Source: Euzebyella saccharophila
GTDB taxonomy: Bacteria > Bacteroidota > Bacteroidia > Flavobacteriales > Flavobacteriaceae
Direction: 5' to 3'
Assembly: GCF_014855495.1 (NCBI RefSeq)
Contig: NZ_JACYFJ010000001.1
Span: 434,001-498,000 of the forward strand
DNA length: 64,000 nucleotides
Shown here: positions 1-64,000 of the stretch, in pieces
Position numbering within the stretch: position 1 is the first letter of the stretch
Layout: every line of letters begins with the position of its first letter
Notes under the pieces: model-generated
Database searches by the model: none
What the model was told of the DNA's origin: nothing
Seen by the model: only the letters and a program-made list of their open reading frames with translations
Position numbers and translations under genes: made by a program

Positions 1-807
<807 letters not shown>

Positions 808-922
808 TTACCAAAAAACGAATTGGAAAAGACACGCAAAAATTTGAATTAAATTATTCCTGTATTGATTTTTCTTATACCAACTGTCAGCCAGAAAAGA
901 TATTTCTAATAGTTAGGCATGT

Positions 923-1672
923 TCATGAGCTTTCTGCCCTTTGTAACTCATGATAAATTATACCACGCACTTTTTCCCGCAATTCTGCTTTGTTTTCTTC
1001 CTTAAATTTTTTGGTCTTAAAAAACGAATGTACCGTAGCTCTAGTAACACCCGGTCCGCCGCTAAAAAAGGTAAACGAAAAACGTTTTTTATTATCGATA
1101 AAAGTCATGGGAACCACGGGTATTTTATGGGCAATGGCCATTTTAAATGCTCCATCTTTAAAGTGATCTAAAATGATAGATTCATCATCTGGCACGCCAC
1201 CCTCCGGAAAAATACAAATACTCAACCCCTGGTTCAAGCGTCGCTGGGCACGTCTGTAGACCCCCGTTCTGCTTTTGGTATCTTCCCTATCTACCATAAT
1301 GCACACCCTTTTATAAAAAAAACCGAAAATGGGAATTTTCACCAATTCCTTCTTACCGACAAACACAAAAGGATTTTTGCTAATATGAAGCATCAACATG
1401 ATATCCAACATACTGGTATGATTGGCCACCAGCATATAACTCTTCCCTTTTTTTAGACGTTCTTCCCATTTTACTCGTGGTGGGCAGCCCATACCATATA
1501 AAATGGGCCTGGCCCAAAGATTCCTTGCCAACCAAAAGAATTGGGGATACCACTTTTCCGAAAGGGTGGTCACCAGCAAAAAAGGAAAAAATAGAATGAT
1601 GGGAAAAGCTACCAGAATGTAAAACCAAATTCTATAAAGTGTCTGGCCTACTTTTTTGATGAGTGCAAACAT
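923..1672 (-). CDS. plsC: 1-acyl-sn-glycerol-3-phosphate acyltransferase (PlsC family)
   Basis: This is a membrane-bound lysophosphatidic acid acyltransferase that makes phosphatidic acid for phospholipid synthesis. The 249 residues have a hydrophobic N-terminal segment (about residues 12-36). The catalytic HX4D motif is NHTSMLD (His85 to Asp90), and the glycerol-phosphate binding motif FPEGG lies at 155-159. Length is normal for the family. It is divergent from trpS; the two starts are about 73 bp apart and share one short promoter region. Another lysophospholipid or ornithine-lipid acyltransferase of the same fold is possible, but PlsC is the simplest reading. Confidence 0.88.
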   Translation of the reverse strand: MFALIKKVGQTLYRIWFYILVAFPIILFFPFLLVTTLSEKWYPQFFWLARNLWARPILYGMGCPPRVKWEERLKKGKSYMLVANHTSMLDIMLMLHISKNPFVFVGKKELVKIPIFGFFYKRVCIMVDREDTKSRTGVYRRAQRRLNQGLSICIFPEGGVPDDESIILDHFKDGAFKMAIAHKIPVVPMTFIDNKKRFSFTFFSGGPGVTRATVHSFFKTKKFKEENKAELREKVRGIIYHELQRAESS

Positions 1673-1745
1673 GAAATCAAAAATAACAATTTACCCTAGC
1701 TTTTTTAGTACTTTCTTTATCTTTGGCCTCTTTGAAACCATTGTC

Positions 1746-2714
1746 ATGCCAAGAATACTAACAGGAATACAAAGTACCGGAACACCACATTTAGGAAATA
1801 TTTTAGGGGCGATTATGCCAGCCATAAAAATGGCCGAAAAGCCAGAGAATGATTCTTTCCTTTTTATTGCGGATATGCATTCGCTTACGCAAATTAAAGA
1901 TGCTGAATTACTTAAACGAAATACGTATGCCATTGCAGCTACGTGGTTGGCATTTGGTTTGGACATAGACAAAACGGTTTTCTATAGACAAAGTGATGTT
2001 CCTCAAGTCACCGAACTATCGTGGTACCTTAGTTGTTTTTTTCCTTACCAACGGTTAACCCTAGCGCATTCTTTTAAGGATAAGGCAGACAGGTTGGAGG
2101 ATGTTAATGCCGGACTCTTTACCTACCCCATGTTGATGGCCGCGGATATTTTGGCTTATGATGCCGATGTAGTCCCTGTGGGTAAGGACCAGCTGCAGCA
2201 TATAGAAATGACAAGGGATGTGGCTTCCCGTTTTCACGCTAAAATGGGCGAAACTTTTGTGATGCCCGAAGGAAAAGTCCAAGAGCAGACCATGTATGTT
2301 CCAGGTACGGACGGTGAAAAAATGAGCAAAAGCCGCGGAAATCTGATTAGCCTATTTCAGCCGGACAAAAAGCTAAGGAAGCAAATCATGGGTATACAAA
2401 CAGACAGTACCCCCATGGAAGAACCAAAGGACCCTACCAACGACAATGTCTTTGCGCTTTACAAGATTTTGGCCTCCCAAGAGCAAATTGAAGAAATGAG
2501 TGCCAATTACTTGGCAGGAAATTACGGTTACGGACATGCAAAGCAAGCGCTTTATGAACTTATTGTGGACAAATTTGCCGATGCCCGCGAAAAATACGAG
2601 TACTATACCCACCATTTGGAAGAGGTAGACGCTGCACTTGAAACAGGGGCTGCAAAGGCGAGAAAAGTAGCAAATGATGTTATTTCCCGGGTAAGGGCAA
2701 AAGTTGGATATTAA
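1746..2714 (+). CDS. trpS: tryptophanyl-tRNA synthetase
   Basis: This class Ic aminoacyl-tRNA synthetase charges tRNA-Trp. I chose the ATG at 1746 because the protein then begins MPRILTGIQSTGTPHLGN, the canonical TrpRS N-terminus, and is 322 residues long. An upstream ATG at 1656 would add 30 non-conserved residues and run into the divergent plsC start. The HIGH-like motif is PHLG (14-17) and the KMSKS loop is intact at 192-196. The Trp-pocket region around LAYDADVVPVGKDQLQHIE also matches the family. The stop lies 1 bp before the ATG of the M28 peptidase gene, so the two are probably cotranscribed. Confidence 0.97.
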   Translation: MPRILTGIQSTGTPHLGNILGAIMPAIKMAEKPENDSFLFIADMHSLTQIKDAELLKRNTYAIAATWLAFGLDIDKTVFYRQSDVPQVTELSWYLSCFFPYQRLTLAHSFKDKADRLEDVNAGLFTYPMLMAADILAYDADVVPVGKDQLQHIEMTRDVASRFHAKMGETFVMPEGKVQEQTMYVPGTDGEKMSKSRGNLISLFQPDKKLRKQIMGIQTDSTPMEEPKDPTNDNVFALYKILASQEQIEEMSANYLAGNYGYGHAKQALYELIVDKFADAREKYEYYTHHLEEVDAALETGAAKARKVANDVISRVRAKVGY

Positions 2715-2715
2715 A

Positions 2716-3672
2716 ATGAAGCATTTTTTTACGGGATTACTTTTAATCTTGGGCGCTTTTTATGGTTTCTCCCAAGTCGAGATTACCAAGGATGAACTAT
2801 ACCAGCACATTGATTTTCTCACTTCCCAAGAAAAAGAGGGGCGCTATCCCGGAGGGAAAATCAACAAAAAGGTTGTAGACTACATCACAAAAGATTTTGA
2901 GAACGCTGGAATAATGCCATTATCAAAATCTTATTTACAAAAATTTAAGGCTTCCCTAAGAATTGCCAAAGGAGAAAAAAAGAAGTCCAAGGCCAAAACT
3001 TGGAATGTAGTGGGTTTTATTGAAGGCAACCATCCGGATTTAAAAAAAGAATATATCGTACTTGGAGCGCATTATGACCATTTAGGGCACGGTGGGCCCA
3101 GTTCCAAATCGAACAAAAAAAATACGGTACATCCCGGCGCCGATGACAATGCCAGTGGAACTTCGGCCCTATTAGAAATTGCAGAACGGTTAGCGGCGTC
3201 TCAGGATAAATTGAAAAGAAGTGTCATTTTTATTGCCTTTGGAGCTGAAGAACAAGGTCTTTTGGGCAGCAAGTTCTTTGTTGAAAATTCGCCAGTGCCA
3301 TTGAAGAATATCCAACTTATGATCAATATGGATATGGTTGGCCGCCTCAATAATGAAAAACAGGTATATATGGGCGGTGCGGGCACGTTCCCTAACGGAC
3401 AAGAACTTATGGCCCAATTGGGCAAAGATGCCGGTCTTAATCCTGTGGTTCATGCCGGTTCCGTTGGAGGAAGCGATCATGTTTCCTTTTACAAAAAGAA
3501 CATATCCGTTTTAGGAATGCACACCGGTGGACATCCGCAATACCACACCCCTGAAGATACCATCGACCTCATAAACTTTGAAGGACAAAAAATGGTATGC
3601 GATTACATCTACGCCACCATTTTCAAAATTGCCTCTACCGATTACCCTATGGAATTTATTCCACAAGATTAG
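2716..3672 (+). CDS. secreted M28-family zinc aminopeptidase
   Basis: This is an exported di-zinc exopeptidase. The first 20 residues form a signal peptide ending in GFSQ. The metal and catalytic residues of M28 are all visible: H119 in GAHYDHLG, D143 in GADDNASG, the general base and ligand pair E178/E179 in GAEEQG, D206 in INMDMVGR and H255 in GGSDHVS. I chose the ATG at 2716, one base after the trpS stop; an in-frame TTG at 2704 would overlap trpS. It ends 3 bp from the convergent VOC gene, with no visible terminator. It probably supplies amino acids by trimming peptides in the periplasm; the substrate is unknown. Confidence 0.9.
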   Translation: MKHFFTGLLLILGAFYGFSQVEITKDELYQHIDFLTSQEKEGRYPGGKINKKVVDYITKDFENAGIMPLSKSYLQKFKASLRIAKGEKKKSKAKTWNVVGFIEGNHPDLKKEYIVLGAHYDHLGHGGPSSKSNKKNTVHPGADDNASGTSALLEIAERLAASQDKLKRSVIFIAFGAEEQGLLGSKFFVENSPVPLKNIQLMINMDMVGRLNNEKQVYMGGAGTFPNGQELMAQLGKDAGLNPVVHAGSVGGSDHVSFYKKNISVLGMHTGGHPQYHTPEDTIDLINFEGQKMVCDYIYATIFKIASTDYPMEFIPQD

Positions 3673-3675
3673 AAA

Positions 3676-4146
3676 TTAATCCTCAGGCGCTGTATACGTC
3701 ACCAAATCAATGGCAATACCGTTGGGGTCTTGAATGGCAAAGTGCCGATCGCCCCAAGGTTCATCCCTCATAGGTATTTTTATTTCGACCCCTGTAGCCT
3801 TAATTTTCTCATAAAGAGCATCCACATCTTCTACCTCAATGGTGAGATACATTCCCTTTCCCTCAAACTTTTGATGAAACAAGGGTTGTTGTGACGGGTG
3901 ATTGGGTAGTAGAAATCCCAATTCTGCCTCTTTATTTGGGGTGTGCATTAATATATAGAATTCATTTTCAAAGGTGACCTCAAAACCCAATATCGAGGTG
4001 TAGAATTCTTTGGTCTCCGCTAATTTTTCCGTAATAACTCCTGCATTTAATTTCATGGATAAAACGTTTTTAACCGTGTTTACTTCCTGTGCCTTTAGTT
4101 GAAAAGCAAAGAACGCTAAACACAAAAATGGAACAATGGTTCTCAT
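3676..4146 (-). CDS. VOC-fold (glyoxalase/dioxygenase-like) protein with signal peptide
   Basis: This is a 156-residue protein with a VOC fold after a hydrophobic export signal (residues 1-19, ending QLKAQ). The core has the βαβββ pattern: SMKLNAGVITEKLAETKEFYTSILGFEV, then TIEVEDVDALYEKI and DPNGIAIDLVTY, with Glu and Asp positions typical of metal-binding members. Most VOC proteins are cytoplasmic, so a secreted one is unusual. It lies 65 bp downstream of the AraC gene on the same strand and may be its target or its operon partner. The reaction is not predictable from sequence; an antibiotic or aldehyde detoxification role is possible but unsupported. Confidence 0.8.
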   Translation of the reverse strand: MRTIVPFLCLAFFAFQLKAQEVNTVKNVLSMKLNAGVITEKLAETKEFYTSILGFEVTFENEFYILMHTPNKEAELGFLLPNHPSQQPLFHQKFEGKGMYLTIEVEDVDALYEKIKATGVEIKIPMRDEPWGDRHFAIQDPNGIAIDLVTYTAPED

Positions 4147-4211
4147 ATCATTAATTTATGAAACCAAATTTGCGGCATTAAATGAACTAAAGATTGTAAA
4201 AAACGGACATT

Positions 4212-5027
4212 CTAACGGCCAAAGGCTTTTGAGGGTGTCACTCCGTAGTGATTTTTAAACTCCTTAATAAAGTGCGGTTGGTCGTAATAGCCACTATCAA
4301 AAAACAGTTTGTTGCGCTTTAGGCTCTGTACAGAAGGTTTTGCCCTTAAAATGTTCTGAAAGCGAACCACCTTACTAAAGGTTTTTACCGAATCGCCAAT
4401 GTAGTAGTTAAAAAGCCTTCGAAGTTGACGCTCACTGAGGCCCACATCCAAATCATTTTGAACACTTAGAACACCCTGTGTTTTCAAAACTTGATTGACG
4501 GCAGCGTAAAGTCTCGAATCTAAATTCCATTTCACCGTAGATAGATAGTTTAAAAAATAGTTATCAAGCCTTTCTTTAATTTCTTCAAAGGACAATTCCT
4601 GATTCATGTTCCGACTCAAGAACTGCTGTGTTCTTTTATGTACAAGCATTAAATCCTCATAACGATTGCTCAATTCAGAAGCATCGACCCTGAACAGCTG
4701 CGGAAACATGGTAGGAAGAAAACGTATTCCTACATAATGAAATTCGGGGTCCAAGGGGAACTCCGTATACTTTTTACAAAAACCCATTACCAAACTTTCC
4801 TGAGGTCTTTCCAATTCAAGAAAGATATCGATACAGCCATCTGCCACCACCCGGTAGGTAAAACTTTCATCTAATCTTGTCAAGGTTTTCAGCTGCCAAT
4901 AGCAATAGATAAATGGGCAAAGTTGTTCCCTAGGCACCATCTCTCTATAGACTACCTTCTCACCGGTCTGCTTTAAGGTAGGTTGCACTGGCAAGTATAA
5001 ATCTCTAATCGATTTTAGAACTTCCAT
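4212..5027 (-). CDS. AraC-family transcriptional regulator (DUF6597-like N-terminal domain)
   Basis: This is a one-component regulator of 271 residues. The N-terminal part (about 10-130) resembles the DUF6597 sensor-like domain (VYREMVPREQLCPFIYCYWQLK, then VVADGCIDIFLEL and YVGIRFLP). The C-terminal part (about 165-271) is a double helix-turn-helix AraC domain ending DSGYYDQPHFIKEFKNHYGVTPSKAFGR, a close match to the family signature. I chose the ATG at 5027; a TTG at 5042 is also in frame. The 198 bp upstream carry two TetR-type palindromes (5051-5070 and 5177-5196), which suggests it is controlled by the TetR protein encoded at 45771. The effector is unknown. Confidence 0.9.
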   Translation of the reverse strand: MEVLKSIRDLYLPVQPTLKQTGEKVVYREMVPREQLCPFIYCYWQLKTLTRLDESFTYRVVADGCIDIFLELERPQESLVMGFCKKYTEFPLDPEFHYVGIRFLPTMFPQLFRVDASELSNRYEDLMLVHKRTQQFLSRNMNQELSFEEIKERLDNYFLNYLSTVKWNLDSRLYAAVNQVLKTQGVLSVQNDLDVGLSERQLRRLFNYYIGDSVKTFSKVVRFQNILRAKPSVQSLKRNKLFFDSGYYDQPHFIKEFKNHYGVTPSKAFGR

Positions 5028-5050
5028 AGTGATTTGACCCAAATTTTAAG

Positions 5051-5070
5051 AACCGACCGGCAGGTCGGTT
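5051..5070. promoter_or_regulatory. TetR-type operator, araC-proximal (best palindrome of the set)
   Basis: The sequence is AACCGACCGGCAGGTCGGTT, a perfect inverted repeat with 8-bp arms and a 4-bp centre. Its centre is 33 bp upstream of the araC ATG. A -7-like TTCTTTTG (7 of 8 to TAnnTTTG) lies just upstream on the minus strand at 5083-5090, so a protein bound here would sit at the probable transcription start. The same motif recurs at 5177, 25034, 25158, 45606 and 45734. Confidence 0.7.
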
Positions 5071-5176
5071 TAGTTCCTTTTACAAAAGAAAGATACATAA
5101 TCCTACACCGTTTTACGGATGTTATTCATCCATAAGCTACTTAAAACAGCCATCAAATCGACAAAAGGCTATGAGC

Positions 5177-5196
5177 ACCAACCGGGTAGTCGGTAA
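5177..5196. promoter_or_regulatory. TetR-type operator, araC-distal
   Basis: This site matches 14 of 20 bases of the 5051 site, including the core ACCG-N4-GTC found in all six copies. It lies 126 bp (centre to centre) upstream of the proximal site. It sits between the end of dprA and araC, so both sites belong to the araC promoter region. Confidence 0.55.
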
Positions 5197-5225
5197 CAAT
5201 TCCTAAAATTTAAGAGAGAAATGTA

Positions 5226-6326
5226 TCAAATAGCCTCGAACAACTTGCCGGGCAGCGGTCTAATTACCCCTTTCATCTCCATATTAAGTAAAGTGGACGA
5301 TGTTTTAAAAATAGGTAGTTTACATTCCAATGCTATGCTATCCAACAACTGTTTTCCCTCTTTTTGAAGATAATCGTATATGGTTTTTTCAATGTAGTCC
5401 AGTTCAACAAAAAGCTGTTTTTGAATCATTGGCTGCTTTTTTTCCATTTCCCAATTGAGCATGTACACCAAATCTGCCGCAGAGGTAAGCATATGCGCTT
5501 TTTGCTGTTTGATCAAATTGTTACAACCCATGGAGTACTTGTCATTGGACCTACCGGGTACGGCAAAAACATCCCTGTTATAGCTATGCGCAATATCCGC
5601 GGTTACCAAACTACCGCCCTTATCCGCAGATTCAATCACTATTGTAGCTTCGCTCATACCTGCAATTATCCGATTTCGTTTTAAGAAATTTTCCCGATCC
5701 GGATTACTGGTGCTCCAAAATTCAGTTAGGAAACCACCATTTTTTTCAACCTCGGTTTTAAACTTGGCATGTGCTTTTGGATAAAGCTGATTGAGTCCGT
5801 GGGCCAAACAACCGATAGTCTGCAAATTGTGACGTAAAGCTGCTTTTTGAATGGCTATATCAATTCCATAGGCAAAACCGCTAACAATAATAGGGTCTAA
5901 AGGCGCGATTTCTTCAATAAACTGGTCGCAAAAAGCCTGTCCGTAACTGGTGATTTTTCTCGTACCCACTACGCTAATGATTTTACGGCCATCCAACTCC
6001 ATATTCCCTCGTTTAAAGAGAAGAACGGGGCTGTCTATACAGTGTTTTAAGTAAGACGGGTAGCTATCATCCATAAAATAGGACCATTCCCAATTATTGT
6101 TTTGAATGACCTGCAACTCCTCTTCAGCGGCCTCTATATGCTCACCATCATACAAACCCTGCAATGCATATGTTCCTACACCATCTATTTTTAATAAATG
6201 CTCCTTCTTGGATTTGAATATTTCGGATGGGCTTCCACAATTAGAAATCAATTTTTTGGCAGTAACATCTCCAATGAATGGTGTATGTTGAAGTCTTAAA
6301 ACTGCAAGTAATTCATCCGTAGTCAT
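5226..6326 (-). CDS. dprA: DNA-processing protein DprA
   Basis: DprA binds incoming single-stranded DNA in the cytoplasm and loads RecA onto it during natural transformation. The 366 residues have an N-terminal HhH/SAM-like region (VTAKKLISNCGSPSEIFK), then the extended Rossmann fold with SVVGTRKITSYG, VSGFAYGIDIAIQKAAL, TIGCLAHGLNQLYP, RNRIIAGMSEATIVIES and GGSLVTADIA. The tail (about 310-366) has the winged-helix character of the DprA C-terminal domain. Length is normal. Its start faces the HU/SPOR gene at 6432 across about 105 bp. Presence of dprA alone does not show that the strain is competent. Confidence 0.95.
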   Translation of the reverse strand: MTTDELLAVLRLQHTPFIGDVTAKKLISNCGSPSEIFKSKKEHLLKIDGVGTYALQGLYDGEHIEAAEEELQVIQNNNWEWSYFMDDSYPSYLKHCIDSPVLLFKRGNMELDGRKIISVVGTRKITSYGQAFCDQFIEEIAPLDPIIVSGFAYGIDIAIQKAALRHNLQTIGCLAHGLNQLYPKAHAKFKTEVEKNGGFLTEFWSTSNPDRENFLKRNRIIAGMSEATIVIESADKGGSLVTADIAHSYNRDVFAVPGRSNDKYSMGCNNLIKQQKAHMLTSAADLVYMLNWEMEKKQPMIQKQLFVELDYIEKTIYDYLQKEGKQLLDSIALECKLPIFKTSSTLLNMEMKGVIRPLPGKLFEAI

Positions 6327-6431
6327 TTAAAGCAAGTCTAGAGTTATCCACAAAATACACAAAAAATAATGTTAATAAAAAGTTACCCGAAGCCTGTTTT
6401 GGCGAATAAATTTTTCTAAAATTTGTGCTGT

Positions 6432-7403
6432 ATGGGCTTAGAACACTATATTAAAGATTTACTTTACCGATATAATTGTGTAGTAATACCGGGGTTTGGC
6501 GCATTTCTTACCCAAGAAAAATCTGCCGTAATCCAAGAAACTACCAATACTTTTTATCCTCCCACCAAGACCGTATTATTCAACCAACAATTGGTCACCA
6601 ATGATGGCCTTTTGGTTTCCCATGCTGCGGAAGCGCAGAAGGTAAGCTTTGAAGAGATGCTAACCCAAGTAAAGGAGGAAGTAAACCAATGGGAAGGTAG
6701 GTTGAAAAATGGTGAACACCTTAGATTGCCCGAAATTGGGAACCTTTGGCTAGGTACGGAGGGCAAAATACAATTCCTATCCGTTAGCAGCGTAAATTAT
6801 CTTACCAGCTCCTTTGGAATGAGTTCCTTTGTTAACGCCCCCGTTACTAGAGAGACGCTTAAGACCGCGGTAACGGAAATGGAACAGCGAATGCCTATTG
6901 CCTTTACTCCAGAAAAAAGAGCGCAAAAATCTTCCCGCCCTTACTTAAAATATGCAGCTGCGGTACTATTGGCCCTAACGGCAGGCTTTGGAGGTTACAA
7001 GTACTATCAAACCAATCAGGCCAACGAACAATTGGCCTGGGATGATGCTCAAGTTCAGGTATCCAAACGTATTCAACAGGCTACTTTTTTTGACACTACA
7101 CCTTTGGAACTTCCGGCTATTACCTTAAAAACAAGCAAAAAGGAAGAGGCGGCTGAAATTGAAAAAGTTTCCGGAGAAAAAGTTCACCATATCATTGCCG
7201 GTGCTTTTAGATATAAGACCAATGCAGATAGAAAAATAGACCAATTGAAAGAAAAGGGCTATAACCCTTCTTATATTGGCACCAATCCGTTTGGCCTGTA
7301 CATGGTGGCCTATGACAGTTTTACCGATGCCAACGAGGCTTTAACAGCCCTTAGGGAAATTAAGCAGACCCAGAAAGATGCCTGGTTAAAGACCATCAAA
7401 TAA
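6432..7403 (+). CDS. HU-CCDC81-like and SPOR domain membrane protein
   Basis: This bitopic inner-membrane protein probably acts in peptidoglycan or division-site biology. From the ATG at 6432 it has 323 residues. An N-terminal HU-CCDC81-like region (MGLEHYIKDLLYRYNCVVIPG FGAF) is followed by further β-rich sequence to about 150. A single transmembrane helix spans about 172-191, then comes a charged linker and a C-terminal SPOR domain (about 250-323, HHIIAGAFRYKTNADRKIDQL) of the type that binds glycan strands stripped of stem peptides. A TTG at 6423 would add only three residues. HU-like plus SPOR architectures are typical of Bacteroidota; the precise job is unknown. Confidence 0.85.
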   Translation: MGLEHYIKDLLYRYNCVVIPGFGAFLTQEKSAVIQETTNTFYPPTKTVLFNQQLVTNDGLLVSHAAEAQKVSFEEMLTQVKEEVNQWEGRLKNGEHLRLPEIGNLWLGTEGKIQFLSVSSVNYLTSSFGMSSFVNAPVTRETLKTAVTEMEQRMPIAFTPEKRAQKSSRPYLKYAAAVLLALTAGFGGYKYYQTNQANEQLAWDDAQVQVSKRIQQATFFDTTPLELPAITLKTSKKEEAAEIEKVSGEKVHHIIAGAFRYKTNADRKIDQLKEKGYNPSYIGTNPFGLYMVAYDSFTDANEALTALREIKQTQKDAWLKTIK

Positions 7404-7454
7404 AATCACTTTTTTGTCCCCTAAACATACTTCTACATATCCGTTAGAAGGATG

Positions 7455-7462
7455 TATCTTTG
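7455..7462 (+). promoter_or_regulatory. candidate -7 promoter box of the thioesterase gene
   Basis: TATCTTTG matches the Bacteroidota -7 consensus TAnnTTTG exactly and ends 15 bp before the ATG at 7478. No clear -33 TTG at normal spacing is visible, so this rests on the -7 match alone. Confidence 0.4.
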
Positions 7463-7477
7463 CCCAAAAAGTAAGAT

Positions 7478-7993
7478 ATGCAGGGCAAAAACCCGAAAGA
7501 CTCCAGAACCACAATGACGGACATGGTTCTCCCTAGTGAGACCAACCCTCTAAATAATCTTTTTGGCGGTGAACTATTGGCTCGTATGGACCGCGCTGCC
7601 AGTATTGCGGCAAGAAGACATAGTAGAAGGATAACGGTCACGGCCTCGGTAAACCATGTAGCCTTTAACCAATCCGTGCCTGTAGGAAGTGTCTTAACGG
7701 TAGAAGCAGCCGTTTCAAGGGCTTTTAAGACCTCCATGGAGGTCTACCTTGATGTTTGGATGGAAGACCGTTTTAGTGGAGAGCGCACCAAAGCCAACGA
7801 AGCAATCTACACTTTTGTTGCCGTGGACGATACCGGTAGGCCCACAGAAGTTCCGCCCTTAGTTCCAGAGACAGACCTGGAAAAACAGAGGTTTGATGCG
7901 GCCTTAAGAAGAAAGCAGTTAAGCTTGGTTCTTGCGGGAAAAATGCAACCGAATGAAGCTACGGAACTAAAGGCTTTATTTCTGCAGGACTAA
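7478..7993 (+). CDS. acyl-CoA thioesterase (hotdog fold, YciA/BACH type)
   Basis: This is a cytoplasmic thioesterase that hydrolyses acyl-CoA to free acid and CoA. The 171 residues contain the hotdog signature: SETNPLNNLFGGELLARMDRAASIAARRHS, with the Asn and Asp positions used by this group, then TASVNHVAFNQSVPVGSVLTVEA and ANEAIYTFVAVDDTGRP. The C-terminal 30 residues are helical. Length fits single-hotdog YciA-like enzymes. It stands alone, with its own -7 candidate and a convergent aldo/keto reductase 5 bp downstream. Chain-length preference cannot be read from sequence. Confidence 0.88.
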   Translation: MQGKNPKDSRTTMTDMVLPSETNPLNNLFGGELLARMDRAASIAARRHSRRITVTASVNHVAFNQSVPVGSVLTVEAAVSRAFKTSMEVYLDVWMEDRFSGERTKANEAIYTFVAVDDTGRPTEVPPLVPETDLEKQRFDAALRRKQLSLVLAGKMQPNEATELKALFLQD

Positions 7994-7998
7994 CCTTA

Positions 7999-8835
7999 TT
8001 AAAAGTCGAAATTATCCGGATCTGGACCTATTCGTTCCCCTTTATCAAAACTGTCTAGATAGTTGATTTCATCTTTAGACAGCTCAAAATCAAAAAGGTC
8101 GGAATTAGACGCCAATCGGTCTTTATGGACAGATTTTGGAATGGTCACCACGCCCTTTTGTAAGTTCCAGCGAAGTACTATCTGGGCGGCACTTTTATCA
8201 TATTTGGCTTCCAATTCCTTGGTAATATCCAACTTAAATATCTTGCCTTGCATAAAAGGAGACCACGCCTCGTATTGAATTTTATGCGTTTTACAGAAAT
8301 CCAACAACTCCTGCTGAACCAAATAAGGATGAAATTCCATTTGATTAACCATGGGGACAATCTCCGCAGACGTTAGTAAATCCTCTAAGTGGTGCTTTAA
8401 AAAATTACTGACTCCAATAGCTTTTACACGTCCTTGTTTGTAAAGTTGTTCCAAGGCCCTCCAGGTTTCTTTATATTTTCCGGCAACTGGCCAATGAACC
8501 AAATATAAGTCAACATAATCTACCCCTAGGCGTTGGCAACTTTCATCAAAAGCCTTAAGTGTAGTATCAAAACCTTGGTCACTGTTCCATACCTTGGTAG
8601 TCAGAAAAATATCTTTCCTGTCCACATCAGACTCTTTAATTGCCTTACCAACACCCACTTCATTTTTATAAACGGCTGCGGTATCTATATGGCGGTAGCC
8701 ATGTTCCAAAGCAAATTTGACCGCTTCCACTACCTCCTCATCGTTATCTGCCAAGTAGGTGCCCAAACCAAAATAGGGCATTTTAACTCCATTATGCAAT
8801 GTGAAGGTTCCTTGTATATCTGTAATCTTTCTCAT
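7999..8835 (-). CDS. aldo/keto reductase (AKR5-like)
   Basis: This is an NADPH-dependent carbonyl reductase with a TIM barrel fold. From the ATG at 8835 it has 278 residues, normal for AKR5/2,5-diketo-gluconate reductase-like enzymes. The catalytic tetrad is complete: D51 and Y56 in HIDTAAVY, K81 in LTTKVW and H114 in YLVHWP. The cofactor signature IPKSVHKDRLASN is present near residue 240. A start at 8874 would add 13 unconserved residues overlapping the EnvC gene. The substrate is unknown; detoxification of aldehydes is the usual role of such enzymes. Confidence 0.92.
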   Translation of the reverse strand: MRKITDIQGTFTLHNGVKMPYFGLGTYLADNDEEVVEAVKFALEHGYRHIDTAAVYKNEVGVGKAIKESDVDRKDIFLTTKVWNSDQGFDTTLKAFDESCQRLGVDYVDLYLVHWPVAGKYKETWRALEQLYKQGRVKAIGVSNFLKHHLEDLLTSAEIVPMVNQMEFHPYLVQQELLDFCKTHKIQYEAWSPFMQGKIFKLDITKELEAKYDKSAAQIVLRWNLQKGVVTIPKSVHKDRLASNSDLFDFELSKDEINYLDSFDKGERIGPDPDNFDF

Positions 8836-8855
8836 CTTCTTATTTTTGTAAAGTT

Positions 8856-10091
8856 TTATAGTTGATACACCCACTCCTCTGGATTTAACTTTGAGGTGTT
8901 TTGATGTAAATAGAATTTTAATCGCGTCTGACCATTGGACCGATTGGTATAGATTTTACCTAATTCGGTTTTGGCTTCCACCAAATCTCCCTTTTTCACA
9001 TAGAGATCGGATAAATTATAGTAAGTGCTAATATAGTTACCATGCTTGAGTTGAACGGCCTTGTTTCCACCAGGAATGGACAGTATTGCAATGACCTCTC
9101 CCCTAAATATAGCCCGTGCTTTGGCCCCCTTGTCCGTGGTTATGATTACGCCATTACTCTGATGTTTGATCCCTGGATATATGGCATCACTATACACACC
9201 AAAGCCCTGACTTTTAAACCCTTTTTCAACCGGCCAGATCAATCGGCCTTTATTTGCCGAGAAACTGTTCGCAATAATTGCCGCTTCTGGGGTCAACAGA
9301 AATTTACTTGGGTCATCATCTGCTTTCCCGGCCTCTTTATTAGCATTTGCAACCGCCTCACGTACCAAACGCTCTATTTCCCTATCTATTTGCCTCGCTT
9401 GATTTTGTTTATCCCGTATTTCAGCAGCGAATTTAGTTTCGTCCTTTCGAATGGACCTTAGGAGCTCTTGCTGGCTTTTCTTCTCCGTATCCAATTCGTT
9501 CTTAGCCTTGCGGTTGGCAGCTATTAGCCTATCTTTTTCCTTTCGCTGTGACGTAAGTTCCTTGTTCAACGCTGTAAGCTTGTTGGTCTTTATCACTATT
9601 TTCTCTCCCTGTTGCCTTCTAAAATCTGTGTATTGCTTTATATACTGAACCCGTTTGAATGCCTGAAAAAAGTTTTCGGAAGACAATAAAAACATCAACT
9701 TACTTTGCTGTATTTTACTTTGATACCCTTTCTGGATCATAGTGGCATAATCGTCCTTTAAGTCATTAAGTTCTTTCTTTAATGCCGAAATAGAATTTAT
9801 ATTGGTATTGATTTTTCTATTGAGAAGATTGGACTGTTCATTTGTAACCCTTATGAGCCGCTCCCTTACCTTTATCTTTTGATTCAGGGCTTCCATCCGA
9901 TCCAGTACGGTACCTTTCTTCTCCTTTTGTGCAAAGAGCAGGTGGTTTATTTGCTCAATTTCTTGTTGCAAACGTTCCCTTTTCGCTTCCAGTTCTTCTT
10001 GTGTGGGACCTTGGGCCAAGGCAAATTCTGGCGCAAAAGCAATAGCGCTCAAAAAAAGAAATAAAATGAAGGAGGTATTACTTGGCCTCAT
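8856..10091 (-). CDS. EnvC-like murein hydrolase activator (degenerate M23 domain)
   Basis: This is an exported protein with a signal peptide (about 1-27, ending FALAQ), a long coiled coil (about 30-250) and a C-terminal LytM/M23-like domain (about 285-405). The M23 zinc and catalytic motifs are not kept: the first motif reads KHQSNG rather than HxxxD, and the HxH motif reads KFYLH. This is as in EnvC, which activates amidases instead of cutting peptidoglycan itself. I chose the ATG at 10091, which overlaps the 3' end of the DUF4292 gene by 14 bp and implies translational coupling. A role in cell separation is inferred from the family. Confidence 0.87.
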   Translation of the reverse strand: MRPSNTSFILFLFLSAIAFAPEFALAQGPTQEELEAKRERLQQEIEQINHLLFAQKEKKGTVLDRMEALNQKIKVRERLIRVTNEQSNLLNRKINTNINSISALKKELNDLKDDYATMIQKGYQSKIQQSKLMFLLSSENFFQAFKRVQYIKQYTDFRRQQGEKIVIKTNKLTALNKELTSQRKEKDRLIAANRKAKNELDTEKKSQQELLRSIRKDETKFAAEIRDKQNQARQIDREIERLVREAVANANKEAGKADDDPSKFLLTPEAAIIANSFSANKGRLIWPVEKGFKSQGFGVYSDAIYPGIKHQSNGVIITTDKGAKARAIFRGEVIAILSIPGGNKAVQLKHGNYISTYYNLSDLYVKKGDLVEAKTELGKIYTNRSNGQTRLKFYLHQNTSKLNPEEWVYQL

Positions 10092-10875
10092 TATCAATTA
10101 CAATCTCTTTAAAACCACTTGGTATTTTATACGGAAAGCTCAAAGTTTTATCAAACTCGATGTTCCTGTATTCAATGTCCACCGTGTTTCTTTCATCGCC
10201 CTCTATCGCAGCCACCGCTATTTCCTTAGGCAATAACCATTTGTTTACTTGCTGATAATCCGTATAATTAATTTGCAGTAATCGTTTCTTTAAAGGTTGC
10301 GAAAGTTGTTGGGAAGCCATTTTAAAGTTTTCCGGATGAACGCTGAACAATACCTTAAAAAGCTCCATTGGCTTTCTTGGTTTAAGCTGATAATTTCCGC
10401 TTACCGTTGAAGCATCGTATTTGGAATCGTTCAAATTAAAAATAGCTTGACCCAATAATAAATTCTGTACTTGTTCAAAATCCAATTCTGTTCCCAAAAA
10501 ATTACTCAAATAGGCAAAATCGCCATCAAAATACTCATTTTGAAGCTTGTTGTAGAACGAGACTCTTCCTGGAGTAATATAGGCCTTTACCATACCAAAC
10601 GGCGCACTGATCCAAATGGCCTTATCCTTTTCCATTCGCAAGTTTACGGATACACCTTGTGATGATTGCCCATCAGAATAATCAATCCGCATTTTCCCGC
10701 TTAATGTTTTGAAATCGAGGGAATTTTGATAATGATTTTTGATGATGGATTTTGCAGACATTGCAGCATTGGCACTATCATCACCAACCACTTTTTTTGA
10801 TTTACAGGAAAACACCAAAAATGCAAAGGAAAGTAGGCAAACAACCCGACTTGGCATAAGAGAAAATATCTTCAT
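10078..10875 (-). CDS. DUF4292 family lipoprotein
   Basis: This is a 265-residue exported lipoprotein. The signal peptide ends in a lipobox LVFSC with Cys24 as the acylation site. The mature part is β-rich (LSGKMRIDYSDGQSSQGVSVNLRMEKDKAIWISAP) and resembles the LolA/LolB-like fold assigned to DUF4292, so a role in lipoprotein or lipid handling at the envelope is possible, but no function is established. It is the middle gene of a minus-strand run TPR, DUF4292, EnvC that is commonly kept together in flavobacteria. Confidence 0.8.
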   Translation of the reverse strand: MKIFSLMPSRVVCLLSFAFLVFSCKSKKVVGDDSANAAMSAKSIIKNHYQNSLDFKTLSGKMRIDYSDGQSSQGVSVNLRMEKDKAIWISAPFGMVKAYITPGRVSFYNKLQNEYFDGDFAYLSNFLGTELDFEQVQNLLLGQAIFNLNDSKYDASTVSGNYQLKPRKPMELFKVLFSVHPENFKMASQQLSQPLKKRLLQINYTDYQQVNKWLLPKEIAVAAIEGDERNTVDIEYRNIEFDKTLSFPYKIPSGFKEIVIDNEAK

Positions 10876-10917
10876 AACAACAGCGCTTTAAAACCCTATT
10901 GAAATCTAAACCTACTT

Positions 10918-11871
10918 CTAGAAACCGGGTTTTATCTTACGAAGATACATATTTGCCTTGACTGAATTGTTAATGGAATTATAAGCATTGGCCAGCTCTT
11001 GATAGAATTTATTGGCCAAAGAAATATCGCCTACCAAATAATCCAAACCTGTTTCCAGCATTTCAATGGCATCCCTGGGTTTGGATTTTCTATTCAACGC
11101 ATAACCTTGGGCATAGTATAGCAAGGGCTGGGCCGGAAACATTTCCAAGGCCTCTTCGGACTTTTGATCCAGCATCAAAATATTGTCCGTTCGTAAGAAC
11201 ATTTCAATCTGAAATTTATAATGCTCATAGGAATTGGTATCTCTTGATCCAGCATTACCGGTAGATATAAACCCTGATGAAACGGTATGCTGTTTTCTTT
11301 CCTCTAAAGCATCGTTTATTTGTACGGACAGCGCCTTGGTGAACTCAGATGCCGTGGTTTCCTTTAGTATTGCCAATGCCGTATCAAAATCGCGCTTTTT
11401 AAAGTACGCCAGCGCCAAATTTTCGTTTAACTGAATAATTTCAGGAAGTTTATCTTTCACTATCGCAAATGACTTGCCCTGCTGTCTTAGGGTTTCTACA
11501 TAGGTATTTGCAAACCAAAGATTCTCCGGGTCGTCACTTAGAGCTGCGAACGCATAATCTTCGGCTAAAGGGTATTGTTTTTCTTTTAGATATACCCTTG
11601 CCAATTCATGATCGACCACCAAATTGGCAGGATCAATTTTCTTACATTCCAACAGAAGATTAATGGCCTTGTCATAGTTCTCTATCCCTTTTTGCTTAAG
11701 GGCTTCAAAGAAATGCTCTTGAAAGTCATCAGAATAGTTTTCCAGAAAAAGTTCCGCACTTTTTTGCGCATCTATTTCTTCCTCCCCTCCTTCTTGTGCA
11801 AAAGAAATGGAAGTGACCGCCAGGACCACTATAGCCAGCATTTGCGTCTTCCAAATCCTATTCTTTTGCAT
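10918..11871 (-). CDS. exported tetratricopeptide-repeat protein
   Basis: This 317-residue protein has an export signal (about 1-25, ending SFAQE) and helical repeats. TPR-like units are visible at about 58-160 (KGIENYDKAINLLLECKKIDPANLV, ELARVYLKEKQYPLAEDYAFAAL) and 205-300 (QKSEEALEMFPAQPLLYYAQGYALNR, DAIEMLETGLDY). It is probably a periplasmic scaffold for an envelope complex. It lies between dut (upstream) and the DUF4292 lipoprotein (downstream), within a conserved envelope block. No specific partner can be named. Confidence 0.85.
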   Translation of the reverse strand: MQKNRIWKTQMLAIVVLAVTSISFAQEGGEEEIDAQKSAELFLENYSDDFQEHFFEALKQKGIENYDKAINLLLECKKIDPANLVVDHELARVYLKEKQYPLAEDYAFAALSDDPENLWFANTYVETLRQQGKSFAIVKDKLPEIIQLNENLALAYFKKRDFDTALAILKETTASEFTKALSVQINDALEERKQHTVSSGFISTGNAGSRDTNSYEHYKFQIEMFLRTDNILMLDQKSEEALEMFPAQPLLYYAQGYALNRKSKPRDAIEMLETGLDYLVGDISLANKFYQELANAYNSINNSVKANMYLRKIKPGF

Positions 11872-11882
11872 ACTTTCTTTAT

Positions 11883-12317
11883 CTATTTTACCCCGGTACT
11901 GCCAAAACCTCCCTTACCGCGTACGGTATCCGAAAGGGAATCAACTTCCTTCCATTCTGCCCTTTCGTGTTTGGCAATTACCAGCTGGGCAACTCTCTCC
12001 CCATTTTCAATAGTAAAGGCTTCATTGGAAAGGTTTACCAAAATCACACCAATTTCTCCTCGATAATCCGCATCTACCGTACCGGGTGCGTTGAGTACCG
12101 TAATGCCCTTTTTGGCCGCCAGACCGCTTCTTGGCCTAACCTGTGCCTCAAAACCTATGGGCAACTCAATAAAAAGCCCGGTTTTAATTATGGTACGCTC
12201 TAAAGGTTGTAACGTTATGGCTTCTGAAATATTGGCTCTTAAATCCATACCTGCGGAGGCTATGGTCTCATAGTGAGGCAATGAATGGGCCGACTTATTA
12301 ATGACTTTTATTTGCAT
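11883..12317 (-). CDS. dut: dUTP diphosphatase
   Basis: This enzyme hydrolyses dUTP to dUMP and PPi, which keeps uracil out of DNA and supplies thymidylate synthesis. The 144-residue trimeric-type protein shows all five motifs in order: [46 protein letters not shown] and the C-terminal glycine-rich [10 protein letters not shown] that closes over the active site. It begins 42 bp downstream of the flippase gene and ends 11 bp before the TPR gene, so it is part of the same minus-strand unit. Confidence 0.97.
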
Positions 12318-12359
12318 TCGACTTAATGTTATCTATTAATTTACGATTCTCCACTACAC

Positions 12360-13826
12360 TTAGGCAGCCTTCTTTAAAAAAATCTGTCTTAGCTTATCGT
12401 TTTCCATCTTGTATACCAACCCTAGAAATAAGACCAGTAGAAGGATACCAATAATCAAATTTCTATCAAAAACATAGAAGGAAAGCACAGAAAACAAAAT
12501 GGAAACACCTAAATAAAAAGTAATTTTTCTAAAATTATAAGGCACAGGGTATCTAGACTTTCCTAAATAATAGGACAAAGCCATCATGGTCCCATAAGCC
12601 AATAAGGTGGCAATAGCTGATGCCATATAGCCTATTGATGGAATAAACAATATGTTCACCCCAATTGTTACCAATGCCCCAGCTAAAGATATAAAGGCTC
12701 CGTATCGGGTTCTATCCGTAACTTTATACCATACGGAGAGGTTATGGTAAATACCCAGAAAAAAGCTAGCCAAAATAATAGGTGGAACAATGGCCATTGC
12801 ATCCCAATATTCTTCGTTCTGTACAAAAAGTTCTTTTAAAATATCTGCAAAAACTATTACCGCTAACAAAATGATGCTGCCCAAGACTACAAAATAATTG
12901 GTGATCTGTGCATAGGCCCTTTGCGGGTTTTCAGTTCCCGCATGGCTGAAGAAGAAGGGCTCAATACCCATTCTAAAGGCTGTGGCAAAAAGTGTCATAA
13001 AAAGGCCCAGCTTATAACAGGCCGAGTATTTACCTACTTCACTTTTTGCAATATCTTCAGGTAAAAGATTTTCCAATAAAATCCTATCAAATACCTCATT
13101 GATGGTAAAGGCTATCCCGGCTACCAAAACAGGCCACGCATATTTCATCATTCGTTTCCATAAATCCGTATCAAAAACATAATCCTTTCGGATATACAAA
13201 TTGGCCATTAACAATAAGGTGAGACCGCTTGCAATTAAGTTGGATATAAAGATGTAGGAAACCTCAAAATTCTCCTTATACAGAGCCGCAAATGAAGAAT
13301 CTGGATTGTTTTCTACCATTGATGGCAATACTAACAGGAAGAAAATGTTCAACCCCAAATTGACACCCACGTTTAATATTTTGATAATGGCATATCTCAT
13401 GGGGCGTTCGTTGGCCCGCAACCATGCAAAGGGAATGATGACCAAGGCATCTAAAGCAATAATAAAAATGGTGTACCTAATATATTCCGCATCAATTCCA
13501 GTGGCGGAAGCCATAAAAACTTGTAGAGTAAGGGCCAAAACAACAAAAAGAAGGGTGCTCCCAACAATGGACAAAAGGGAAGTGGTCACTACTTTGGCTT
13601 TAGCATCCTTTCCATTATAAAATCTAAAAAAGGCGGTTTCCATCCCGTAAGCCAAGAGCACATTAAAAATAGCGAACCACGCAAAAATAATGGAGACCTC
13701 CCCATAACCAGAAGTATTCAAAACCCCGGTGTACAAGGGCAACAACAGAAATGACATCATCCGCGGAAGAACCGTAGCGAGTCCATAAATAGCTGTCTGC
13801 TTAAATAATTTTTTAAGTGGGTTCAA
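12360..13826 (-). CDS. polysaccharide flippase, Wzx/MOP superfamily
   Basis: This is a 488-residue integral membrane protein with about 14 predicted transmembrane helices. It begins LKKLFKQTAIYGLATVLPRMMSFLLLPLYTGVLN, the typical start of oligosaccharide flippases, and has the conserved early YGEVSIIF segment. Such proteins move lipid-linked oligosaccharides across the inner membrane. It lies far from the O-antigen cluster at 50-64 kb and next to dut and envelope genes, so it may serve a different, conserved glycan. The substrate cannot be deduced. Confidence 0.85.
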   Translation of the reverse strand: MNPLKKLFKQTAIYGLATVLPRMMSFLLLPLYTGVLNTSGYGEVSIIFAWFAIFNVLLAYGMETAFFRFYNGKDAKAKVVTTSLLSIVGSTLLFVVLALTLQVFMASATGIDAEYIRYTIFIIALDALVIIPFAWLRANERPMRYAIIKILNVGVNLGLNIFFLLVLPSMVENNPDSSFAALYKENFEVSYIFISNLIASGLTLLLMANLYIRKDYVFDTDLWKRMMKYAWPVLVAGIAFTINEVFDRILLENLLPEDIAKSEVGKYSACYKLGLFMTLFATAFRMGIEPFFFSHAGTENPQRAYAQITNYFVVLGSIILLAVIVFADILKELFVQNEEYWDAMAIVPPIILASFFLGIYHNLSVWYKVTDRTRYGAFISLAGALVTIGVNILFIPSIGYMASAIATLLAYGTMMALSYYLGKSRYPVPYNFRKITFYLGVSILFSVLSFYVFDRNLIIGILLLVLFLGLVYKMENDKLRQIFLKKAA

Positions 13827-13907
13827 GCACGTAGTTTAATGCTCAAAAGTACCCATTTATAGGGATGTGGCAAAGTAAGTATAATTACCTATATGATAGT
13901 TTTAACG

Positions 13908-14366
13908 CTATCTGTTGTTCTTGGCTTCTAGATTACTATACGTAATCGGTAATTTTTGACCAACACCGTTCACTTTATAATACTTTACTTTTTCATTGCT
14001 CACATAGCTTATTACGGCTTGCGTATCCAATAATTCAAAAGGAAAAGGCTCAGAAGGATTTAAAGGTCCAGTCTTTGCGCTCTTTTCGCCAAACTCGGCA
14101 ATGACCACATTACCCAATTCCGTCAATGTAATTTCCACCGGGGCCATCTTACCCTGAAAATATAAGTTCTTGAGTTCTGCCTCTTTGAGCTCCAAACTGG
14201 TAATAGGAATGATTAGTTCATAGCCCTCCTGACTTTCATCAGCGGTTTTCCATTCTTGGGCAAACGGTTCACCAAGGTCAAAGGGAGCAATGCCCTCCAA
14301 TTTTTTAGAACTGGAGCAAGAAACTACCATTAAAGTGATAAGGAAGAAATATATATTTATTTTCAT
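13908..14366 (-). CDS. hypothetical lipoprotein
   Basis: This is a 152-residue protein with a short signal peptide and lipobox MVVSC (Cys17). The mature part is mostly β-strand (YELIIPITSLELKEAELKNLYFQGKMAPVEITLTELG) and ends in a charged tail. I do not recognise the family. It stands alone between the flippase and the MFS transporter, both on the same strand, with about 70-80 bp on each side. Confidence 0.7.
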   Translation of the reverse strand: MKINIYFFLITLMVVSCSSSKKLEGIAPFDLGEPFAQEWKTADESQEGYELIIPITSLELKEAELKNLYFQGKMAPVEITLTELGNVVIAEFGEKSAKTGPLNPSEPFPFELLDTQAVISYVSNEKVKYYKVNGVGQKLPITYSNLEAKNNR

Positions 14367-14436
14367 AGTGTCCTTTTAGTGGTTTGCAAGTAAATACGCA
14401 AAAACCTCGGTTGTAGACTATCAATATATATAGCAA

Positions 14437-15663
14437 TTAGTCTTCCGCTTCTTCCAAAGACAGGCCTTTCATGGCCAATAAAGCAAAAACGAGCGCTGTA
14501 AAGAGAAATAAAGCCGCTAGTGTATATGGTGCCCCAGGAAAATAGATGGCGCCCTCAGGGCGTATAAAATAGTAGAATACCGGAGAAAAAATTAGTTGAC
14601 CCAGAATAGAAGTTACACTCAACAATCCTGTAATGGCCCCTTGCAAATTCCCCTGTTCTTTTTCCGATACTTGATTGGATATAACCCCTTGAACCGTGGG
14701 CCCGGCAATTCCACCCAAGGCATAAGGAATTAAAAAGGCATAGAGCATCCAAGGTTCGGTGGCCAAGGAAAAAAGAAACATGCCAAAGGTCCAAAGAACA
14801 AAACCTACCACAATTACTCTTTTTCTTCCAAATTTTTTGACCAAAATCCCTACCAAAACCCCTTGAACCAAAGCCACCAATAAACCAACGACCATGAGCG
14901 AAACCCCAATTTCCTTTGGACTCCAATCATAGCGTTCAATACCGTAATAAGACCATGTGGCGGGTAAGGCTTGGCCTGCCAGATTAGCAAGAAAAAAAGC
15001 AAGAATTAAGGTAAGTACACCTTTGTAATGCTTCAGGTTTACCAATGAAACACCTGGTATCATTTTTACCCATTGGGCAGGTCTTCTGTTTTCTTTCTGA
15101 AGGGATTCAGGTACAAAAAGCCATCCGAAAAGGAAGTTGGCAAAGGTGAGTCCGGCTGCAATATAAAACGGCAGTCTGATGTCTATTTCACCAAAAAATC
15201 CACCAACACCCGGACCAATAATGAACCCAAGGCCAAAAGCGGCACCTATCAATCCAAAATTTTTGGCCTTTTCCTCCTTGGTACTTACATCGGCGATATA
15301 GGCCGAAGCCACCGTAAAACTAGCTCCAGTTATACCCGCTAAAAAGCGACCTAAAAACAACCATGCTATGGAAGGTACCCATGCATGTATTAAATAATCT
15401 ACACTTAGCCCTAATAAGGCAATTAAAAGAATGGGGCGCCTACCGTACTGATCAGATATTTCGCCCAATACAGGAGAAAACAAAAATTGCATCCCAGCGA
15501 ATGCAGTAGTAAGCCACATACCATAAATTACCGCCTGGGCAGTACCTTCACCTGTAAGTTCCATAATCAAATCTGGTATAATAGGAATGATGATTCCGAT
15601 ACCGATGACATCGACCAGGATGGTGATGAAAATAAATAGGAGGGCCGTTTTCTTTGATTTCAT
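14437..15663 (-). CDS. MFS transporter, TetA/DHA1-like drug exporter
   Basis: This is a 408-residue, 12-helix major facilitator protein. The loop 2-3 signature is present as GEISDQYGRRPILLIALLG, and motif C of antiporters is visible as GFIIGPGVGGFFGEIDIRLPFYIAAGLTFANFLFGWLFVPESL in the fifth-helix region. Overall it resembles TCR/TetA-type exporters found in many Bacteroidota. It probably expels a toxic compound by proton antiport; tetracycline specificity is not implied. It is transcribed away from the atp operon terminator at 15692-15717. Confidence 0.85.
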   Translation of the reverse strand: MKSKKTALLFIFITILVDVIGIGIIIPIIPDLIMELTGEGTAQAVIYGMWLTTAFAGMQFLFSPVLGEISDQYGRRPILLIALLGLSVDYLIHAWVPSIAWLFLGRFLAGITGASFTVASAYIADVSTKEEKAKNFGLIGAAFGLGFIIGPGVGGFFGEIDIRLPFYIAAGLTFANFLFGWLFVPESLQKENRRPAQWVKMIPGVSLVNLKHYKGVLTLILAFFLANLAGQALPATWSYYGIERYDWSPKEIGVSLMVVGLLVALVQGVLVGILVKKFGRKRVIVVGFVLWTFGMFLFSLATEPWMLYAFLIPYALGGIAGPTVQGVISNQVSEKEQGNLQGAITGLLSVTSILGQLIFSPVFYYFIRPEGAIYFPGAPYTLAALFLFTALVFALLAMKGLSLEEAED

Positions 15664-15691
15664 AATCGATGGTAAAAATCGACTAAAAAAT

Positions 15692-15717
15692 AAAACCCCA
15701 CATTTCTGTGAGGTTTT
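15692..15717 (-). terminator. rho-independent terminator of the atp operon
   Basis: On the minus strand the sequence forms an 11-bp stem (one U-G wobble) closed by a GAAA tetraloop and is followed by TTTTATTTTTT. It lies about 30 bp after the atpG stop and before the MFS gene, so it should end the atp transcript. Confidence 0.8.
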
Positions 15718-15749
15718 AATTTATCTAAATTATTATTTTAGAACTTGGA

Positions 15750-16610
15750 CTAATTATTCAAGGCCTCGGCACCACCAACAATCTCTAGGATTTCATTGGT
15801 AATAGCCGCTTGTCTGGCCTTATTGTACGTCAATTTCAATTGATCTCTTAATTCTTTAGCATTATCGGTAGCCTTATGCATGGCCGTCATCCTTGCTCCA
15901 TGCTCACTGGCAAAGGAATCTCTTATAGCCTTGTACAATTGAGTTTTTAAGGATTTTGGAATCAACTGTTCCACAATTTCCGCTTTTGATGGCTCAAATT
16001 TATAATCTGTACTTATAACCTCGCCACCTTCCGCAGGTACAATAGGTAAAAACTGCTCCGTCATTACCAGTTGGGTAGCGGCATTTTTAAATTTATTGTA
16101 GACTAACTCGATACGGTCGTACTTACCGGACACAAATAATTCCATCAATGACTCTGCGATTTCGGCAACGTTATCAAACGTAAGGTCGTCAAAAACCGGA
16201 CTGTGATTCGCGATCACAGCATTTTTCTTTGTCAAGAAATCATTGGCCTTTTTTCCGATAGCTACAAAATCCACCTGCTTACCAGCATACGTTTCGTTTG
16301 AAAGCGCAGTGGTTTGCTTTAGGATATTGGAGTTAAAAGCACCTGCCAAACCTCTGTTGGAAGTAATAGCAACTACCAAAACCTTTTTAACCTCTCGGTT
16401 GTCGGCGTACCTACTACCACTATCGGCATCTAAACTGGCGCTTAAACTTTGCAAAAGCTCCGTTAGCTTATCAGAATAAGGACGCATAGCGGTAATTGCA
16501 TCCTGTGCCTTCTTCAATTTTGCAGCGGATACCATTTTCATGGCACTCGTTATCTGCATGGTAGAGGACACCGATGAAATTCTATTTCGTATTTCCTTTA
16601 AATTGGCCAT
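15750..16610 (-). CDS. atpG: F1 ATP synthase gamma subunit
   Basis: This is the central rotor stalk subunit that couples c-ring rotation to catalysis in the α3β3 head. The 286 residues begin MANLKEIRNRISSVSSTMQITSAMKMVSAAKLKKAQDA, the canonical N-terminal helix. They end RDQLKLTYNKARQAAITNEILEIVGGAEAL, the C-terminal helix that sits in the head. Normally atpG directly follows atpA; here a 112-residue S23-like gene is inserted between them. The gene is last in the operon, and atpD and atpC are not in this window. Confidence 0.97.
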   Translation of the reverse strand: MANLKEIRNRISSVSSTMQITSAMKMVSAAKLKKAQDAITAMRPYSDKLTELLQSLSASLDADSGSRYADNREVKKVLVVAITSNRGLAGAFNSNILKQTTALSNETYAGKQVDFVAIGKKANDFLTKKNAVIANHSPVFDDLTFDNVAEIAESLMELFVSGKYDRIELVYNKFKNAATQLVMTEQFLPIVPAEGGEVISTDYKFEPSKAEIVEQLIPKSLKTQLYKAIRDSFASEHGARMTAMHKATDNAKELRDQLKLTYNKARQAAITNEILEIVGGAEALNN

Positions 16611-16616
16611 TTTTCA

Positions 16617-16648
16617 AATTATGAGTTTAAAGTTAAGAGTTAAGAGTT
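16617..16648. repeat. left flank of the S23 cassette (AGTTA-rich repeat)
   Basis: This stretch contains two copies of AAGAGTT in AGTTAAGAGTTAAGAGTT, next to ATGAGTTTAA. Its 13-mer AGAGTTAAGAGTT pairs, with one mismatch, with the 13-mer at 16978-16990 on the other side of the S23 gene, so the two flanks form an imperfect inverted repeat. Confidence 0.5.
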
Positions 16649-16978
16649 TTTGACTATTGAAACCAACATTCGAATCACCTCCTCACACTTCAACTTCATA
16701 TCTTTAGGAATTTCTCTTCCGGTAGCCTCTAATATTTCTAACCAATACATGGTTTCATCAGCTTCCTTTAGAGCAATACCAAATTTATTTTTAAAATCCT
16801 TTTTACTAACTCCTCTCTGTGCCTCACGTGTATTCGCGCCGATACTCGTTCCGCTTCTTAACAACTGAGAAGCCAACTCAAAATCCTTTTTATCTTTTAA
16901 CCTATCACAAAAGTGAACAACGTCACAAGCAAACTGAAAACTTTTTATCCTAACAGGACTTTCTCCAAGTTTACTCAT
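16640..16978 (-). CDS. S23/IVP-type four-helix bundle protein inserted between atpA and atpG
   Basis: This 112-residue protein matches the four-helix-bundle family named after proteins encoded in 23S rRNA intervening sequences. Helix 1 is SFQFACDVVHFCDRL; helix 2 contains LASQLLRSGTSIGANTREAQ, the family's most conserved stretch; helix 3 has KNKFGIALKEADETMYWLEIL; helix 4 is CEEVIRMLVSIV. Here it lies inside the atp operon, in the same orientation, between atpA and atpG. The ends are marked by complementary AGAGTTA-type repeats, and the start codon itself lies in the right-hand repeat. The function is unknown; nucleic-acid binding is suspected for relatives. Confidence 0.85.
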   Translation of the reverse strand: MSKLGESPVRIKSFQFACDVVHFCDRLKDKKDFELASQLLRSGTSIGANTREAQRGVSKKDFKNKFGIALKEADETMYWLEILEATGREIPKDMKLKCEEVIRMLVSIVKNS

Positions 16979-16995
16979 AACTCATAACTCTAGAC
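16971..16995. repeat. right flank of the S23 cassette
   Basis: The tandem ACTCATAACTCATAACTC lies directly after the atpA stop codon and overlaps the S23 start codon. Read on the minus strand it gives AGAGTTATGAGTT, complementary (12 of 13) to the left flank at 16617-16648. Confidence 0.5.
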
Positions 16996-16997
16996 TA

Positions 16998-18590
16998 TTA
17001 ACTTGTATACTTCCTAGAAAGCTCTTTTGCAACTGTTGTAAGTGTGTCGATTACTTCATCGGTCAACTTACCGGCTTTCAGGGTATCTAAAGTACCTCTA
17101 TGTTTCGCATTCAAGAACTCTAAATAGTCTCTTTCAAACTCCTTCACCTTTTCTACAGGAACATCTCTCAACAAGTTTTTAGAACCTGCATAGATAATAG
17201 CTACCTGATCTTCTACCGTGTAGGGATCATTTTGTGCCTGCTTCAAGATTTCCACGTTACGGCGACCTTTCTCGATCACGTTCAAAGTAGCAGCATCCAA
17301 ATCGGAACCAAATTTGGCAAACGCTTCCAATTCACGGAACTGGGCTTGATCCAGTTTCAATGTACCGGCAACCTTTTTCATTGACTTTATCTGAGCACTA
17401 CCACCCACACGAGATACGGAGATACCTACGTTAATCGCAGGACGTACCCCTTGGTTGAATAAATCCTGCTCCAAGAAAATCTGACCATCGGTAATCGAAA
17501 TTACGTTGGTAGGAATATAAGCGGAAACGTCACCTGCCTGTGTTTCAATGATAGGAAGCGCCGTTAAAGAACCACCACCTTTTACCATTGGCTTCAACAC
17601 CTCAGGTAAATCATTCATGTTTTGGGCGATTTTATCATCGTTGATCACTTTTGCAGCACGCTCCAATAATCTGGAGTGAAGGTAGAAAACGTCACCTGGA
17701 TATGCCTCACGTCCTGGTGGTCTTCTTAAAAGAAGAGATACCTCACGGTAGGCTACCGCTTGCTTTGATAAATCATCATAGATAATCAATGCAGGACGAC
17801 CTGTATCACGGAAATATTCCCCAATGGAAGCCCCGGCAAAGGGAGCATACACCTGCATTGGTGCAGGATCGGATGCATTAGCCGCTACGATAGTCGTATA
17901 GGCCAAAGCTCCTTTTTCTTCCAAAGTTTTGGCAATAGCGGCAACGGTAGAGGCTTTTTGACCTATAGCAACGTAGATACAGTAAACAGGCTCACCCGCA
18001 TCAAAAAATTCTTTTTGGTTCAAGATGGTATCGATACAAACCGTAGTCTTACCCGTTTGACGGTCACCGATAACCAACTCTCTTTGTCCCCTTCCCACTG
18101 GAATCATCGCATCAACCGCCTTGATACCTGATTGCATTGGCTCGGTTACTGGTTCTCTATAAATAACTCCAGGGGCTTTACGCTCCAATGGCATTTCATA
18201 GGTATCACCGGCGATAGGACCTTTACCATCGATTGGGTTACCCAAGGTATCCACCACACGACCAACGATGCCTTCACCTACTTTAATGGAAGCAATTCTT
18301 TGGGTACGCTTTACAGTAGCACCTTCAAGAACTTCTTTTGATGGGCCTAAAAGTACCACACCTACGTTGTCTTCTTCAAGGTTAAGAACGATACCTTCCA
18401 AACCGCCTTCAAATTCTACCAACTCCCCATACTGGGCATTTGATAGACCGTAAACGCGGGCGATACCATCACCGACCTGTAATACAGTTCCCACCTCATC
18501 CAATGTGGCGGTGGCTTCAATTCCTGATAATTGCTCCTTTAAAATTGCTGATACCTCAGCGGCTTTTACTCCTGCCATTTGTTTAGACAT
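16998..18590 (-). CDS. atpA: F1 ATP synthase alpha subunit
   Basis: This is the non-catalytic nucleotide-binding subunit of the F1 head. The 530 residues include the Walker A motif GDRQTGKT, the Walker B region [18 protein letters not shown], and [19 protein letters not shown] near the C-terminal domain with the arginine-finger region. The N-terminal crown domain is intact. It lies 49 bp after atpH, and the stop codon abuts the S23 cassette, which would separate it from atpG on the transcript by about 390 bp. Confidence 0.98.
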
Positions 18591-18639
18591 TATTCCTAAG
18601 AAAAAAGAATCGAGACATTCTTTCTCCCGAGGTTGTTAT

Positions 18640-19179
18640 TTATAGACTATTCGTAAATTCTCTTTTAATATTATTCAGTTTATTGGCAATACTAGCATCG
18701 TATTGTAAATCGCCAACCCTCAATACAAAACCTCCAATGATGCTCTCATCCACTTTATTTTGAATGGTTACCTCATTACCGGTTAATTGTGCTACTTGCC
18801 TTAAAACTTTCTTTTCCAGTTCTGCCGTTAATGGTACAGCAGTGGTCACATGAGCTACTCCTTCGCCTTTTAAATCTTCATTAAGGATGATATATTTTAA
18901 GGCCACCTCATTTAAAAGCGCAGTTCTTTTATTGCTTGCCAAAGTACCCAAAAGACCTAAAGTAATTTCACTGCTTCCTTTGAAAATGGCAGCCAAAGAT
19001 TCCTTTTTGGTTTCTTCTTTGATAATTGGACTTTGCAGCATATTTCTAAGCTCTTTGCTTTCGGAAATGGTCGCTACAATGGAACGCATATCGGTTTCAA
19101 CCGCATTGGCCGCTTTTTTCTCCACTGCAAATGCCAAAACTGCTTTTGCATATCGTAAGGCTGCTCTAGAATCGCTCAT
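18640..19179 (-). CDS. atpH: F1 ATP synthase delta subunit
   Basis: This peripheral stalk subunit fixes the b-dimer to the top of the α3β3 head. The 179 residues begin with the conserved RAALRYAKAVLAFAVEK helix. They include KRTALLNEVALKYIILNEDLKG and the C-terminal domain pattern VDESIIGGFVLRVGDLQYDASIANKLNNIKREF, the OSCP/δ signature. It is in the expected order b-delta-alpha and has 37 bp to atpF. Confidence 0.96.
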   Translation of the reverse strand: MSDSRAALRYAKAVLAFAVEKKAANAVETDMRSIVATISESKELRNMLQSPIIKEETKKESLAAIFKGSSEITLGLLGTLASNKRTALLNEVALKYIILNEDLKGEGVAHVTTAVPLTAELEKKVLRQVAQLTGNEVTIQNKVDESIIGGFVLRVGDLQYDASIANKLNNIKREFTNSL

Positions 19180-19216
19180 TATCGTATTGTTTCGTAGTTA
19201 AACTTAAAGAGGTTTC

Positions 19217-19717
19217 TTAGTTCAATTTAACATCGCCCAACATATCCTCCACAAGCTTTAATTGCTTGTCTTTGTTGGATAATTGCTCTTTAAGTACTTT
19301 CTCCGCTATCTCTACCGAAAGGGCGGCCACTTGATTTTTAATATCGGCAACAGCTGCTTTCTTTTCGCTTTCGATGGCAGCTTGTGCCTGCTTCAACAAC
19401 TTATCACCTTCTATTTGCGCTTGCTCCTTAGAGTCGGCAATCATTTTTTCCTTGATTTCACGAGCTTCTTTCAACATAGCTTCACGCTCCGCACGAGCCT
19501 CTTTCAAAAGCTTGTCATTATCCGCTTGGAGATTCTGCATTTCCTTTCGTGCTTTGTCCGCAGCTTCCAACGCTCCTTGAATTCCCTCTTCCCTTTCATT
19601 AAGAGAAGTCAAGATGGGTTTCCAAGCAAACTTCACCAACAAGAAAATAAGACCCAACAAAAGAATGGTCTGAACAACAAAAAGGCCTGGTGAAAAATCG
19701 TTTATTAAAGTTTCCAT
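19217..19717 (-). CDS. atpF: F0 ATP synthase b subunit
   Basis: This is the peripheral stalk subunit. It has one N-terminal membrane helix (about residues 12-30, PGLFVVQTILLLGLIFLLVKF) followed by a long charged helix (KARKEMQNLQADNDKLLKEARAEREAMLKEAREIKEKMIA) typical of the right-handed b coiled coil. Its 166 residues are normal. Only one b gene is present, so a homodimeric stalk is expected. The gap to atpE is 86 bp, longer than elsewhere in the operon. Confidence 0.96.
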   Translation of the reverse strand: METLINDFSPGLFVVQTILLLGLIFLLVKFAWKPILTSLNEREEGIQGALEAADKARKEMQNLQADNDKLLKEARAEREAMLKEAREIKEKMIADSKEQAQIEGDKLLKQAQAAIESEKKAAVADIKNQVAALSVEIAEKVLKEQLSNKDKQLKLVEDMLGDVKLN

Positions 19718-19803
19718 ATATAATATCTTAAAATGCTAGTTTTTAATGAAAGCATTTCCTGCAACCAACCGTTACAGGAAATTGCTTTTAGGTTCTTCTA
19801 TTC

Positions 19804-20022
<219 letters not shown>

Positions 20023-20029
20023 TCAATTC

Positions 20030-21214
20030 TTAAATAAAATTCTCACGAACGTCTTCTGCATCTGGCACATCGTGCCCAAGGGAATCATGCTCGTGGTCAT
20101 GGTCATGCTCCGCAACGGCCATTCCGATAAACAATGCTGAAAGCATGGTGAAAATATACGCCTGCAAAAAGGCAACCAACACCTCGATCAAGGTGATGAA
20201 AAATGATAATACCAAAGACAAACCTGTCGCTCCCGCAACGCCTAAACTATCTTTTAAAGTAAACATGATGGCAATAAGGCTCATTACTACAATGTGACCC
20301 GCAGAAATGTTAGCAAACAAACGAACCAATAAAGAGAATGGCTTGATCAAAAATGCCCCTGCCAATTCGATAATGGCAAGTACCGGACGAATCAACACAG
20401 GTACTCCGGGCATCCAAAGCATGTGCATCCAATAATCTTTGTTTCCACTAAATGTATAGATAACCAAAGTAAAAATGGCCAAGGCCGCAGTAACCGCCAA
20501 CTGACCTGTTACATTGAAACCAAAAGGAGTCAAACCTAAAAGGTTCAAAATCCAAATGAAAAAGAATACGGTCAATAAGTAACCCGTAAACTGTCTGTAT
20601 TTTTTCTCGCCGATGTTCGGTTTGGCGATTTCATCACGCACGTAAATTACCAACGGCTCCAATACGCGGCCAAAACCGGTCGGTACTTTTTTAGACTTGT
20701 ATTGTTTTGCCAAGCTAGAGAAAGCCCACAACATAAAAAGGCCTACCAACAAAATACCCATTACACTTTTAGTAATGGAGAAATCCAAAACTTTATGGGC
20801 GTTGGTCGCATGATGGGTTTCATCGAATTTTACTTCACTTGCCCCTGCTTCCAGCTCATAAATCTTACTGTGAATTTTAGTGAACTTAGCACCCCCTTTT
20901 TCAACGATTACATGACCAGCATCATCATGGTGGAACTCAGAGGACATAAAAGTCACCAAACCATTACTCGACCAAATAATAACCGGTAACGGAAAACCAA
21001 CATGCTTGCGCTCCCCTTCACTATTGGTGTAAGAAAACAAATGAAAATCATGTGAATCTTTTATGTGATGCTGAATGTAGGCATCCACCTCTTCTTTAGA
21101 GCTAACCGCTCCTTCAACCTCTCCTTCAGGATCTGAAGAGGCGAAACCTTGTATTGAGAAACAAAGCGTAAATAACAGTAAAAAGGTTCTGAACGATCTT
21201 GATACTTCCTTCAT
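20030..21214 (-). CDS. atpB: F0 ATP synthase a subunit with exported N-terminal extension
   Basis: This is the stator channel subunit that passes ions to the c-ring. The 394 residues are about 120 longer than E. coli subunit a. The extra part is a cleavable-looking signal (1-25, SIQGFASS) and an extracytoplasmic region to about 140. The membrane core follows, with LVRLFANISAGHIVVM, which carries the essential Arg, and FITLIEVLVAFLQAYIFTMLSALFIGMAVAEH. The C-terminal tail is rich in His and Asp (HDHDHEHDSLGHD) and could bind metal. Such long forms are known in Bacteroidota. Confidence 0.96.
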   Translation of the reverse strand: MKEVSRSFRTFLLLFTLCFSIQGFASSDPEGEVEGAVSSKEEVDAYIQHHIKDSHDFHLFSYTNSEGERKHVGFPLPVIIWSSNGLVTFMSSEFHHDDAGHVIVEKGGAKFTKIHSKIYELEAGASEVKFDETHHATNAHKVLDFSITKSVMGILLVGLFMLWAFSSLAKQYKSKKVPTGFGRVLEPLVIYVRDEIAKPNIGEKKYRQFTGYLLTVFFFIWILNLLGLTPFGFNVTGQLAVTAALAIFTLVIYTFSGNKDYWMHMLWMPGVPVLIRPVLAIIELAGAFLIKPFSLLVRLFANISAGHIVVMSLIAIMFTLKDSLGVAGATGLSLVLSFFITLIEVLVAFLQAYIFTMLSALFIGMAVAEHDHDHEHDSLGHDVPDAEDVRENFI

Positions 21215-21310
21215 GGGTTCTTTATCAAAAAATTAAGCTCCTAAAATTTGGCGCAAAAGTAGTCAAACTTACTTTAATAAACGGTATAAAATGAGCATAA
21301 AATTCTACCT

Positions 21311-21697
21311 TTATTTACGACGGAGGATTTTTGTAACAAAAAGAACTTCCATTATTAAAAAAATAGCTACTGGAATTAAAATAGAACCTCTGTAAAACCT
21401 CGATACCATCTGATCTCCCACGAGTTGCGGATAAAACATCATGGTGAAGACCATAATCTTAAAAACGAGCAGCCCCATGTAAATATATCCCAGCTGAGGA
21501 AAAACTGAATCAAAATTTGATGCCAGTTGAAACGCTATTATAATCGATAAAGAGAAAATGGCATGAAACAAATAAGCTTTTTTTAAAAGTGCTTTTAGCT
21601 CATGGTGCTCGGTGCCCAAAAGTTGATCATGTATAAAAAAAGAAGTCGTGCCCACAATGGTGAACACGACTATATATAGTATGATTGTTTTAACCAC
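21311..21697 (-). CDS. small membrane protein of the atp operon (DUF6168-like)
   Basis: This 128-residue protein has about four transmembrane helices and a basic C-terminus (KILRRK). It occupies the usual position of AtpI between atpZ and atpB, so a role in assembling the F0 sector is plausible. I think it belongs to the flavobacterial family DUF6168, but this needs a profile check. The start appears to be GTG at 21697; the nearby ATG GCG TAG is closed at once by a stop. It is followed by 96 bp before atpB. Confidence 0.7.
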   Translation of the reverse strand: MVKTIILYIVVFTIVGTTSFFIHDQLLGTEHHELKALLKKAYLFHAIFSLSIIIAFQLASNFDSVFPQLGYIYMGLLVFKIMVFTMMFYPQLVGDQMVSRFYRGSILIPVAIFLIMEVLFVTKILRRK

Positions 21698-21705
21698 TAC
21701 GCCAT

Positions 21706-21930
21706 CTATTTGTTTAGGTTGATTACCTTTTTAATTACTAAATACATGGACAAAAATACGGCAATTAAAGTAACCGTATCCTCTAAGTAGTCTTTTTCAA
21801 ACTTTACATCTAACCACGCCCCTAAAAGATTCCCCAAATAGATGGTTGCCCCCATTTGAATGGCAATACCGGAAAGGCTTGCCGCATTGCGAATCAGGCG
21901 TGAATTATCACGAGGCTTTTGCTGGCTCAT
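21706..21930 (-). CDS. atpZ: AtpZ/AtpI-like F0F1 ATPase accessory subunit
   Basis: This 74-residue protein has two transmembrane helices: LIRNAASLSGIAIQMGATIYLGNLLGAWLDVKF and TLIAVFLSMYLVIKKVINL. This is the AtpZ pattern, including the conserved GxxIYLGxxxGxWLD. Members sit at the head of atp operons and are linked to F0 assembly and ion supply. Its start overlaps the 3' end of the bactofilin gene by 23 bp, which implies coupled translation. Confidence 0.82.
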   Translation of the reverse strand: MSQQKPRDNSRLIRNAASLSGIAIQMGATIYLGNLLGAWLDVKFEKDYLEDTVTLIAVFLSMYLVIKKVINLNK

Positions 21931-22345
21931 TGGCAGTACTGCCTACGGTAGACTTAAAGCTGCTGGAACTGGATGCTGCCCCTCCTTTTCCCTTCATGGT
22001 ACAAGAAGCGTTAAACGTTGCTCCAGGCTCTACCGCTAATTTAGAAACGGAAACGGTACCTTCTATGACAGCTGAAGATTTTAAGGACAACAAATCAGAA
22101 ACCAATAGTTCTCCATTAAAACTCCCTTCAATATCCGCATTTACACACTCTACCTTACCGTGAATGTAACCATCTTTTCCAATAACCACCTTACCGGTAG
22201 TCTTTACGTTACCATCCAATTTACCATCAATTCTGAAGTCTGCTTCTGAAATGATATCACCTTTAATTTTAGTGTGCTTTGAAATTCTGTTGGGTTGTGC
22301 GCCTATTTCGTTCATAGTTCTAGGTTTTTTGTTATCGGAAAACAT
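21908..22345 (-). CDS. bactofilin (polymer-forming cytoskeletal protein)
   Basis: This is a cytoskeletal protein that polymerises into filaments without nucleotide. The 145 residues contain the right-handed β-helix core (about 20-110): ISKHTKIKGDIISEADFRIDGKLDGNVKTTGKVVIGKDGYIHGKVECVNADIEGSFNGELLVSDLLSLKSSAVIEGTVSV, with regular glycine-capped turns. Both termini are disordered, as is usual. It lies 3 bp after sprE and overlaps atpZ, so it is in one transcription unit with both. A link with gliding or cell shape is inferred from context only. Confidence 0.92.
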   Translation of the reverse strand: MFSDNKKPRTMNEIGAQPNRISKHTKIKGDIISEADFRIDGKLDGNVKTTGKVVIGKDGYIHGKVECVNADIEGSFNGELLVSDLLSLKSSAVIEGTVSVSKLAVEPGATFNASCTMKGKGGAASSSSSFKSTVGSTANEPAKAS

Positions 22346-22348
22346 TTG

Positions 22349-24901
22349 TTAAGGTTTTGGGGTTAAAATCTGATTCTTATAATCTTGTAGGTTCTTGTGC
22401 ACTTGCACAATTTTATAGTTACTTGATAAAATTACAAAATTCTCATTGTCAATAAGGTAATCCTTGTTAAATTTAATAAGCTCAGCGAAGCCTAATGCGT
22501 AGTCCTTGGATTTAAACCCATGAACCACTACAAATTGCTCTTCTAGCGTATAAATATCCTTGGAGACCACATTTTTGTACCTAAGGTCTACAATGGCCTC
22601 TTCCAATTCCTTCATCACCCTTAAAGCGATTTGGTTATTGCTTCTTCTAAATGGAAAGACCACTTTCCAATTATCCGTTCCCGTTGAGCCCTCTTCAGCG
22701 GAAAATTGGGTTACCGCCAATTTTGGCAGTTGTTCAGAAACGATGGCTTCCGCCTTTTTACCTTCGGGACTATTGGGGTACGTTAAGGCCACATAGTTCA
22801 ATGCTTCTTCAAAAGGTTCAAAACCATTAAGTCTGCCAATGGCATTCGCCTTTAACATTTCAAACTTGGGAACAATGGCCTCCCCTGTAAACTTCTCTAT
22901 ATTTTCTTCTGCACCGGTAATGGTCTTTAGAAATTCTTGATTTTGGTACAATCTATACAAGGCGGCGTACCGCGCTTCTGGGCTGTCTGCATCCCCTTCC
23001 AATACAGCTCTAGGATTTAAAATAATTTCTGCATAACGGGATGCACCATGGTTTTTAAGAATATCGGCCCTCATAGAAGCTAATAACGGACTACCTTCTT
23101 CTTCGTAAATTTTGTACAAATTGTATTTGGACGGAAGCACCAAGCGTTCCTCTGGATTGGACGCCAGTACTTTTTCCAATTTACCGGCAGCCAATAGGTT
23201 TTCCCTAAACTTTTCCTTGTAAATGAGGCCTAACTGATAATTGGCAAAATTTCTTTCCGTTCTTAAACTATCGATTACCTCAACATCTTTGGGAAGTTGG
23301 GCCATATAAAAATCCGTTGACAATTCATCGTTCACCTCTTCCGCTGTACCTTCGCTCTCATTTGAGGCTACAGTATTGGAATTATCAACCGGTAGCGACC
23401 TGGATTTATCACTCCACCGCCAGTTATCTGCCAGTTCCCTTTTGCCCCATCTTTGGGAAAATTCATTTTTACCATACCCTAGGCTTGTCACATTATAAAA
23501 ATAGAACTTACCCTTATTTTCTTTTCCGCCCTTGCTATTTCCAAATTGTGCAAAACCTGCATTACGCCTTTTTTCCTCCTTCTTAGCCTGTGCTTCTTGC
23601 TCGGCTTTAAGTTTTGCGATATGCTTTTCAAAATAGGCCAGTTGCTTTTCCTTCGGCATTTCGTAGAGGGTAATGACACTATCTGTATATTGAACAATGT
23701 CTTCATATTTGATAACATCTTCCAGATTGTCCAATTTCTTTTTAGTGAACCTATACTTTTTAGTATTTTCCTCTAAGTTGGTCAATACGCTATCATAATA
23801 GGCCCCTGCCAATTTGTATTCGTTTTCATCGAAATTATAAATGGCCAAATTTTCATAATTGAGCGCATTAAGCTTGGGTTCGTTTTCTGTAGCGCGCAAA
23901 GATTTATTGAAATAGGCCAAAGCGATACTGTCATTTTCTTGCGCTAAATGATATTCGGCCACCTGACGGTAAATAATGTTTAAAAAAGGCCTGTTTTCTC
24001 GGTTTTCCTCCAATTCGGTCAAATGCTCCAGCACTAGTTCCTTATTTTCTGAGGTGACCTCCGTATTTTTTATTTTCTCAATTTCGGCATTGATCATATA
24101 GACACGCGGCGATTTTCTGTTGAGATCAATTACCTTGTCAAAGGCATAATTGGCACTGTCTTTATGACCCAATTGATTGTACAACTGCCCAATTATGTAG
24201 TAGTACCTACCTTTTTCCGGGTTCTTTTTTGTGAGGTACGAAGCTATTTTCAATTGCTGAACGGCCGTATCCAAAACTCCAAGGTATATGTATGCCTGAC
24301 CCATCATGGCACGTGCATCTGCGTACTCTTGTTCTTTTAGGTCTTCATACTTCATCAACCATTTTAAATTCTTAATGGCCAATTCTTCGTTTTCCAATCG
24401 AATATTTACCTTCTCACGCCAAATACGAGCTTCGGCCAACTTATCACTATAATCATATTTATTGATGATATAGTTGAAGGCCTCCAAAGCGGGAATATAT
24501 CGTTCATCAAAATAACGGGCTTTCCCCAAAAGAAGGAAGGCTTCATCTGTCTGCGGATTTCGCTCCTCGTCCTTAATATCCATACTATGCTTTTGTATGG
24601 CTTTGGTAGCTTTTTCCTCCGCAATGATGAAATTGGGATTATTGTCTTCTGAATCTAATTTAATTTCTCCTGATACTTCCAATCTTTCCACCGGTAGTAC
24701 TTCCCAATAATCATCATGGTAGGTATTATTGAGTTCTTCCCTGCCCTCTTCAAAAGCAATGTTACCGTTATAAAGCGTATTGTACTTGGTATTCATCGCG
24801 TGCCAATTTCGGTTGACAAACGTATCTTTCTTGGTAGAACATGCGCTTAGTACGATGCCCCCAAGTACCAAATTCAAGACCAGTTTAGAATGTAGTTTCA
24901 A
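22349..24901 (-). CDS. sprE: SprE/PorW-type type IX secretion and gliding lipoprotein
   Basis: This is an 850-residue TPR lipoprotein of the type IX secretion system, needed in Flavobacterium for gliding and protein export. The signal peptide ends in the lipobox LSAC (Cys21). The next residues, CSTKKDTFVNRNWHAMNTKYNTLYNGNIAFEEGREEL, are the hallmark of SprE/PorW. TPR-like helices run from about 95 to 360. The start must be TTG at 24901, because the first in-frame ATG codes for a Met beyond the lipobox. The upstream intergenic region holds two TetR-type operators (25034 and 25158). Confidence 0.85.
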   Translation of the reverse strand: MKLHSKLVLNLVLGGIVLSACSTKKDTFVNRNWHAMNTKYNTLYNGNIAFEEGREELNNTYHDDYWEVLPVERLEVSGEIKLDSEDNNPNFIIAEEKATKAIQKHSMDIKDEERNPQTDEAFLLLGKARYFDERYIPALEAFNYIINKYDYSDKLAEARIWREKVNIRLENEELAIKNLKWLMKYEDLKEQEYADARAMMGQAYIYLGVLDTAVQQLKIASYLTKKNPEKGRYYYIIGQLYNQLGHKDSANYAFDKVIDLNRKSPRVYMINAEIEKIKNTEVTSENKELVLEHLTELEENRENRPFLNIIYRQVAEYHLAQENDSIALAYFNKSLRATENEPKLNALNYENLAIYNFDENEYKLAGAYYDSVLTNLEENTKKYRFTKKKLDNLEDVIKYEDIVQYTDSVITLYEMPKEKQLAYFEKHIAKLKAEQEAQAKKEEKRRNAGFAQFGNSKGGKENKGKFYFYNVTSLGYGKNEFSQRWGKRELADNWRWSDKSRSLPVDNSNTVASNESEGTAEEVNDELSTDFYMAQLPKDVEVIDSLRTERNFANYQLGLIYKEKFRENLLAAGKLEKVLASNPEERLVLPSKYNLYKIYEEEGSPLLASMRADILKNHGASRYAEIILNPRAVLEGDADSPEARYAALYRLYQNQEFLKTITGAEENIEKFTGEAIVPKFEMLKANAIGRLNGFEPFEEALNYVALTYPNSPEGKKAEAIVSEQLPKLAVTQFSAEEGSTGTDNWKVVFPFRRSNNQIALRVMKELEEAIVDLRYKNVVSKDIYTLEEQFVVVHGFKSKDYALGFAELIKFNKDYLIDNENFVILSSNYKIVQVHKNLQDYKNQILTPKP

Positions 24902-25033
24902 AATTGTATATCTGTGTACGTAACTCTAACTTAAAAACGGCGGGAATATTATGTATTTCATCGATAAAATATTGACTCCAAATGATTCTTGGCAAAAAAG
25001 TAAAGCACATTTATTGCTTATGCCTCTAAAAAA

Positions 25034-25053
25034 TACCGACCTACCGGTTTGCA
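25034..25053. promoter_or_regulatory. TetR-type operator, sprE-proximal
   Basis: Read on the minus strand, the site is TGCAAACCGGTAGGTCGGTA. It matches 14 of 20 bases of the 5051 site, with a strong right half ACCGGTAGGTCGGT. Its centre is 142 bp upstream of the sprE TTG. Confidence 0.5.
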
Positions 25054-25157
25054 TGGTAAAAAAACCTTATAAAACTTCCTGTTTAGAGGTAAATGGACCT
25101 ATTAAAAAGTAACTCCCCGAACTTTTGAATGCGAGAACTCGTTTTCTTAACCTTCCC

Positions 25158-25177
25158 AACCGACCGAATAGTCTGTT
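25158..25177. promoter_or_regulatory. TetR-type operator, sprE-distal
   Basis: AACCGACCGAATAGTCTGTT matches 15 of 20 bases of the 5051 site and 16 of 20 of the 45606 site. Its centre is 124 bp from the 25034 site. Confidence 0.6.
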
Positions 25178-25587
25178 TTGCTTAAAAGGAGGTTTTTAGC
25201 TTCCAAATTAAAGCTTCTCCTAATTTGGGCCTAAATTTTTGAATATTAAAATATGAGTAGGTAAAGCTAAATAACGATTTAGGGAAATATATTTAAAGGG
25301 CCATTCCTCAAAATACCCGATTTTAAAACTCTATAGCGTTCTTTTTCGGGCTTCAATGATTTCAGAAGGCCATGGAATCAAGAACAATTGTATGGCATCC
25401 TATAAAGTGGGGACATGATAATAGAAATTTTAAAGTAGCTCTCATGAAAGGCAGCCACTTTCCTTATTTGCATTCAATTTGCAAGACTTGGTTGACTTTC
25501 GCACTAATCTAACCATGTTGGGCACAATGTTCCCTTTTTGGCTATAGTAATTCTATTCCCTTTTTGAGAAAATGCCATGACCCAATA

Positions 25588-27039
25588 TTAGGCATTTGCC
25601 AATTCCAAGGTTACCTCATACACATCTCTTCTTTCCATTTTTGCCTTAAGCCATGCGTAAAAACTCATTACATAAATATCCTCTTCTTCATGAGCTTTCC
25701 AGTTGAACATATGCTCCATTTCCGCTTTAAAGGCATTCGTTGTTACCTGTTTAGGATTTTCATAGTACCTGGTTATAAGCGAGATGAAAATTAGAACCCT
25801 ATCCTCTTTCAAATCCTTTAGTACGCTGCCGTAATTTCTTTTAAACCGGTTTAACTTCAAAATAAAAATATCCAATTTATCGAGGTCTATTAACAGCAAA
25901 AGCTCCATTAAGTTCTTTTTCAATACCCACATAATGCCCGCCTTTTTTATATACCACCCATCTGTATGGTGCATCTTTTTTATAATGGTATAGGCCTGTT
26001 CCTTTTTCTGTTGTTGAAAAAGACACATGGCCAGGGCCAACATGGCCTCAAGCGAGTTCTCTTTTTGAGGGTCAAGGATGCTTATGGCCTCATTGGGGCA
26101 ACCCGTAAAATTGGCCACCAACCCTTTTAAAAGAAATACTTTTTCGGAAAATTGATCGGCATATCCCTTTTGCAGCTCTTCCTCCAAGGTTGTTATTAAT
26201 AAGCGGGTTCTTTTAAAATCCCTGTTCCTAAAGCTGGAATAGGCCAAAAGGTTGAGTAATTGAATTTTATAGTATAAGTTTTTATCGGCCGTATTTTTTT
26301 TCTCCTCCAAAATTTGCTGCACCCTGTCCAGAAAGTGTTTTAGTTTGTGATAATCGCTTTGAAGGGTGGCGGCAGTTGTAGCAATGATGGTTATTTGGTA
26401 TAAGGATTTGTAGCTGAGCTGTCCATCGATCTCTATATTAAATTCTTGAAAAACATTTTCTATAATACTTCCTATAAAGGTGCCCTTTTGGTTCAGCTGT
26501 TGGTCTTTTATGCGGGCATAGGCCATGTTCAGTCGTTGCTCCTTTTGAAAATGGACCAAATTACTGTTGGCTTGGTCTATAATTTCCGTTAGGTTGTTTT
26601 TGGGGTTGAGATGGGAAAACTGGATCTTGGTATAATAGATTTCTGCTAAGATGGCATAGGCATCTAGGGTCATTGCCTTTTTTTGGGCCTTTTCAATAAC
26701 CTTAAAAGCTATTTTATTTTTTTCATGTTCAAAGAAAATTCTGCCTGCCAGCAACAATTTTAAAATTTCCAATTCTTCCGAAGTTTCCCCGGCAAAACTT
26801 TTGGTTGCGGTAAAATCTACCATCGCATCATAAAGTCTTTTACTTAATGCGTGCAATGCATTTTTTGCGCTTTTGCCGTATAGTTTCTGATCTATTTCCG
26901 AAGTGTTCCCTTTAAGCAACATTTTAAAAAGCGTCATGTTCTTTACGTCTCCCCGTTGGTTTTTTTCCTTTAGGTAGGATATGAACCTAGACTCGTCATC
27001 CTTGGAAAAAGTATCCATTATTTCCAAAATTCCTTTCAT
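25588..27039 (-). CDS. hypothetical all-helical (TPR-like) cytoplasmic protein
   Basis: This 483-residue protein has no signal peptide or membrane segment. It is almost wholly α-helical, with repeated pairs such as LEILKLLLAGRIFFEHEKNKIAFKVIEKAQKKAM and LAMCLFQQQKKEQAYTIIKKMHHTD that look like divergent TPR or SEL-type units. It is rich in Lys, and I do not recognise a catalytic motif. Similar-looking proteins of about this size occur in flavobacteria without a known job. It is divergent from the YiaA-like gene, with a very AT-rich 155-bp spacer. Confidence 0.7.
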   Translation of the reverse strand: MKGILEIMDTFSKDDESRFISYLKEKNQRGDVKNMTLFKMLLKGNTSEIDQKLYGKSAKNALHALSKRLYDAMVDFTATKSFAGETSEELEILKLLLAGRIFFEHEKNKIAFKVIEKAQKKAMTLDAYAILAEIYYTKIQFSHLNPKNNLTEIIDQANSNLVHFQKEQRLNMAYARIKDQQLNQKGTFIGSIIENVFQEFNIEIDGQLSYKSLYQITIIATTAATLQSDYHKLKHFLDRVQQILEEKKNTADKNLYYKIQLLNLLAYSSFRNRDFKRTRLLITTLEEELQKGYADQFSEKVFLLKGLVANFTGCPNEAISILDPQKENSLEAMLALAMCLFQQQKKEQAYTIIKKMHHTDGWYIKKAGIMWVLKKNLMELLLLIDLDKLDIFILKLNRFKRNYGSVLKDLKEDRVLIFISLITRYYENPKQVTTNAFKAEMEHMFNWKAHEEEDIYVMSFYAWLKAKMERRDVYEVTLELANA

Positions 27040-27194
27040 TGAATCATAAGTATTAAAATATATAATTACTTATTATTTAGTTATTTAAGTATAATAAAAT
27101 ATAATTTAAATCATAACTAAATATAAAAAATTGGTTTTAAAATCAATGGTCCGTGGGGGATATTTGCTTCATCAAACTTTTAAATTCTTAAAAA

Positions 27195-27677
27195 ATGGAA
27201 AAGGATAAATTAAAAGAAGTTAAGTGGACCAACAGTCCTACACAGGAAAAAGAAAATGATAAAAGTGGTTTTGCCGGAAAACCGTCTTCCGCCTTTATAT
27301 CCGCCTCTTGGTGTGGTTTATTTATAGGTGTGATCTCCTATTGTATCGGTTTATGGAATGCCAGTATGCTCCTTAATGAAAAAGGGTACTATTTTACCGT
27401 TCTTCTGTTTGCGTTATTCTCGGCCATATCCGTACAAAAAACCGTACGGGATAAGCTGGAAGGTATACCGGTAACCGATATTTATTATGGATTGTCCTGG
27501 TTTACCACCTTGGTTTCTATCTTACTGCTCGTTGTTGGTTTATGGAACGCCACCTTAACATTAAGTGAAAAGGGATTTTACGGCATGTCTTTTATACTTA
27601 GTCTTTTTGCAGCTATTGCGGTGCAAAAGAACATTAGGGACGTAAAACTATTTGAGGATAAAGAAGATCTAGCCTAA
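27195..27677 (+). CDS. yiaA: YiaA/YiaB-family inner membrane protein
   Basis: This 160-residue membrane protein is built from two copies of a two-helix unit. The first is at about 35-92 ([51 protein letters not shown]) and the second at about 97-150 ([51 protein letters not shown]). The repeated GLWNA-L-EKG-Y/F and A-VQK-RD patterns are those of the YiaA domain. The cytoplasmic N-terminal 25 residues are polar. The family's function is not known. A strong terminator follows. Confidence 0.85.
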
Positions 27678-27682
27678 ACACG

Positions 27683-27720
27683 GAGGCCGTATTAAACTTT
27701 TAATACGGCCTCTATTTTTT
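27683..27720 (+). terminator. rho-independent terminator after yiaA
   Basis: A perfect 14-bp inverted repeat (GAGGCCGTATTAAA and its complement, 27683-27696 and 27699-27712) is followed by TATTTTTTTC. It ends the yiaA transcript and separates it from the convergent ABC gene. Confidence 0.85.
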
Positions 27721-27766
27721 TCAGGAGATAGCTATTTAAGGGTCTTTAACGAGATAGGCCCCTCCT

Positions 27767-28498
27767 TTAAATATTTTCCACGGAAGCGGCTGCCACTGCA
27801 ATATTCTCGGAAAAATAAGCTTCCAGTTCCCTTAAGGTTTCGGTAGAGGTTTCTATGTCCTTTACCACTTCGCCCTTATTGAGTACTACAATGCGCTCGC
27901 ACACCTCGGTTACATGTATAAGATCGTGACTGGAAACCAACACCGTTACCCCTTGCCGGGCGGCCAGGTCTTTTATGATGCCCTTGAGCCTAATTTGGGT
28001 GGAGGGGTCCAAGTTGGCAAAAGGCTCGTCTAAAATCACCACTTCGGGATCACCGATAAAACTGGCAACAATACCCGCTTTTTTCTGGTTTCCTTTGGAA
28101 AGGTCCCTCAAGTACTTTTTCTGCCCTAGGATCTCTCCATGGAAAAAGTCCTTATACTGGGCCAATAAAGCGTTTACATCGGCCTTGTTCCTGTTCCTTA
28201 ATTCCCCAATAAAATAAAAATACTCTTCCGGGGTAAGGTAGCCGATCAGAAATGATTCGTCTATAAAGGAGGATGTAAAGGTTTTCCACTCCTCACTTTG
28301 GTCTACCCTTACCTCATTATTGCTAATATGTCCGGTACTCGGCTGAATCAAATCCAACAACAAGCTGAACAAGGTGGTTTTGCCGGCACCATTATTACCT
28401 ACCAAACCAAAACTTTGTCCCTTAGGGATGTTCAATTCTTGAATGTTCAACACTAATTTGGAACCGTATTTTTTGGTGAGATTTTCAATATGAACCAT
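27767..28498 (-). CDS. ABC transporter ATP-binding protein
   Basis: This is the 243-residue ATPase of a two-gene ABC exporter. It has Walker A GLVGNNGAGKTT, the Q-loop region, signature LSKGNQKKAG (a LSGGQ variant common in ABC-2 type ATPases), Walker B VVILDEPFANLD and the H-loop VSSHDL. It starts 21 bp after the DUF5687 permease, so the two form one operon. Substrate is unknown; ABC-2 pairs of this kind export lipids, antibiotics or polypeptides. Confidence 0.92.
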   Translation of the reverse strand: MVHIENLTKKYGSKLVLNIQELNIPKGQSFGLVGNNGAGKTTLFSLLLDLIQPSTGHISNNEVRVDQSEEWKTFTSSFIDESFLIGYLTPEEYFYFIGELRNRNKADVNALLAQYKDFFHGEILGQKKYLRDLSKGNQKKAGIVASFIGDPEVVILDEPFANLDPSTQIRLKGIIKDLAARQGVTVLVSSHDLIHVTEVCERIVVLNKGEVVKDIETSTETLRELEAYFSENIAVAAASVENI

Positions 28499-28519
28499 CG
28501 ATCAATTATTTAAGTCTTC

Positions 28520-29995
28520 TTAACTATTCTTTTCTTTAAATCCGGCAATCATACCGTACTTCTTCTTTGCATATATTTTGGTGATGCTGTCTAAAATGGG
28601 CTTTCTAATGGCGAAACCCAAGATACCCAACAGGGCCAAAAAGGTAATCGCCATCTGAAAAGAGCCTAACCATGAAATCAACACAAACAAAATCATGGGC
28701 AGCCCGAACAAGGGAATACCCACCAAAAATTGGGCGGCACTGGCCCCTTGCATATTTCCCATGGCACTCTTGGCCAAATCAATGCGTTTCTTGTTCATGG
28801 AGCCAAAAAAGAGAATGACCGGCACATTCACACCCAAATTATAAAGGGCACAGGCGAAATTGATGGCCAAAGCTTCCCAACCAAAATAGACGTAGGGAAT
28901 GGATAAAAGAAACATCACTACCACGCTTACATAAATAAGTCCGGCTTTGGACTCCAAATAATCCCGTAGGGGAATGTTCTGCGACATCATCATTCCGTAA
29001 TACTCACTGTCCCACGCGGGAATGAACTGCCCAAAGTTCATTAAAAAAATACCTGTCATAAAAATTCCCACAAACACCAACATGGCCGAAGTGGGACCAA
29101 AGTCTTTCATGGTGTAAAAAATGAGTCCGTACAAAATCATGGCCAAGGAAATGAACACTTGGGTCTTGGTGCGCTTATTGCGCCATATCAATTTTAAATC
29201 CAATTGCAAAAAGGGTGCAATTTTTCCAAATCTGCGTGTCCAAGCCATTTCTGAGGTTTGCGCCTCCTTTGTTTTATTTTCCAAAGTGGCATCCAAAAAC
29301 AACTTGGTGCGCAAAAATTCGTAGTTGAGCCAATAGACGAATATCGCCAGACCAATTGGTATAATGACGAGATATGGCTGTTCATATAATCTATAAAATA
29401 ATGCGCCCAAGTACTCCGTAATTGGGACTAAATCAAAATACTCCAAGGCATAAAACACGCCTATAATGGTTGCGACCACTATCAAGATTTTATCGCTCTT
29501 ATTGACCAAAAAATTAATGTAGTTAATGGTCAAGACTATGGCGATGATTCCCAAAAGCCATCCTAGAATGTTCAGCACCGGAAAACCCTTGTAAAGTAGC
29601 ACCCCACAAAAAGGCAGGAAAAAGAAAAGGGACAAAAAATTATAAAAAGAGACGGCAGACCTACTTAAAATATAATGGGTGATGCTGCTCTTTTTAATGG
29701 GCAGTATCAAAAAAGGTTTGATATCCATCACCGGAAGCTTCTGCATAAAGTACCTGATAAATAGCTCAAGGCAGAAATAGTAAATCAAAAACCGATTGAT
29801 GATTTGAAAGGGACCGCTTTCAGGAAAAATCTTCTTCAGGGCAAAATAGGCGCCTATACCGGACATAATTAAGGAGACAGCCAAGTAGACCGCCATAAAA
29901 CCCATAAAGATTTTAATGCCCAAACTTTTACCAAAGGAAGATGACCTAAAGAACGATTTCCATTGTAAGCCCGTAAAGTTTTTGAACATCCGCAT
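28520..29995 (-). CDS. DUF5687 family ABC-type permease
   Basis: This is a 491-residue membrane protein with about 12 helices. It begins with the amphipathic MFKNFTGLQWKSFFRSSSFGKSLGIKIF and includes the long basic loop TRRFGKIAPFLQLDLKLIWRNKRTKTQVF, typical of ABC-2 permeases of the DUF5687 family. It is upstream of, and coupled to, the ATPase gene. It is divergent from the PaaE-like reductase across a 386-bp spacer. No substrate can be assigned. Confidence 0.82.
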   Translation of the reverse strand: MRMFKNFTGLQWKSFFRSSSFGKSLGIKIFMGFMAVYLAVSLIMSGIGAYFALKKIFPESGPFQIINRFLIYYFCLELFIRYFMQKLPVMDIKPFLILPIKKSSITHYILSRSAVSFYNFLSLFFFLPFCGVLLYKGFPVLNILGWLLGIIAIVLTINYINFLVNKSDKILIVVATIIGVFYALEYFDLVPITEYLGALFYRLYEQPYLVIIPIGLAIFVYWLNYEFLRTKLFLDATLENKTKEAQTSEMAWTRRFGKIAPFLQLDLKLIWRNKRTKTQVFISLAMILYGLIFYTMKDFGPTSAMLVFVGIFMTGIFLMNFGQFIPAWDSEYYGMMMSQNIPLRDYLESKAGLIYVSVVVMFLLSIPYVYFGWEALAINFACALYNLGVNVPVILFFGSMNKKRIDLAKSAMGNMQGASAAQFLVGIPLFGLPMILFVLISWLGSFQMAITFLALLGILGFAIRKPILDSITKIYAKKKYGMIAGFKEKNS

Positions 29996-30187
29996 TTACT
30001 TTGCTTGTTTTCAATGAGTGTAGGAAATGTACGAAATGTTACAAAAATCCTCTAACTTCCTGAGAAAATGTAAATGTTGTTTAAGAAAAAAACTTATTGA
30101 CAAATTGAATGAGTTTAGAAACCATTTATGAGTCATTTAATTTTAAAAGCTACTAAACAAACTAATTTAATTGGTGTATAAATACCT

Positions 30188-30197
30188 TCGTATACGA
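30188..30197. promoter_or_regulatory. TCGTATACGA palindrome, copy 1
   Basis: This is a perfect 10-bp palindrome inside the shared 13-mer TTCGTATACGATT (30187-30199). It lies about 190 bp from both flanking start codons (29995 and 30382). It may be an operator or a chromosome-organisation site; the binding protein is unknown. Confidence 0.45.
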
Positions 30198-30346
30198 TTC
30201 TAAAGTTCAATTTATCATTAAAATTCTTTTAAATCTATTATCCAAACAAGCATCCTTCCAACGTAATGTATATTGATAACCATAGTAACCAATCGCCTAT
30301 TGCTGGATTTTTTATGTTTTCTCCTTAAAATAGCGGTCCCATTGCT

Positions 30347-30354
30347 TAATTTTG
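30347..30354 (+). promoter_or_regulatory. candidate -7 promoter box of the PaaE-like reductase gene
   Basis: TAATTTTG matches TAnnTTTG and ends 27 bp before the ATG at 30382, a sensible position. No clear -33 element is seen. Confidence 0.4.
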
Positions 30355-30381
30355 CAGTCTATTTTGCGATAAAAACATCTC

Positions 30382-31431
30382 ATGAGTAAATTTCATTCCC
30401 TTACGGTCAAGCATATAAAGCCATTGACACCTAGTTCAGTGGCCATAACTTTTTCGGTTCCCAAAGATTTGATCCAGACTTTCGACTTTATTCCAGGTCA
30501 GTACATCACCATCAAAAAAGAAATAAAGGGCAAGGAATTACGCAGGGCTTACTCCATTTGCTCCTCGCCTAAGAGCGACTCCTTCACAATTGGAGTTAAA
30601 AAAGTGGAGCGAGGTGGTTTTTCGGACTATGCCCATAATAAATTAGCGGCAGGGGATGTTTTGGAAGTAATGCCCCCTGAAGGCAGGTTTACCTTTGCCC
30701 CTACCGAAAACCCCAAAACAGTGGCCGCTTTTGCCGCAGGAAGCGGAATTACACCCATAATGAGCATTGTTAAGGCCGTTTTGGCCAGCAACCCCGTAAG
30801 CAAGTTTGTTTTGGTCTACGGGAACAAATCTCAGAACGAGACCATGTTCTATACGGATTTGGCCAAGTTGGAACTCGATTATCCGGATCGCTTTTTTGCC
30901 TATTTTATCAATAGCCAGACCCAAGAAGACAATTCCCTTTTTGGTCGTATAGACAGTTCTACGGTCAATTACATTCTAAAAAACAAGCATAAGGATACCA
31001 ATTTTGATGCCTTTTACCTTTGCGGTCCCGAAGCCATGATCAATCAGGTTTCCGATACCCTACAGGATAATGACATCCCCAAGGACAAAATTCACTTTGA
31101 ACTTTTTACCACTACCGAGATTTTAGATGAAATGCCGGTAAATGCCGAAGGGCAAACCAATGTAAAGGTCATTTTGGAAGATGAGGAGTTCAACCTTACT
31201 ATGGATAGAAAAGAACTTGTTCTAGACGCGGTGCTCAAACAAAATATCGATGCGCCGTATTCTTGTCAAGGGGGCGTATGCAGTAGCTGTATTGCACGGG
31301 TTACCGAAGGAAAAGCAGAAATGGTGAAAAATCAAATTCTCACGGATGGAGAAATTGAGGAAGGCTTTATACTTACTTGCCAAGCATTGCCCATTACTCC
31401 CAATTTAACCGTTGATTTTGATGACGTCTAG
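30382..31431 (+). CDS. ferredoxin-NADP reductase/2Fe-2S oxidoreductase, PaaE-like
   Basis: This 349-residue electron-transfer flavoprotein has three domains. The FAD domain (1-100) has RRAYSICSSP, the flavin-binding RxYS motif; the NAD(P) domain (about 105-230) has AAGSGITPIMSIV and FYLCGPEAMI; the C-terminal plant-type 2Fe-2S ferredoxin has ligands C295, C300, C303 and C333. This order is that of PaaE, the reductase of phenylacetyl-CoA epoxidase, and of related hydroxylase reductases. No paaABCD genes are nearby, so the partner oxygenase is open. A short hairpin after the stop (TCCGT-A-rich-ACGGA) may be a weak terminator. Confidence 0.88.
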   Translation: MSKFHSLTVKHIKPLTPSSVAITFSVPKDLIQTFDFIPGQYITIKKEIKGKELRRAYSICSSPKSDSFTIGVKKVERGGFSDYAHNKLAAGDVLEVMPPEGRFTFAPTENPKTVAAFAAGSGITPIMSIVKAVLASNPVSKFVLVYGNKSQNETMFYTDLAKLELDYPDRFFAYFINSQTQEDNSLFGRIDSSTVNYILKNKHKDTNFDAFYLCGPEAMINQVSDTLQDNDIPKDKIHFELFTTTEILDEMPVNAEGQTNVKVILEDEEFNLTMDRKELVLDAVLKQNIDAPYSCQGGVCSSCIARVTEGKAEMVKNQILTDGEIEEGFILTCQALPITPNLTVDFDDV

Positions 31432-31502
31432 GCAATTTGACTAACACTTTGTTTTAAGTCCGTAAAAAAACGGATTGGGCTACCACGGTACCGCCTGCCG
31501 CC

Positions 31503-31510
31503 TACCTTTG
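31503..31510 (+). promoter_or_regulatory. candidate -7 promoter box of the SLC13 permease gene
   Basis: TACCTTTG fits TAnnTTTG and lies 23 bp before the ATG at 31534. A TTG at 31475 is 25 bp upstream, somewhat too far for a typical -33 box. Confidence 0.35.
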
Positions 31511-31533
31511 TTAGAACTGCTAACCATTAAGGT

Positions 31534-33372
31534 ATGACGTGGGAAATCATTTTAGTGTTCCTGATTATTCTGGGAGTCATTGTACTGTTTGCCTTTGAGG
31601 TTTTTCCCATTGACAAGATTTCCTTTTGCATCATTGCCGTGCTATTGCTTACGGGGCTTGTTTCTCCGGAAGAAGCGGTGAGCGGATTCTCCAATAAGGC
31701 GGTCATTACCATTTTATGTCTTATGATACTAGCCATTGGCCTAGAAGAGAACGGCGCTATTTCTTGGTTGGCAAAAGGACTGAAAGTGCTCAAAAATTGG
31801 CCTGTTGTATTGGCTATGCTTGCTGTCATGCTTATTGCAGGAAGCATATCTGCCTTCGTAAGTTCTACCGCCGTGGTCATTGTCTTCATTAAAATTGTGG
31901 CAGAGCTTAAGGAAAAATACCAGCTACCCCCCGGAAAATTACTTTTACCCATTTCATTTGCCAGTATTTTAGGGGGAAGTTGTACTCTTATGGGAACCTC
32001 GACCAATCTCTTGGTGAACAACATTTCTTCTCGATACACGGGAGAAAAGCTGGGCTTTTTTGAATTTAGTTTAATGGGAATTATCTTCTTGGGAATATCC
32101 GTGGGTATCATTGCTCTTTTCTACCGCTTCTTGCCTAAGGATGCCAAGGGACTTTCGGATAAGTATGATCTAGACCGTTATTTGATGACCCTAAAGGTAG
32201 ACCAAGACTCCTCACTGGTTGGCAAAGAGTTGGGAAATTCCTTTATGTTCAAAGAATCAGGAATTACCATTTTGCGTTTGACCCGAAATCGCATGGACCA
32301 GCAAATTCATAAGAACCTACAAATAAAATCTGGAGATGTGCTCCTGTTACATTGTAGTCTGGAAAATTTACAATGGATGCGGGGCGAAGGCTATTTTGAA
32401 GAAGATGTAGACCATTTGGATGACCTAGAAAACAAAAGCGACTATCCGATTAAAAAAGTCGGTTCTAAAAAGAAGGATAAAGCAGAAGAAGAGGAAAAAT
32501 CCGATGTGCTTTTGGAGCTAATTCTTTTACCAGGTTCCCGATTTATAGGGAGGACTTTGGAACAGCTACGCAGAATGATCGTCCCCAGAGCTATACCCTT
32601 GGCGGTGAACAAGCGAAAAAAACTCACCAACCTTAAAAACAGGTTGTACCAGAGTAATAAGGATTTTACCAGACTTAGGGTGGGAGACCGACTCCTTATT
32701 CAAACTGATGCCAGTTATGTGCCCAATTTTGAGAACAGCAATAATTTGGCCGTACTCAACCAATTTGAAGGCAGGCCTCCCTCTTCCAGCTACAAAAGAA
32801 ATCTGTCGATTATCATCCTAATTGGTACTATCATCATGGCAGCTACCGGAATTTTCGAGGTAATGACCAGCGTTATTACCGGTACATTGGCCATGCTTTT
32901 ATTCAAATGTGTGGAGCTGAATCACATCTATGAAAAAATCAATTGGCAAATCATTTTTCTATTGGCAGGGATGATTCCCTTGGGAATAGCGATGACCAAT
33001 GCAGAGGCAGATGCTTGGATTACCAAAGAACTACTTCAGTTCATGGATGGCCAAAAACCCCTGATCAATATTGGCATTCTCTTTCTTACGACAATGCTCC
33101 TCAGTGGAGTGGTATCTAACAATGCTACGGCCATTATCATGGCACCAATCGGCATTTCCTTGGCAAAAGGGCTAGCCTTGGACCCTAAGCCCTTTATCTT
33201 GGCAGTAATGTTCGCGGCAAATTTTAGCTTTTTCACCCCTCTAGGCTACCAAACCAACGCCTTGATTTTTAGTATGGGTATTTATAAATTCAAGCATTTT
33301 GCCATTATAGGAGGTGTTATCTCCCTTGTTTTGTGGATTGTGGGAACCCTTCTTCTTAGTAGTATGTTATGA
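31534..33372 (+). CDS. SLC13-family permease with two RCK_C/TrkA-C domains
   Basis: This 612-residue inner-membrane transporter has two membrane halves separated by a soluble insert. The membrane parts carry the DASS signatures: CTLMGTSTNLLVNN, a SNT-like Na/substrate motif, and LSGVVSNNATAIIMAPI in the second half. The insert (about 215-400) contains two TrkA-C-like domains (SSLVGKELGNSFMFKESGITILRLTRN and SRFIGRTLEQLRRM), joined by a Lys/Glu-rich linker (KVGSKKKDKAEEEEK). Relatives move dicarboxylates or sulfate with sodium. It overlaps the convergent patatin gene by 6 bp. Confidence 0.88.
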   Translation: MTWEIILVFLIILGVIVLFAFEVFPIDKISFCIIAVLLLTGLVSPEEAVSGFSNKAVITILCLMILAIGLEENGAISWLAKGLKVLKNWPVVLAMLAVMLIAGSISAFVSSTAVVIVFIKIVAELKEKYQLPPGKLLLPISFASILGGSCTLMGTSTNLLVNNISSRYTGEKLGFFEFSLMGIIFLGISVGIIALFYRFLPKDAKGLSDKYDLDRYLMTLKVDQDSSLVGKELGNSFMFKESGITILRLTRNRMDQQIHKNLQIKSGDVLLLHCSLENLQWMRGEGYFEEDVDHLDDLENKSDYPIKKVGSKKKDKAEEEEKSDVLLELILLPGSRFIGRTLEQLRRMIVPRAIPLAVNKRKKLTNLKNRLYQSNKDFTRLRVGDRLLIQTDASYVPNFENSNNLAVLNQFEGRPPSSSYKRNLSIIILIGTIIMAATGIFEVMTSVITGTLAMLLFKCVELNHIYEKINWQIIFLLAGMIPLGIAMTNAEADAWITKELLQFMDGQKPLINIGILFLTTMLLSGVVSNNATAIIMAPIGISLAKGLALDPKPFILAVMFAANFSFFTPLGYQTNALIFSMGIYKFKHFAIIGGVISLVLWIVGTLLLSSML

Positions 33373-34149
33373 TTTTTGGGAAAGCAAGGTGTCCAATGAT
33401 GCCCTCGCTTGATCATATCCTATGGCATACGCCTTTTCAATTCCCTTACGATCTAGCACACCAATATGTTCCAGTCCCTTAAATTCAAGAAGCAAATCGC
33501 AAGATTCCAGTTTTTTTCGGTTGATGGCATATATCATTAATCCGGTTACGCGTCCGGTCAATTGCAAAGAATTCTTCAAAGCATTTTTTTCAAGATGGCT
33601 AACCACGGATACATTGCTCCCGAGCAAAAAATCAACCTTACCTTCTACGGGTTCCGAAGGAAAGTTGTTCATGATTCCGCCATCGGCATATAACTGTCCA
33701 TTTAATTCTACAGGACTAAAAACGGGCGGTAATGCAGCTGATGCCAGTAAAGGACCGATTAGTTCTCCTTCGGAAAAATAAGCAAGCTCCCCATTTTGCA
33801 GATTGGTAGCCACAACGTGCAGTTTGCGCTTCAGTTTTTCAAAACTATCTTCCGGAAAGTACACCCTAAAAACATCAAAATACCTATCGGTATCAATAAA
33901 TCCTGGTTTTACAATGGTAAGAAAGTTATACTTGAACAACGGTGTTTCCTTAAAGAAGGATAGCATTTCGGTTACCGAATTACCATTGGCGTACAAAGCC
34001 CCAACCAACGCTCCTACGCTACTGCCGCTTACGACGTTAGCAGAAATATCATATTCGTTCAGGGCTCGGATGACCCCAATATGGGCCATTCCACGAACGC
34101 CACCGCCTGATAGAATTAAGCCTAAGGATTTACTCGGAAATGCTTTCAT
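33367..34149 (-). CDS. patatin-like phospholipase family protein (RssA-like)
   Basis: This is a serine acyl hydrolase with a Ser-Asp dyad. The 260 residues contain the oxyanion loop LSGGGVRGMAHIG, the nucleophile elbow SGSSVGA (GXSXG) and the catalytic Asp in YADGGIMNNFP. Length fits the short cytoplasmic RssA/YchK group; no signal peptide is visible. It probably hydrolyses phospholipids or acyl esters. Its start lies just 17 bp downstream of the htrA terminator hairpin, so there is little room for a separate promoter. Confidence 0.9.
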   Translation of the reverse strand: MKAFPSKSLGLILSGGGVRGMAHIGVIRALNEYDISANVVSGSSVGALVGALYANGNSVTEMLSFFKETPLFKYNFLTIVKPGFIDTDRYFDVFRVYFPEDSFEKLKRKLHVVATNLQNGELAYFSEGELIGPLLASAALPPVFSPVELNGQLYADGGIMNNFPSEPVEGKVDFLLGSNVSVVSHLEKNALKNSLQLTGRVTGLMIYAINRKKLESCDLLLEFKGLEHIGVLDRKGIEKAYAIGYDQARASLDTLLSQKS

Positions 34150-34165
34150 TGCGGAAAAAATACAA

Positions 34166-34198
34166 AATGCCGCATTGAAATAAGCTCAATGCGGCATT
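34166..34198 (-). terminator. rho-independent terminator of htrA
   Basis: A perfect 13-bp stem (AATGCCGCATTGA, 34166-34178, and its complement at 34186-34198) encloses a 7-base loop. On the minus strand it is followed by TTTTGTATTTTTT. It ends the htrA message immediately before the patatin start. Confidence 0.85.
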
Positions 34199-34224
34199 AA
34201 AATTACTTAAAATAGAATTTAAGA

Positions 34225-35742
34225 TTAGGAGTCCATTCCAAAGGCATAGTAATAGGTTTCCGAAGAACCTTCATAAATCCCTTGTATCATTACTCCGCCT
34301 GACTTCCCATCCAGCGCTTTAGCAACATCTTCTACATCCTTCACCTTTTTCCCGTCTATATGGGTAATGATGAAACCTTCACGCATCTGGGTCTGTTTTC
34401 TAATTTTTCCAGGGTACAACCTTGTAACTTGCACTCCCCCATCTAAATCTAGCTTTTCGGCCAACTCGGAATCCAAGGTTTCAAAATCGGCACCCAAAAG
34501 ATTCAGCACTTCTTTCTTTTCGCGCTTAACGATGTCAGTTGTACCGTTGGCATTTTCAAGCACAACATCAAACTCTTTCTCTTTACCGTCTCTTTTTACC
34601 GTAATACGCACTTCGTCCCCAGGTCTTTTGCTAGCAATCAACTCTTGCAATCTTGGCGAAGTTCCTACCAAGACGTCATCAACTTTGGTGATAATATCTC
34701 CAGATTCAATTCCGGCCTTATCGGCGGCGCTGTTTTCACCTACCTGTTCAATCCAAACACCTTTGGAGAATTCAACATCTTTTTCTTTCGCCAAAGAACC
34801 GTCCATCGTTCGGATGCTAACGCCCAACATACCACGCTGCACATTTCCATACTTCAACAAATCTTCCACCACCTTGGTCACGATATTACTTGGCACGGCA
34901 AATCCGTATCCTGTATAGGTTCCGGTTCTACTGGCAATTGCTGTGTTGATACCTACCAAATTGCCTTCCAAGTTCACTAAGGCTCCTCCACTATTGCCAG
35001 GATTTATAGCCGCATCGGTCTGAATAAAACTCTCCACGGCGAATTTTTCCTTATTAATATGGATGCTTCTGGCTTTTGCACTTACGATACCGGCCGTAAC
35101 GGTAGAATTTAACCCTAATGGATTACCGACCGCCAATACCCATTCACCAACCTCTACATCATCAGAATTAACCAAGGCCATAGTTTTTAGGTCGTCCGCA
35201 TCAATCTGAATCAAGGCTAAATCAGTGGTCGGGTCCGTACCGATAACCTTTGCCTTATACGATTCATTGTTGTAAAGAGTAACTTCAACCTCATCGGCAT
35301 TATCAATCACATGGTTATTGGTAACGATATAGCCTTTCTCATTAATAATTACTCCTGAACCTGTACCCACCATTGGCTGAGACTGCATGCCCCCTTCAGG
35401 TATCTGCCCTTTGAACATATCACCAAAAAACTCTTTAAAGGGATCCGGTAGTTCGCGAGCGCCACCCATATTCTGTGAGCGTGTTTGAATAGATTTGATA
35501 TGCACCACAGCATCCAATACCTCCTTACTGGTATCGGTAAAGTCTAGCGGCTTGATATTTCCATCCGCATCTGCCGTGTATAACACTTGTTTGCCCTCCA
35601 CTCCTTTTACTTGAGTGATAGTCACCTCATCTTTTTGGGTATACTCGTACCCCTTAATGACAGCAAAACTAACTGCCAATGCAATAATTGCTGAAAACAA
35701 ATACACTTTCCAGCTGGAAGTGCTTCTTGAATTATTTGTCAT
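34225..35742 (-). CDS. HtrA/DegP periplasmic serine protease
   Basis: This is a 505-residue trypsin-like protease and chaperone of the periplasm. An N-terminal hydrophobic segment (about 12-28) exports or anchors it. The catalytic triad is complete: His in NNHVIDNADEVEV, Asp in DPTTDLALIQID and Ser in INPGNSGGALVN. Two PDZ domains follow, at about 300-390 (RGMLGVSIRTMDGSLA, GIESGDIITKVDDVLV) and 410-500. It should degrade misfolded envelope proteins. Its terminator is at 34166-34198, and a small membrane ORF lies upstream. Confidence 0.94.
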   Translation of the reverse strand: MTNNSRSTSSWKVYLFSAIIALAVSFAVIKGYEYTQKDEVTITQVKGVEGKQVLYTADADGNIKPLDFTDTSKEVLDAVVHIKSIQTRSQNMGGARELPDPFKEFFGDMFKGQIPEGGMQSQPMVGTGSGVIINEKGYIVTNNHVIDNADEVEVTLYNNESYKAKVIGTDPTTDLALIQIDADDLKTMALVNSDDVEVGEWVLAVGNPLGLNSTVTAGIVSAKARSIHINKEKFAVESFIQTDAAINPGNSGGALVNLEGNLVGINTAIASRTGTYTGYGFAVPSNIVTKVVEDLLKYGNVQRGMLGVSIRTMDGSLAKEKDVEFSKGVWIEQVGENSAADKAGIESGDIITKVDDVLVGTSPRLQELIASKRPGDEVRITVKRDGKEKEFDVVLENANGTTDIVKREKKEVLNLLGADFETLDSELAEKLDLDGGVQVTRLYPGKIRKQTQMREGFIITHIDGKKVKDVEDVAKALDGKSGGVMIQGIYEGSSETYYYAFGMDS

Positions 35743-35835
35743 TTTTCACCATGTATATGTATTAAACTTCCTTTTGATTGACTATCATTTCTGGAATTTT
35801 TGTCAGAGAAACGGACATTTTGTCCTGCTCTGCCA

Positions 35836-35988
35836 TTAAAAATTCCTTACCCGGTTGTTCTTCTTTCGAACACGTACGGGAACCGGCTTGTTAAAAAGAT
35901 AGTCTTTTAAAATGGTTCTCATAGTAAATACCAAAAAACCTAGATAGACCAAGCCGCTTATCATCATTAAAACTGTTAACTTTTCCAT
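35836..35988 (-). CDS. possible small single-pass membrane protein
   Basis: From the ATG at 35988 this frame gives 50 residues with one hydrophobic helix (about 4-24, LTVLMMISGLVYLGFLVFTMR) and a strongly basic tail (PVPVRVRKKNNRVRNF). The upstream extension to 36054 lacks membrane character, so I prefer the shorter form. The positive-inside pattern supports a real membrane protein, but there is no family match. It lies 93 bp upstream of htrA on the same strand. Confidence 0.45.
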   Translation of the reverse strand: MEKLTVLMMISGLVYLGFLVFTMRTILKDYLFNKPVPVRVRKKNNRVRNF

Positions 35989-36493
35989 ATTATCTAAAAA
36001 ATTTAAGAAACTAACTAAACACCTCTTTGTTTTCAATTCTTGTGCCAACAGCAAACTGACAATTCATAAATTATTTTTAAAAAATTGACTCAAATAGGGT
36101 TCAACTGTGAAGTTTGTTAACAAATAGGCTATCTAACCTTCCCCCATTGGCCAAAAAAGCAGAAATAGTACGCCACAACCTTCAAAATACCAGCAAGATC
36201 AGTAGCAAATAATCGTATACGAATGTTCGAAGAAGCGCTTATTTTAAATACGGCACACCTGTTCCTATTAATTTTTTACAGCAAATTGAAGAGTACATCC
36301 ATATGCGTAGGATTAGTGACTTGAATTTTAACCGCTACATTACTTAGTATCCAACATATTCTGATATCCTGAACTATAATTCATACATTTAATTAAAAAC
36401 CTATTGTTTTATTTAGAACGAATCTTTTTTGAACCTATACTGTAATGTTCAATTTCCTTATCCGTACTAATGAAAAACTAGCGTAAAGCATTT
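35989..36493. other. 505-bp intergenic region before the arsenosugar-type locus
   Basis: No gene is visible. It is AT-rich and contains the second TCGTATACGA palindrome (36213-36222). I cannot place the promoter of the 36494 gene with confidence. Confidence 0.5.
36213..36222. promoter_or_regulatory. TCGTATACGA palindrome, copy 2
   Basis: This is the same 10-bp palindrome within the 13-mer TTCGTATACGATT, here on the minus strand (AATCGTATACGAA at 36211-36223). It lies about 275 bp upstream of the 36494 gene. Confidence 0.45.
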
Positions 36494-37174
36494 TTGTTGA
36501 ACGAGAACCAACTGCATACCGCCATTTTAGTATTTGCACAAAGTGCGAAGCTAGAAGCCATGCGAAAACCCATTCGTAATGCTGAGGCAGTATTTGATGC
36601 TTTAAACAAACACACGCTTTCCGTAGTGCAGGCCTCTGGTTTACCCTATTTAATCTGGGATGAAGAAAAACAAATTGGCGAAACCTTTGCCGAACGTTTT
36701 TCTAACGCATTACAGGCCGTTTTTGACCGGGGCTATAAAAATGTAATTTCTATTGGTAACGATAGCCCTAACTTAACGGTTTCCAAACTTAAACAGGCTT
36801 ACCACCAAATCTGCAAGGGCAAAACCGTTTTAGGTCCTTCTACGGATGGGGGCTTATATCTAATTGGTATAAACCGAACCCATTTTAATTACAACGATTT
36901 TAAGCGCTTGCCTTGGGAACGGATTTCGCTTTTTAAACGTATTTCGGAATCTTTTGGCTTAACGGGTGAAATTCATCAGTTAGAAACCTTGACAGATATT
37001 GATTCTGAAGAAGATATACTAAAGGTACTCCAGAAACGCCTAGCACATGCTTTAAAAAAAGCCTTGATGCTTGGTCTATCCAGACAAGCATCGCCTAAAA
37101 ACGACACACACCTTAGCTATACAACACACTACCCGTCTACCTTCTATAACAAAGGCTCTCCCCAGTATATCTAA
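36494..37174 (+). CDS. TIGR04282-type glycosyltransferase (DUF2064), arsenosugar-associated
   Basis: This 226-residue protein has a nucleotide-sugar transferase-like fold. Visible blocks are AILVFAQSAKLEAMRKPI, NVISIGNDSPNLTVSKLKQAY and GKTVLGPSTDGGLYLIGINR, with the DSP and DGG motifs of DUF2064. In TIGR04282 these genes accompany ArsS radical SAM enzymes, and ArsS is encoded at the far end of this block. No ATG precedes the first β-strand: an upstream ATG at 36473 is closed by TAG, so TTG at 36494 or 36497 must start it. The C-terminal 35 residues are basic, low in conservation and probably flexible. Confidence 0.75.
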   Translation: MLNENQLHTAILVFAQSAKLEAMRKPIRNAEAVFDALNKHTLSVVQASGLPYLIWDEEKQIGETFAERFSNALQAVFDRGYKNVISIGNDSPNLTVSKLKQAYHQICKGKTVLGPSTDGGLYLIGINRTHFNYNDFKRLPWERISLFKRISESFGLTGEIHQLETLTDIDSEEDILKVLQKRLAHALKKALMLGLSRQASPKNDTHLSYTTHYPSTFYNKGSPQYI

Positions 37175-37181
37175 GCTGTCG

Positions 37182-37190
37182 CCCCCCCCC
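37182..37190. repeat. nine-C homopolymer upstream of susC
   Basis: A run of nine C residues lies between the glycosyltransferase stop (37174) and the susC ATG (37221), in an otherwise AT-rich genome. It could change length by strand slippage and alter susC expression. Confidence 0.7.
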
Positions 37191-37220
37191 ACCTACATTT
37201 TAAAAATCTCAACATTACAA

Positions 37221-40200
37221 ATGAAAAATATACTTTTGGGTATGTTATTGTGCGTTTGCGCAATTACCCAAGCACAAATCAATATCAGCGGTAAGGTTAC
37301 CGATGCCAATCTAGAACCCCTACCCTTTGTCAATATTTTACTAGTACAATCTACTACTGGTGCTACTACAGATACCAATGGTAACTTTTTTATGGAACTA
37401 CCTGCGGAAGGTGGTCAATTGCGCTTTTCGCTTTTGGGTTTTAAGACCAAAACCATTTCCATTACCAGTGCTACCAACAACCTCAACATCACTTTAGAAG
37501 AAAGCTCAGAATTGCTTAACGAAATAGTCTTGACCGCGCTTGGTTTGGAACGTGAAACCAAAGAATTGGGTTATGTGGTGCAAAGTTTAGATGCGCAAGG
37601 AGTAACCGAGGTAAAATCGGTGAACTTTTTAGATAACCTTACCGGTAAATTGGCAGGGGTAACCATTAACCAAGGTCCAACGGGCGTAGGGTCTTCTAGC
37701 CGCATCAGCATAAGGGGCGAAGCTTCTTTTAGTAATAACAATCCATTGTTTATTGTAGACGGCGTACCCATTAACAACAACACTGTTTTTAACTTTACCA
37801 ATGAAGCGGCTGCTGGTTTTCAAGAAGTAGATTTTGGTAACGGTGCCATGGAAGTAAATCCAGATGACATTGAAGAGGTATCCGTTTTAAAAGGCCCAAG
37901 TGCCGCGGCATTGTATGGTACAAGAGCTGCCAATGGCGTGGTGGTAATAGCTACTAAAAATGGTAGTAAAACCAAAGGATTGGGTATTAGCTACAACACC
38001 AGTCTATTTTTGGAAAGTGCTTTTCAGTTGCCCGACTTTCAAAATAGCTACGGCCAAGGAAATTCTGGTCAATTTGAATATGTAGATGGTCTTGGCGGCG
38101 GAATAAACGACAATATTACCTATAGTTGGGGGCCTCGATTAGACCAAGGCACTTTGATTCCGCAGTTTGATAGTCCCGTGACCCTTGCGGACGGGACTGT
38201 GGTTCGTGGTGGTGATACCGCCCTTTACAACGGTTTGCCTATTACAGCAACACCTTTTGTTTCTAACCCGGACAACCTCAAGGATTTTTACGAAACCGGA
38301 ACCACTTTCATCAATAATCTCGCAATTTCTTCGGGATTTGATAAAGGTAATTACCGTTTGTCTTTTACCGATTTGCGTAGCGAAAGCATTATTCCAGGAG
38401 TAAATTTGGACCGCCAAACAGTTGCAGCGCGACTCAATTTTAGACCTACGGATAAGCTTCAGATTAATTCGTCCATCAACTATGTAAATTCGCAAAGCGA
38501 TAACCGCCCTTCTAATGGTTACGGTTCCGAGAATGTGAATTACTCTTTGGTAGCATGGGGTCCGCGCTCCCTTAATATTGATAATCTTAGGAATTATTGG
38601 CAACCCGGACTAGAGGGCAGACAGCAATATTCTTTTAACTATACTTTTTTTGACAATCCCTTCTTTATTCTACATGAGAATAGAAACTCATTTAACAGAG
38701 ATCGGGTTTTCGGGAATGTTTCGGCAAAATATCAGTTTACCCCGCAACTTTCGGCTACGGTGCGCAGCGGCATGGATTATTCCGATGAAACCAGACAATT
38801 ACGCCGCGCTTACAGTTCTAACCGCTTTCAAAACGGAGGCTATGCGGAACACGATGTGTTTTTTAGGGAAATTAACACCGACTTCCTTTTAAATTATACC
38901 AATCGTTTTAACGACTTTAAGGTGGCCATTTCTTTAGGTGGTAACCGGTTGGACCAAAAAGCCTTTACCAGTCAGTCCCAAACCACTAGTTTGGCACAAC
39001 CAGGTATTTTTAGGTTAAGCAATGCAGCATCCCCAGTTGAGGTTTTTGAATTTGAATCCAACAAACGCATCAACAGCTTGTATGGTTTGGCCAAAATAGG
39101 TTATAAAGATTTTCTGTTTTTAGATATTACCGGCCGTAATGATTGGTCTAGTGCCTTGGCTACGCCATTTTCTGTGGATAATGTCTCCTTTTTCTACCCA
39201 TCCGTGTCTACCAGTTTTATTCTTTCTGAGGTTGCAGCTTTGCCTTCGGCAATTTCGTTTTTAAAACTTAGAGCCAGTTGGGCACAAGTAGGTAACGATA
39301 CCAATCCCTACCAAACTTCAGGTGCGTTCGTAGCACAGACCCCTTATTTAGGACAAGCTACTTTTAGCGAACAGAATTTTATCGCCAATCCAAATTTACG
39401 TCCGGAGCAAACTTCCTCAGTAGAATTTGGGGCGGATATTCGTTTTTTTGGCGACCGTTTAAATTTTGATGTTTCGTATTACGATGCATTGACAAAAGAC
39501 CAGATTCTTTCGTTACCTATTGGTATCGCTTCCGGCTTTACTCAGCAGGTAGTAAATGGCGGTGAAGTACGCGCTAGAGGATTAGAAGTTATTCTGAACA
39601 CTACCCCGGTGGTTACTGATAATTTTAAATGGAACAGTACCTTAAACTTTAGTCGCTCAAGAACTACGGTAGAAGATTTACCCCAAGAAGATGGGCGTTT
39701 AACCTTAGCGTATTCCCGTATTTATGATAGTCAAAACCAAACGGTATTTTTACAGGTAGAAGAAGGTGGCCGTATTGGCGATTTGTACGGCACGGGCTAT
39801 TTAAGAAATGAAAATGGCGATTTTATCCTAACCGAAGAAGGACGATACATACCAGATAATAACTTACAAAAACTGGGTAATTACAATCCAGATTTTATGC
39901 TAGGGTTCAACAACCAATTCAGTTATAAAAATTGGGATTTAGGCTTTCTTTTAGATTGGAGACAAGGCGGTATTGTAGTATCTCGTACACGTGCTTTGGG
40001 TAATGTGGGCGGTCAATTATCAGAGACCGCTTTTAGGCCAGAAGAAGGTATTATACCGCAGGGTGTAATTAACACCGGTACGACAGAAAATCCGGTTTAT
40101 GTAGAAAATACGGTTGCGGTAACCTCAGAAAGTTACTACCGCCAGTTTTATGACCGTAACTATGAGGAAAACAATGTGTATGATGCTTCCTTTTTAAAAT

Positions 40201-40427
40201 TACGTCAAATAGCTCTTGGCTACACCTTTAAAAACTTAAGTTTTCTGCAACAGAATGCCAGTTTGCGCGTATCGTTAATTGGTCGTAATCTATTTGCGAT
40301 TACTGAAAATCCGCATTTTGACCCTGAGCAATTTGCTGTTCAGGGGAATGGATTTATTGGGGGCGTAGAAGACATGTCTTACGCCACCACAAGAAGTATC
40401 GGTTTTAAAGCAGGTTTTAATTTTTAA
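37221..40427 (+). CDS. SusC/RagA-type TonB-dependent outer membrane receptor
   Basis: This is an outer-membrane β-barrel importer of 1068 residues driven by TonB. A signal peptide (1-19, AITQAQ) is followed by a carboxypeptidase-regulatory-like domain (ISGKVTDANLEPLPFVNILL, about 22-100). The plug has the SusC signature NPLFIVDGVPINN and GPSAAALYGTRAANGVVVIATK, and the barrel ends in an aromatic Phe (KAGFNF). I chose the ATG at 37221, just before the signal peptide; the frame is open further upstream through the poly-C tract. It pairs with the SusD gene 12 bp downstream. The substrate is unknown; context points to a sugar-like compound linked to arsenosugar chemistry. Confidence 0.93.
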   Translation: MKNILLGMLLCVCAITQAQINISGKVTDANLEPLPFVNILLVQSTTGATTDTNGNFFMELPAEGGQLRFSLLGFKTKTISITSATNNLNITLEESSELLNEIVLTALGLERETKELGYVVQSLDAQGVTEVKSVNFLDNLTGKLAGVTINQGPTGVGSSSRISIRGEASFSNNNPLFIVDGVPINNNTVFNFTNEAAAGFQEVDFGNGAMEVNPDDIEEVSVLKGPSAAALYGTRAANGVVVIATKNGSKTKGLGISYNTSLFLESAFQLPDFQNSYGQGNSGQFEYVDGLGGGINDNITYSWGPRLDQGTLIPQFDSPVTLADGTVVRGGDTALYNGLPITATPFVSNPDNLKDFYETGTTFINNLAISSGFDKGNYRLSFTDLRSESIIPGVNLDRQTVAARLNFRPTDKLQINSSINYVNSQSDNRPSNGYGSENVNYSLVAWGPRSLNIDNLRNYWQPGLEGRQQYSFNYTFFDNPFFILHENRNSFNRDRVFGNVSAKYQFTPQLSATVRSGMDYSDETRQLRRAYSSNRFQNGGYAEHDVFFREINTDFLLNYTNRFNDFKVAISLGGNRLDQKAFTSQSQTTSLAQPGIFRLSNAASPVEVFEFESNKRINSLYGLAKIGYKDFLFLDITGRNDWSSALATPFSVDNVSFFYPSVSTSFILSEVAALPSAISFLKLRASWAQVGNDTNPYQTSGAFVAQTPYLGQATFSEQNFIANPNLRPEQTSSVEFGADIRFFGDRLNFDVSYYDALTKDQILSLPIGIASGFTQQVVNGGEVRARGLEVILNTTPVVTDNFKWNSTLNFSRSRTTVEDLPQEDGRLTLAYSRIYDSQNQTVFLQVEEGGRIGDLYGTGYLRNENGDFILTEEGRYIPDNNLQKLGNYNPDFMLGFNNQFSYKNWDLGFLLDWRQGGIVVSRTRALGNVGGQLSETAFRPEEGIIPQGVINTGTTENPVYVENTVAVTSESYYRQFYDRNYEENNVYDASFLKLRQIALGYTFKNLSFLQQNASLRVSLIGRNLFAITENPHFDPEQFAVQGNGFIGGVEDMSYATTRSIGFKAGFNF

Positions 40428-40439
40428 GAAGGTATCCAA

Positions 40440-41894
40440 ATGAAAAATAGAAATAAAACAATTAGTATATTATTTGCTTTGGTGCTTATTACTGCTTTGT
40501 TCCAAGCTTGTACCAAAGATTTTGAAGACATCAATACTAATCCCAATCAGCCCATTGCTGTAGAACCCAATTTGCTCCTGCGCCAAGTTATTTATGATTA
40601 TGGTGAGCAAATGTCTTACGAGGGTTTTACCGCTGGTAATCTGTTGGGGCAGTATAGTACGGCCTTAGATTTTAATCTTTTTGACCGTCACGATTTAAAA
40701 TCACCACAGTTGGGTGGTAATCCTTGGCCTATTATTTACAAAAACCTAAGGGATAATGAGTCCATTTTAGAACTTGCTTTGGAAAACCCTACCCATGAAG
40801 TTTATGAAGGTCCGTCTAGAATATTAAAAGCCTATATGGCGATGGCCCTGACGGATTTGTTTGGAGATGTTCCTTATTATGAGGCATTTCGAGGCGATGC
40901 AACTACGGTTACACCAGCCTATGACGCACAAGAAACCATTTACCTAGGCGAAGAAGGCATACTGGACAATCTGGATAAAGGCATTGCCGCCCTAGAAAAT
41001 TATGAAGGTGCTATTGCTCTGGAGGGCGATATTTTATTTGAGGGAAATTTAGATGGATGGATTCGCTTTGCGAATTCTTTAATACTAAAAGCTTTGGTAC
41101 GTATTGGCAGTCAACAAGATTCAAGTACGGAATTGCAGGCACTGTTCGATGCTGGAAATTTCATTACCCAAAATGAGGAAAACGCGGTGTTCGACTTTAC
41201 CAACGGAGAACCCAATAACTTTAGACTGGCTCGCCTGCGTATTGGCGACTTCAACAATTTTGTGCTTTCCGAAACTATGGAAGATATTTTAAAGGATTTG
41301 GAAGACCCACGCATAGCCACTTTTTATAGACCTTTTGCCAATAGTGATTCCGCAGAATTTAACGGGTTACTCAACGGTATCGATGCTTCACAAACCTCTA
41401 TTAACCTAGCGGATTATTCTTTGGCTGGGACTATTTTTAGGGAGGAAACTGGCAGATTAGACGCCAATTTTATGACGGCATGGGAAACCCATTTTTTATG
41501 GGCAGAAGCAGCCGAACGTGGGTGGATTACCGCCAATAGTACAGAATTGTATAACACTGCCGTTACCCAAGCTTTTGCCTATTGGGGCACCGATTTACCT
41601 GAAAATTATCTGTCAGGGCCTGCCGCTTTAGCCAATGGCGATGCCTTGCAGCAAATCATCACCCAAAAATGGATTGCCAATATTATTAATGGATATGAAG
41701 GTTGGATAGAATTTAGAAGAACTGGCTTTCCGCAATTGCGAACCATCTCGGCCAGTTTAAATAACGATTTAATTCCTGTTCGTATGCCTTACCCAGCAGA
41801 GGAGCAGGCACTAAACGCAGAAAATTACCAGACCGCCGCAGCCAATACGAATGATAACAGTATAAATGCCCCCGTTTGGTGGGATAATGAATAA
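40440..41894 (+). CDS. SusD/RagB-type nutrient-binding lipoprotein
   Basis: This is a 484-residue surface lipoprotein that caps the SusC barrel. The signal peptide ends in LFQAC (Cys24), followed by TKDFEDINTNPNQP, the typical start of the SusD-like_2 group. Helical TPR-like segments (RILKAYMAMALTDLFGDVPYYEAF, WIRFANSLILKALVRIG) and the late block EGWIEFRRTGFPQL match the family. Its stop overlaps the start of the symporter gene, so the pair and the inner-membrane transporter are made together. Confidence 0.92.
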   Translation: MKNRNKTISILFALVLITALFQACTKDFEDINTNPNQPIAVEPNLLLRQVIYDYGEQMSYEGFTAGNLLGQYSTALDFNLFDRHDLKSPQLGGNPWPIIYKNLRDNESILELALENPTHEVYEGPSRILKAYMAMALTDLFGDVPYYEAFRGDATTVTPAYDAQETIYLGEEGILDNLDKGIAALENYEGAIALEGDILFEGNLDGWIRFANSLILKALVRIGSQQDSSTELQALFDAGNFITQNEENAVFDFTNGEPNNFRLARLRIGDFNNFVLSETMEDILKDLEDPRIATFYRPFANSDSAEFNGLLNGIDASQTSINLADYSLAGTIFREETGRLDANFMTAWETHFLWAEAAERGWITANSTELYNTAVTQAFAYWGTDLPENYLSGPAALANGDALQQIITQKWIANIINGYEGWIEFRRTGFPQLRTISASLNNDLIPVRMPYPAEEQALNAENYQTAAANTNDNSINAPVWWDNE

Positions 41895-43275
41895 CATGCA
41901 GCCCTATTTAGACATATCGCTATTAAACCTTAACCCCAGCAGTATTGGTGTACTGCAATGGGGTCTGGTGCTTTTGTCTAGCTTGGCTTTCATCCTATTA
42001 TCCCCATTAGCTAAAAATACTGAACAGTTTTTTAAGGCACAGGTCAATCATAAAGCGCCCAATGCCTTTATGCTCATGGGTAGCTTGGTTATCTCTTGGA
42101 TTTTTGCCAAAAGTATTACCAATGCGGCTAATTTAGGTTTGGCCTATGGGTTAGTTGGTGGCGTAGCTTATGCAGCTTACTACCTTAGTTTTATAGTTGC
42201 CGGTTATGTTATTTATCACATGCGGACTAAAGGTGGATTTACCAGCATACATGAATTTTTGACTACTCGTTTTGGCAAAGGCGCCATGCTCTTGTTTTCG
42301 ATACTTATCGCTATTCGGCTGTTTAATGAAGTCTGGAGCAACACCATGGTCATTGGCTCCTATTTTGGCGAAATGGGTAGTCTACCTTACTATAGTTCCA
42401 TTCTTGTCTTTACAGTTTTAACCTTAGCTTACGCCCTAAAAGGCGGCTTGAGCAGTAGTATTTTTACCGATGTGATACAGATGGTACTGTTTGCTATTTT
42501 ACTTTTTGTGGTACTAGGCACTATTTTTTCTTCGGAAAGTGATTTTACCCCGGCTACAGTAGTTGCTTCTGGCGAATGGAAATGGGAGATGGGAGTAAAC
42601 CTTCTCCTAGCGGCCGTACTCCAATCATTTAGTTATCCTTTTCACGACCCGGTGTTAACAGACCGTGGCTTCATCAGCAAACCAAAAACAACCCTAAAGG
42701 CTTTTTTATGGGCAGGATTGGTTGGTGGTTTATGTATTATACTTTTCAGTATAATCGGAGTTTATGCACAACATCAACATATGGAAGGACAAGCAGCGGT
42801 TCAAGTGGCTAGAGCTTTTGGCGCCATTATCTTATTGATCATTAACTTTATTCTGATAACCTCTGCAGCTTCTACTCTTGATTCTACCTTTTCTTCCTTT
42901 TCTAAACTGGCTACCCTAGATTTAAATTTAGGTACAAGTTTAAGTTTTGGAAGATGGGCAATGGTGGTTATTGCCATTTTGGGTACGTTACCCATTTTTA
43001 TGGATGCGGAAATTTTATCGGCCACTACCATTAGTGGTACCATGGTAATTGGCCTAACTCCCGTTTTTGTATTGTGGAAAAAAGAAGTCTCTTCTACTAA
43101 TTATTACTTAAGTGTTATTGGCGGATTGGTCTTTGGTTTTTTATTGGTTTTTGAGGTATTCCCTAAAGCCCTCATTTTTACGGATGGCAAATATGCCGAT
43201 TTACTTTGGGTTAATTTTTGGGGTATTCTCGTATGTTTCCTCTTATATTTAATACCGCTATGGAGAAGAAAATAA
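41887..43275 (+). CDS. sodium:solute symporter (SSS family)
   Basis: This is an inner-membrane importer of 462 residues with about 13 helices. SSS features include the early KSITNAANLGLAYGLVGGVAYAAYYL segment, GGFTSIHEFLTTRFGKGAMLL and the YALKGGLSSSIFTDVIQMVLF block. The start at 41887 overlaps susD by 8 bp, and the next ATG at 41896 would also serve. Together with SusC/SusD it gives a full route across both membranes. It ends with TAATG shared with the metallophosphoesterase start. Relatives carry sugars, amino acids or nucleosides; the solute is not predictable. Confidence 0.87.
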   Translation: MNNMQPYLDISLLNLNPSSIGVLQWGLVLLSSLAFILLSPLAKNTEQFFKAQVNHKAPNAFMLMGSLVISWIFAKSITNAANLGLAYGLVGGVAYAAYYLSFIVAGYVIYHMRTKGGFTSIHEFLTTRFGKGAMLLFSILIAIRLFNEVWSNTMVIGSYFGEMGSLPYYSSILVFTVLTLAYALKGGLSSSIFTDVIQMVLFAILLFVVLGTIFSSESDFTPATVVASGEWKWEMGVNLLLAAVLQSFSYPFHDPVLTDRGFISKPKTTLKAFLWAGLVGGLCIILFSIIGVYAQHQHMEGQAAVQVARAFGAIILLIINFILITSAASTLDSTFSSFSKLATLDLNLGTSLSFGRWAMVVIAILGTLPIFMDAEILSATTISGTMVIGLTPVFVLWKKEVSSTNYYLSVIGGLVFGFLLVFEVFPKALIFTDGKYADLLWVNFWGILVCFLLYLIPLWRRK

Positions 43276-44462
43276 TGCATTTGGAGGTCCAAACGGACCG
43301 TGTACTGGTATTTGGCGGGGTCTACAGCAACCTGCAGGCCCTACAAGAGCTTAAAAGCATTGCAGAAGCTGAGGGTATTGCGCCAGAACACTGTATTTGT
43401 ACTGGCGATATTGTGGGCTATTGCGCACAACCAGAAGAAACCGTTCAGTTGTTTCGCGAATGGGGCGCGTTGAGCATTTCGGGCAATGTGGAACAGCAAT
43501 TGGCAGAAGGTAGCGACGATTGTGGCTGTGACTTTACCGAAGGTAGCCGCTGCGATGTGTTTTCCAGAACATGGTTTCCTTTTTCAAAAGAACAATTGTC
43601 TCAAGATTCCATAGATTGGATGGCGACGCTCCCAGAACATCTAAAATTTACCTTTGGTGGAAAAAAAATAACTGTTGTACACGGATCGTACGAACATGTG
43701 TCCAACTTTATATTTGAGTCCACTTCCGTAGAAAAAAAACAAGCCAGCTTTAGTGCATCTCAAAGCGATGTTATTATAGGTGGTCATTGCGGATTACCCT
43801 TTCATCATGAATTTGACAATAAATTGTGGTTGAATCCTGGTGTTATTGGTATGCCGGCGAATGACGGTACCCCACGTGTTTGGTATATGCTGCTAGAAGA
43901 GGTAGAGGGCGAATTAAAATATACCCATCGTTCTTTTGAGTACGATTACCACACGGCTAAGCAACTAATGCACATCAACTTTTTACCCGAAGCCTACGCG
44001 GATACCCTCCAGACCGGACTTTGGGACAATATGGAAATCTTGCCCGAATTAGAAAAAATGGTGCAAGGCATTCCTATCGATTTTAATACAAATTCCAAAA
44101 CAAATAAAAACACAAAACAAAATACCATGGCAAATAACTATTACGACCCAGCAGACTTAAGAAAATTTGGAAAAATAACCGAATGGAGTGAAGAGCTTGG
44201 TACCAAATTTTTTGACTATTACGGTAAGGTTTTTGAAGAAGGCGCACTAACTGCTAGAGAAAAGTCTTTAATTGCCTTGGCTGTTTCTCACGTGGTTAAA
44301 TGTCCATATTGTATAGATGCTTACACAAAAGATGGCCTACAAAAGGGAATTACCAAAGAAGAAATGATGGAAGCCGTGCATGTTGGCGCTGCCATAGAAA
44401 GTGGAGCCACATTGGTACATGGTGTACAAATGATGAACAAATACAATAAACTATCGCACTAA
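43275..44462 (+). CDS. metallophosphoesterase-like protein fused to an AhpD-like arsenosugar-associated domain
   Basis: The 395 residues combine two units. The first (about 1-285) is a calcineurin-like phosphoesterase: motif II is GDIVGYCAQPEE, motif III SGNVEQQL, motif IV VVHGSYEH and the last GHCGLPFHHE. Motif I is altered: FGGVYSNLQAL replaces the usual DxHGN, so a metal-binding Asp and His are missing. The second (about 285-395) is carboxymuconolactone decarboxylase/AhpD-like, with CPYCIDAYTKDG and EAVHVGAAIESGATLVHG, the TIGR04030 'arsenosugar-associated peroxidase-like' type. They are joined by an Asn/Lys/Thr linker. An ATG at 44127, after A-rich DNA, could also start the second unit alone (111 residues). 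Confidence 0.8.
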   Translation: MHLEVQTDRVLVFGGVYSNLQALQELKSIAEAEGIAPEHCICTGDIVGYCAQPEETVQLFREWGALSISGNVEQQLAEGSDDCGCDFTEGSRCDVFSRTWFPFSKEQLSQDSIDWMATLPEHLKFTFGGKKITVVHGSYEHVSNFIFESTSVEKKQASFSASQSDVIIGGHCGLPFHHEFDNKLWLNPGVIGMPANDGTPRVWYMLLEEVEGELKYTHRSFEYDYHTAKQLMHINFLPEAYADTLQTGLWDNMEILPELEKMVQGIPIDFNTNSKTNKNTKQNTMANNYYDPADLRKFGKITEWSEELGTKFFDYYGKVFEEGALTAREKSLIALAVSHVVKCPYCIDAYTKDGLQKGITKEEMMEAVHVGAAIESGATLVHGVQMMNKYNKLSH

Positions 44463-45559
44463 TGGAAAAGAGTATCATGAACGATCTGAAGAAGGCGAAA
44501 AAACCCAAATTAAAAACGCTACAAGCTAGGGAAAATGACCTTGCGCAACCCAATAAGCAGTTGGCGATATTAAACGGAGGTCTATTTGCCGATGGTGAAT
44601 TACCTTATTTTAAGGATAAAATTAGTGAGATAGGACAATTTCCGCTTCGCCCTAATAAATTGGAAATTCTACAGATAAACGTAGGGTATATGTGCAACAT
44701 TACCTGTGAACACTGCCATGTAGATGCGGGTCCTACCAGAAAGGAAATCATGACGGTAGAAACCATGGAGCAATGTCTAGAGGTAATTAGAAATACCGGG
44801 GCGCATACCTTGGATTTAACAGGTGGTGCACCGGAGATGAACCCAAATTTTAGATGGTTTGTAGAAGAGGCTTCCAAAGCTGGTATTAAAGATTTTATCG
44901 TACGGTCTAATTTGTCCATCATTTTGGCCAATCCAAAGTTTAACGACCTGCCAGAATTCTTTAAAAAACACAATGTACACGTGGTGTCTTCCCTACCGCA
45001 TTATACTCGTGGTAAAACCGATAAACAGCGTGGGGATGGGGTTTTTGACAAATCGATAAAAGCGTTACAATTATTGAACGAGGTAGGTTATGGAATGCCC
45101 GATAGTGAATTACGATTAGATTTAGTGTACAACCCGTCTGGAGCCTATTTACCTGGTGACCAAATGGCTTTGGAGCGCGATTTTAAAAAGGCACTGGACG
45201 AAGATTTTGGTATTCAGTTTCATAACCTTTTCGCGATAACCAATTTGCCTATTTCCCGTTTCTTGGATTACTTAATAGCATCTGACAATTACGAGGATTA
45301 TATGTATTCTTTGGTAGAAGCTTACAATCCGTCTGCGGTGAGCAGTGTTATGTGTACCAATACCATTTCCGTTAGCTGGGATGGCTGGCTGTACGACTGT
45401 GATTTTAATCAGATGTTGGGCTTAAAAGTGGCCAACAAAATAAAACACATTAAAGATTATAACGAGGATTTGATTAATGATAGAAACATCATCATTTCCC
45501 AACATTGTTATGGGTGTACTGCAGGTGCAGGAAGTAGTTGCCAAGGAACGGTGGCGTAA
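44462..45559 (+). CDS. arsS: ArsS-type radical SAM enzyme of arsenosugar biosynthesis
   Basis: This is a radical S-adenosylmethionine protein of 365 residues. The 4Fe-4S ligands are C78, C82 and C85 in MCNITCEHCHVD (CX3CX2C), followed by the GGxPE-type LTGGAPEMNP. The C-terminal DUF3641-like region has VSWDGWLYDCDFNQMLGL and HCYGCTAGAGSSCQGTVA; in some homologues this tail carries selenocysteine, but here all are cysteine codons. ArsS with ArsM is reported to make dimethylated arsenoribosides, but no arsM lies in this window. Its start shares TAATG with the upstream gene. It is the last gene before the TetR promoter. Confidence 0.85.
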   Translation: MEKSIMNDLKKAKKPKLKTLQARENDLAQPNKQLAILNGGLFADGELPYFKDKISEIGQFPLRPNKLEILQINVGYMCNITCEHCHVDAGPTRKEIMTVETMEQCLEVIRNTGAHTLDLTGGAPEMNPNFRWFVEEASKAGIKDFIVRSNLSIILANPKFNDLPEFFKKHNVHVVSSLPHYTRGKTDKQRGDGVFDKSIKALQLLNEVGYGMPDSELRLDLVYNPSGAYLPGDQMALERDFKKALDEDFGIQFHNLFAITNLPISRFLDYLIASDNYEDYMYSLVEAYNPSAVSSVMCTNTISVSWDGWLYDCDFNQMLGLKVANKIKHIKDYNEDLINDRNIIISQHCYGCTAGAGSSCQGTVA

Positions 45560-45605
45560 TATCCCCTTCATTTACTTCAATTTCATCCTCAAAAACAGAC
45601 ACTTA

Positions 45606-45625
45606 AACCGACCGGCCAGTCTGTT
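45606..45625. promoter_or_regulatory. TetR-type operator, tetR-distal
   Basis: AACCGACCGGCCAGTCTGTT matches 17 of 20 bases of the 5051 palindrome. It lies 47 bp after the arsS stop and 128 bp (centre to centre) upstream of the 45734 site. Confidence 0.65.
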
Positions 45626-45733
45626 CTCATCTATAAAAAAAGTGTAGTTCACCGGATTATTGACCTTTGGGCGAGAATTTTAATTCTTTTAACCAATTAC
45701 AATCAACCAAAATAAGATATGAGGGTTCTTTGT

Positions 45734-45753
45734 ATTAGACTTAACGGTCTGTA
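45734..45753. promoter_or_regulatory. TetR-type operator, tetR-proximal (autoregulatory candidate)
   Basis: Read on the minus strand it is TACAGACCGTTAAGTCTAAT, sharing the ACCG-N4-GTC core and 13 of 20 bases with the 45606 site. It begins 1 bp after a -7-like GTTCTTTG (45725-45732), so bound protein would cover the transcription start of tetR. Confidence 0.5.
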
Positions 45754-45770
45754 AACCCAAATCTTATTAA

Positions 45771-46421
45771 ATGGACAAGACTTTAAAACGCATGGCTACC
45801 ATGCAACGTATGCAAGTAACCGGATTGGAACTTTTCTATAAAAAAGGCTATTACAATACCAGTGTTGACGATATTCTAAAAGAACTTTCCCTTTCAAAAG
45901 GCGCCTTTTACTATCATTTCGATTCAAAAGAAGATTTCTTCATTCAAATTATTGAAAACCTTTTGGTTCGGAAGATGTACAGTATGCTCATAGAACCTAT
46001 TGAAGGACATGAAAACACCTTAGACTCGATTACCAATTGTTTCGAGGATGCCCTGGAAACAGCAGTTCACAACGAACTTGATTTCGGATTTGTGCTAAGT
46101 AACTTCGTGAACGAATTCAACGGCAAGAACGAAAAAATTATGAAGCACCTGAATGATATCTTAAGAATTTGGGAGGCCAACCTTGTTTCTGCCGTACAGA
46201 GAGGTAAATTCAATGGTTTTATAGACAGACACGTAGATAGTGAAGGAATGGCCGTATTCTTGATGAGTTCGTATATGGGTATTAGAACCTTGATGGTAGA
46301 AACTGCTCCAAGTGCCAGAAAATATCGTTTCATGTCTCAGCTAAGACAATATTTTAAATCAATTGAGCCAAAAGGAGAAAACAGCTTGAACCCAAATGCT
46401 GTCTTCGGGAACGTCAATTAG
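45771..46421 (+). CDS. TetR/AcrR-family transcriptional regulator
   Basis: This 216-residue repressor-type protein has an N-terminal helix-turn-helix (about 8-58): MQRMQVTGLELFYKKGYYNTSVDDILKELSLSKGAFYYHFDSKEDFF, a classic TetR signature with the recognition helix LSKGAFYYHF. The C-terminal domain (about 65-200) is a helical ligand-binding and dimerisation region. Two copies of a TetR-type palindrome lie upstream, the nearer one at the probable transcription start, which suggests autoregulation. Further copies upstream of araC and sprE mark likely targets. The ligand is unknown. Its 3' end overlaps the convergent glycosyltransferase by 8 bp. Confidence 0.9.
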   Translation: MDKTLKRMATMQRMQVTGLELFYKKGYYNTSVDDILKELSLSKGAFYYHFDSKEDFFIQIIENLLVRKMYSMLIEPIEGHENTLDSITNCFEDALETAVHNELDFGFVLSNFVNEFNGKNEKIMKHLNDILRIWEANLVSAVQRGKFNGFIDRHVDSEGMAVFLMSSYMGIRTLMVETAPSARKYRFMSQLRQYFKSIEPKGENSLNPNAVFGNVN

Positions 46422-47454
46422 TTTTTTGTAGGATAGCGTTGATTTTAGCAACAACGATTTCCGGCCGGATGGTTTCCATAGCTTTTTCATATCCTTCTGG
46501 CATTTTATTACCATAAATAGAGGTTGGAATCATAGGAAACTGGCTTCTATCCGAAGTAATGGCGTAATCGGCAGGTTGCCCAAAAGGTGCAAAACCCGCA
46601 AAAGGATGGGTTACGCCCCATAAGGTAACTACGGGAATTCCATACATCGCAGCCAAGTGACCGTTACCGCTATCCATGGAGAGCATCAATTTTAAATTGC
46701 TGATAAGGGATAATTCCTCGACAAAGGTCTGCTTGCCCACGATATTGTAACAATTGGGGAATAGGTCAGCTAAGGATTGTAGCTTCTGCTTTTCATCTTC
46801 TCCTCCACCAAAGAGTAAAATTTTATATCTGCCTGATTCGGAAAGTTGTTTCACCACCTTTTCCATCAGATGAAAAGGATACATTTTACCCTTAAAAGCT
46901 GCAAATGGAGCTATGCCAATGAGTATATCAGCACCTTCGATTGACAAGTCAACAGAAGGCATTTTCTCCTTTTTTAAAGGCATGGCTTCCCTTAATTCAA
47001 TAGGATAACCAAGTTGGCCGAACACATCTGCATATCGTTGATGGGTGGTTTTCAATTGCCGAAATGCTTTCTTCTTAGTTAGCGCTTTTTTATCCTTTCT
47101 GCCTTTATCTATTTGAGCAAAAGGAATTCTTCCAAACCGAAAGTACTTCTTTAAAATATTACTTCGTAGTACATTATGTAAATCCGCCACCACATCAATT
47201 TGCTGCTTTTTCAGCTCTTGAAAAAGCTTCCAGAGTCCGAAAACGCCCTTATGCCTACCTTTTACATCCGCCTCATAAACCGATACATTCTGTAATTGTG
47301 AAAAAAGGGGAGTGAAAAATGCTCGTGTAAGCACGGTTATTTTTACATCAGGATACTTCTGAACAAATGCGTTCAAGACTGGCACTGTCATTGCCACGTC
47401 GCCCATGGCAGACAAACGGATGACCAGAATATGTGTCCGTTTATTTTTGGCCAC
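46414..47454 (-). CDS. glycosyltransferase family 9 (heptosyltransferase-like)
   Basis: This 346-residue cytoplasmic enzyme has two Rossmann domains (GT-B). The N-terminal ILVIRLSAMGDVAMTVPVLNAF is the family 9 signature. The second half has ILLFGGGEDEKQKLQSLADL and MLSMDSGNGHLAAMYGIPVVTLWGVTHPFAGFAP, the donor-binding block. Relatives add heptose to the inner core of lipopolysaccharide; whether heptose is the sugar here is not known. Its start overlaps the end of the DUF4254 gene by 14 bp. This pair is common in flavobacteria. Confidence 0.88.
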   Translation of the reverse strand: MAKNKRTHILVIRLSAMGDVAMTVPVLNAFVQKYPDVKITVLTRAFFTPLFSQLQNVSVYEADVKGRHKGVFGLWKLFQELKKQQIDVVADLHNVLRSNILKKYFRFGRIPFAQIDKGRKDKKALTKKKAFRQLKTTHQRYADVFGQLGYPIELREAMPLKKEKMPSVDLSIEGADILIGIAPFAAFKGKMYPFHLMEKVVKQLSESGRYKILLFGGGEDEKQKLQSLADLFPNCYNIVGKQTFVEELSLISNLKLMLSMDSGNGHLAAMYGIPVVTLWGVTHPFAGFAPFGQPADYAITSDRSQFPMIPTSIYGNKMPEGYEKAMETIRPEIVVAKINAILQKTN

Positions 47455-48043
47455 GTAGAACGGGATTCATTTCATCATCGTTGTACATCTTCATCTGTTT
47501 ATAGACTTTCATGTACTTTTTGCCTACTTCAATATCGTACAGCAGTTGGTCTATGGCAGAAGAAAGGTCCTTTCGTTGCTCTAGCAAAACATTCAGCTTT
47601 TCCGTACATTTTTCGATATGTTCAGGTGAGGCATCTTTGCGATCAACTTCTTCCTGCATGTGATATATCTTCAATGCCAAAATGGAAAGACGGTCAATAG
47701 CCCAGGCGGGGCTTTCCGTATTGATAGTGGCATCATTTAAAACATCAACCGAACGGTATTTTTCTAAAAAATAGCTATCGATATACTCTACCAAATCAGT
47801 TCGGTCTTGATTACTCGCATCAATTTTACGCTTCAATATAAGAGCGGCATCAGGATCAATTTCAGGGTCACGAATTAAATCTTCATAATGCCATTGAACT
47901 GTATCAATCCAATTTTTTCGGTACAACAAATGTGAGATATCATTCTTCTCATACGGATTCACAAACTCTTGATCCACAGAATCTTTAATATGATAGTTCT
48001 GAATACTTTCTTCGAAAATTTTAAAAGCGAATTCGCTGAACAT
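47441..48043 (-). CDS. DUF4254 family protein
   Basis: This 200-residue soluble helical protein has MLYRKNWIDTVQWHYEDLIRDPEID-like and IDRLSILALKIYHMQEEVDRKDASPEH blocks typical of DUF4254. It contains no membrane segment and no known catalytic motif. It overlaps the downstream family 9 glycosyltransferase gene by 14 bp, and such genes are usually found next to lipopolysaccharide glycosyltransferases. A role in core or surface glycan synthesis is inferred from that context alone. Confidence 0.8.
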   Translation of the reverse strand: MFSEFAFKIFEESIQNYHIKDSVDQEFVNPYEKNDISHLLYRKNWIDTVQWHYEDLIRDPEIDPDAALILKRKIDASNQDRTDLVEYIDSYFLEKYRSVDVLNDATINTESPAWAIDRLSILALKIYHMQEEVDRKDASPEHIEKCTEKLNVLLEQRKDLSSAIDQLLYDIEVGKKYMKVYKQMKMYNDDEMNPVLRGQK

Positions 48044-48097
48044 AATTACATTTTTTGCAAAGTTACCAATAACCTACCTTATAGCTAATTGGGTAAG

Positions 48098-49036
48098 CTA
48101 TTTTAGCGCCATACTACTAAAGAAAATGATAAAGGGTACTACAAGACTGGCCATTAAAATCATTTCTTTGATATTGGCTCGCCGTATGGATTCGATGTAC
48201 TTTGTACAAAATACGGTAGCCGGAAAGAAAGTGACCATGATGGGATACACGTGATCGGAGAGCTTCAAAACGTTTAGAATAACCCCTATGACAAATGCCA
48301 TGGCTATTAAGCGCATGTTTACAACCTGACCAATATTACCTTTTCCCAATTTGACAAATGAAATAAGACCCACGGCAAATGCACCCAATACATAGCAAAT
48401 TAATTTGGTGGAATGCCCCCAGTACGAGAAGTACACCATATTTGGCGAAAACTTAAACTCGTAATGGTTCAATAGAAAATCTTGATTATTTGAAAGTACC
48501 AACACACATTGGGTAATCATCAAAAAAACGAAAATGGCCGAAAAGGGAACCAACCAGTTCTTTTTGATCTTGGGCTGGTAAAAGTAAACGGCTATGAAAA
48601 CTAGTAAGAGAAAAAGAATTGCCCAATCGTAAAAAAGGGTAGCAACCAAAATCCACAAGGTGGCATCAAAAACCTTGAATTTGATATTTTTTAGTGAGCG
48701 CATGCTCAATAGGCGCCGGGAAGCCAAGAGTAAAAAAAAGCTTGAGAAAATGGCATTTGAATCGGCCAAAGTTTCAGGAAAAATGACCATCAAGAGCGCA
48801 TAGAACAAAATGGCAAAGGAATTGGTGCCGGTAATTTTATTTCGTTTGACTATAAAATTGACCAAAAAAAAGCTGAAAAAGAGTATACTTACCACAAGTA
48901 GCTGCCCGATAACTTCTTCAGGGCCATAAATTTTACCGAATAGCATGAAATGCACTATCCAATAGAAAATAAACAGGAAGGTGAGTACAATGATGTAATT
49001 AATTGGCTTTGTTTTACCAAAAATGATTGAAATCAT
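48098..49036 (-). CDS. DUF6427-like multi-pass membrane protein
   Basis: This 312-residue membrane protein has about 9-10 helices. It begins MISIIFGKTKPINYIIVLTFLFIFYWIVHFMLFG, which I associate with flavobacterial DUF6427. It lies 54 bp upstream of DUF4254 on the same strand and is divergent from the DUF6341 gene at 49078, with 41 bp between the starts, so the two divergent promoters must overlap. The function is unknown; the neighbourhood suggests envelope glycan work. Confidence 0.72.
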   Translation of the reverse strand: MISIIFGKTKPINYIIVLTFLFIFYWIVHFMLFGKIYGPEEVIGQLLVVSILFFSFFLVNFIVKRNKITGTNSFAILFYALLMVIFPETLADSNAIFSSFFLLLASRRLLSMRSLKNIKFKVFDATLWILVATLFYDWAILFLLLVFIAVYFYQPKIKKNWLVPFSAIFVFLMITQCVLVLSNNQDFLLNHYEFKFSPNMVYFSYWGHSTKLICYVLGAFAVGLISFVKLGKGNIGQVVNMRLIAMAFVIGVILNVLKLSDHVYPIMVTFFPATVFCTKYIESIRRANIKEMILMASLVVPFIIFFSSMALK

Positions 49037-49077
49037 CCGGACTTTTTATACTTTTGTAGGTAAATATAGGTAATAAG

Positions 49078-49299
49078 ATGACTTCATTTTTTAAAGGAAT
49101 AGAGGAATTATTTGTAGACTATCTGTTTTGGCCCTTAGACCAATTGCGTTTTATGGAAAGTTGGTGGGGTGCTAATTTCCTTAATTGGATCTTTATGCTC
49201 ATTGGCTTTGTGGCCTTTGTATATTGGATGCTACAATTGAAACAATTCAACGAAAACAACGAAGAGGACAAATCAATCAGTTCTCACTCGTATTTATAA
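49078..49299 (+). CDS. DUF6341-like small membrane protein
   Basis: This 73-residue protein has an amphipathic N-terminal part (FKGIEELFVDYLFWPLDQLRFMESWWGANF) and one clear transmembrane helix (about 35-56, NWIFMLIGFVAFVYWMLQL), then an acidic tail. I associate it with flavobacterial DUF6341. It is divergent from the DUF6427 gene, with which it is usually found, and convergent with purD across a two-way terminator. Confidence 0.7.
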   Translation: MTSFFKGIEELFVDYLFWPLDQLRFMESWWGANFLNWIFMLIGFVAFVYWMLQLKQFNENNEEDKSISSHSYL

Positions 49300-49330
49300 A
49301 AAAATGGCTTCCAAATTGGAAGCCATTTTT
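49300..49330. terminator. bidirectional rho-independent terminator
   Basis: A 13-bp stem (AAAAATGGCTTCC and its complement, 49300-49312 and 49318-49330) with a 5-base loop has an A-run on one side and a T-run on the other. It can end both the DUF6341 (plus) and purD (minus) transcripts. Confidence 0.85.
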
Positions 49331-49350
49331 CTTTCTACCTATTCTATTTT

Positions 49351-50622
49351 TTAAAGGTCAAAACCAATATCTTTTCGGTAGTTCATTCCTTCAAAGGATA
49401 TTTTATCAATATTCTCGTATGATTTTTTCAAGGCCTCTTGAAAGTTGTTCCCAAAAGAAGTAATGGCCATTACTCTGCCTCCATTTGTTACTACCTTATC
49501 GTCTCTATTGGTAGTTCCTGCATGGAACACCAAAGAATCACTTATGGTATCAAAGCCAGTCATTACCTTTCCCTTTTCATAAGCCTCTGGATAACCTCCG
49601 GAAACCAACATCACCGTTGCGGCAGATCTTTCATCCAGCTCTAATTCCATATCGTTTAGTTTTTGTTCGGCTACGGCTTGAAAGACCTCTACTAAATCGG
49701 TTTTGATCCGTGGAATTACCACCTCTGTTTCTGGGTCGCCCATTCGTACATTGTATTCAATTACCTTCGGGTCGTCTCCCACTTTTATCAAACCAATAAA
49801 AATAAAGCCCTTATAAGGCAATTTATCTTTTTTAAGGCCTTCTACGGTCGGTTTAACAATTCGGTCGTGTATCTTGCCCATAAATTCGTCATCGGCGAAA
49901 GGAACAGGGGAAATGGCCCCCATACCGCCTGTATTCAATCCTGTGTCACCTTCTCCAATTCTCTTGTAGTCCTTTGCAGTAGGAAGCACTTTGTAGCCCT
50001 CGCCATCTGTCAGCACAAAAACACTAAGTTCTATACCCGCCAAAAACTCCTCGATAACAACTGTGGTACTCGCAGAACCAAACTTGGCGTCCACCATCAT
50101 GTTCTTAAGCTCTTGCTTGGCCTCATCAAGGTCATTTAGGATAAGAACGCCCTTGCCTGCGGCTAGTCCGTCTGCCTTGAGCACATAAGGGGCTTGTTGG
50201 CTTTCTAAAAAAGCAAAACCCTCTTCCAGGCTATCTTTGGTAAAACCTTTATAGGCAGCAGTAGGGATATTATGGCGCATCATGAATTCCTTGGCAAATT
50301 CTTTACTGCCCTCCAATTCGGCTGCAGCCTTTTGTGGGCCAATTACCGGAATATTCTTGAGCTCAGCATCATTCAGGAAAAAATCGTGAACACCATTTAC
50401 CAAGGGGTCTTCGGGACCCACGACCACCAAATCAATTCTATTATCCAAACAGCTGGCTTTGATACCCTCGAAATCGTTTACACTTACCGGTATATTAGTT
50501 GCGATTTCTTTTGTTCCAGCGTTTCCAGGAGCTACAAATAGATTGACGCCATGAGAAGACTCACTTAGTTTCCAAGTAATGGTATGCTCCCTACCTCCGG
50601 AGCCAAGTATTAGAATATTCAT
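49351..50622 (-). CDS. purD: phosphoribosylamine-glycine ligase
   Basis: This is the second enzyme of de novo purine synthesis, which joins phosphoribosylamine and glycine using ATP. The 423 residues begin MNILILGSGGREHTITWKL, the N-terminal domain signature. The ATP-grasp core has VLKADGLAAGKGVLI, VVIEEFLAGIELSVFVLTDG and KVIEYNVRMGDPETEVVIPR, with the metal-binding Glu and Asn. The C-terminal domain includes MLVSGGYPEAYEKG. Length and motifs are normal. It is monocistronic as far as seen. Confidence 0.97.
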   Translation of the reverse strand: MNILILGSGGREHTITWKLSESSHGVNLFVAPGNAGTKEIATNIPVSVNDFEGIKASCLDNRIDLVVVGPEDPLVNGVHDFFLNDAELKNIPVIGPQKAAAELEGSKEFAKEFMMRHNIPTAAYKGFTKDSLEEGFAFLESQQAPYVLKADGLAAGKGVLILNDLDEAKQELKNMMVDAKFGSASTTVVIEEFLAGIELSVFVLTDGEGYKVLPTAKDYKRIGEGDTGLNTGGMGAISPVPFADDEFMGKIHDRIVKPTVEGLKKDKLPYKGFIFIGLIKVGDDPKVIEYNVRMGDPETEVVIPRIKTDLVEVFQAVAEQKLNDMELELDERSAATVMLVSGGYPEAYEKGKVMTGFDTISDSLVFHAGTTNRDDKVVTNGGRVMAITSFGNNFQEALKKSYENIDKISFEGMNYRKDIGFDL

Positions 50623-50773
50623 TTAGTTGGGATTTGCGCAAAAATAAGGTATGGAAATAAAATAGCCGGAATGTTTATGTGATATATTTTACCTAAACCT
50701 TTACTAAGAATTATCGAGAAGACCTATTCGATGAAATACTTGAGAAATCATTTAAAGGAAGTACACAAATCTT

Positions 50774-50783
50774 TCGTATACGA
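50774..50783. promoter_or_regulatory. TCGTATACGA palindrome, copy 3
   Basis: This is the third intergenic copy of the 10-bp palindrome within TTCGTATACGATT (50773-50785). It lies next to the wecA-like stop and about 155 bp upstream of purD. Confidence 0.45.
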
Positions 50784-50784
50784 T

Positions 50785-52035
50785 TTACTCACTGTCAATA
50801 GAGTGTTTTTCTTTTCTATCCTCCATTCTATTTTCACCATTTACGGGACGAATACCTGAACTATTGGTTTTTTGACTTTCACTTTTAAGTGATTTTTTCT
50901 TCTTTCCACTCTTATCTTCAACTCGTGATTTAAGCTTTTCAACCTTTCTCCTTAATAAAATCTTTTGCTTTAAAGTCGCAAAATTGTAATTGTATTTAAA
51001 GAAAATATATCCGAGAATAATTACGACGGAGACCAACATAATTACCATTCCTAAATTTTTGGCCGTACTTCCCAATACGATAAATAACATAACGAAAAGA
51101 AGATTAAAACAACCGATTATAAAACTCGCCTGTTTATGGGAAAGCCCCCAATAATCAATTAAAACATGATGGGTATGATTACGGTCGGGAGAAAATGGGC
51201 CTTTCTTGTTGGCTATTCTAATAGCAAATACCCTTGCCGTATCAAATAAAGGAACAATTAGGATACTAATAGCAATCAAGGGTGCATTTTCCAATAAGAA
51301 CGGAAGGTCTGTATATGCCACTGGTCTTAATGCCAAAAATTTTAGGGTTAGTACACTAATAATAAAACCGACTATCAAAGAGCCGGTATCACCCATAAAA
51401 ATCTTTTTATCCGAGGATAGGTTAAACCCTAAAAAAGCCATTAAACTTGCATTCATGGTAATACTAACCAAAGCAAAAAAATACTCCTCTGTCATGTAAA
51501 AAATGGTAGTATAAATCACCATAATCACCATACCTACTACAGAGGCTAATCCATCAATTCCATCAATTAAATTGTAGGAGTTGATAATGGTCAACATCAT
51601 AAAACCTCCAATAATTAGATAGAGATAATAAGGTATTTCATTGATGTTAAGGAAGCCATTTAGGGAATGTATGGTGAAACTGGGATTGGTCAAAACGAAA
51701 ATTATGGCAAATACTTGAGCCAAAAGTTTCGTTCCTGGAGAAATAACTACCAAGTCATCCTTCAGCCCCATAATAAAGAGAATGGTTAGACCAGGTATTA
51801 TATGCATCACCTCATCATAAATGTCGCGCCCCCTAATAAAAAATAGTGCCAGGACCAAAGTGTAGAAAAATGCCACACCACCCAAGGTAGGGGTTCTTGT
51901 GGAGTGGGAACTCCTTTGGTTGGGATCGTCCATCAACCGTTTATATTCCACAACCTTAATAATCTTAGGTATGGTCAAATAGGTTAAAAGAAATACCCCT
52001 ATAAATATTAATATGGCGGTCTCTAAGAAAAACAA
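50785..52035 (-). CDS. polyprenyl-phosphate GlcNAc-1-phosphate transferase (WecA/TagO-like)
   Basis: This integral membrane enzyme starts O-antigen-type glycans by moving a sugar-1-phosphate to undecaprenyl phosphate. The 416 residues have about 11 helices and the family motifs: FIMGLKDDLVVISP (DD), NSYNLIDGIDGLAS (NxxDxxDG), GFNLSSDKKIFMGDTGSL and the late loop PDRNHTHHVL (HxHH). A basic cytoplasmic tail of about 60 residues follows. No ATG is usable; the start appears to be TTG at 52035, six codons after an in-frame stop. It is the first-acting enzyme of the cluster. Confidence 0.88.
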   Translation of the reverse strand: MFFLETAILIFIGVFLLTYLTIPKIIKVVEYKRLMDDPNQRSSHSTRTPTLGGVAFFYTLVLALFFIRGRDIYDEVMHIIPGLTILFIMGLKDDLVVISPGTKLLAQVFAIIFVLTNPSFTIHSLNGFLNINEIPYYLYLIIGGFMMLTIINSYNLIDGIDGLASVVGMVIMVIYTTIFYMTEEYFFALVSITMNASLMAFLGFNLSSDKKIFMGDTGSLIVGFIISVLTLKFLALRPVAYTDLPFLLENAPLIAISILIVPLFDTARVFAIRIANKKGPFSPDRNHTHHVLIDYWGLSHKQASFIIGCFNLLFVMLFIVLGSTAKNLGMVIMLVSVVIILGYIFFKYNYNFATLKQKILLRRKVEKLKSRVEDKSGKKKKSLKSESQKTNSSGIRPVNGENRMEDRKEKHSIDSE

Positions 52036-52131
52036 GAGTCTATATTTTAATCAAAAATAGTAAAACTAAACACTCTTTTAACATTAATTCCCCTAGTATC
52101 TAGACAAGGGCTTAGGGCAAGATAAGTCTAG

Positions 52132-53379
52132 CTATGGAAGAAGTTCTTTAAAAACCTCCATATAATCCTGTGCCAACTTGGCATAAGTAAGGTTTTCCAC
52201 AACATACTCCCGACCATTGATTCCCAACTGTTTTCGGTCTAAAATCAAAAGCTCTTTAAAAAGTTCTATTTTATTTTTTATGTCTTTTGGGTCTTCCGCA
52301 TTAGAAATCAAACCACACTTAGCCTCCTCTATTATATTTCCAGGTATGTTACATGACATTAAAATAGGGGTTTGCGAATACATATACTCAAACAATTTAT
52401 TGGCCGAAACCCCATACTTATAAAGTTCCAAATCTCTCCAGCTGAGATAAAGCATATCGCATTTTTGGTAAAAAGACATTAAAAACTCCCGTTTTACGGG
52501 GTCTAAAAACAGAATGTTCCCATTTTCCTTTGCCTGCTGGACCAAGGCTTGCTTTTCACCTCCCTCACCTACCATTACCAAATAACAATTAGACCCCTTA
52601 AACCATTTATTAAAAGTTTCTATTATGTATTCCATGGCATTGGCCTTGCCTAAAGTTCCCGCGTAACCAATCACCAAAGCACCTTCTTGTAACCTAGTTC
52701 CATTAAAATCCCACTCATTGTTTTTTTGATTGTTGGCAAAACCCTTTAGGTCAATTCCGTTGGAAATCCATTTAAACCTAAAACTTTTGTTACCCAAAAT
52801 GGACCTGATGTGTTGGTCAGAATTTTTTAAGACCGATACTACGTAATCCGCATTTGAATAACATTTATGCTCTAGATGGGAAAGTAGTTGAATAAACAGG
52901 CTGTTTTCGGAATAATTACCGATACTCTTTGGAGTTAGCGGCCATAAGTCCCTAGTTTCAAATACAAATTGGGTCTTTCTAAAAAGTAATTTAAAGAAAA
53001 GCACATTATACACAGGCAACATGGGAGTTGAGGAGAGAATAATGATATGGGGTTTAGGTAACTTCATTAAAGGGGCAAAGAAAAGCAGTACAAAAAAAAG
53101 TCCCCAGTTAATAATCCTTACTATACTGCTAGAGGACTCATGTGAAAAACCCTTTATAACCAACGTTCTAATCTTACCTTGAACAATTCTCATTAAACCC
53201 TTTAACGGCACTTTCCTTTTGGGGTTATGTGAAAAGGAAGAGGTAATCATGGTAACATCATAACCATTTTTAATAAATTCTTGACCAAGGGTAAAATGCC
53301 TGCTATGACCATTTTCACTTAGATCTGGCGAAGTTAAGTGTTCATTGATAATCCAAATGTTATTTTTAATTTTTCCCAT
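52132..53379 (-). CDS. glycosyltransferase family 4 (WbuB-like)
   Basis: This is a 415-residue GT-B transferase. The N-terminal part has IINEHLTSPDLSENGHSRHFTLGQEFIKNGYDVTMITSSF, close to the WbuB group that adds the second sugar (often N-acetyl-fucosamine) to an undecaprenyl-linked glycan. The donor domain shows VIGYAGTLGKANAMEYIIETF, YLVMVGEGGEKQAL and GVSANKLFEYMYSQTPIL, with the EX7E-like region. It lies between the wecA-like gene and the broken epimerase gene. The actual sugar is not known. Confidence 0.88.
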   Translation of the reverse strand: MGKIKNNIWIINEHLTSPDLSENGHSRHFTLGQEFIKNGYDVTMITSSFSHNPKRKVPLKGLMRIVQGKIRTLVIKGFSHESSSSIVRIINWGLFFVLLFFAPLMKLPKPHIIILSSTPMLPVYNVLFFKLLFRKTQFVFETRDLWPLTPKSIGNYSENSLFIQLLSHLEHKCYSNADYVVSVLKNSDQHIRSILGNKSFRFKWISNGIDLKGFANNQKNNEWDFNGTRLQEGALVIGYAGTLGKANAMEYIIETFNKWFKGSNCYLVMVGEGGEKQALVQQAKENGNILFLDPVKREFLMSFYQKCDMLYLSWRDLELYKYGVSANKLFEYMYSQTPILMSCNIPGNIIEEAKCGLISNAEDPKDIKNKIELFKELLILDRKQLGINGREYVVENLTYAKLAQDYMEVFKELLP

Positions 53380-53419
53380 AAATCAAAGCAAAAGCAAGCT
53401 TGAAAAGCGTTGAACTACG

Positions 53420-54072
53420 TTATTTATAGTCTACAAGCGTATTTATTATTTTTTTCGCCGTATCTCCCATACCATATAAGTTTTCCTTAAAATCAAATAC
53501 AATATTCCTTAAATCAGTATATGTGTTCACAATGGTTTTTTTATTTGGCCCTACAAAAAAGTTTACCCCATTCTTCACCAGCTCTACCCATTCCGTTTCC
53601 TCACGAACCGTAATACAGGGCTTTTTAAAGAAAAAAGCTTCCTTTTGCAAGCCTCCGCTATCGGTAATGACACAAGTGCAGTTCATCAACAGCCAGATCA
53701 TCTCAAAATAGCCCAGAGGCTCCAATATTTGGATATTTTTATTGACAACAATATTAAAATCCTGAAGCTTGTTAACGGTTCTTGGATGTAATGGCAAAAC
53801 CACCTTTTGTTTTTGGGCTATTTTCGCCAAGGCTTCAAAGACAGCAGTTAGTTTAACCTTATGGTCCGTATTCTCTTGCCGATGAATGGTAGACAATACA
53901 AAACTTTCCGTTTCCACCACATCATTAGGTCGTACAGCCTTATCTGTATAATAAAGGGAAGCATCGTACATTACGTCGCCTCATTTAGCGCATTATATTC
54001 TTCTATTGCCCTGCTTACTACGGCCGCTTTTACAAATTGGGGCCTAGCACCTAAAATTGTAAGTATCTTCAT
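53420..54072 (-). pseudogene. UDP-sugar 2-epimerase (WecB/WbpI type) broken by internal deletion
   Basis: Two pieces of one epimerase gene abut here. At 54072-53971 the minus strand reads MKILTILGARPQFVKAAVVSRAIEE and stops after 33 residues. At 53971-53420 a second frame gives 183 residues that begin MYDASLYYTDKA and include STIHRQENTDH, VLPLHPRT and ITDSGGLQKEAFFFKKPCITVREETEW, the C-terminal half of the family. Compared with the usual 360-380 residues, roughly 150 central residues are absent and the frame shifts at the junction (about 53975). The missing part carries catalytic residues, so no active enzyme is expected. In this cluster the intact form probably made UDP-ManNAc3NAcA. Confidence 0.88.
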
Positions 54073-54105
54073 TATAATTTAGTCTCGGTTAAGTAACAAT
54101 AGAAC

Positions 54106-55380
54106 TCATTTAAATAAATGGCGTTCTCTTCTTAAAATAAATGGCATTAAGATAGCATAAAACATGATGCCATTGTACCTAACAAGTAGGGACTCAAAGG
54201 CCATAATAATCACAAAAGTCAACAACATAGCAAGGACAAAAGGCTCCCCTACAGCCTTAAACAATAAATACCCCAAAGGAAAAATTAAAATAAAAAAAGT
54301 CAAAATTCCAGCCTGAAGCCATGTTTGAAAATATTGGCTGTGGGCATTGTACTTATTTTTAACCAAAACGAGATAAGAATTTTTCCTGTATTCCTCGAAC
54401 AACTCATTATTAGCATCTCCGATCCCATACCCAACTAAGGGACTATGTTTAATTAACTCTAAACAGCTTTTATAAATTAAAATTCTAGATTGCTCCGAAG
54501 TAGTATAGTTAAAGTTCTCTTTTTTCCCAAAGTCAACAATTCTTTCATAAAAAGTTTTAACTCTAGGATTTAAAAGTACCATAAGAATTCCGGAAAAAAC
54601 AATAAGGGCGGTCATTGTATTCTTCCATCTTCCATTACCTGAATGAATAATATACAAGAAAATGTAAACCGCAAGAATCATTAGTGCAGCCCTAGAAGAA
54701 AGGAGGAACAAACTAAAAAGTAAAAATATCATTATGACATAAAAAAAACTAATGCGGGAATAAGAAAAATAAAGCAAACTAGTTAAGATATATAAAGACA
54801 AATAAGTGGGGTGTATAGTTTTGGCAAATCTTGTCCCGAAAAAGTGGTTGCCTCCATGGTTAAAAGACTCATAAAAAGAATAACCTCCTTCAAAAGAAGA
54901 ATCAAAAACAAGAGATCCATCCACAATACTGAGAGAATTAGAAAAGGCATAAAATAAATTGATAGCCATGGAAATTAATATGCCAAACAGGAGCATAATA
55001 AATAGTCTACGTACAATTCCTTTCTCTTCTTCAATAAACAAAAAAATAATTGGAAAAATAATTAAAGGAAGCATTCTAACAATTAAATCACTTCCAGTTT
55101 TTAAGTTTTCCGTATAGACCAAACTTACCCCCGTTAATAAAAACAGTAAGGGTAAACACAAAAAAACTAAGTCTTTTTTCTTTAACCTATTTTTTTTTAA
55201 AATTATCTGAACAATTCCTAAAAAAGCAGAAGCAACAAAAAAGGGAGTAGAAATGTTCACCCCTATGGGGAGCAATAAAAAGCCTAAGGAAAGTAGATTC
55301 CAAAAAAAATCCGGAAGAGAACCGTTACCTGTTCTAACCAATAATTTTCTCATATATTTCATGATGTTTTCCTGCAACAT
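54106..55380 (-). CDS. O-antigen ligase/polymerase family membrane protein
   Basis: This 424-residue membrane protein has about 11 helices and a large periplasmic loop (about 150-190 and 250-300) with RILIYKSCLELIKHSPLVGYGIGDANNELFEEYRKNS and NAHSQYFQTWLQAGIL, the Wzy_C/WaaL pattern including the conserved His. It either ligates finished O-antigen to lipid A-core or polymerises it. The start is ambiguous: ATGs at 55380, 55362 and 55353 all lie within the end of the upstream glycosyltransferase gene. Base use is more AT-rich than the flanking rml genes. Confidence 0.8.
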   Translation of the reverse strand: MLQENIMKYMRKLLVRTGNGSLPDFFWNLLSLGFLLLPIGVNISTPFFVASAFLGIVQIILKKNRLKKKDLVFLCLPLLFLLTGVSLVYTENLKTGSDLIVRMLPLIIFPIIFLFIEEEKGIVRRLFIMLLFGILISMAINLFYAFSNSLSIVDGSLVFDSSFEGGYSFYESFNHGGNHFFGTRFAKTIHPTYLSLYILTSLLYFSYSRISFFYVIMIFLLFSLFLLSSRAALMILAVYIFLYIIHSGNGRWKNTMTALIVFSGILMVLLNPRVKTFYERIVDFGKKENFNYTTSEQSRILIYKSCLELIKHSPLVGYGIGDANNELFEEYRKNSYLVLVKNKYNAHSQYFQTWLQAGILTFFILIFPLGYLLFKAVGEPFVLAMLLTFVIIMAFESLLVRYNGIMFYAILMPFILRRERHLFK

Positions 55381-56461
55381 TTTCCCACCTAAAAGAACTT
55401 GACAGTTTCACGGCAGACTTACTCATCTCATTATAGTTTTCTATAATATACTCAATTGCTCTACTAGTTTCGTTTACATCATTAGGAGGCACGGCAACTC
55501 CAGTACTTAAATTAGGAAAAAAGCCATCTACCGCTTCGTCTTTACAGAACACAATTGGTAAGCCTTGACTAAGAGCCTCAATATATACCAAACCGAAGGT
55601 TTCTTTTATAGAAGGCATGAGAAAAATATGGCAATCATTGAATATTTGAAAAAGTGAATTAAAATCATTTATTCGGCCCCAATATTTCACATTTTCATTG
55701 AAAAGGATCTCTACTTTCTTTAGAAAAGGTCCGGACCCCACAATATCCAAAGTTGCCAACGTTTTCGATTTAGAATTAAATAGGTTCATTGCCTTAATAA
55801 CAATATCCAATTTCTTTCTCTCGATAATTTGGCCAACGTACAATAGTTTAATAGGTTGAGACAATTCTTTGGTCCTGGATTCAGTACTGAACCATTTATC
55901 ATCAATGGCATTGGGAATGACGGCCACTTTACTCTCAAAATTTTTAAAAAAGGAACTTAAATATTTCTCCTTAAGAAGGTTTACATAAGTTGGGTTGATA
56001 AAAATAACTCTCTCCGCGGATTCCATTATTTTATTTCCAAACCTTCTTTCGTAGACCATAAGTCTAAAGAAGTAAAAAAGGTCCGTTGCGCGAACATTAA
56101 CAACATATGGGATGCCAAACTCTTTGTTAAGCAAGTACGCAACCCCTCCATCGCTAAACAAAAAATGGGCATGAACCAAACCAACAGATTCTATGTCTAC
56201 CTTCGATAATAAATCTTTATAAATGATTTGTATTTTTCTTCTGAACCTAAGCTTAAACAGAAGGTTATTTTTTAGTATGTGCGAGTAATGATATTCACTA
56301 TTCTCTATACTTTCATCCCTATTTCCATTGATTTGATCTGCATTTCTAACTGGCACATATATAATTTGTCTATATCCCCGCTCCGACAGCTTACTGACCA
56401 AGTTTACGTATATCTTCTGTATTGAAAAAGCACTGGAAATTTGTAATAGTTTATCTCGCAT
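55334..56461 (-). CDS. glycosyltransferase family 4 (GT-B)
   Basis: This is a 375-residue GT-B protein. The acceptor half has QISSAFSIQKIYVNLVSKLSERGYRQIIYVPV and VHAHFLFSDGGVAYLLNKEFGIPYVVNVRATD. The donor half has LLYVGQIIERKKLDIVIKAM, LDIVGSGPFLKKVEIL and the EX7E motif in MPSIKETFGLVYIEALSQGLPIVFC. The acceptor and sugar are unknown. It overlaps both neighbours (47 bp with the ligase gene if the 55380 start is used, and 11 bp with the polymerase gene). Confidence 0.87.
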   Translation of the reverse strand: MRDKLLQISSAFSIQKIYVNLVSKLSERGYRQIIYVPVRNADQINGNRDESIENSEYHYSHILKNNLLFKLRFRRKIQIIYKDLLSKVDIESVGLVHAHFLFSDGGVAYLLNKEFGIPYVVNVRATDLFYFFRLMVYERRFGNKIMESAERVIFINPTYVNLLKEKYLSSFFKNFESKVAVIPNAIDDKWFSTESRTKELSQPIKLLYVGQIIERKKLDIVIKAMNLFNSKSKTLATLDIVGSGPFLKKVEILFNENVKYWGRINDFNSLFQIFNDCHIFLMPSIKETFGLVYIEALSQGLPIVFCKDEAVDGFFPNLSTGVAVPPNDVNETSRAIEYIIENYNEMSKSAVKLSSSFRWENVAGKHHEIYEKIIG

Positions 56462-57701
56462 AACTTCTATTCAGAAAAAGATAAGCAAAAATAACAAAGA
56501 ACACCAACCCATGAGTTAACAATAGTGTAGTAAAAAATGACGTGTTCATGTAGTATATGTAAACAAACACTAGCCCAAAAAATATAGGGTTCATTTTTAT
56601 TTGTTTCAAAAGAAGAAAAACAAACCCAATAAACAGCGAATGCAACAAAACCCCTATGTAACCCATTGAAAAATAACCCTCGGTTATCAACCCCACATTG
56701 GCGTTCAATCCTTCCTTCTGCAAAAGAACCTCTCCCACATAATAGTTAGGAGTCTGCTCTAAAGGATATTTGAAAAACAAACCGCCTATTGAATTATGGC
56801 TCCAAAACGTAGGGTTACTGCCAAAATACGAATAAAAGGTATTATCCATCCTTGCTGGCGTAAATAAAACTCTTCTAAGAAAAGAGTTGACTAAGAATGT
56901 ATTATCCGAAACTAAGAAAACTATCAAACCTAAAAAACACAATCCGAAAAAGAGATAAAGCAAATTATGGAGTTTATCTAGGTAGTTTCTTCCTTTAAAG
57001 AAAAATATGGCAGCAATCATACCGATAAATATACTTTTTAATGCACCCACCAAGAAGATAAAACTAATCATAAACACCCCCAATAAAACTAGCCACCAGT
57101 TTTTGTTCAAAAGACCGATAATCAATAAAGACGGCAGTATAACTCTAGAAAGAGGAGCGCTCAAATAACCGAAATAGCTATCTTGAATCCCTCTAAAATA
57201 CAATCTTGTTTCATAAACATCCGATAACATTAAATTTCTATAATTTACATGCGGTAAATACTTTATGAAGATTGGCACAAACAAAATAACCGAGATTAAT
57301 AATACTATTGTCAGCATTTCTCCCTTAAGGCGTATTATCTTAAATTCCATTCGAAAGAAAGAACACGAAAAAAGTACTAGCAACAGAATTGCATTGGAGG
57401 CCATCGGTTGTATTAAACCGTCATTAAACTGATAGTAAATTACCTGTCCAAAAAAATAGAGAATGAATATAACATGCCAAATAGTATAAAAAAAATCTCC
57501 TTTGACCTTGGTTCCTATTATAACCATAGGGATAAAAAAGAACCAACCTATTATTACTTTACCGATAAGTATATCATGGTCATGCCCCATATAACCATAC
57601 ATGTCCTTAATTATAAAAACATAAACGCTGGTTATAATTATGAAGGTTATTGATTCTAATAATAAAACACTCCTTTTGTTATGTTTGAGCGGTATTTTCA
57701 A
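56451..57701 (-). CDS. O-antigen polymerase-like (Wzy) membrane protein
   Basis: This 416-residue membrane protein has about 11-12 helices and no strong sequence signature. The large loop (about 270-330) with NSIGGLFFKYPLEQTPNYYVGEVLLQKEGLNANVGLITEGYFSMGYIGVLLHSLF resembles oligosaccharide repeat-unit polymerases. It sits between a flippase and a glycosyltransferase, overlapping both, which supports the Wzy call. It is clearly AT-rich, as is usual for wzx and wzy genes exchanged between strains. Confidence 0.7.
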   Translation of the reverse strand: MKIPLKHNKRSVLLLESITFIIITSVYVFIIKDMYGYMGHDHDILIGKVIIGWFFFIPMVIIGTKVKGDFFYTIWHVIFILYFFGQVIYYQFNDGLIQPMASNAILLLVLFSCSFFRMEFKIIRLKGEMLTIVLLISVILFVPIFIKYLPHVNYRNLMLSDVYETRLYFRGIQDSYFGYLSAPLSRVILPSLLIIGLLNKNWWLVLLGVFMISFIFLVGALKSIFIGMIAAIFFFKGRNYLDKLHNLLYLFFGLCFLGLIVFLVSDNTFLVNSFLRRVLFTPARMDNTFYSYFGSNPTFWSHNSIGGLFFKYPLEQTPNYYVGEVLLQKEGLNANVGLITEGYFSMGYIGVLLHSLFIGFVFLLLKQIKMNPIFFGLVFVYIYYMNTSFFTTLLLTHGLVFFVIFAYLFLNRSYAR

Positions 57702-58953
57702 CTTGATATCTATAGGATTGATGTATTATTAGTACTCCGTAAACGACGTAAAAGAAAATTAGAATTATAGTGTATATCCACAAATATTGCTGAATTGAAA
57801 AACCCTTTAAAAAGAAAAGGTAAAGAATAGCCGCGAATTTTGCTAACTCCCAGAGCGAATTTACCTTAAATTTCTTTAAGGCAATTAAAACCTTTCCCAA
57901 AGGAGAAAATACTAATATTACAGCCGACGCATAAACCAATGTTTTAGCATATTGGCCCGATTTTTCCCAGCCTTCACCACCAATTAAAGTAAATACCCTC
58001 TCCCCAAAAAACTCTATGAATAGTATAAACAAACTTGAAACAAAAAATAATAACCCCATTACGGAAAGAATTAGAGGCATAATTTTTTTTCTCCTATTCA
58101 CTAGATTGCTTACCCTTTGAAATACCACTTGTGAAATTGCTACAGAAACAAAGACGGAAGGCACGGACAGAATTCGCTGTGTAAATTCTAGATACCCCAC
58201 CTCAACAATATCAAAGTTGTCTAATATCAAAAAGGTTAACGCCCCTGTAACAAACGTATTTAGAACATTTGGTATAAGTGTATATATGGGCAGTTCCCTA
58301 TATTCTACAAAAACCTTTCTCAACTTTTTTTGGTTGAGTATTTTAAATCTGCTAAGCTTGTTCGCCTTCCAAAAGGCGAATAATCCTTGAACAAAATTTC
58401 CTACAGCATCTCCTATCACAAGTCCATCAGTGCTCCTTAATTCCCCTAGCGCTACTTGAGTGCCTCCTTCCGTAAGTCTTCTTGATAATTTACTGGTAGA
58501 TGAAAGCATGAATTTGCGCCTACGGACCAGATATAAATTAAAAACATTAAATACTGCGTAGAAGAAAGAACTTAATGGAAGAAGGTATAAAGCGGCTAGT
58601 GTAAGGCCTTCAAGACCAGCTAAAAACTCATCCGCAAAAAATAAGATTAAAAGACCCAATACGAAAGCTACCAGTAAACTTAAAAAAAGACAGAGATAAA
58701 CAATGTGTTTTGCATCGGTGTCTTTTTTTGGAAGTAAAATAGCATTCTCATATTTAAAACAAGATAGGGCAACCAAAATGGAAAAACATTTTAAAAACAC
58801 ATCATAAGCACCAAACTCTTCAGGAGTAAAAGTGCGTTTTAAATACGGTTGCAAAGCAAGTGGTATGGCACTTGCCGCAATAATTCCCAATGATAGTATA
58901 ACAACATCCTTAGAGATAGATAAAAACGAGTTCAGCTTCTTACTTTTTTCCAT
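57679..58953 (-). CDS. O-antigen flippase (Wzx)
   Basis: This 424-residue protein has about 12-14 membrane helices. It begins KLNSFLSISKDVVILSLGIIAASAIPLALQPYLKRTFTPEEFGAYDVF, typical of Wzx-type flippases, with the PEEFGAYDVF segment after the first helices. It should move the undecaprenyl-linked repeat unit to the periplasmic face. I chose the ATG at 58953 rather than the TTG at 58956. It overlaps the wzy-like gene by 23 bp and is AT-rich. Confidence 0.87.
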   Translation of the reverse strand: MEKSKKLNSFLSISKDVVILSLGIIAASAIPLALQPYLKRTFTPEEFGAYDVFLKCFSILVALSCFKYENAILLPKKDTDAKHIVYLCLFLSLLVAFVLGLLILFFADEFLAGLEGLTLAALYLLPLSSFFYAVFNVFNLYLVRRRKFMLSSTSKLSRRLTEGGTQVALGELRSTDGLVIGDAVGNFVQGLFAFWKANKLSRFKILNQKKLRKVFVEYRELPIYTLIPNVLNTFVTGALTFLILDNFDIVEVGYLEFTQRILSVPSVFVSVAISQVVFQRVSNLVNRRKKIMPLILSVMGLLFFVSSLFILFIEFFGERVFTLIGGEGWEKSGQYAKTLVYASAVILVFSPLGKVLIALKKFKVNSLWELAKFAAILYLFFLKGFSIQQYLWIYTIILIFFYVVYGVLIIHQSYRYQVENTAQT

Positions 58954-59066
58954 CAAGGAATAATTGCATATTAAGTACTACACTGTAAAATATGATAGCC
59001 ATGATAAGATTTTTGACTAAGCTAAAACCTTTAATCCATCAAAAACCCGGAAACAAAGAATTTTTC

Positions 59067-61098
<2,032 letters not shown>

Positions 61099-61099
<1 letters not shown>

Positions 61100-61680
61100 T
61101 ATTTTGTACGTGTTACCTTATTATCTACCAATTGGTATTCTTGCTTGCTTTCAGGGCAAACAGCCATACCCTCTTCGTTAAATTGCAAACGATGACCATA
61201 CTCACCAACCCATCCTATTTGTTTGGCCGGATTACCGACTAAGAGTGCGAAGGCCGGTACATCTTTGGTTACTACGGCACCTGCCCCTATAAAGGCATAT
61301 TCCCCTATATCGTTACCACAAACTATTGTAGCGTTCGCTCCTATGGAAGCCCCTTTTTTTACGATTGTAGATGCATACTCCCCTCTTCTATTAATGGCGC
61401 TTCGCGGATTGATTACGTTCGTGAATACCATGGAAGGACCCAGAAAAACATCATCTTCACAGGTAACTCCGGTGTAAATGGATACATTATTTTGAACCTT
61501 TACGTTGGAACCCAATTTAACATCTGGAGAAACCACTACATTTTGACCGATATTACACCTTTCACCTAATTCGCAGTTGGGCATTATATGGGAAAAGTGC
61601 CAAATTTTTGTTCCTTTTCCAATAATACAACCATCATCAACAACTGCTGTTTCGTGTACGAAGTAATCTTGCTCTGACAT
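61099..61680 (-). CDS. hexapeptide-repeat sugar N-acetyltransferase (WbpD/WlbB-like)
   Basis: This is a 193-residue left-handed β-helix acetyltransferase. Hexapeptide repeats run through [78 protein letters not shown], followed by the family loop [12 protein letters not shown]. It should acetylate the 3-amino group to give UDP-2,3-diacetamido-glucuronic acid. The C-terminal 30 residues are a less ordered tail with [10 protein letters not shown], possibly a small metal-binding extension. Confidence 0.9.
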
Positions 61681-61689
61681 CGATACTAT

Positions 61690-62472
61690 TTAATGTTCTG
61701 ATTCTAAAACGCTGTAAACTGGCCTACGAGCAAAAGTACGATAATTCTTTACTTTTTGAACCTCGGTCTTTTCTAACAGTGAATTCTTCTTTAATATGTC
61801 AATCGCAAAAGAATACCAGGTGTGTTCTACGCCGTCTGTAAAATGTTTGAGTCCATAATCGGTACTGCCTAATATTATCAGGCTTAAAATATACTTCGCC
61901 AAATTATCGGCATGGGTGGGGCAGCCGGTTTGCGCATCGGTTATGGATAAAGGCTCTCCTTTTTGGGCCTTTGCCAATATAGTTTTATAAAAATTATTTC
62001 CAAATTCGGAGTAAAGCCAAGAAGTGCGAACTATAAAAAACCTTTTCATTAGAGCCCTTACTTTAACTTCGCCTTCTAACTTAGAAGCTCCGTAAACATT
62101 AATAGGGTTGGTCTTATCTAAAATCGTATACGGTTCTCCTTTCGCCCCGTCGAACACGTAATCCGTGGAAATATGGATTAAAATAGTGCCATTAGCTTCG
62201 CATTCTCGGGCAATATTAGCTGTACCTTGAGAATTTACAAGAAAAGCCTTTTGAGGCTCTCTTTCTGCTATTTCAACGTTCGTATAGGCCGCACAATTAA
62301 TACAATAATCAAATTTGTTATTAGCGAAAACTTCGGCAATACTATTTTCATTAGAAATATCCAGCTCGCCCGAATTTTTAAAATGAAATTCAATTTCGGG
62401 ATAATCACCCTGGAGCTCTTGAATACTCTTGCCTAATTGCCCATTAGCCCCTGTCACCAATACTGATAGCAT
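61690..62472 (-). CDS. rmlD: dTDP-4-dehydrorhamnose reductase
   Basis: This is the last enzyme of dTDP-L-rhamnose synthesis. The 260 residues have the Rossmann start LVTGANGQLGKSIQEL, the SDR active-site Tyr-Lys equivalent in NPINVYGASKLEGE, and HISTDYVFDGAKGEPYTI. It is somewhat short at the C-terminus (relatives are 280-300) but keeps the substrate-binding WYSFAIDIL and RRPVYSVLES blocks. I chose the ATG at 62472; it overlaps rmlC by 29 bp. Confidence 0.94.
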   Translation of the reverse strand: MLSVLVTGANGQLGKSIQELQGDYPEIEFHFKNSGELDISNENSIAEVFANNKFDYCINCAAYTNVEIAEREPQKAFLVNSQGTANIARECEANGTILIHISTDYVFDGAKGEPYTILDKTNPINVYGASKLEGEVKVRALMKRFFIVRTSWLYSEFGNNFYKTILAKAQKGEPLSITDAQTGCPTHADNLAKYILSLIILGSTDYGLKHFTDGVEHTWYSFAIDILKKNSLLEKTEVQKVKNYRTFARRPVYSVLESEH

Positions 62473-63013
62473 CAAAATAAGATTTTAAAGTGGGTAGTTC
62501 TTGGTCCTTTGATGAAACTATGGCATCATTCATATCAATCTGCCAATCTATTTCTAATTGTTCGTCCGCATAAAAAATACCCGCTTCTGAAGAGGGGTGA
62601 TAATAGGCATCGCACTTATAACTGAACACAGCCTCGTCACTTAGAACAACAAAACCATGAGCTATACCTTTTGGCATAAAAACCTGCTTTCTGTTTTCTT
62701 CTGTAAGGGTAAACTTAAGATGTTTACCAAAGGTGGGGCTTTCCTTTCTAATATCTACCACTACATCCAAAACCTTTCCTTTAATCGTCTGCACAAGTTT
62801 AGCCTGTGCAAATTCACCCTTCTGAAAGTGTAGACCCCTAATGACATTTTTTGTAGATACGGATATATTGTCTTGCACAAAAGAAACATTTAATCCGGTA
62901 GCATTTTTAAATTTCTCGTGATGAAAAGACTCGAAAAATTGTCCGCGTTCATCTGCAAATACTTTTGGCGTAACTACAAAACAACCTTCTATTTCTGTTT
63001 TTTCAATTTCCAT
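62444..63013 (-). CDS. rmlC: dTDP-4-dehydrorhamnose 3,5-epimerase
   Basis: This is a cupin epimerase, third in dTDP-rhamnose synthesis. From the ATG at 63013 it has 189 residues. Typical blocks are FADERGQFFESFHHEKF, NVIRGLHFQKGEFAQAKLVQTIKGKVLDVVVDIRKESPTFGKH, with the catalytic His, and MPKGIAHGFVVLSDEAVFSYKCDAYYHP, with the Tyr of the active site. It overlaps rmlD at its 3' end and lies 4-7 bp after rmlA. Confidence 0.95.
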   Translation of the reverse strand: MEIEKTEIEGCFVVTPKVFADERGQFFESFHHEKFKNATGLNVSFVQDNISVSTKNVIRGLHFQKGEFAQAKLVQTIKGKVLDVVVDIRKESPTFGKHLKFTLTEENRKQVFMPKGIAHGFVVLSDEAVFSYKCDAYYHPSSEAGIFYADEQLEIDWQIDMNDAIVSSKDQELPTLKSYFDAISIGDRG

Positions 63014-63020
63014 CAAACCT

Positions 63021-63884
63021 TTATTCTCTAAGTAGGTTAATCAAATATTCCCCATAACCGCTTTTCATTAAGGGTTCGGCCAGTTCTTTGAGTTGAGTTT
63101 CATCTATAAAGCCCATTTGATAGGCCACCTCTTCTATTGCACCGATTTTAAGTCCTTGCCTTTCCTCAATTACTTGAACATACTGCGACGCTTGCATAAG
63201 GGAGGTAAAGGTTCCCGTATCTAACCAAGCGGTTCCCCTATCCAAAACAGACACCTGTAATTTCTCTTGTAATAAGTAATGTTTATTGACATCGGTAATT
63301 TCTAGCTCACCTCTATTGCTTGGCTGAATTTGCTTCGCAATATGGACCACCTCATTATCATAAAAATAAATGCCAGGTACAGCATAGTTTGATTTTGGCT
63401 TGCTCGGTTTTTCTTCAATACTAATGGCCTTTCCATTCTTATCAAACTCCACTACCCCATAGCGCTGGGGATTCTGCACGTGGTAGGCGTAAATGATGCC
63501 CCCTTCGGGGTTATTGTTCTGTTGTAATAGGGAAGCCAATCCCGACCCATAAAAGATATTGTCTCCGAGAATTAAGGCCACTTTATCATTCCCAATAAAC
63601 TTCTCCCCGATAATAAAGGCCTCTGCAAGCCCATTGGGCTGCTCTTGCGCAAGGTATTCGAATGCACAGCCATAATTGCTACCATCGCCTAAAAGTTCTT
63701 TAAATAAATCTAAGTCTTTTGGAGTGGTGATGATTAAGATTTCCCTTATACCCGCAGAAAGAAGAGTTGCCAAAGGATAATAAATCATTGGCTTATCGTA
63801 CACAGGCATCAATTGCTTGCTTACTGCCATTGTAAGAGGGTATAATCTTGTTCCGGAGCCTCCTGCCAGAATGATTCCTTTCAT
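63021..63884 (-). CDS. rmlA: glucose-1-phosphate thymidylyltransferase
   Basis: This is the first enzyme of dTDP-rhamnose synthesis, which joins dTTP and glucose-1-phosphate. The 287 residues begin [38 protein letters not shown], the nucleotidyltransferase signature with G-G-S-G-T-R, and include [16 protein letters not shown] and [10 protein letters not shown]. Length is normal for the family. It precedes rmlC and follows rmlB on the minus strand. Confidence 0.97.
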
Positions 63885-63929
63885 AAATTCGCCCTTTGAA
63901 TTTCTAATTTATTTTCTACAAATAGATTC

Positions 63930-64000
63930 TCAATTCTCTAGATACCAGGTGACCGTTTGTTTTATTCCGGCGTCAAAACTCGCTTCGGGTGTCCAACCTA
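63930..64000 (-). CDS. rmlB: dTDP-glucose 4,6-dehydratase, C-terminal end (5' part beyond window)
   Basis: The last 22 codons of a gene enter from the right edge: the minus strand reads GWTPEASFDAGIKQTVTWYLEN and then TGA. GWTPxxxFxxGIxxTVxWYLxN is the conserved C-terminus of RmlB. Its place directly upstream of rmlA completes the rmlBACD order. Nothing else of it can be seen. Confidence 0.85.
   Translation of the reverse strand, partial: GWTPEASFDAGIKQTVTWYLEN

Follow-up and report, generated by a model that had tools for sequence, protein, structure and literature searches.

Gene content and layout of the operon

The window analysed here, a 64,000-nucleotide stretch of the Euzebyella saccharophila genome, carries six genes on the forward strand (36494 to 45559) that form one operon. 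The first, GT' (36494 to 37174), encodes a degenerate TIGR04282 paralogue with a CofC-like nucleotidyltransferase fold. Next come a SusC/RagA-type TonB-dependent outer membrane transporter (37221 to 40427), a SusD-like_2 outer membrane lipoprotein (40440 to 41894), and an SSS-type sodium/solute symporter (41887 to 43275, in a frame that opens at 41866). A metallophosphoesterase-fold (MPE) domain (43260 to 44132; the frame opens at 43218, and 43275 is an alternative start) is fused in frame to an AhpD-like domain (44133 to 44462), and the radical SAM protein ArsS, with a DUF3641 C-terminal domain, closes the operon (44462 to 45559). The original prediction, made from the sequence alone, had named SusC, SusD, the symporter, the AhpD-like domain, and ArsS in a tight layout, in agreement with the profiles and coordinates, including a susD start 12 bp after susC. 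Its overlaps of one to eight bases from susD to arsS hold with starts at 41887 (8 bases between SusD and SSS) and 43275 (1 base between SSS and the fusion gene), but they grow to 29 bases with 41866 and to 16 with 43260, the start that aligns with relatives. The fusion gene overlaps arsS by 1 base.

SusC scored 600 bits against TIGR04056 (cut-off 368) and SusD 293 bits against PF12771, with the lipoprotein Cys-24 invariant in 13 of 13 proteins. The symporter passed PF00474 with 25.7 bits (cut-off 22.8) and stayed below the TIGR00813 cut-off of 184 with 51 bits; its nearest solved structures, weakly, are the choline transporter CHT1 and SGLT1. The direction of transport is established for SusCD and SSS proteins as families. 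Profile searches identified no carbohydrate-active enzymes among the six proteins, and the locus was rejected as a polysaccharide utilisation locus on that ground; such loci share the tandem susC/susD and an inner membrane transporter, whereas here an arsenic radical SAM enzyme takes the place of carbohydrate-active enzymes.

GT' had been predicted to be a TIGR04282-type glycosyltransferase; it matched the model with 88 bits, over positions 70 to 189 only and under the cut-off of 134. A KTR[LM] motif near the N-terminus, present in 35 of 39 canonical TIGR04282 copies, occurs in 0 of 76 GT' proteins, and the window copy likewise lacks KTR. Near the C-terminus, all 76 GT' proteins from the 80 loci compared carry NKGSP (37148 to 37162 in the window). 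Its codons vary synonymously, and it therefore looks like a protein motif; a DNA element was rejected for the same reason. GT' may serve the pathway of its neighbours.

The fusion protein differs from what had been predicted. Its AhpD-like domain belongs to TIGR04169 (194.5 bits, cut-off 120) and not to the TIGR04030 type, and the first part of the 414-residue open reading frame, an MPE fold (PF12850, 43 bits against a cut-off of 27; PF00149, 21.0, just below 21.5), had gone unmentioned. A predicted model of this domain (pLDDT 87) matches 1nnw, 3qfm, and 3rqz. Calcineurin-type metallophosphoesterases carry DxH, GNH, and GHxH motifs, which were compared with the 3rqz alignment. In 78 of 78 proteins D and H of DxH are replaced by G and Y, H of GNH by V or I, and the second H of GHxH by G. 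Asp-50, Asn-76, His-141, and His-176 are retained and four cysteines are invariant, while metal and catalytic ligands are lost. An active phosphodiesterase is held unlikely because the motif residues are gone in all 78. The MPE fold is fused to AhpD in 29 of the 80 best SusD relatives.

ArsS scored 439 bits against TIGR04167 (cut-off 300). Radical SAM proteins are marked by CxxxCxxC, which the window protein carries as CNITCEHC and which is found in 73 of 74 ArsS proteins of the 80 loci. A promoter scan of the region gave 19 promoter-like sites compared with 26.2 in shuffled sequence, which is no excess. Downstream lies a TetR gene (45771 to 46421), placed outside the module because it also follows ArsS in three relatives without the importer (L025, L026, L030).

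Conservation and exchange of the module

Genomes with a SusD orthologue (at least 57% identity) all contain ArsS (12 of 12), compared with 66 of 395 class-wide (hypergeometric p 2e-10, with the counts combined as one 395-genome draw whose sameness we infer from equal size and matching handles). Among the best 80 of 317 SusD relatives, ArsS lies within the fetched stretch around SusD in 74, and four of the six misses fall on cut contigs. L037 and L104, whose ArsS was not shown by the ORF caller, were left out of neighbourhood counts. The original prediction had proposed to look for the same gene order in related genomes; it recurs in dozens of them, far more than chance would produce. The conserved module is made up of GT'-SusC-SusD-SSS-MPE. 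All 28 long clusters, which were chosen for having both PNP and TIGR04283, contain AHP, ArsS, GT', SusC, SusD, SSS, MPE, rhodanese, TIGR04282, and DUF547. A fatty acid hydroxylase-like gene also occurs in long clusters (two were scanned). In the genes flanking unlinked modules, compared by eye over their first 160 residues, no shared partner stood out.

The block has moved as a whole. From 36515 to 45559 it shares 90% identity with Croceivirga radicis and with strain ASW18X, while its flanks reach 66 to 74%, the range for C. radicis being 66 to 71%; the six genes are thus the unit that was exchanged. It is extremely improbable that an ordinary polysaccharide utilisation locus was inserted by chance beside arsS. 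SusCD pairs are very common in the host phylum, but the operon lacks a carbohydrate-active enzyme, and the fixed order, the gene fusion, the block exchange, and the profile match all speak for a unit, so that the counts already contradict chance. The evidence is good both for the operon as a unit and for its association with arsenosugar genes, and the importer's connection with the arsenosugar pathway, as originally predicted, gains strong support from co-occurrence, gene order, and block exchange.

At a second place in the same genome (L163) we observed rhodanese-TIGR04282-PNP-TIGR04283. Purifying selection acts on ArsS, the most constrained of the six operon genes: one of 365 residues is changed relative to ASW18X, which has arsM, and one of 365 relative to FL35, which has none, each at a dS of about 0.4.

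Presence and absence of arsM

The original prediction had noted no arsM here and had proposed to look elsewhere in the genome. No arsM was found in the window or elsewhere in the available genome sequence (best scores 22.7 bits for NF038099 and 44.7 bits for NF008823), and at L163 it is missing from the position where C. radicis has it. Of all genes scored in the 28 long importer clusters, arsM alone varies: it occurs in seven, compared with 14 of 14 importer-less clusters with PNP (sets of 11 and 3). A whole-genome search covering 50 of the 80 importer loci recognised no arsM in 33 and found it in 17, C. radicis and ASW18X, with their 90% identical operon, being among the latter. The presence of the importer beside arsenosugar genes in many relatives, with arsM often missing, suggests that ready-made organic arsenic is taken up.

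In the class sample of ArsS genomes, arsM is absent from 7 of 13 with the importer and from 7 of 53 without it (p 0.004); arsM was counted when NF038099 exceeded its cut-off or NF008823 reached at least 145 bits, a criterion chosen after the scores were seen, and one positive, G672, has an internal stop. Under control for the tree, an independent-pairs test (6 pairs on well supported branches) gave a mean of 4.2 pairs in the expected direction and 0.3 against, and did not reach significance (median sign test p 0.125). Its tree held 47 of the 50 genomes, leaving out L187 and L234 (no ArsS in reach) and L191 (a duplicate of L032), and was also without G072, G395, and G655. The absences of arsM may represent losses.

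The lack of arsM in many of these genomes could also mean that the substrate of the importer and of this ArsS subgroup is free of arsenic. We regard this as very unlikely: in the class sample AsSugarArsM (NF038099) genes occur only in ArsS genomes (34 of 34), often inside the same cluster, and ArsS is nearly identical between Croceivirga relatives with and without arsM. Rather unlikely, too, is import of an arsenic-free partner, such as an acceptor, a glycerophospho compound, or a nucleoside, with arsM lost as dimethylarsinate leaks in otherwise. The weak resemblance of the symporter to CHT1 and SGLT1 is compatible with it, and the fatty acid hydroxylase-like gene would fit a lipid product, but the difference in arsM between importer and importer-less clusters is left unexplained.

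Cargo of the importer and relation to known systems

With about even confidence, we propose that the six genes are the uptake arm of an arsenosugar pathway, importing pre-methylated organoarsenic for ArsS. The cargo would contain arsenic, likely in a dimethylated state (dimethylarsinate or a conjugate). The organoarsenical would pass the outer membrane through TonB-driven SusCD and the inner one through the symporter. Once in the cytosol, it would be handled by the MPE-fold/AhpD-like fusion protein, which would probably bind the arsenic by its cysteines and convert it to the trivalent form by reduction. ArsS, whose chemistry is known from its family, is predicted to attach 5'-deoxyadenosine to the dimethylated arsenic, and PNP, TIGR04282, and TIGR04283 at the second place may complete an arsenosugar or arsenolipid. 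Since methylation would precede import, the methylase would be dispensable and could then be lost repeatedly. The originally predicted cargoes, a sugar or nucleoside precursor or an arsenosugar, stay candidates but do not account for the dispensability of arsM, as a pre-methylated arsenical does, given that rhodanese, TIGR04282, PNP, and TIGR04283 are kept at the second place. Weighing against this reading are the 17 of 50 importer genomes with arsM, the 7 of 53 importer-less ArsS genomes without it, the p of 0.125 from the pairs test, and the phosphodiesterase-type neighbours of remote relatives.

Among more remote SusCD relatives (34 to 40% identity), five of six examined adjoin phosphodiesterase-, metallophosphoesterase-, or APH kinase-like genes. 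In other Bacteroidota families, ArsS clusters are joined to a different TonB-type receptor and a type I phosphodiesterase: at six loci (L048, L057, L064, L084, L085, L086) a receptor and a PF01663 phosphodiesterase lie downstream of ArsS, the phosphodiesterase scanned in four and the receptor in three, the remainder assigned by clustering. From both kinds of neighbourhood there is a hint that the cargo is a phosphodiester and not free dimethylarsinate. They favour an alternative in which the importer brings in a phosphodiester (glycerophosphoryl) arsenosugar for salvage or recapture, whether it comes from algae, from cells that have lysed, or from the cell itself after release, with ArsS as a parallel or repair route; several host names also point to algae (such as Maribacter ulvicola and Tamlana sargassicola). 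We consider it unlikely. Neither ArsS nor PNP would be required for a finished arsenosugar, but ArsS is under the strongest constraint of the six genes, PNP, TIGR04282, and TIGR04283 are kept, and the module's own MPE-fold domain is without catalytic ligands.

The usual view of arsenosugar synthesis is that cells detoxify in this way the arsenic they fail to keep out, and we know of no dedicated organic-arsenic importer; a search of the open literature gave no paper joining arsenosugar and TonB. A conserved uptake system in such an operon would reverse the detoxification view, and whether bacteria seek out arsenic becomes a question open to experiment. A broader proposal, to which we give somewhat less than even credence, is that Flavobacteriaceae of mostly marine genera use a dedicated TonB/SusCD and sodium symporter system to collect arsenic that is already methylated, from seawater or algae, and to build arsenosugars or arsenolipids with it, a purposeful uptake that is not detoxification, with the methylase lost repeatedly. 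The pseudo-phosphoesterase, often fused to AhpD, would be a cysteine-rich arsenic carrier passing arsenic to ArsS. The proposal also touches on which organisms transport methylated arsenic in the sea and which of them produce arsenosugars and arsenolipids.

Arsenosugar biosynthesis with ArsS is known from cyanobacteria; ArsS was reportedly described by Cheng et al. in 2021, as cited in PMC12159101. That system shares with the window an ArsS family enzyme, together with the AhpD-like, TIGR04282, and TIGR04283 proteins listed by NCBIfam as part of arsenosugar biosynthesis; the SusCD and SSS importer in the operon, the fused MPE-fold/AhpD protein, and the lack of arsM set the window apart. SAR11 uses dimethylarsinate and oxidises its methyl groups for energy (PMC6426599); those bacteria are likewise marine heterotrophs using methylated arsenic from phytoplankton, but in the present case the arsenic would end up in a product. 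Also comparable are importer-less clusters of the same family (such as L019 and L023), which share AhpD-like, ArsS, TIGR04282, and PNP genes, often with rhodanese, DUF547, and TIGR04283, but keep AsSugarArsM (NF038099) and lack the SusCD-SSS-MPE module. Nature offers experiments already set up in pairs that differ in arsM, namely Olleya marilimosa with O. sediminilitoris and two strains that bear the name Winogradskyella psychrotolerans. Across the cluster two Olleya species are 93 to 96% identical, and what sets them apart is a precise segment of about 1 kb carrying arsM.

The six-gene operon and its atypical proteins

All six genes of the original prediction were found as described at 36494-45559 of the window (forward strand), in the order GT', SusC, SusD, SSS symporter, MPE-AhpD-like fusion and ArsS, with three points corrected. 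The AhpD-like domain is present; it belongs to TIGR04169, not TIGR04030, and is fused to an N-terminal metallophosphoesterase-fold (MPE) domain that the prediction had omitted. The first product, GT', had been called TIGR04282-type; however, its score is under the TIGR04282 cut-off and the match starts only at model position 70. Curated cut-offs were exceeded by the window's ArsS, TIGR04169 and SusC proteins, while the SSS symporter narrowly passed its Pfam cut-off and missed that of TIGR00813. Among the six genes, arsS is under the strongest constraint, with dN 0.001-0.004 at dS about 0.4 relative to three relatives, including the arsM-less strain FL35.

In all 78 MPE sequences, the metal/catalytic positions of calcineurin-type enzymes hold G, Y, V (I in 2 of 78) and G. 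The domain keeps D50, N76, H141 and H176, and has invariant cysteines at Cys55, Cys88, Cys90 and Cys98; a 20-sequence alignment was also examined. The predicted structure of the domain (pLDDT 87) most resembles 1nnw, SapH (3qfm) and 3rqz. We infer that MPE has no catalytic activity and may bind arsenic. GT' retains a CofC-like nucleotidyltransferase fold, nearest to 3cgx, and lacks the KTR[LM] motif (0/76 GT' versus 35/39 canonical TIGR04282 copies). Near the GT' C-terminal end, NKGSP occurs in 76/76 sequences (window 37148-37162, where it closes a variable tail), and it was not seen in two GT' from other families (L131, L132); a role as docking or processing motif is possible.

Comparison with Croceivirga radicis disclosed 90% identity over 36515-45559, versus 66-71% in the aligned flanking pieces. 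Strain ASW18X displayed a similar pattern (flanks 66-74%), and strain FL35 was 91% identical to the window throughout. In the simplest reading of these alignments, the six genes were exchanged or replaced as a single unit.

Conservation of the importer module beside ArsS

Of 395 genomes sampled across the phylum, 156 carried an ArsS above the TIGR04167 cut-off. Among 98 ArsS neighbourhoods examined from this sample, ArsS was recognised in 96, five of which contained a nearby SusD orthologue; the module was co-directional with ArsS in four (L021, L031, L032, L040) and convergent in L041. With the window SusD as query against 395 genomes of the class, 12 genomes had a match of at least 57% identity and nine a match of at most 40%. 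ArsS was present in 12/12 of the former (hypergeometric p 2e-10), in 1/9 of the latter (G395, locus L144) and in 66/395 class-wide. Even where unlinked to ArsS, the modules examined at L132-L135 and L144 preserved the order GT'-SusC-SusD-SSS-MPE; only GT' was missing at L137 and L138, and MPE lay on the opposite strand at L136.

A SusD-alignment search of genome contigs returned 317 relatives, the best 80 of which were analysed. As the original prediction had proposed to check, the order GT'-SusC-SusD-SSS-MPE recurs in dozens of genomes. ArsS lies within the stretch around SusD in 74 of these 80; the other six comprise four cut contigs (L203, L210, L248, L254) and two unlinked modules (L187, L234). 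By record title, nearly all 80 are Flavobacteriaceae, with Croceivirga, Maribacter, Winogradskyella, Leeuwenhoekiella, Polaribacter, Lacinutrix and Olleya among the mostly marine genera. The MPE-AhpD-like fusion was found in 29/80. Among the long forms, the most frequent is AhpD-ArsS-GT'-SusC-SusD-SSS-MPE-rhodanese-TIGR04282-PNP-(arsM)-fatty acid hydroxylase-like gene-DUF547-TIGR04283, the hydroxylase-like gene being identified by scan in two loci. Between TIGR04282 and PNP, one cluster carries an inserted gene for a small DM13-like protein with a type IX secretion tail (L235:14772-15491), and similar-sized genes occupy this place in some others. At 15 other ArsS loci (L075-L078 and similar), a phytoene-desaturase/HpnE-like flavoprotein of ~453 aa (one scanned) precedes ArsS, and no AhpD-like gene was seen there.

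Distribution of arsM

In 28 long loci with both PNP and TIGR04283 in reach, a selection that fixes PNP, TIGR04283 and SusD, every other scored gene was present in 28/28 and arsM in only 7/28. Where ArsS and PNP were in reach but the importer was missing, 11/11 loci contained arsM, as did 3/3 PNP clusters of relatives lying apart from ArsS and lacking the importer (L141-L143). Thus, arsM is missing from 21/28 importer clusters versus 0/14 importer-less ones (Fisher p 4e-6, treating genomes as independent despite kinship). Olleya marilimosa and O. sediminilitoris differ by a ~1,019-base piece holding arsM, with 93-96% identity on either side, and two more diverged strains named Winogradskyella psychrotolerans differ at the same place. 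A Tamlana cluster has an MFS transporter gene where arsM is expected (L233:15674-16834), and L247 an ORF of the same size.

Genome-wide, 50 of the 80 best relatives, picked as named isolates, were searched with the AsSugarArsM profile (NF038099): 33 gave no match at E 1e-12 or better, 15 exceeded the cut-off and two were weaker (about 95-103 bits). In four genomes cross-checked with NF008823 (G134, G190, G371, G072), other arsM types scored 90-116 bits in this model, so such types should have been detected. In the window's family, AsSugarArsM was present in 14/14 genomes with no importer beside ArsS, in seven of which importer absence was established genome-wide; compared with 33/50, p is 0.0013 against 0/7 and 6e-6 against 0/14. 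In the class sample, every arsM type was missing in 7/13 importer-bearing genomes (the 12 SusD orthologues plus G395) versus 7/53 importer-less ArsS genomes (p 0.004; p 0.014 for the 12 orthologues alone), and AsSugarArsM alone in 9/12 versus 23/54 (p 0.058). All these tests handle related genomes as independent. On a quick ArsS tree of 79 rows with many weak forks, arsM changes at least 19 times; six independent pairs on starred branches gave on average 4.2 as expected and 0.3 opposite (median p 0.125), which is suggestive only.

The original prediction reported no arsM at the locus, and likewise none was found elsewhere in the window's 99.97% complete genome (best scores 22.7 bits for NF038099 and 44.7 bits for NF008823). 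A second locus of the window's contig (L163) reads rhodanese-TIGR04282-PNP-TIGR04283; in C. radicis (L263) these genes stand in this order as well, and arsM lies between PNP and TIGR04283. The family's other sampled genome with a fused operon (G304) is without arsM both at the corresponding place (L164) and genome-wide.

Candidate cargo of the importer

No description of this cluster was found among the titles and abstracts listed by searches of the open-access literature. One open-access work combined arsenosugar, ArsS and radical SAM, but none combining 'arsenosugar' and 'TonB' was found, a scope outside which most subscription journals lie and which gives no proof of novelty. PMC12159101, citing Cheng et al. 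2021, describes ArsS as adenosylating arsenic in arsenosugar biosynthesis. Because arsM is absent while all later steps are kept, the simplest reading is that dimethylated arsenic would enter from outside via this importer. The central Atlantic contains about 3.2 nM dimethylarsinate on average, a figure cited in PMC6426599, whose authors show that SAR11 oxidises this compound; at this concentration a high-affinity uptake route is reasonable.

A phosphodiester-linked arsenosugar is a serious rival to dimethylated arsenic as cargo. Five of the six remote SusCD relatives examined (34-40% identity; L145, L147-L150, not L146) adjoin genes resembling phosphodiesterases, metallophosphoesterases, FMN oxidoreductases or APH kinases. 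A phosphodiesterase also accompanies another TonB-type receptor found with ArsS elsewhere: in other Bacteroidota families (L048, L057, L064, L084, L085, L086), ArsS has downstream of it this different outer membrane receptor and a PF01663 type I phosphodiesterase, which ties ArsS clusters to import a second time.
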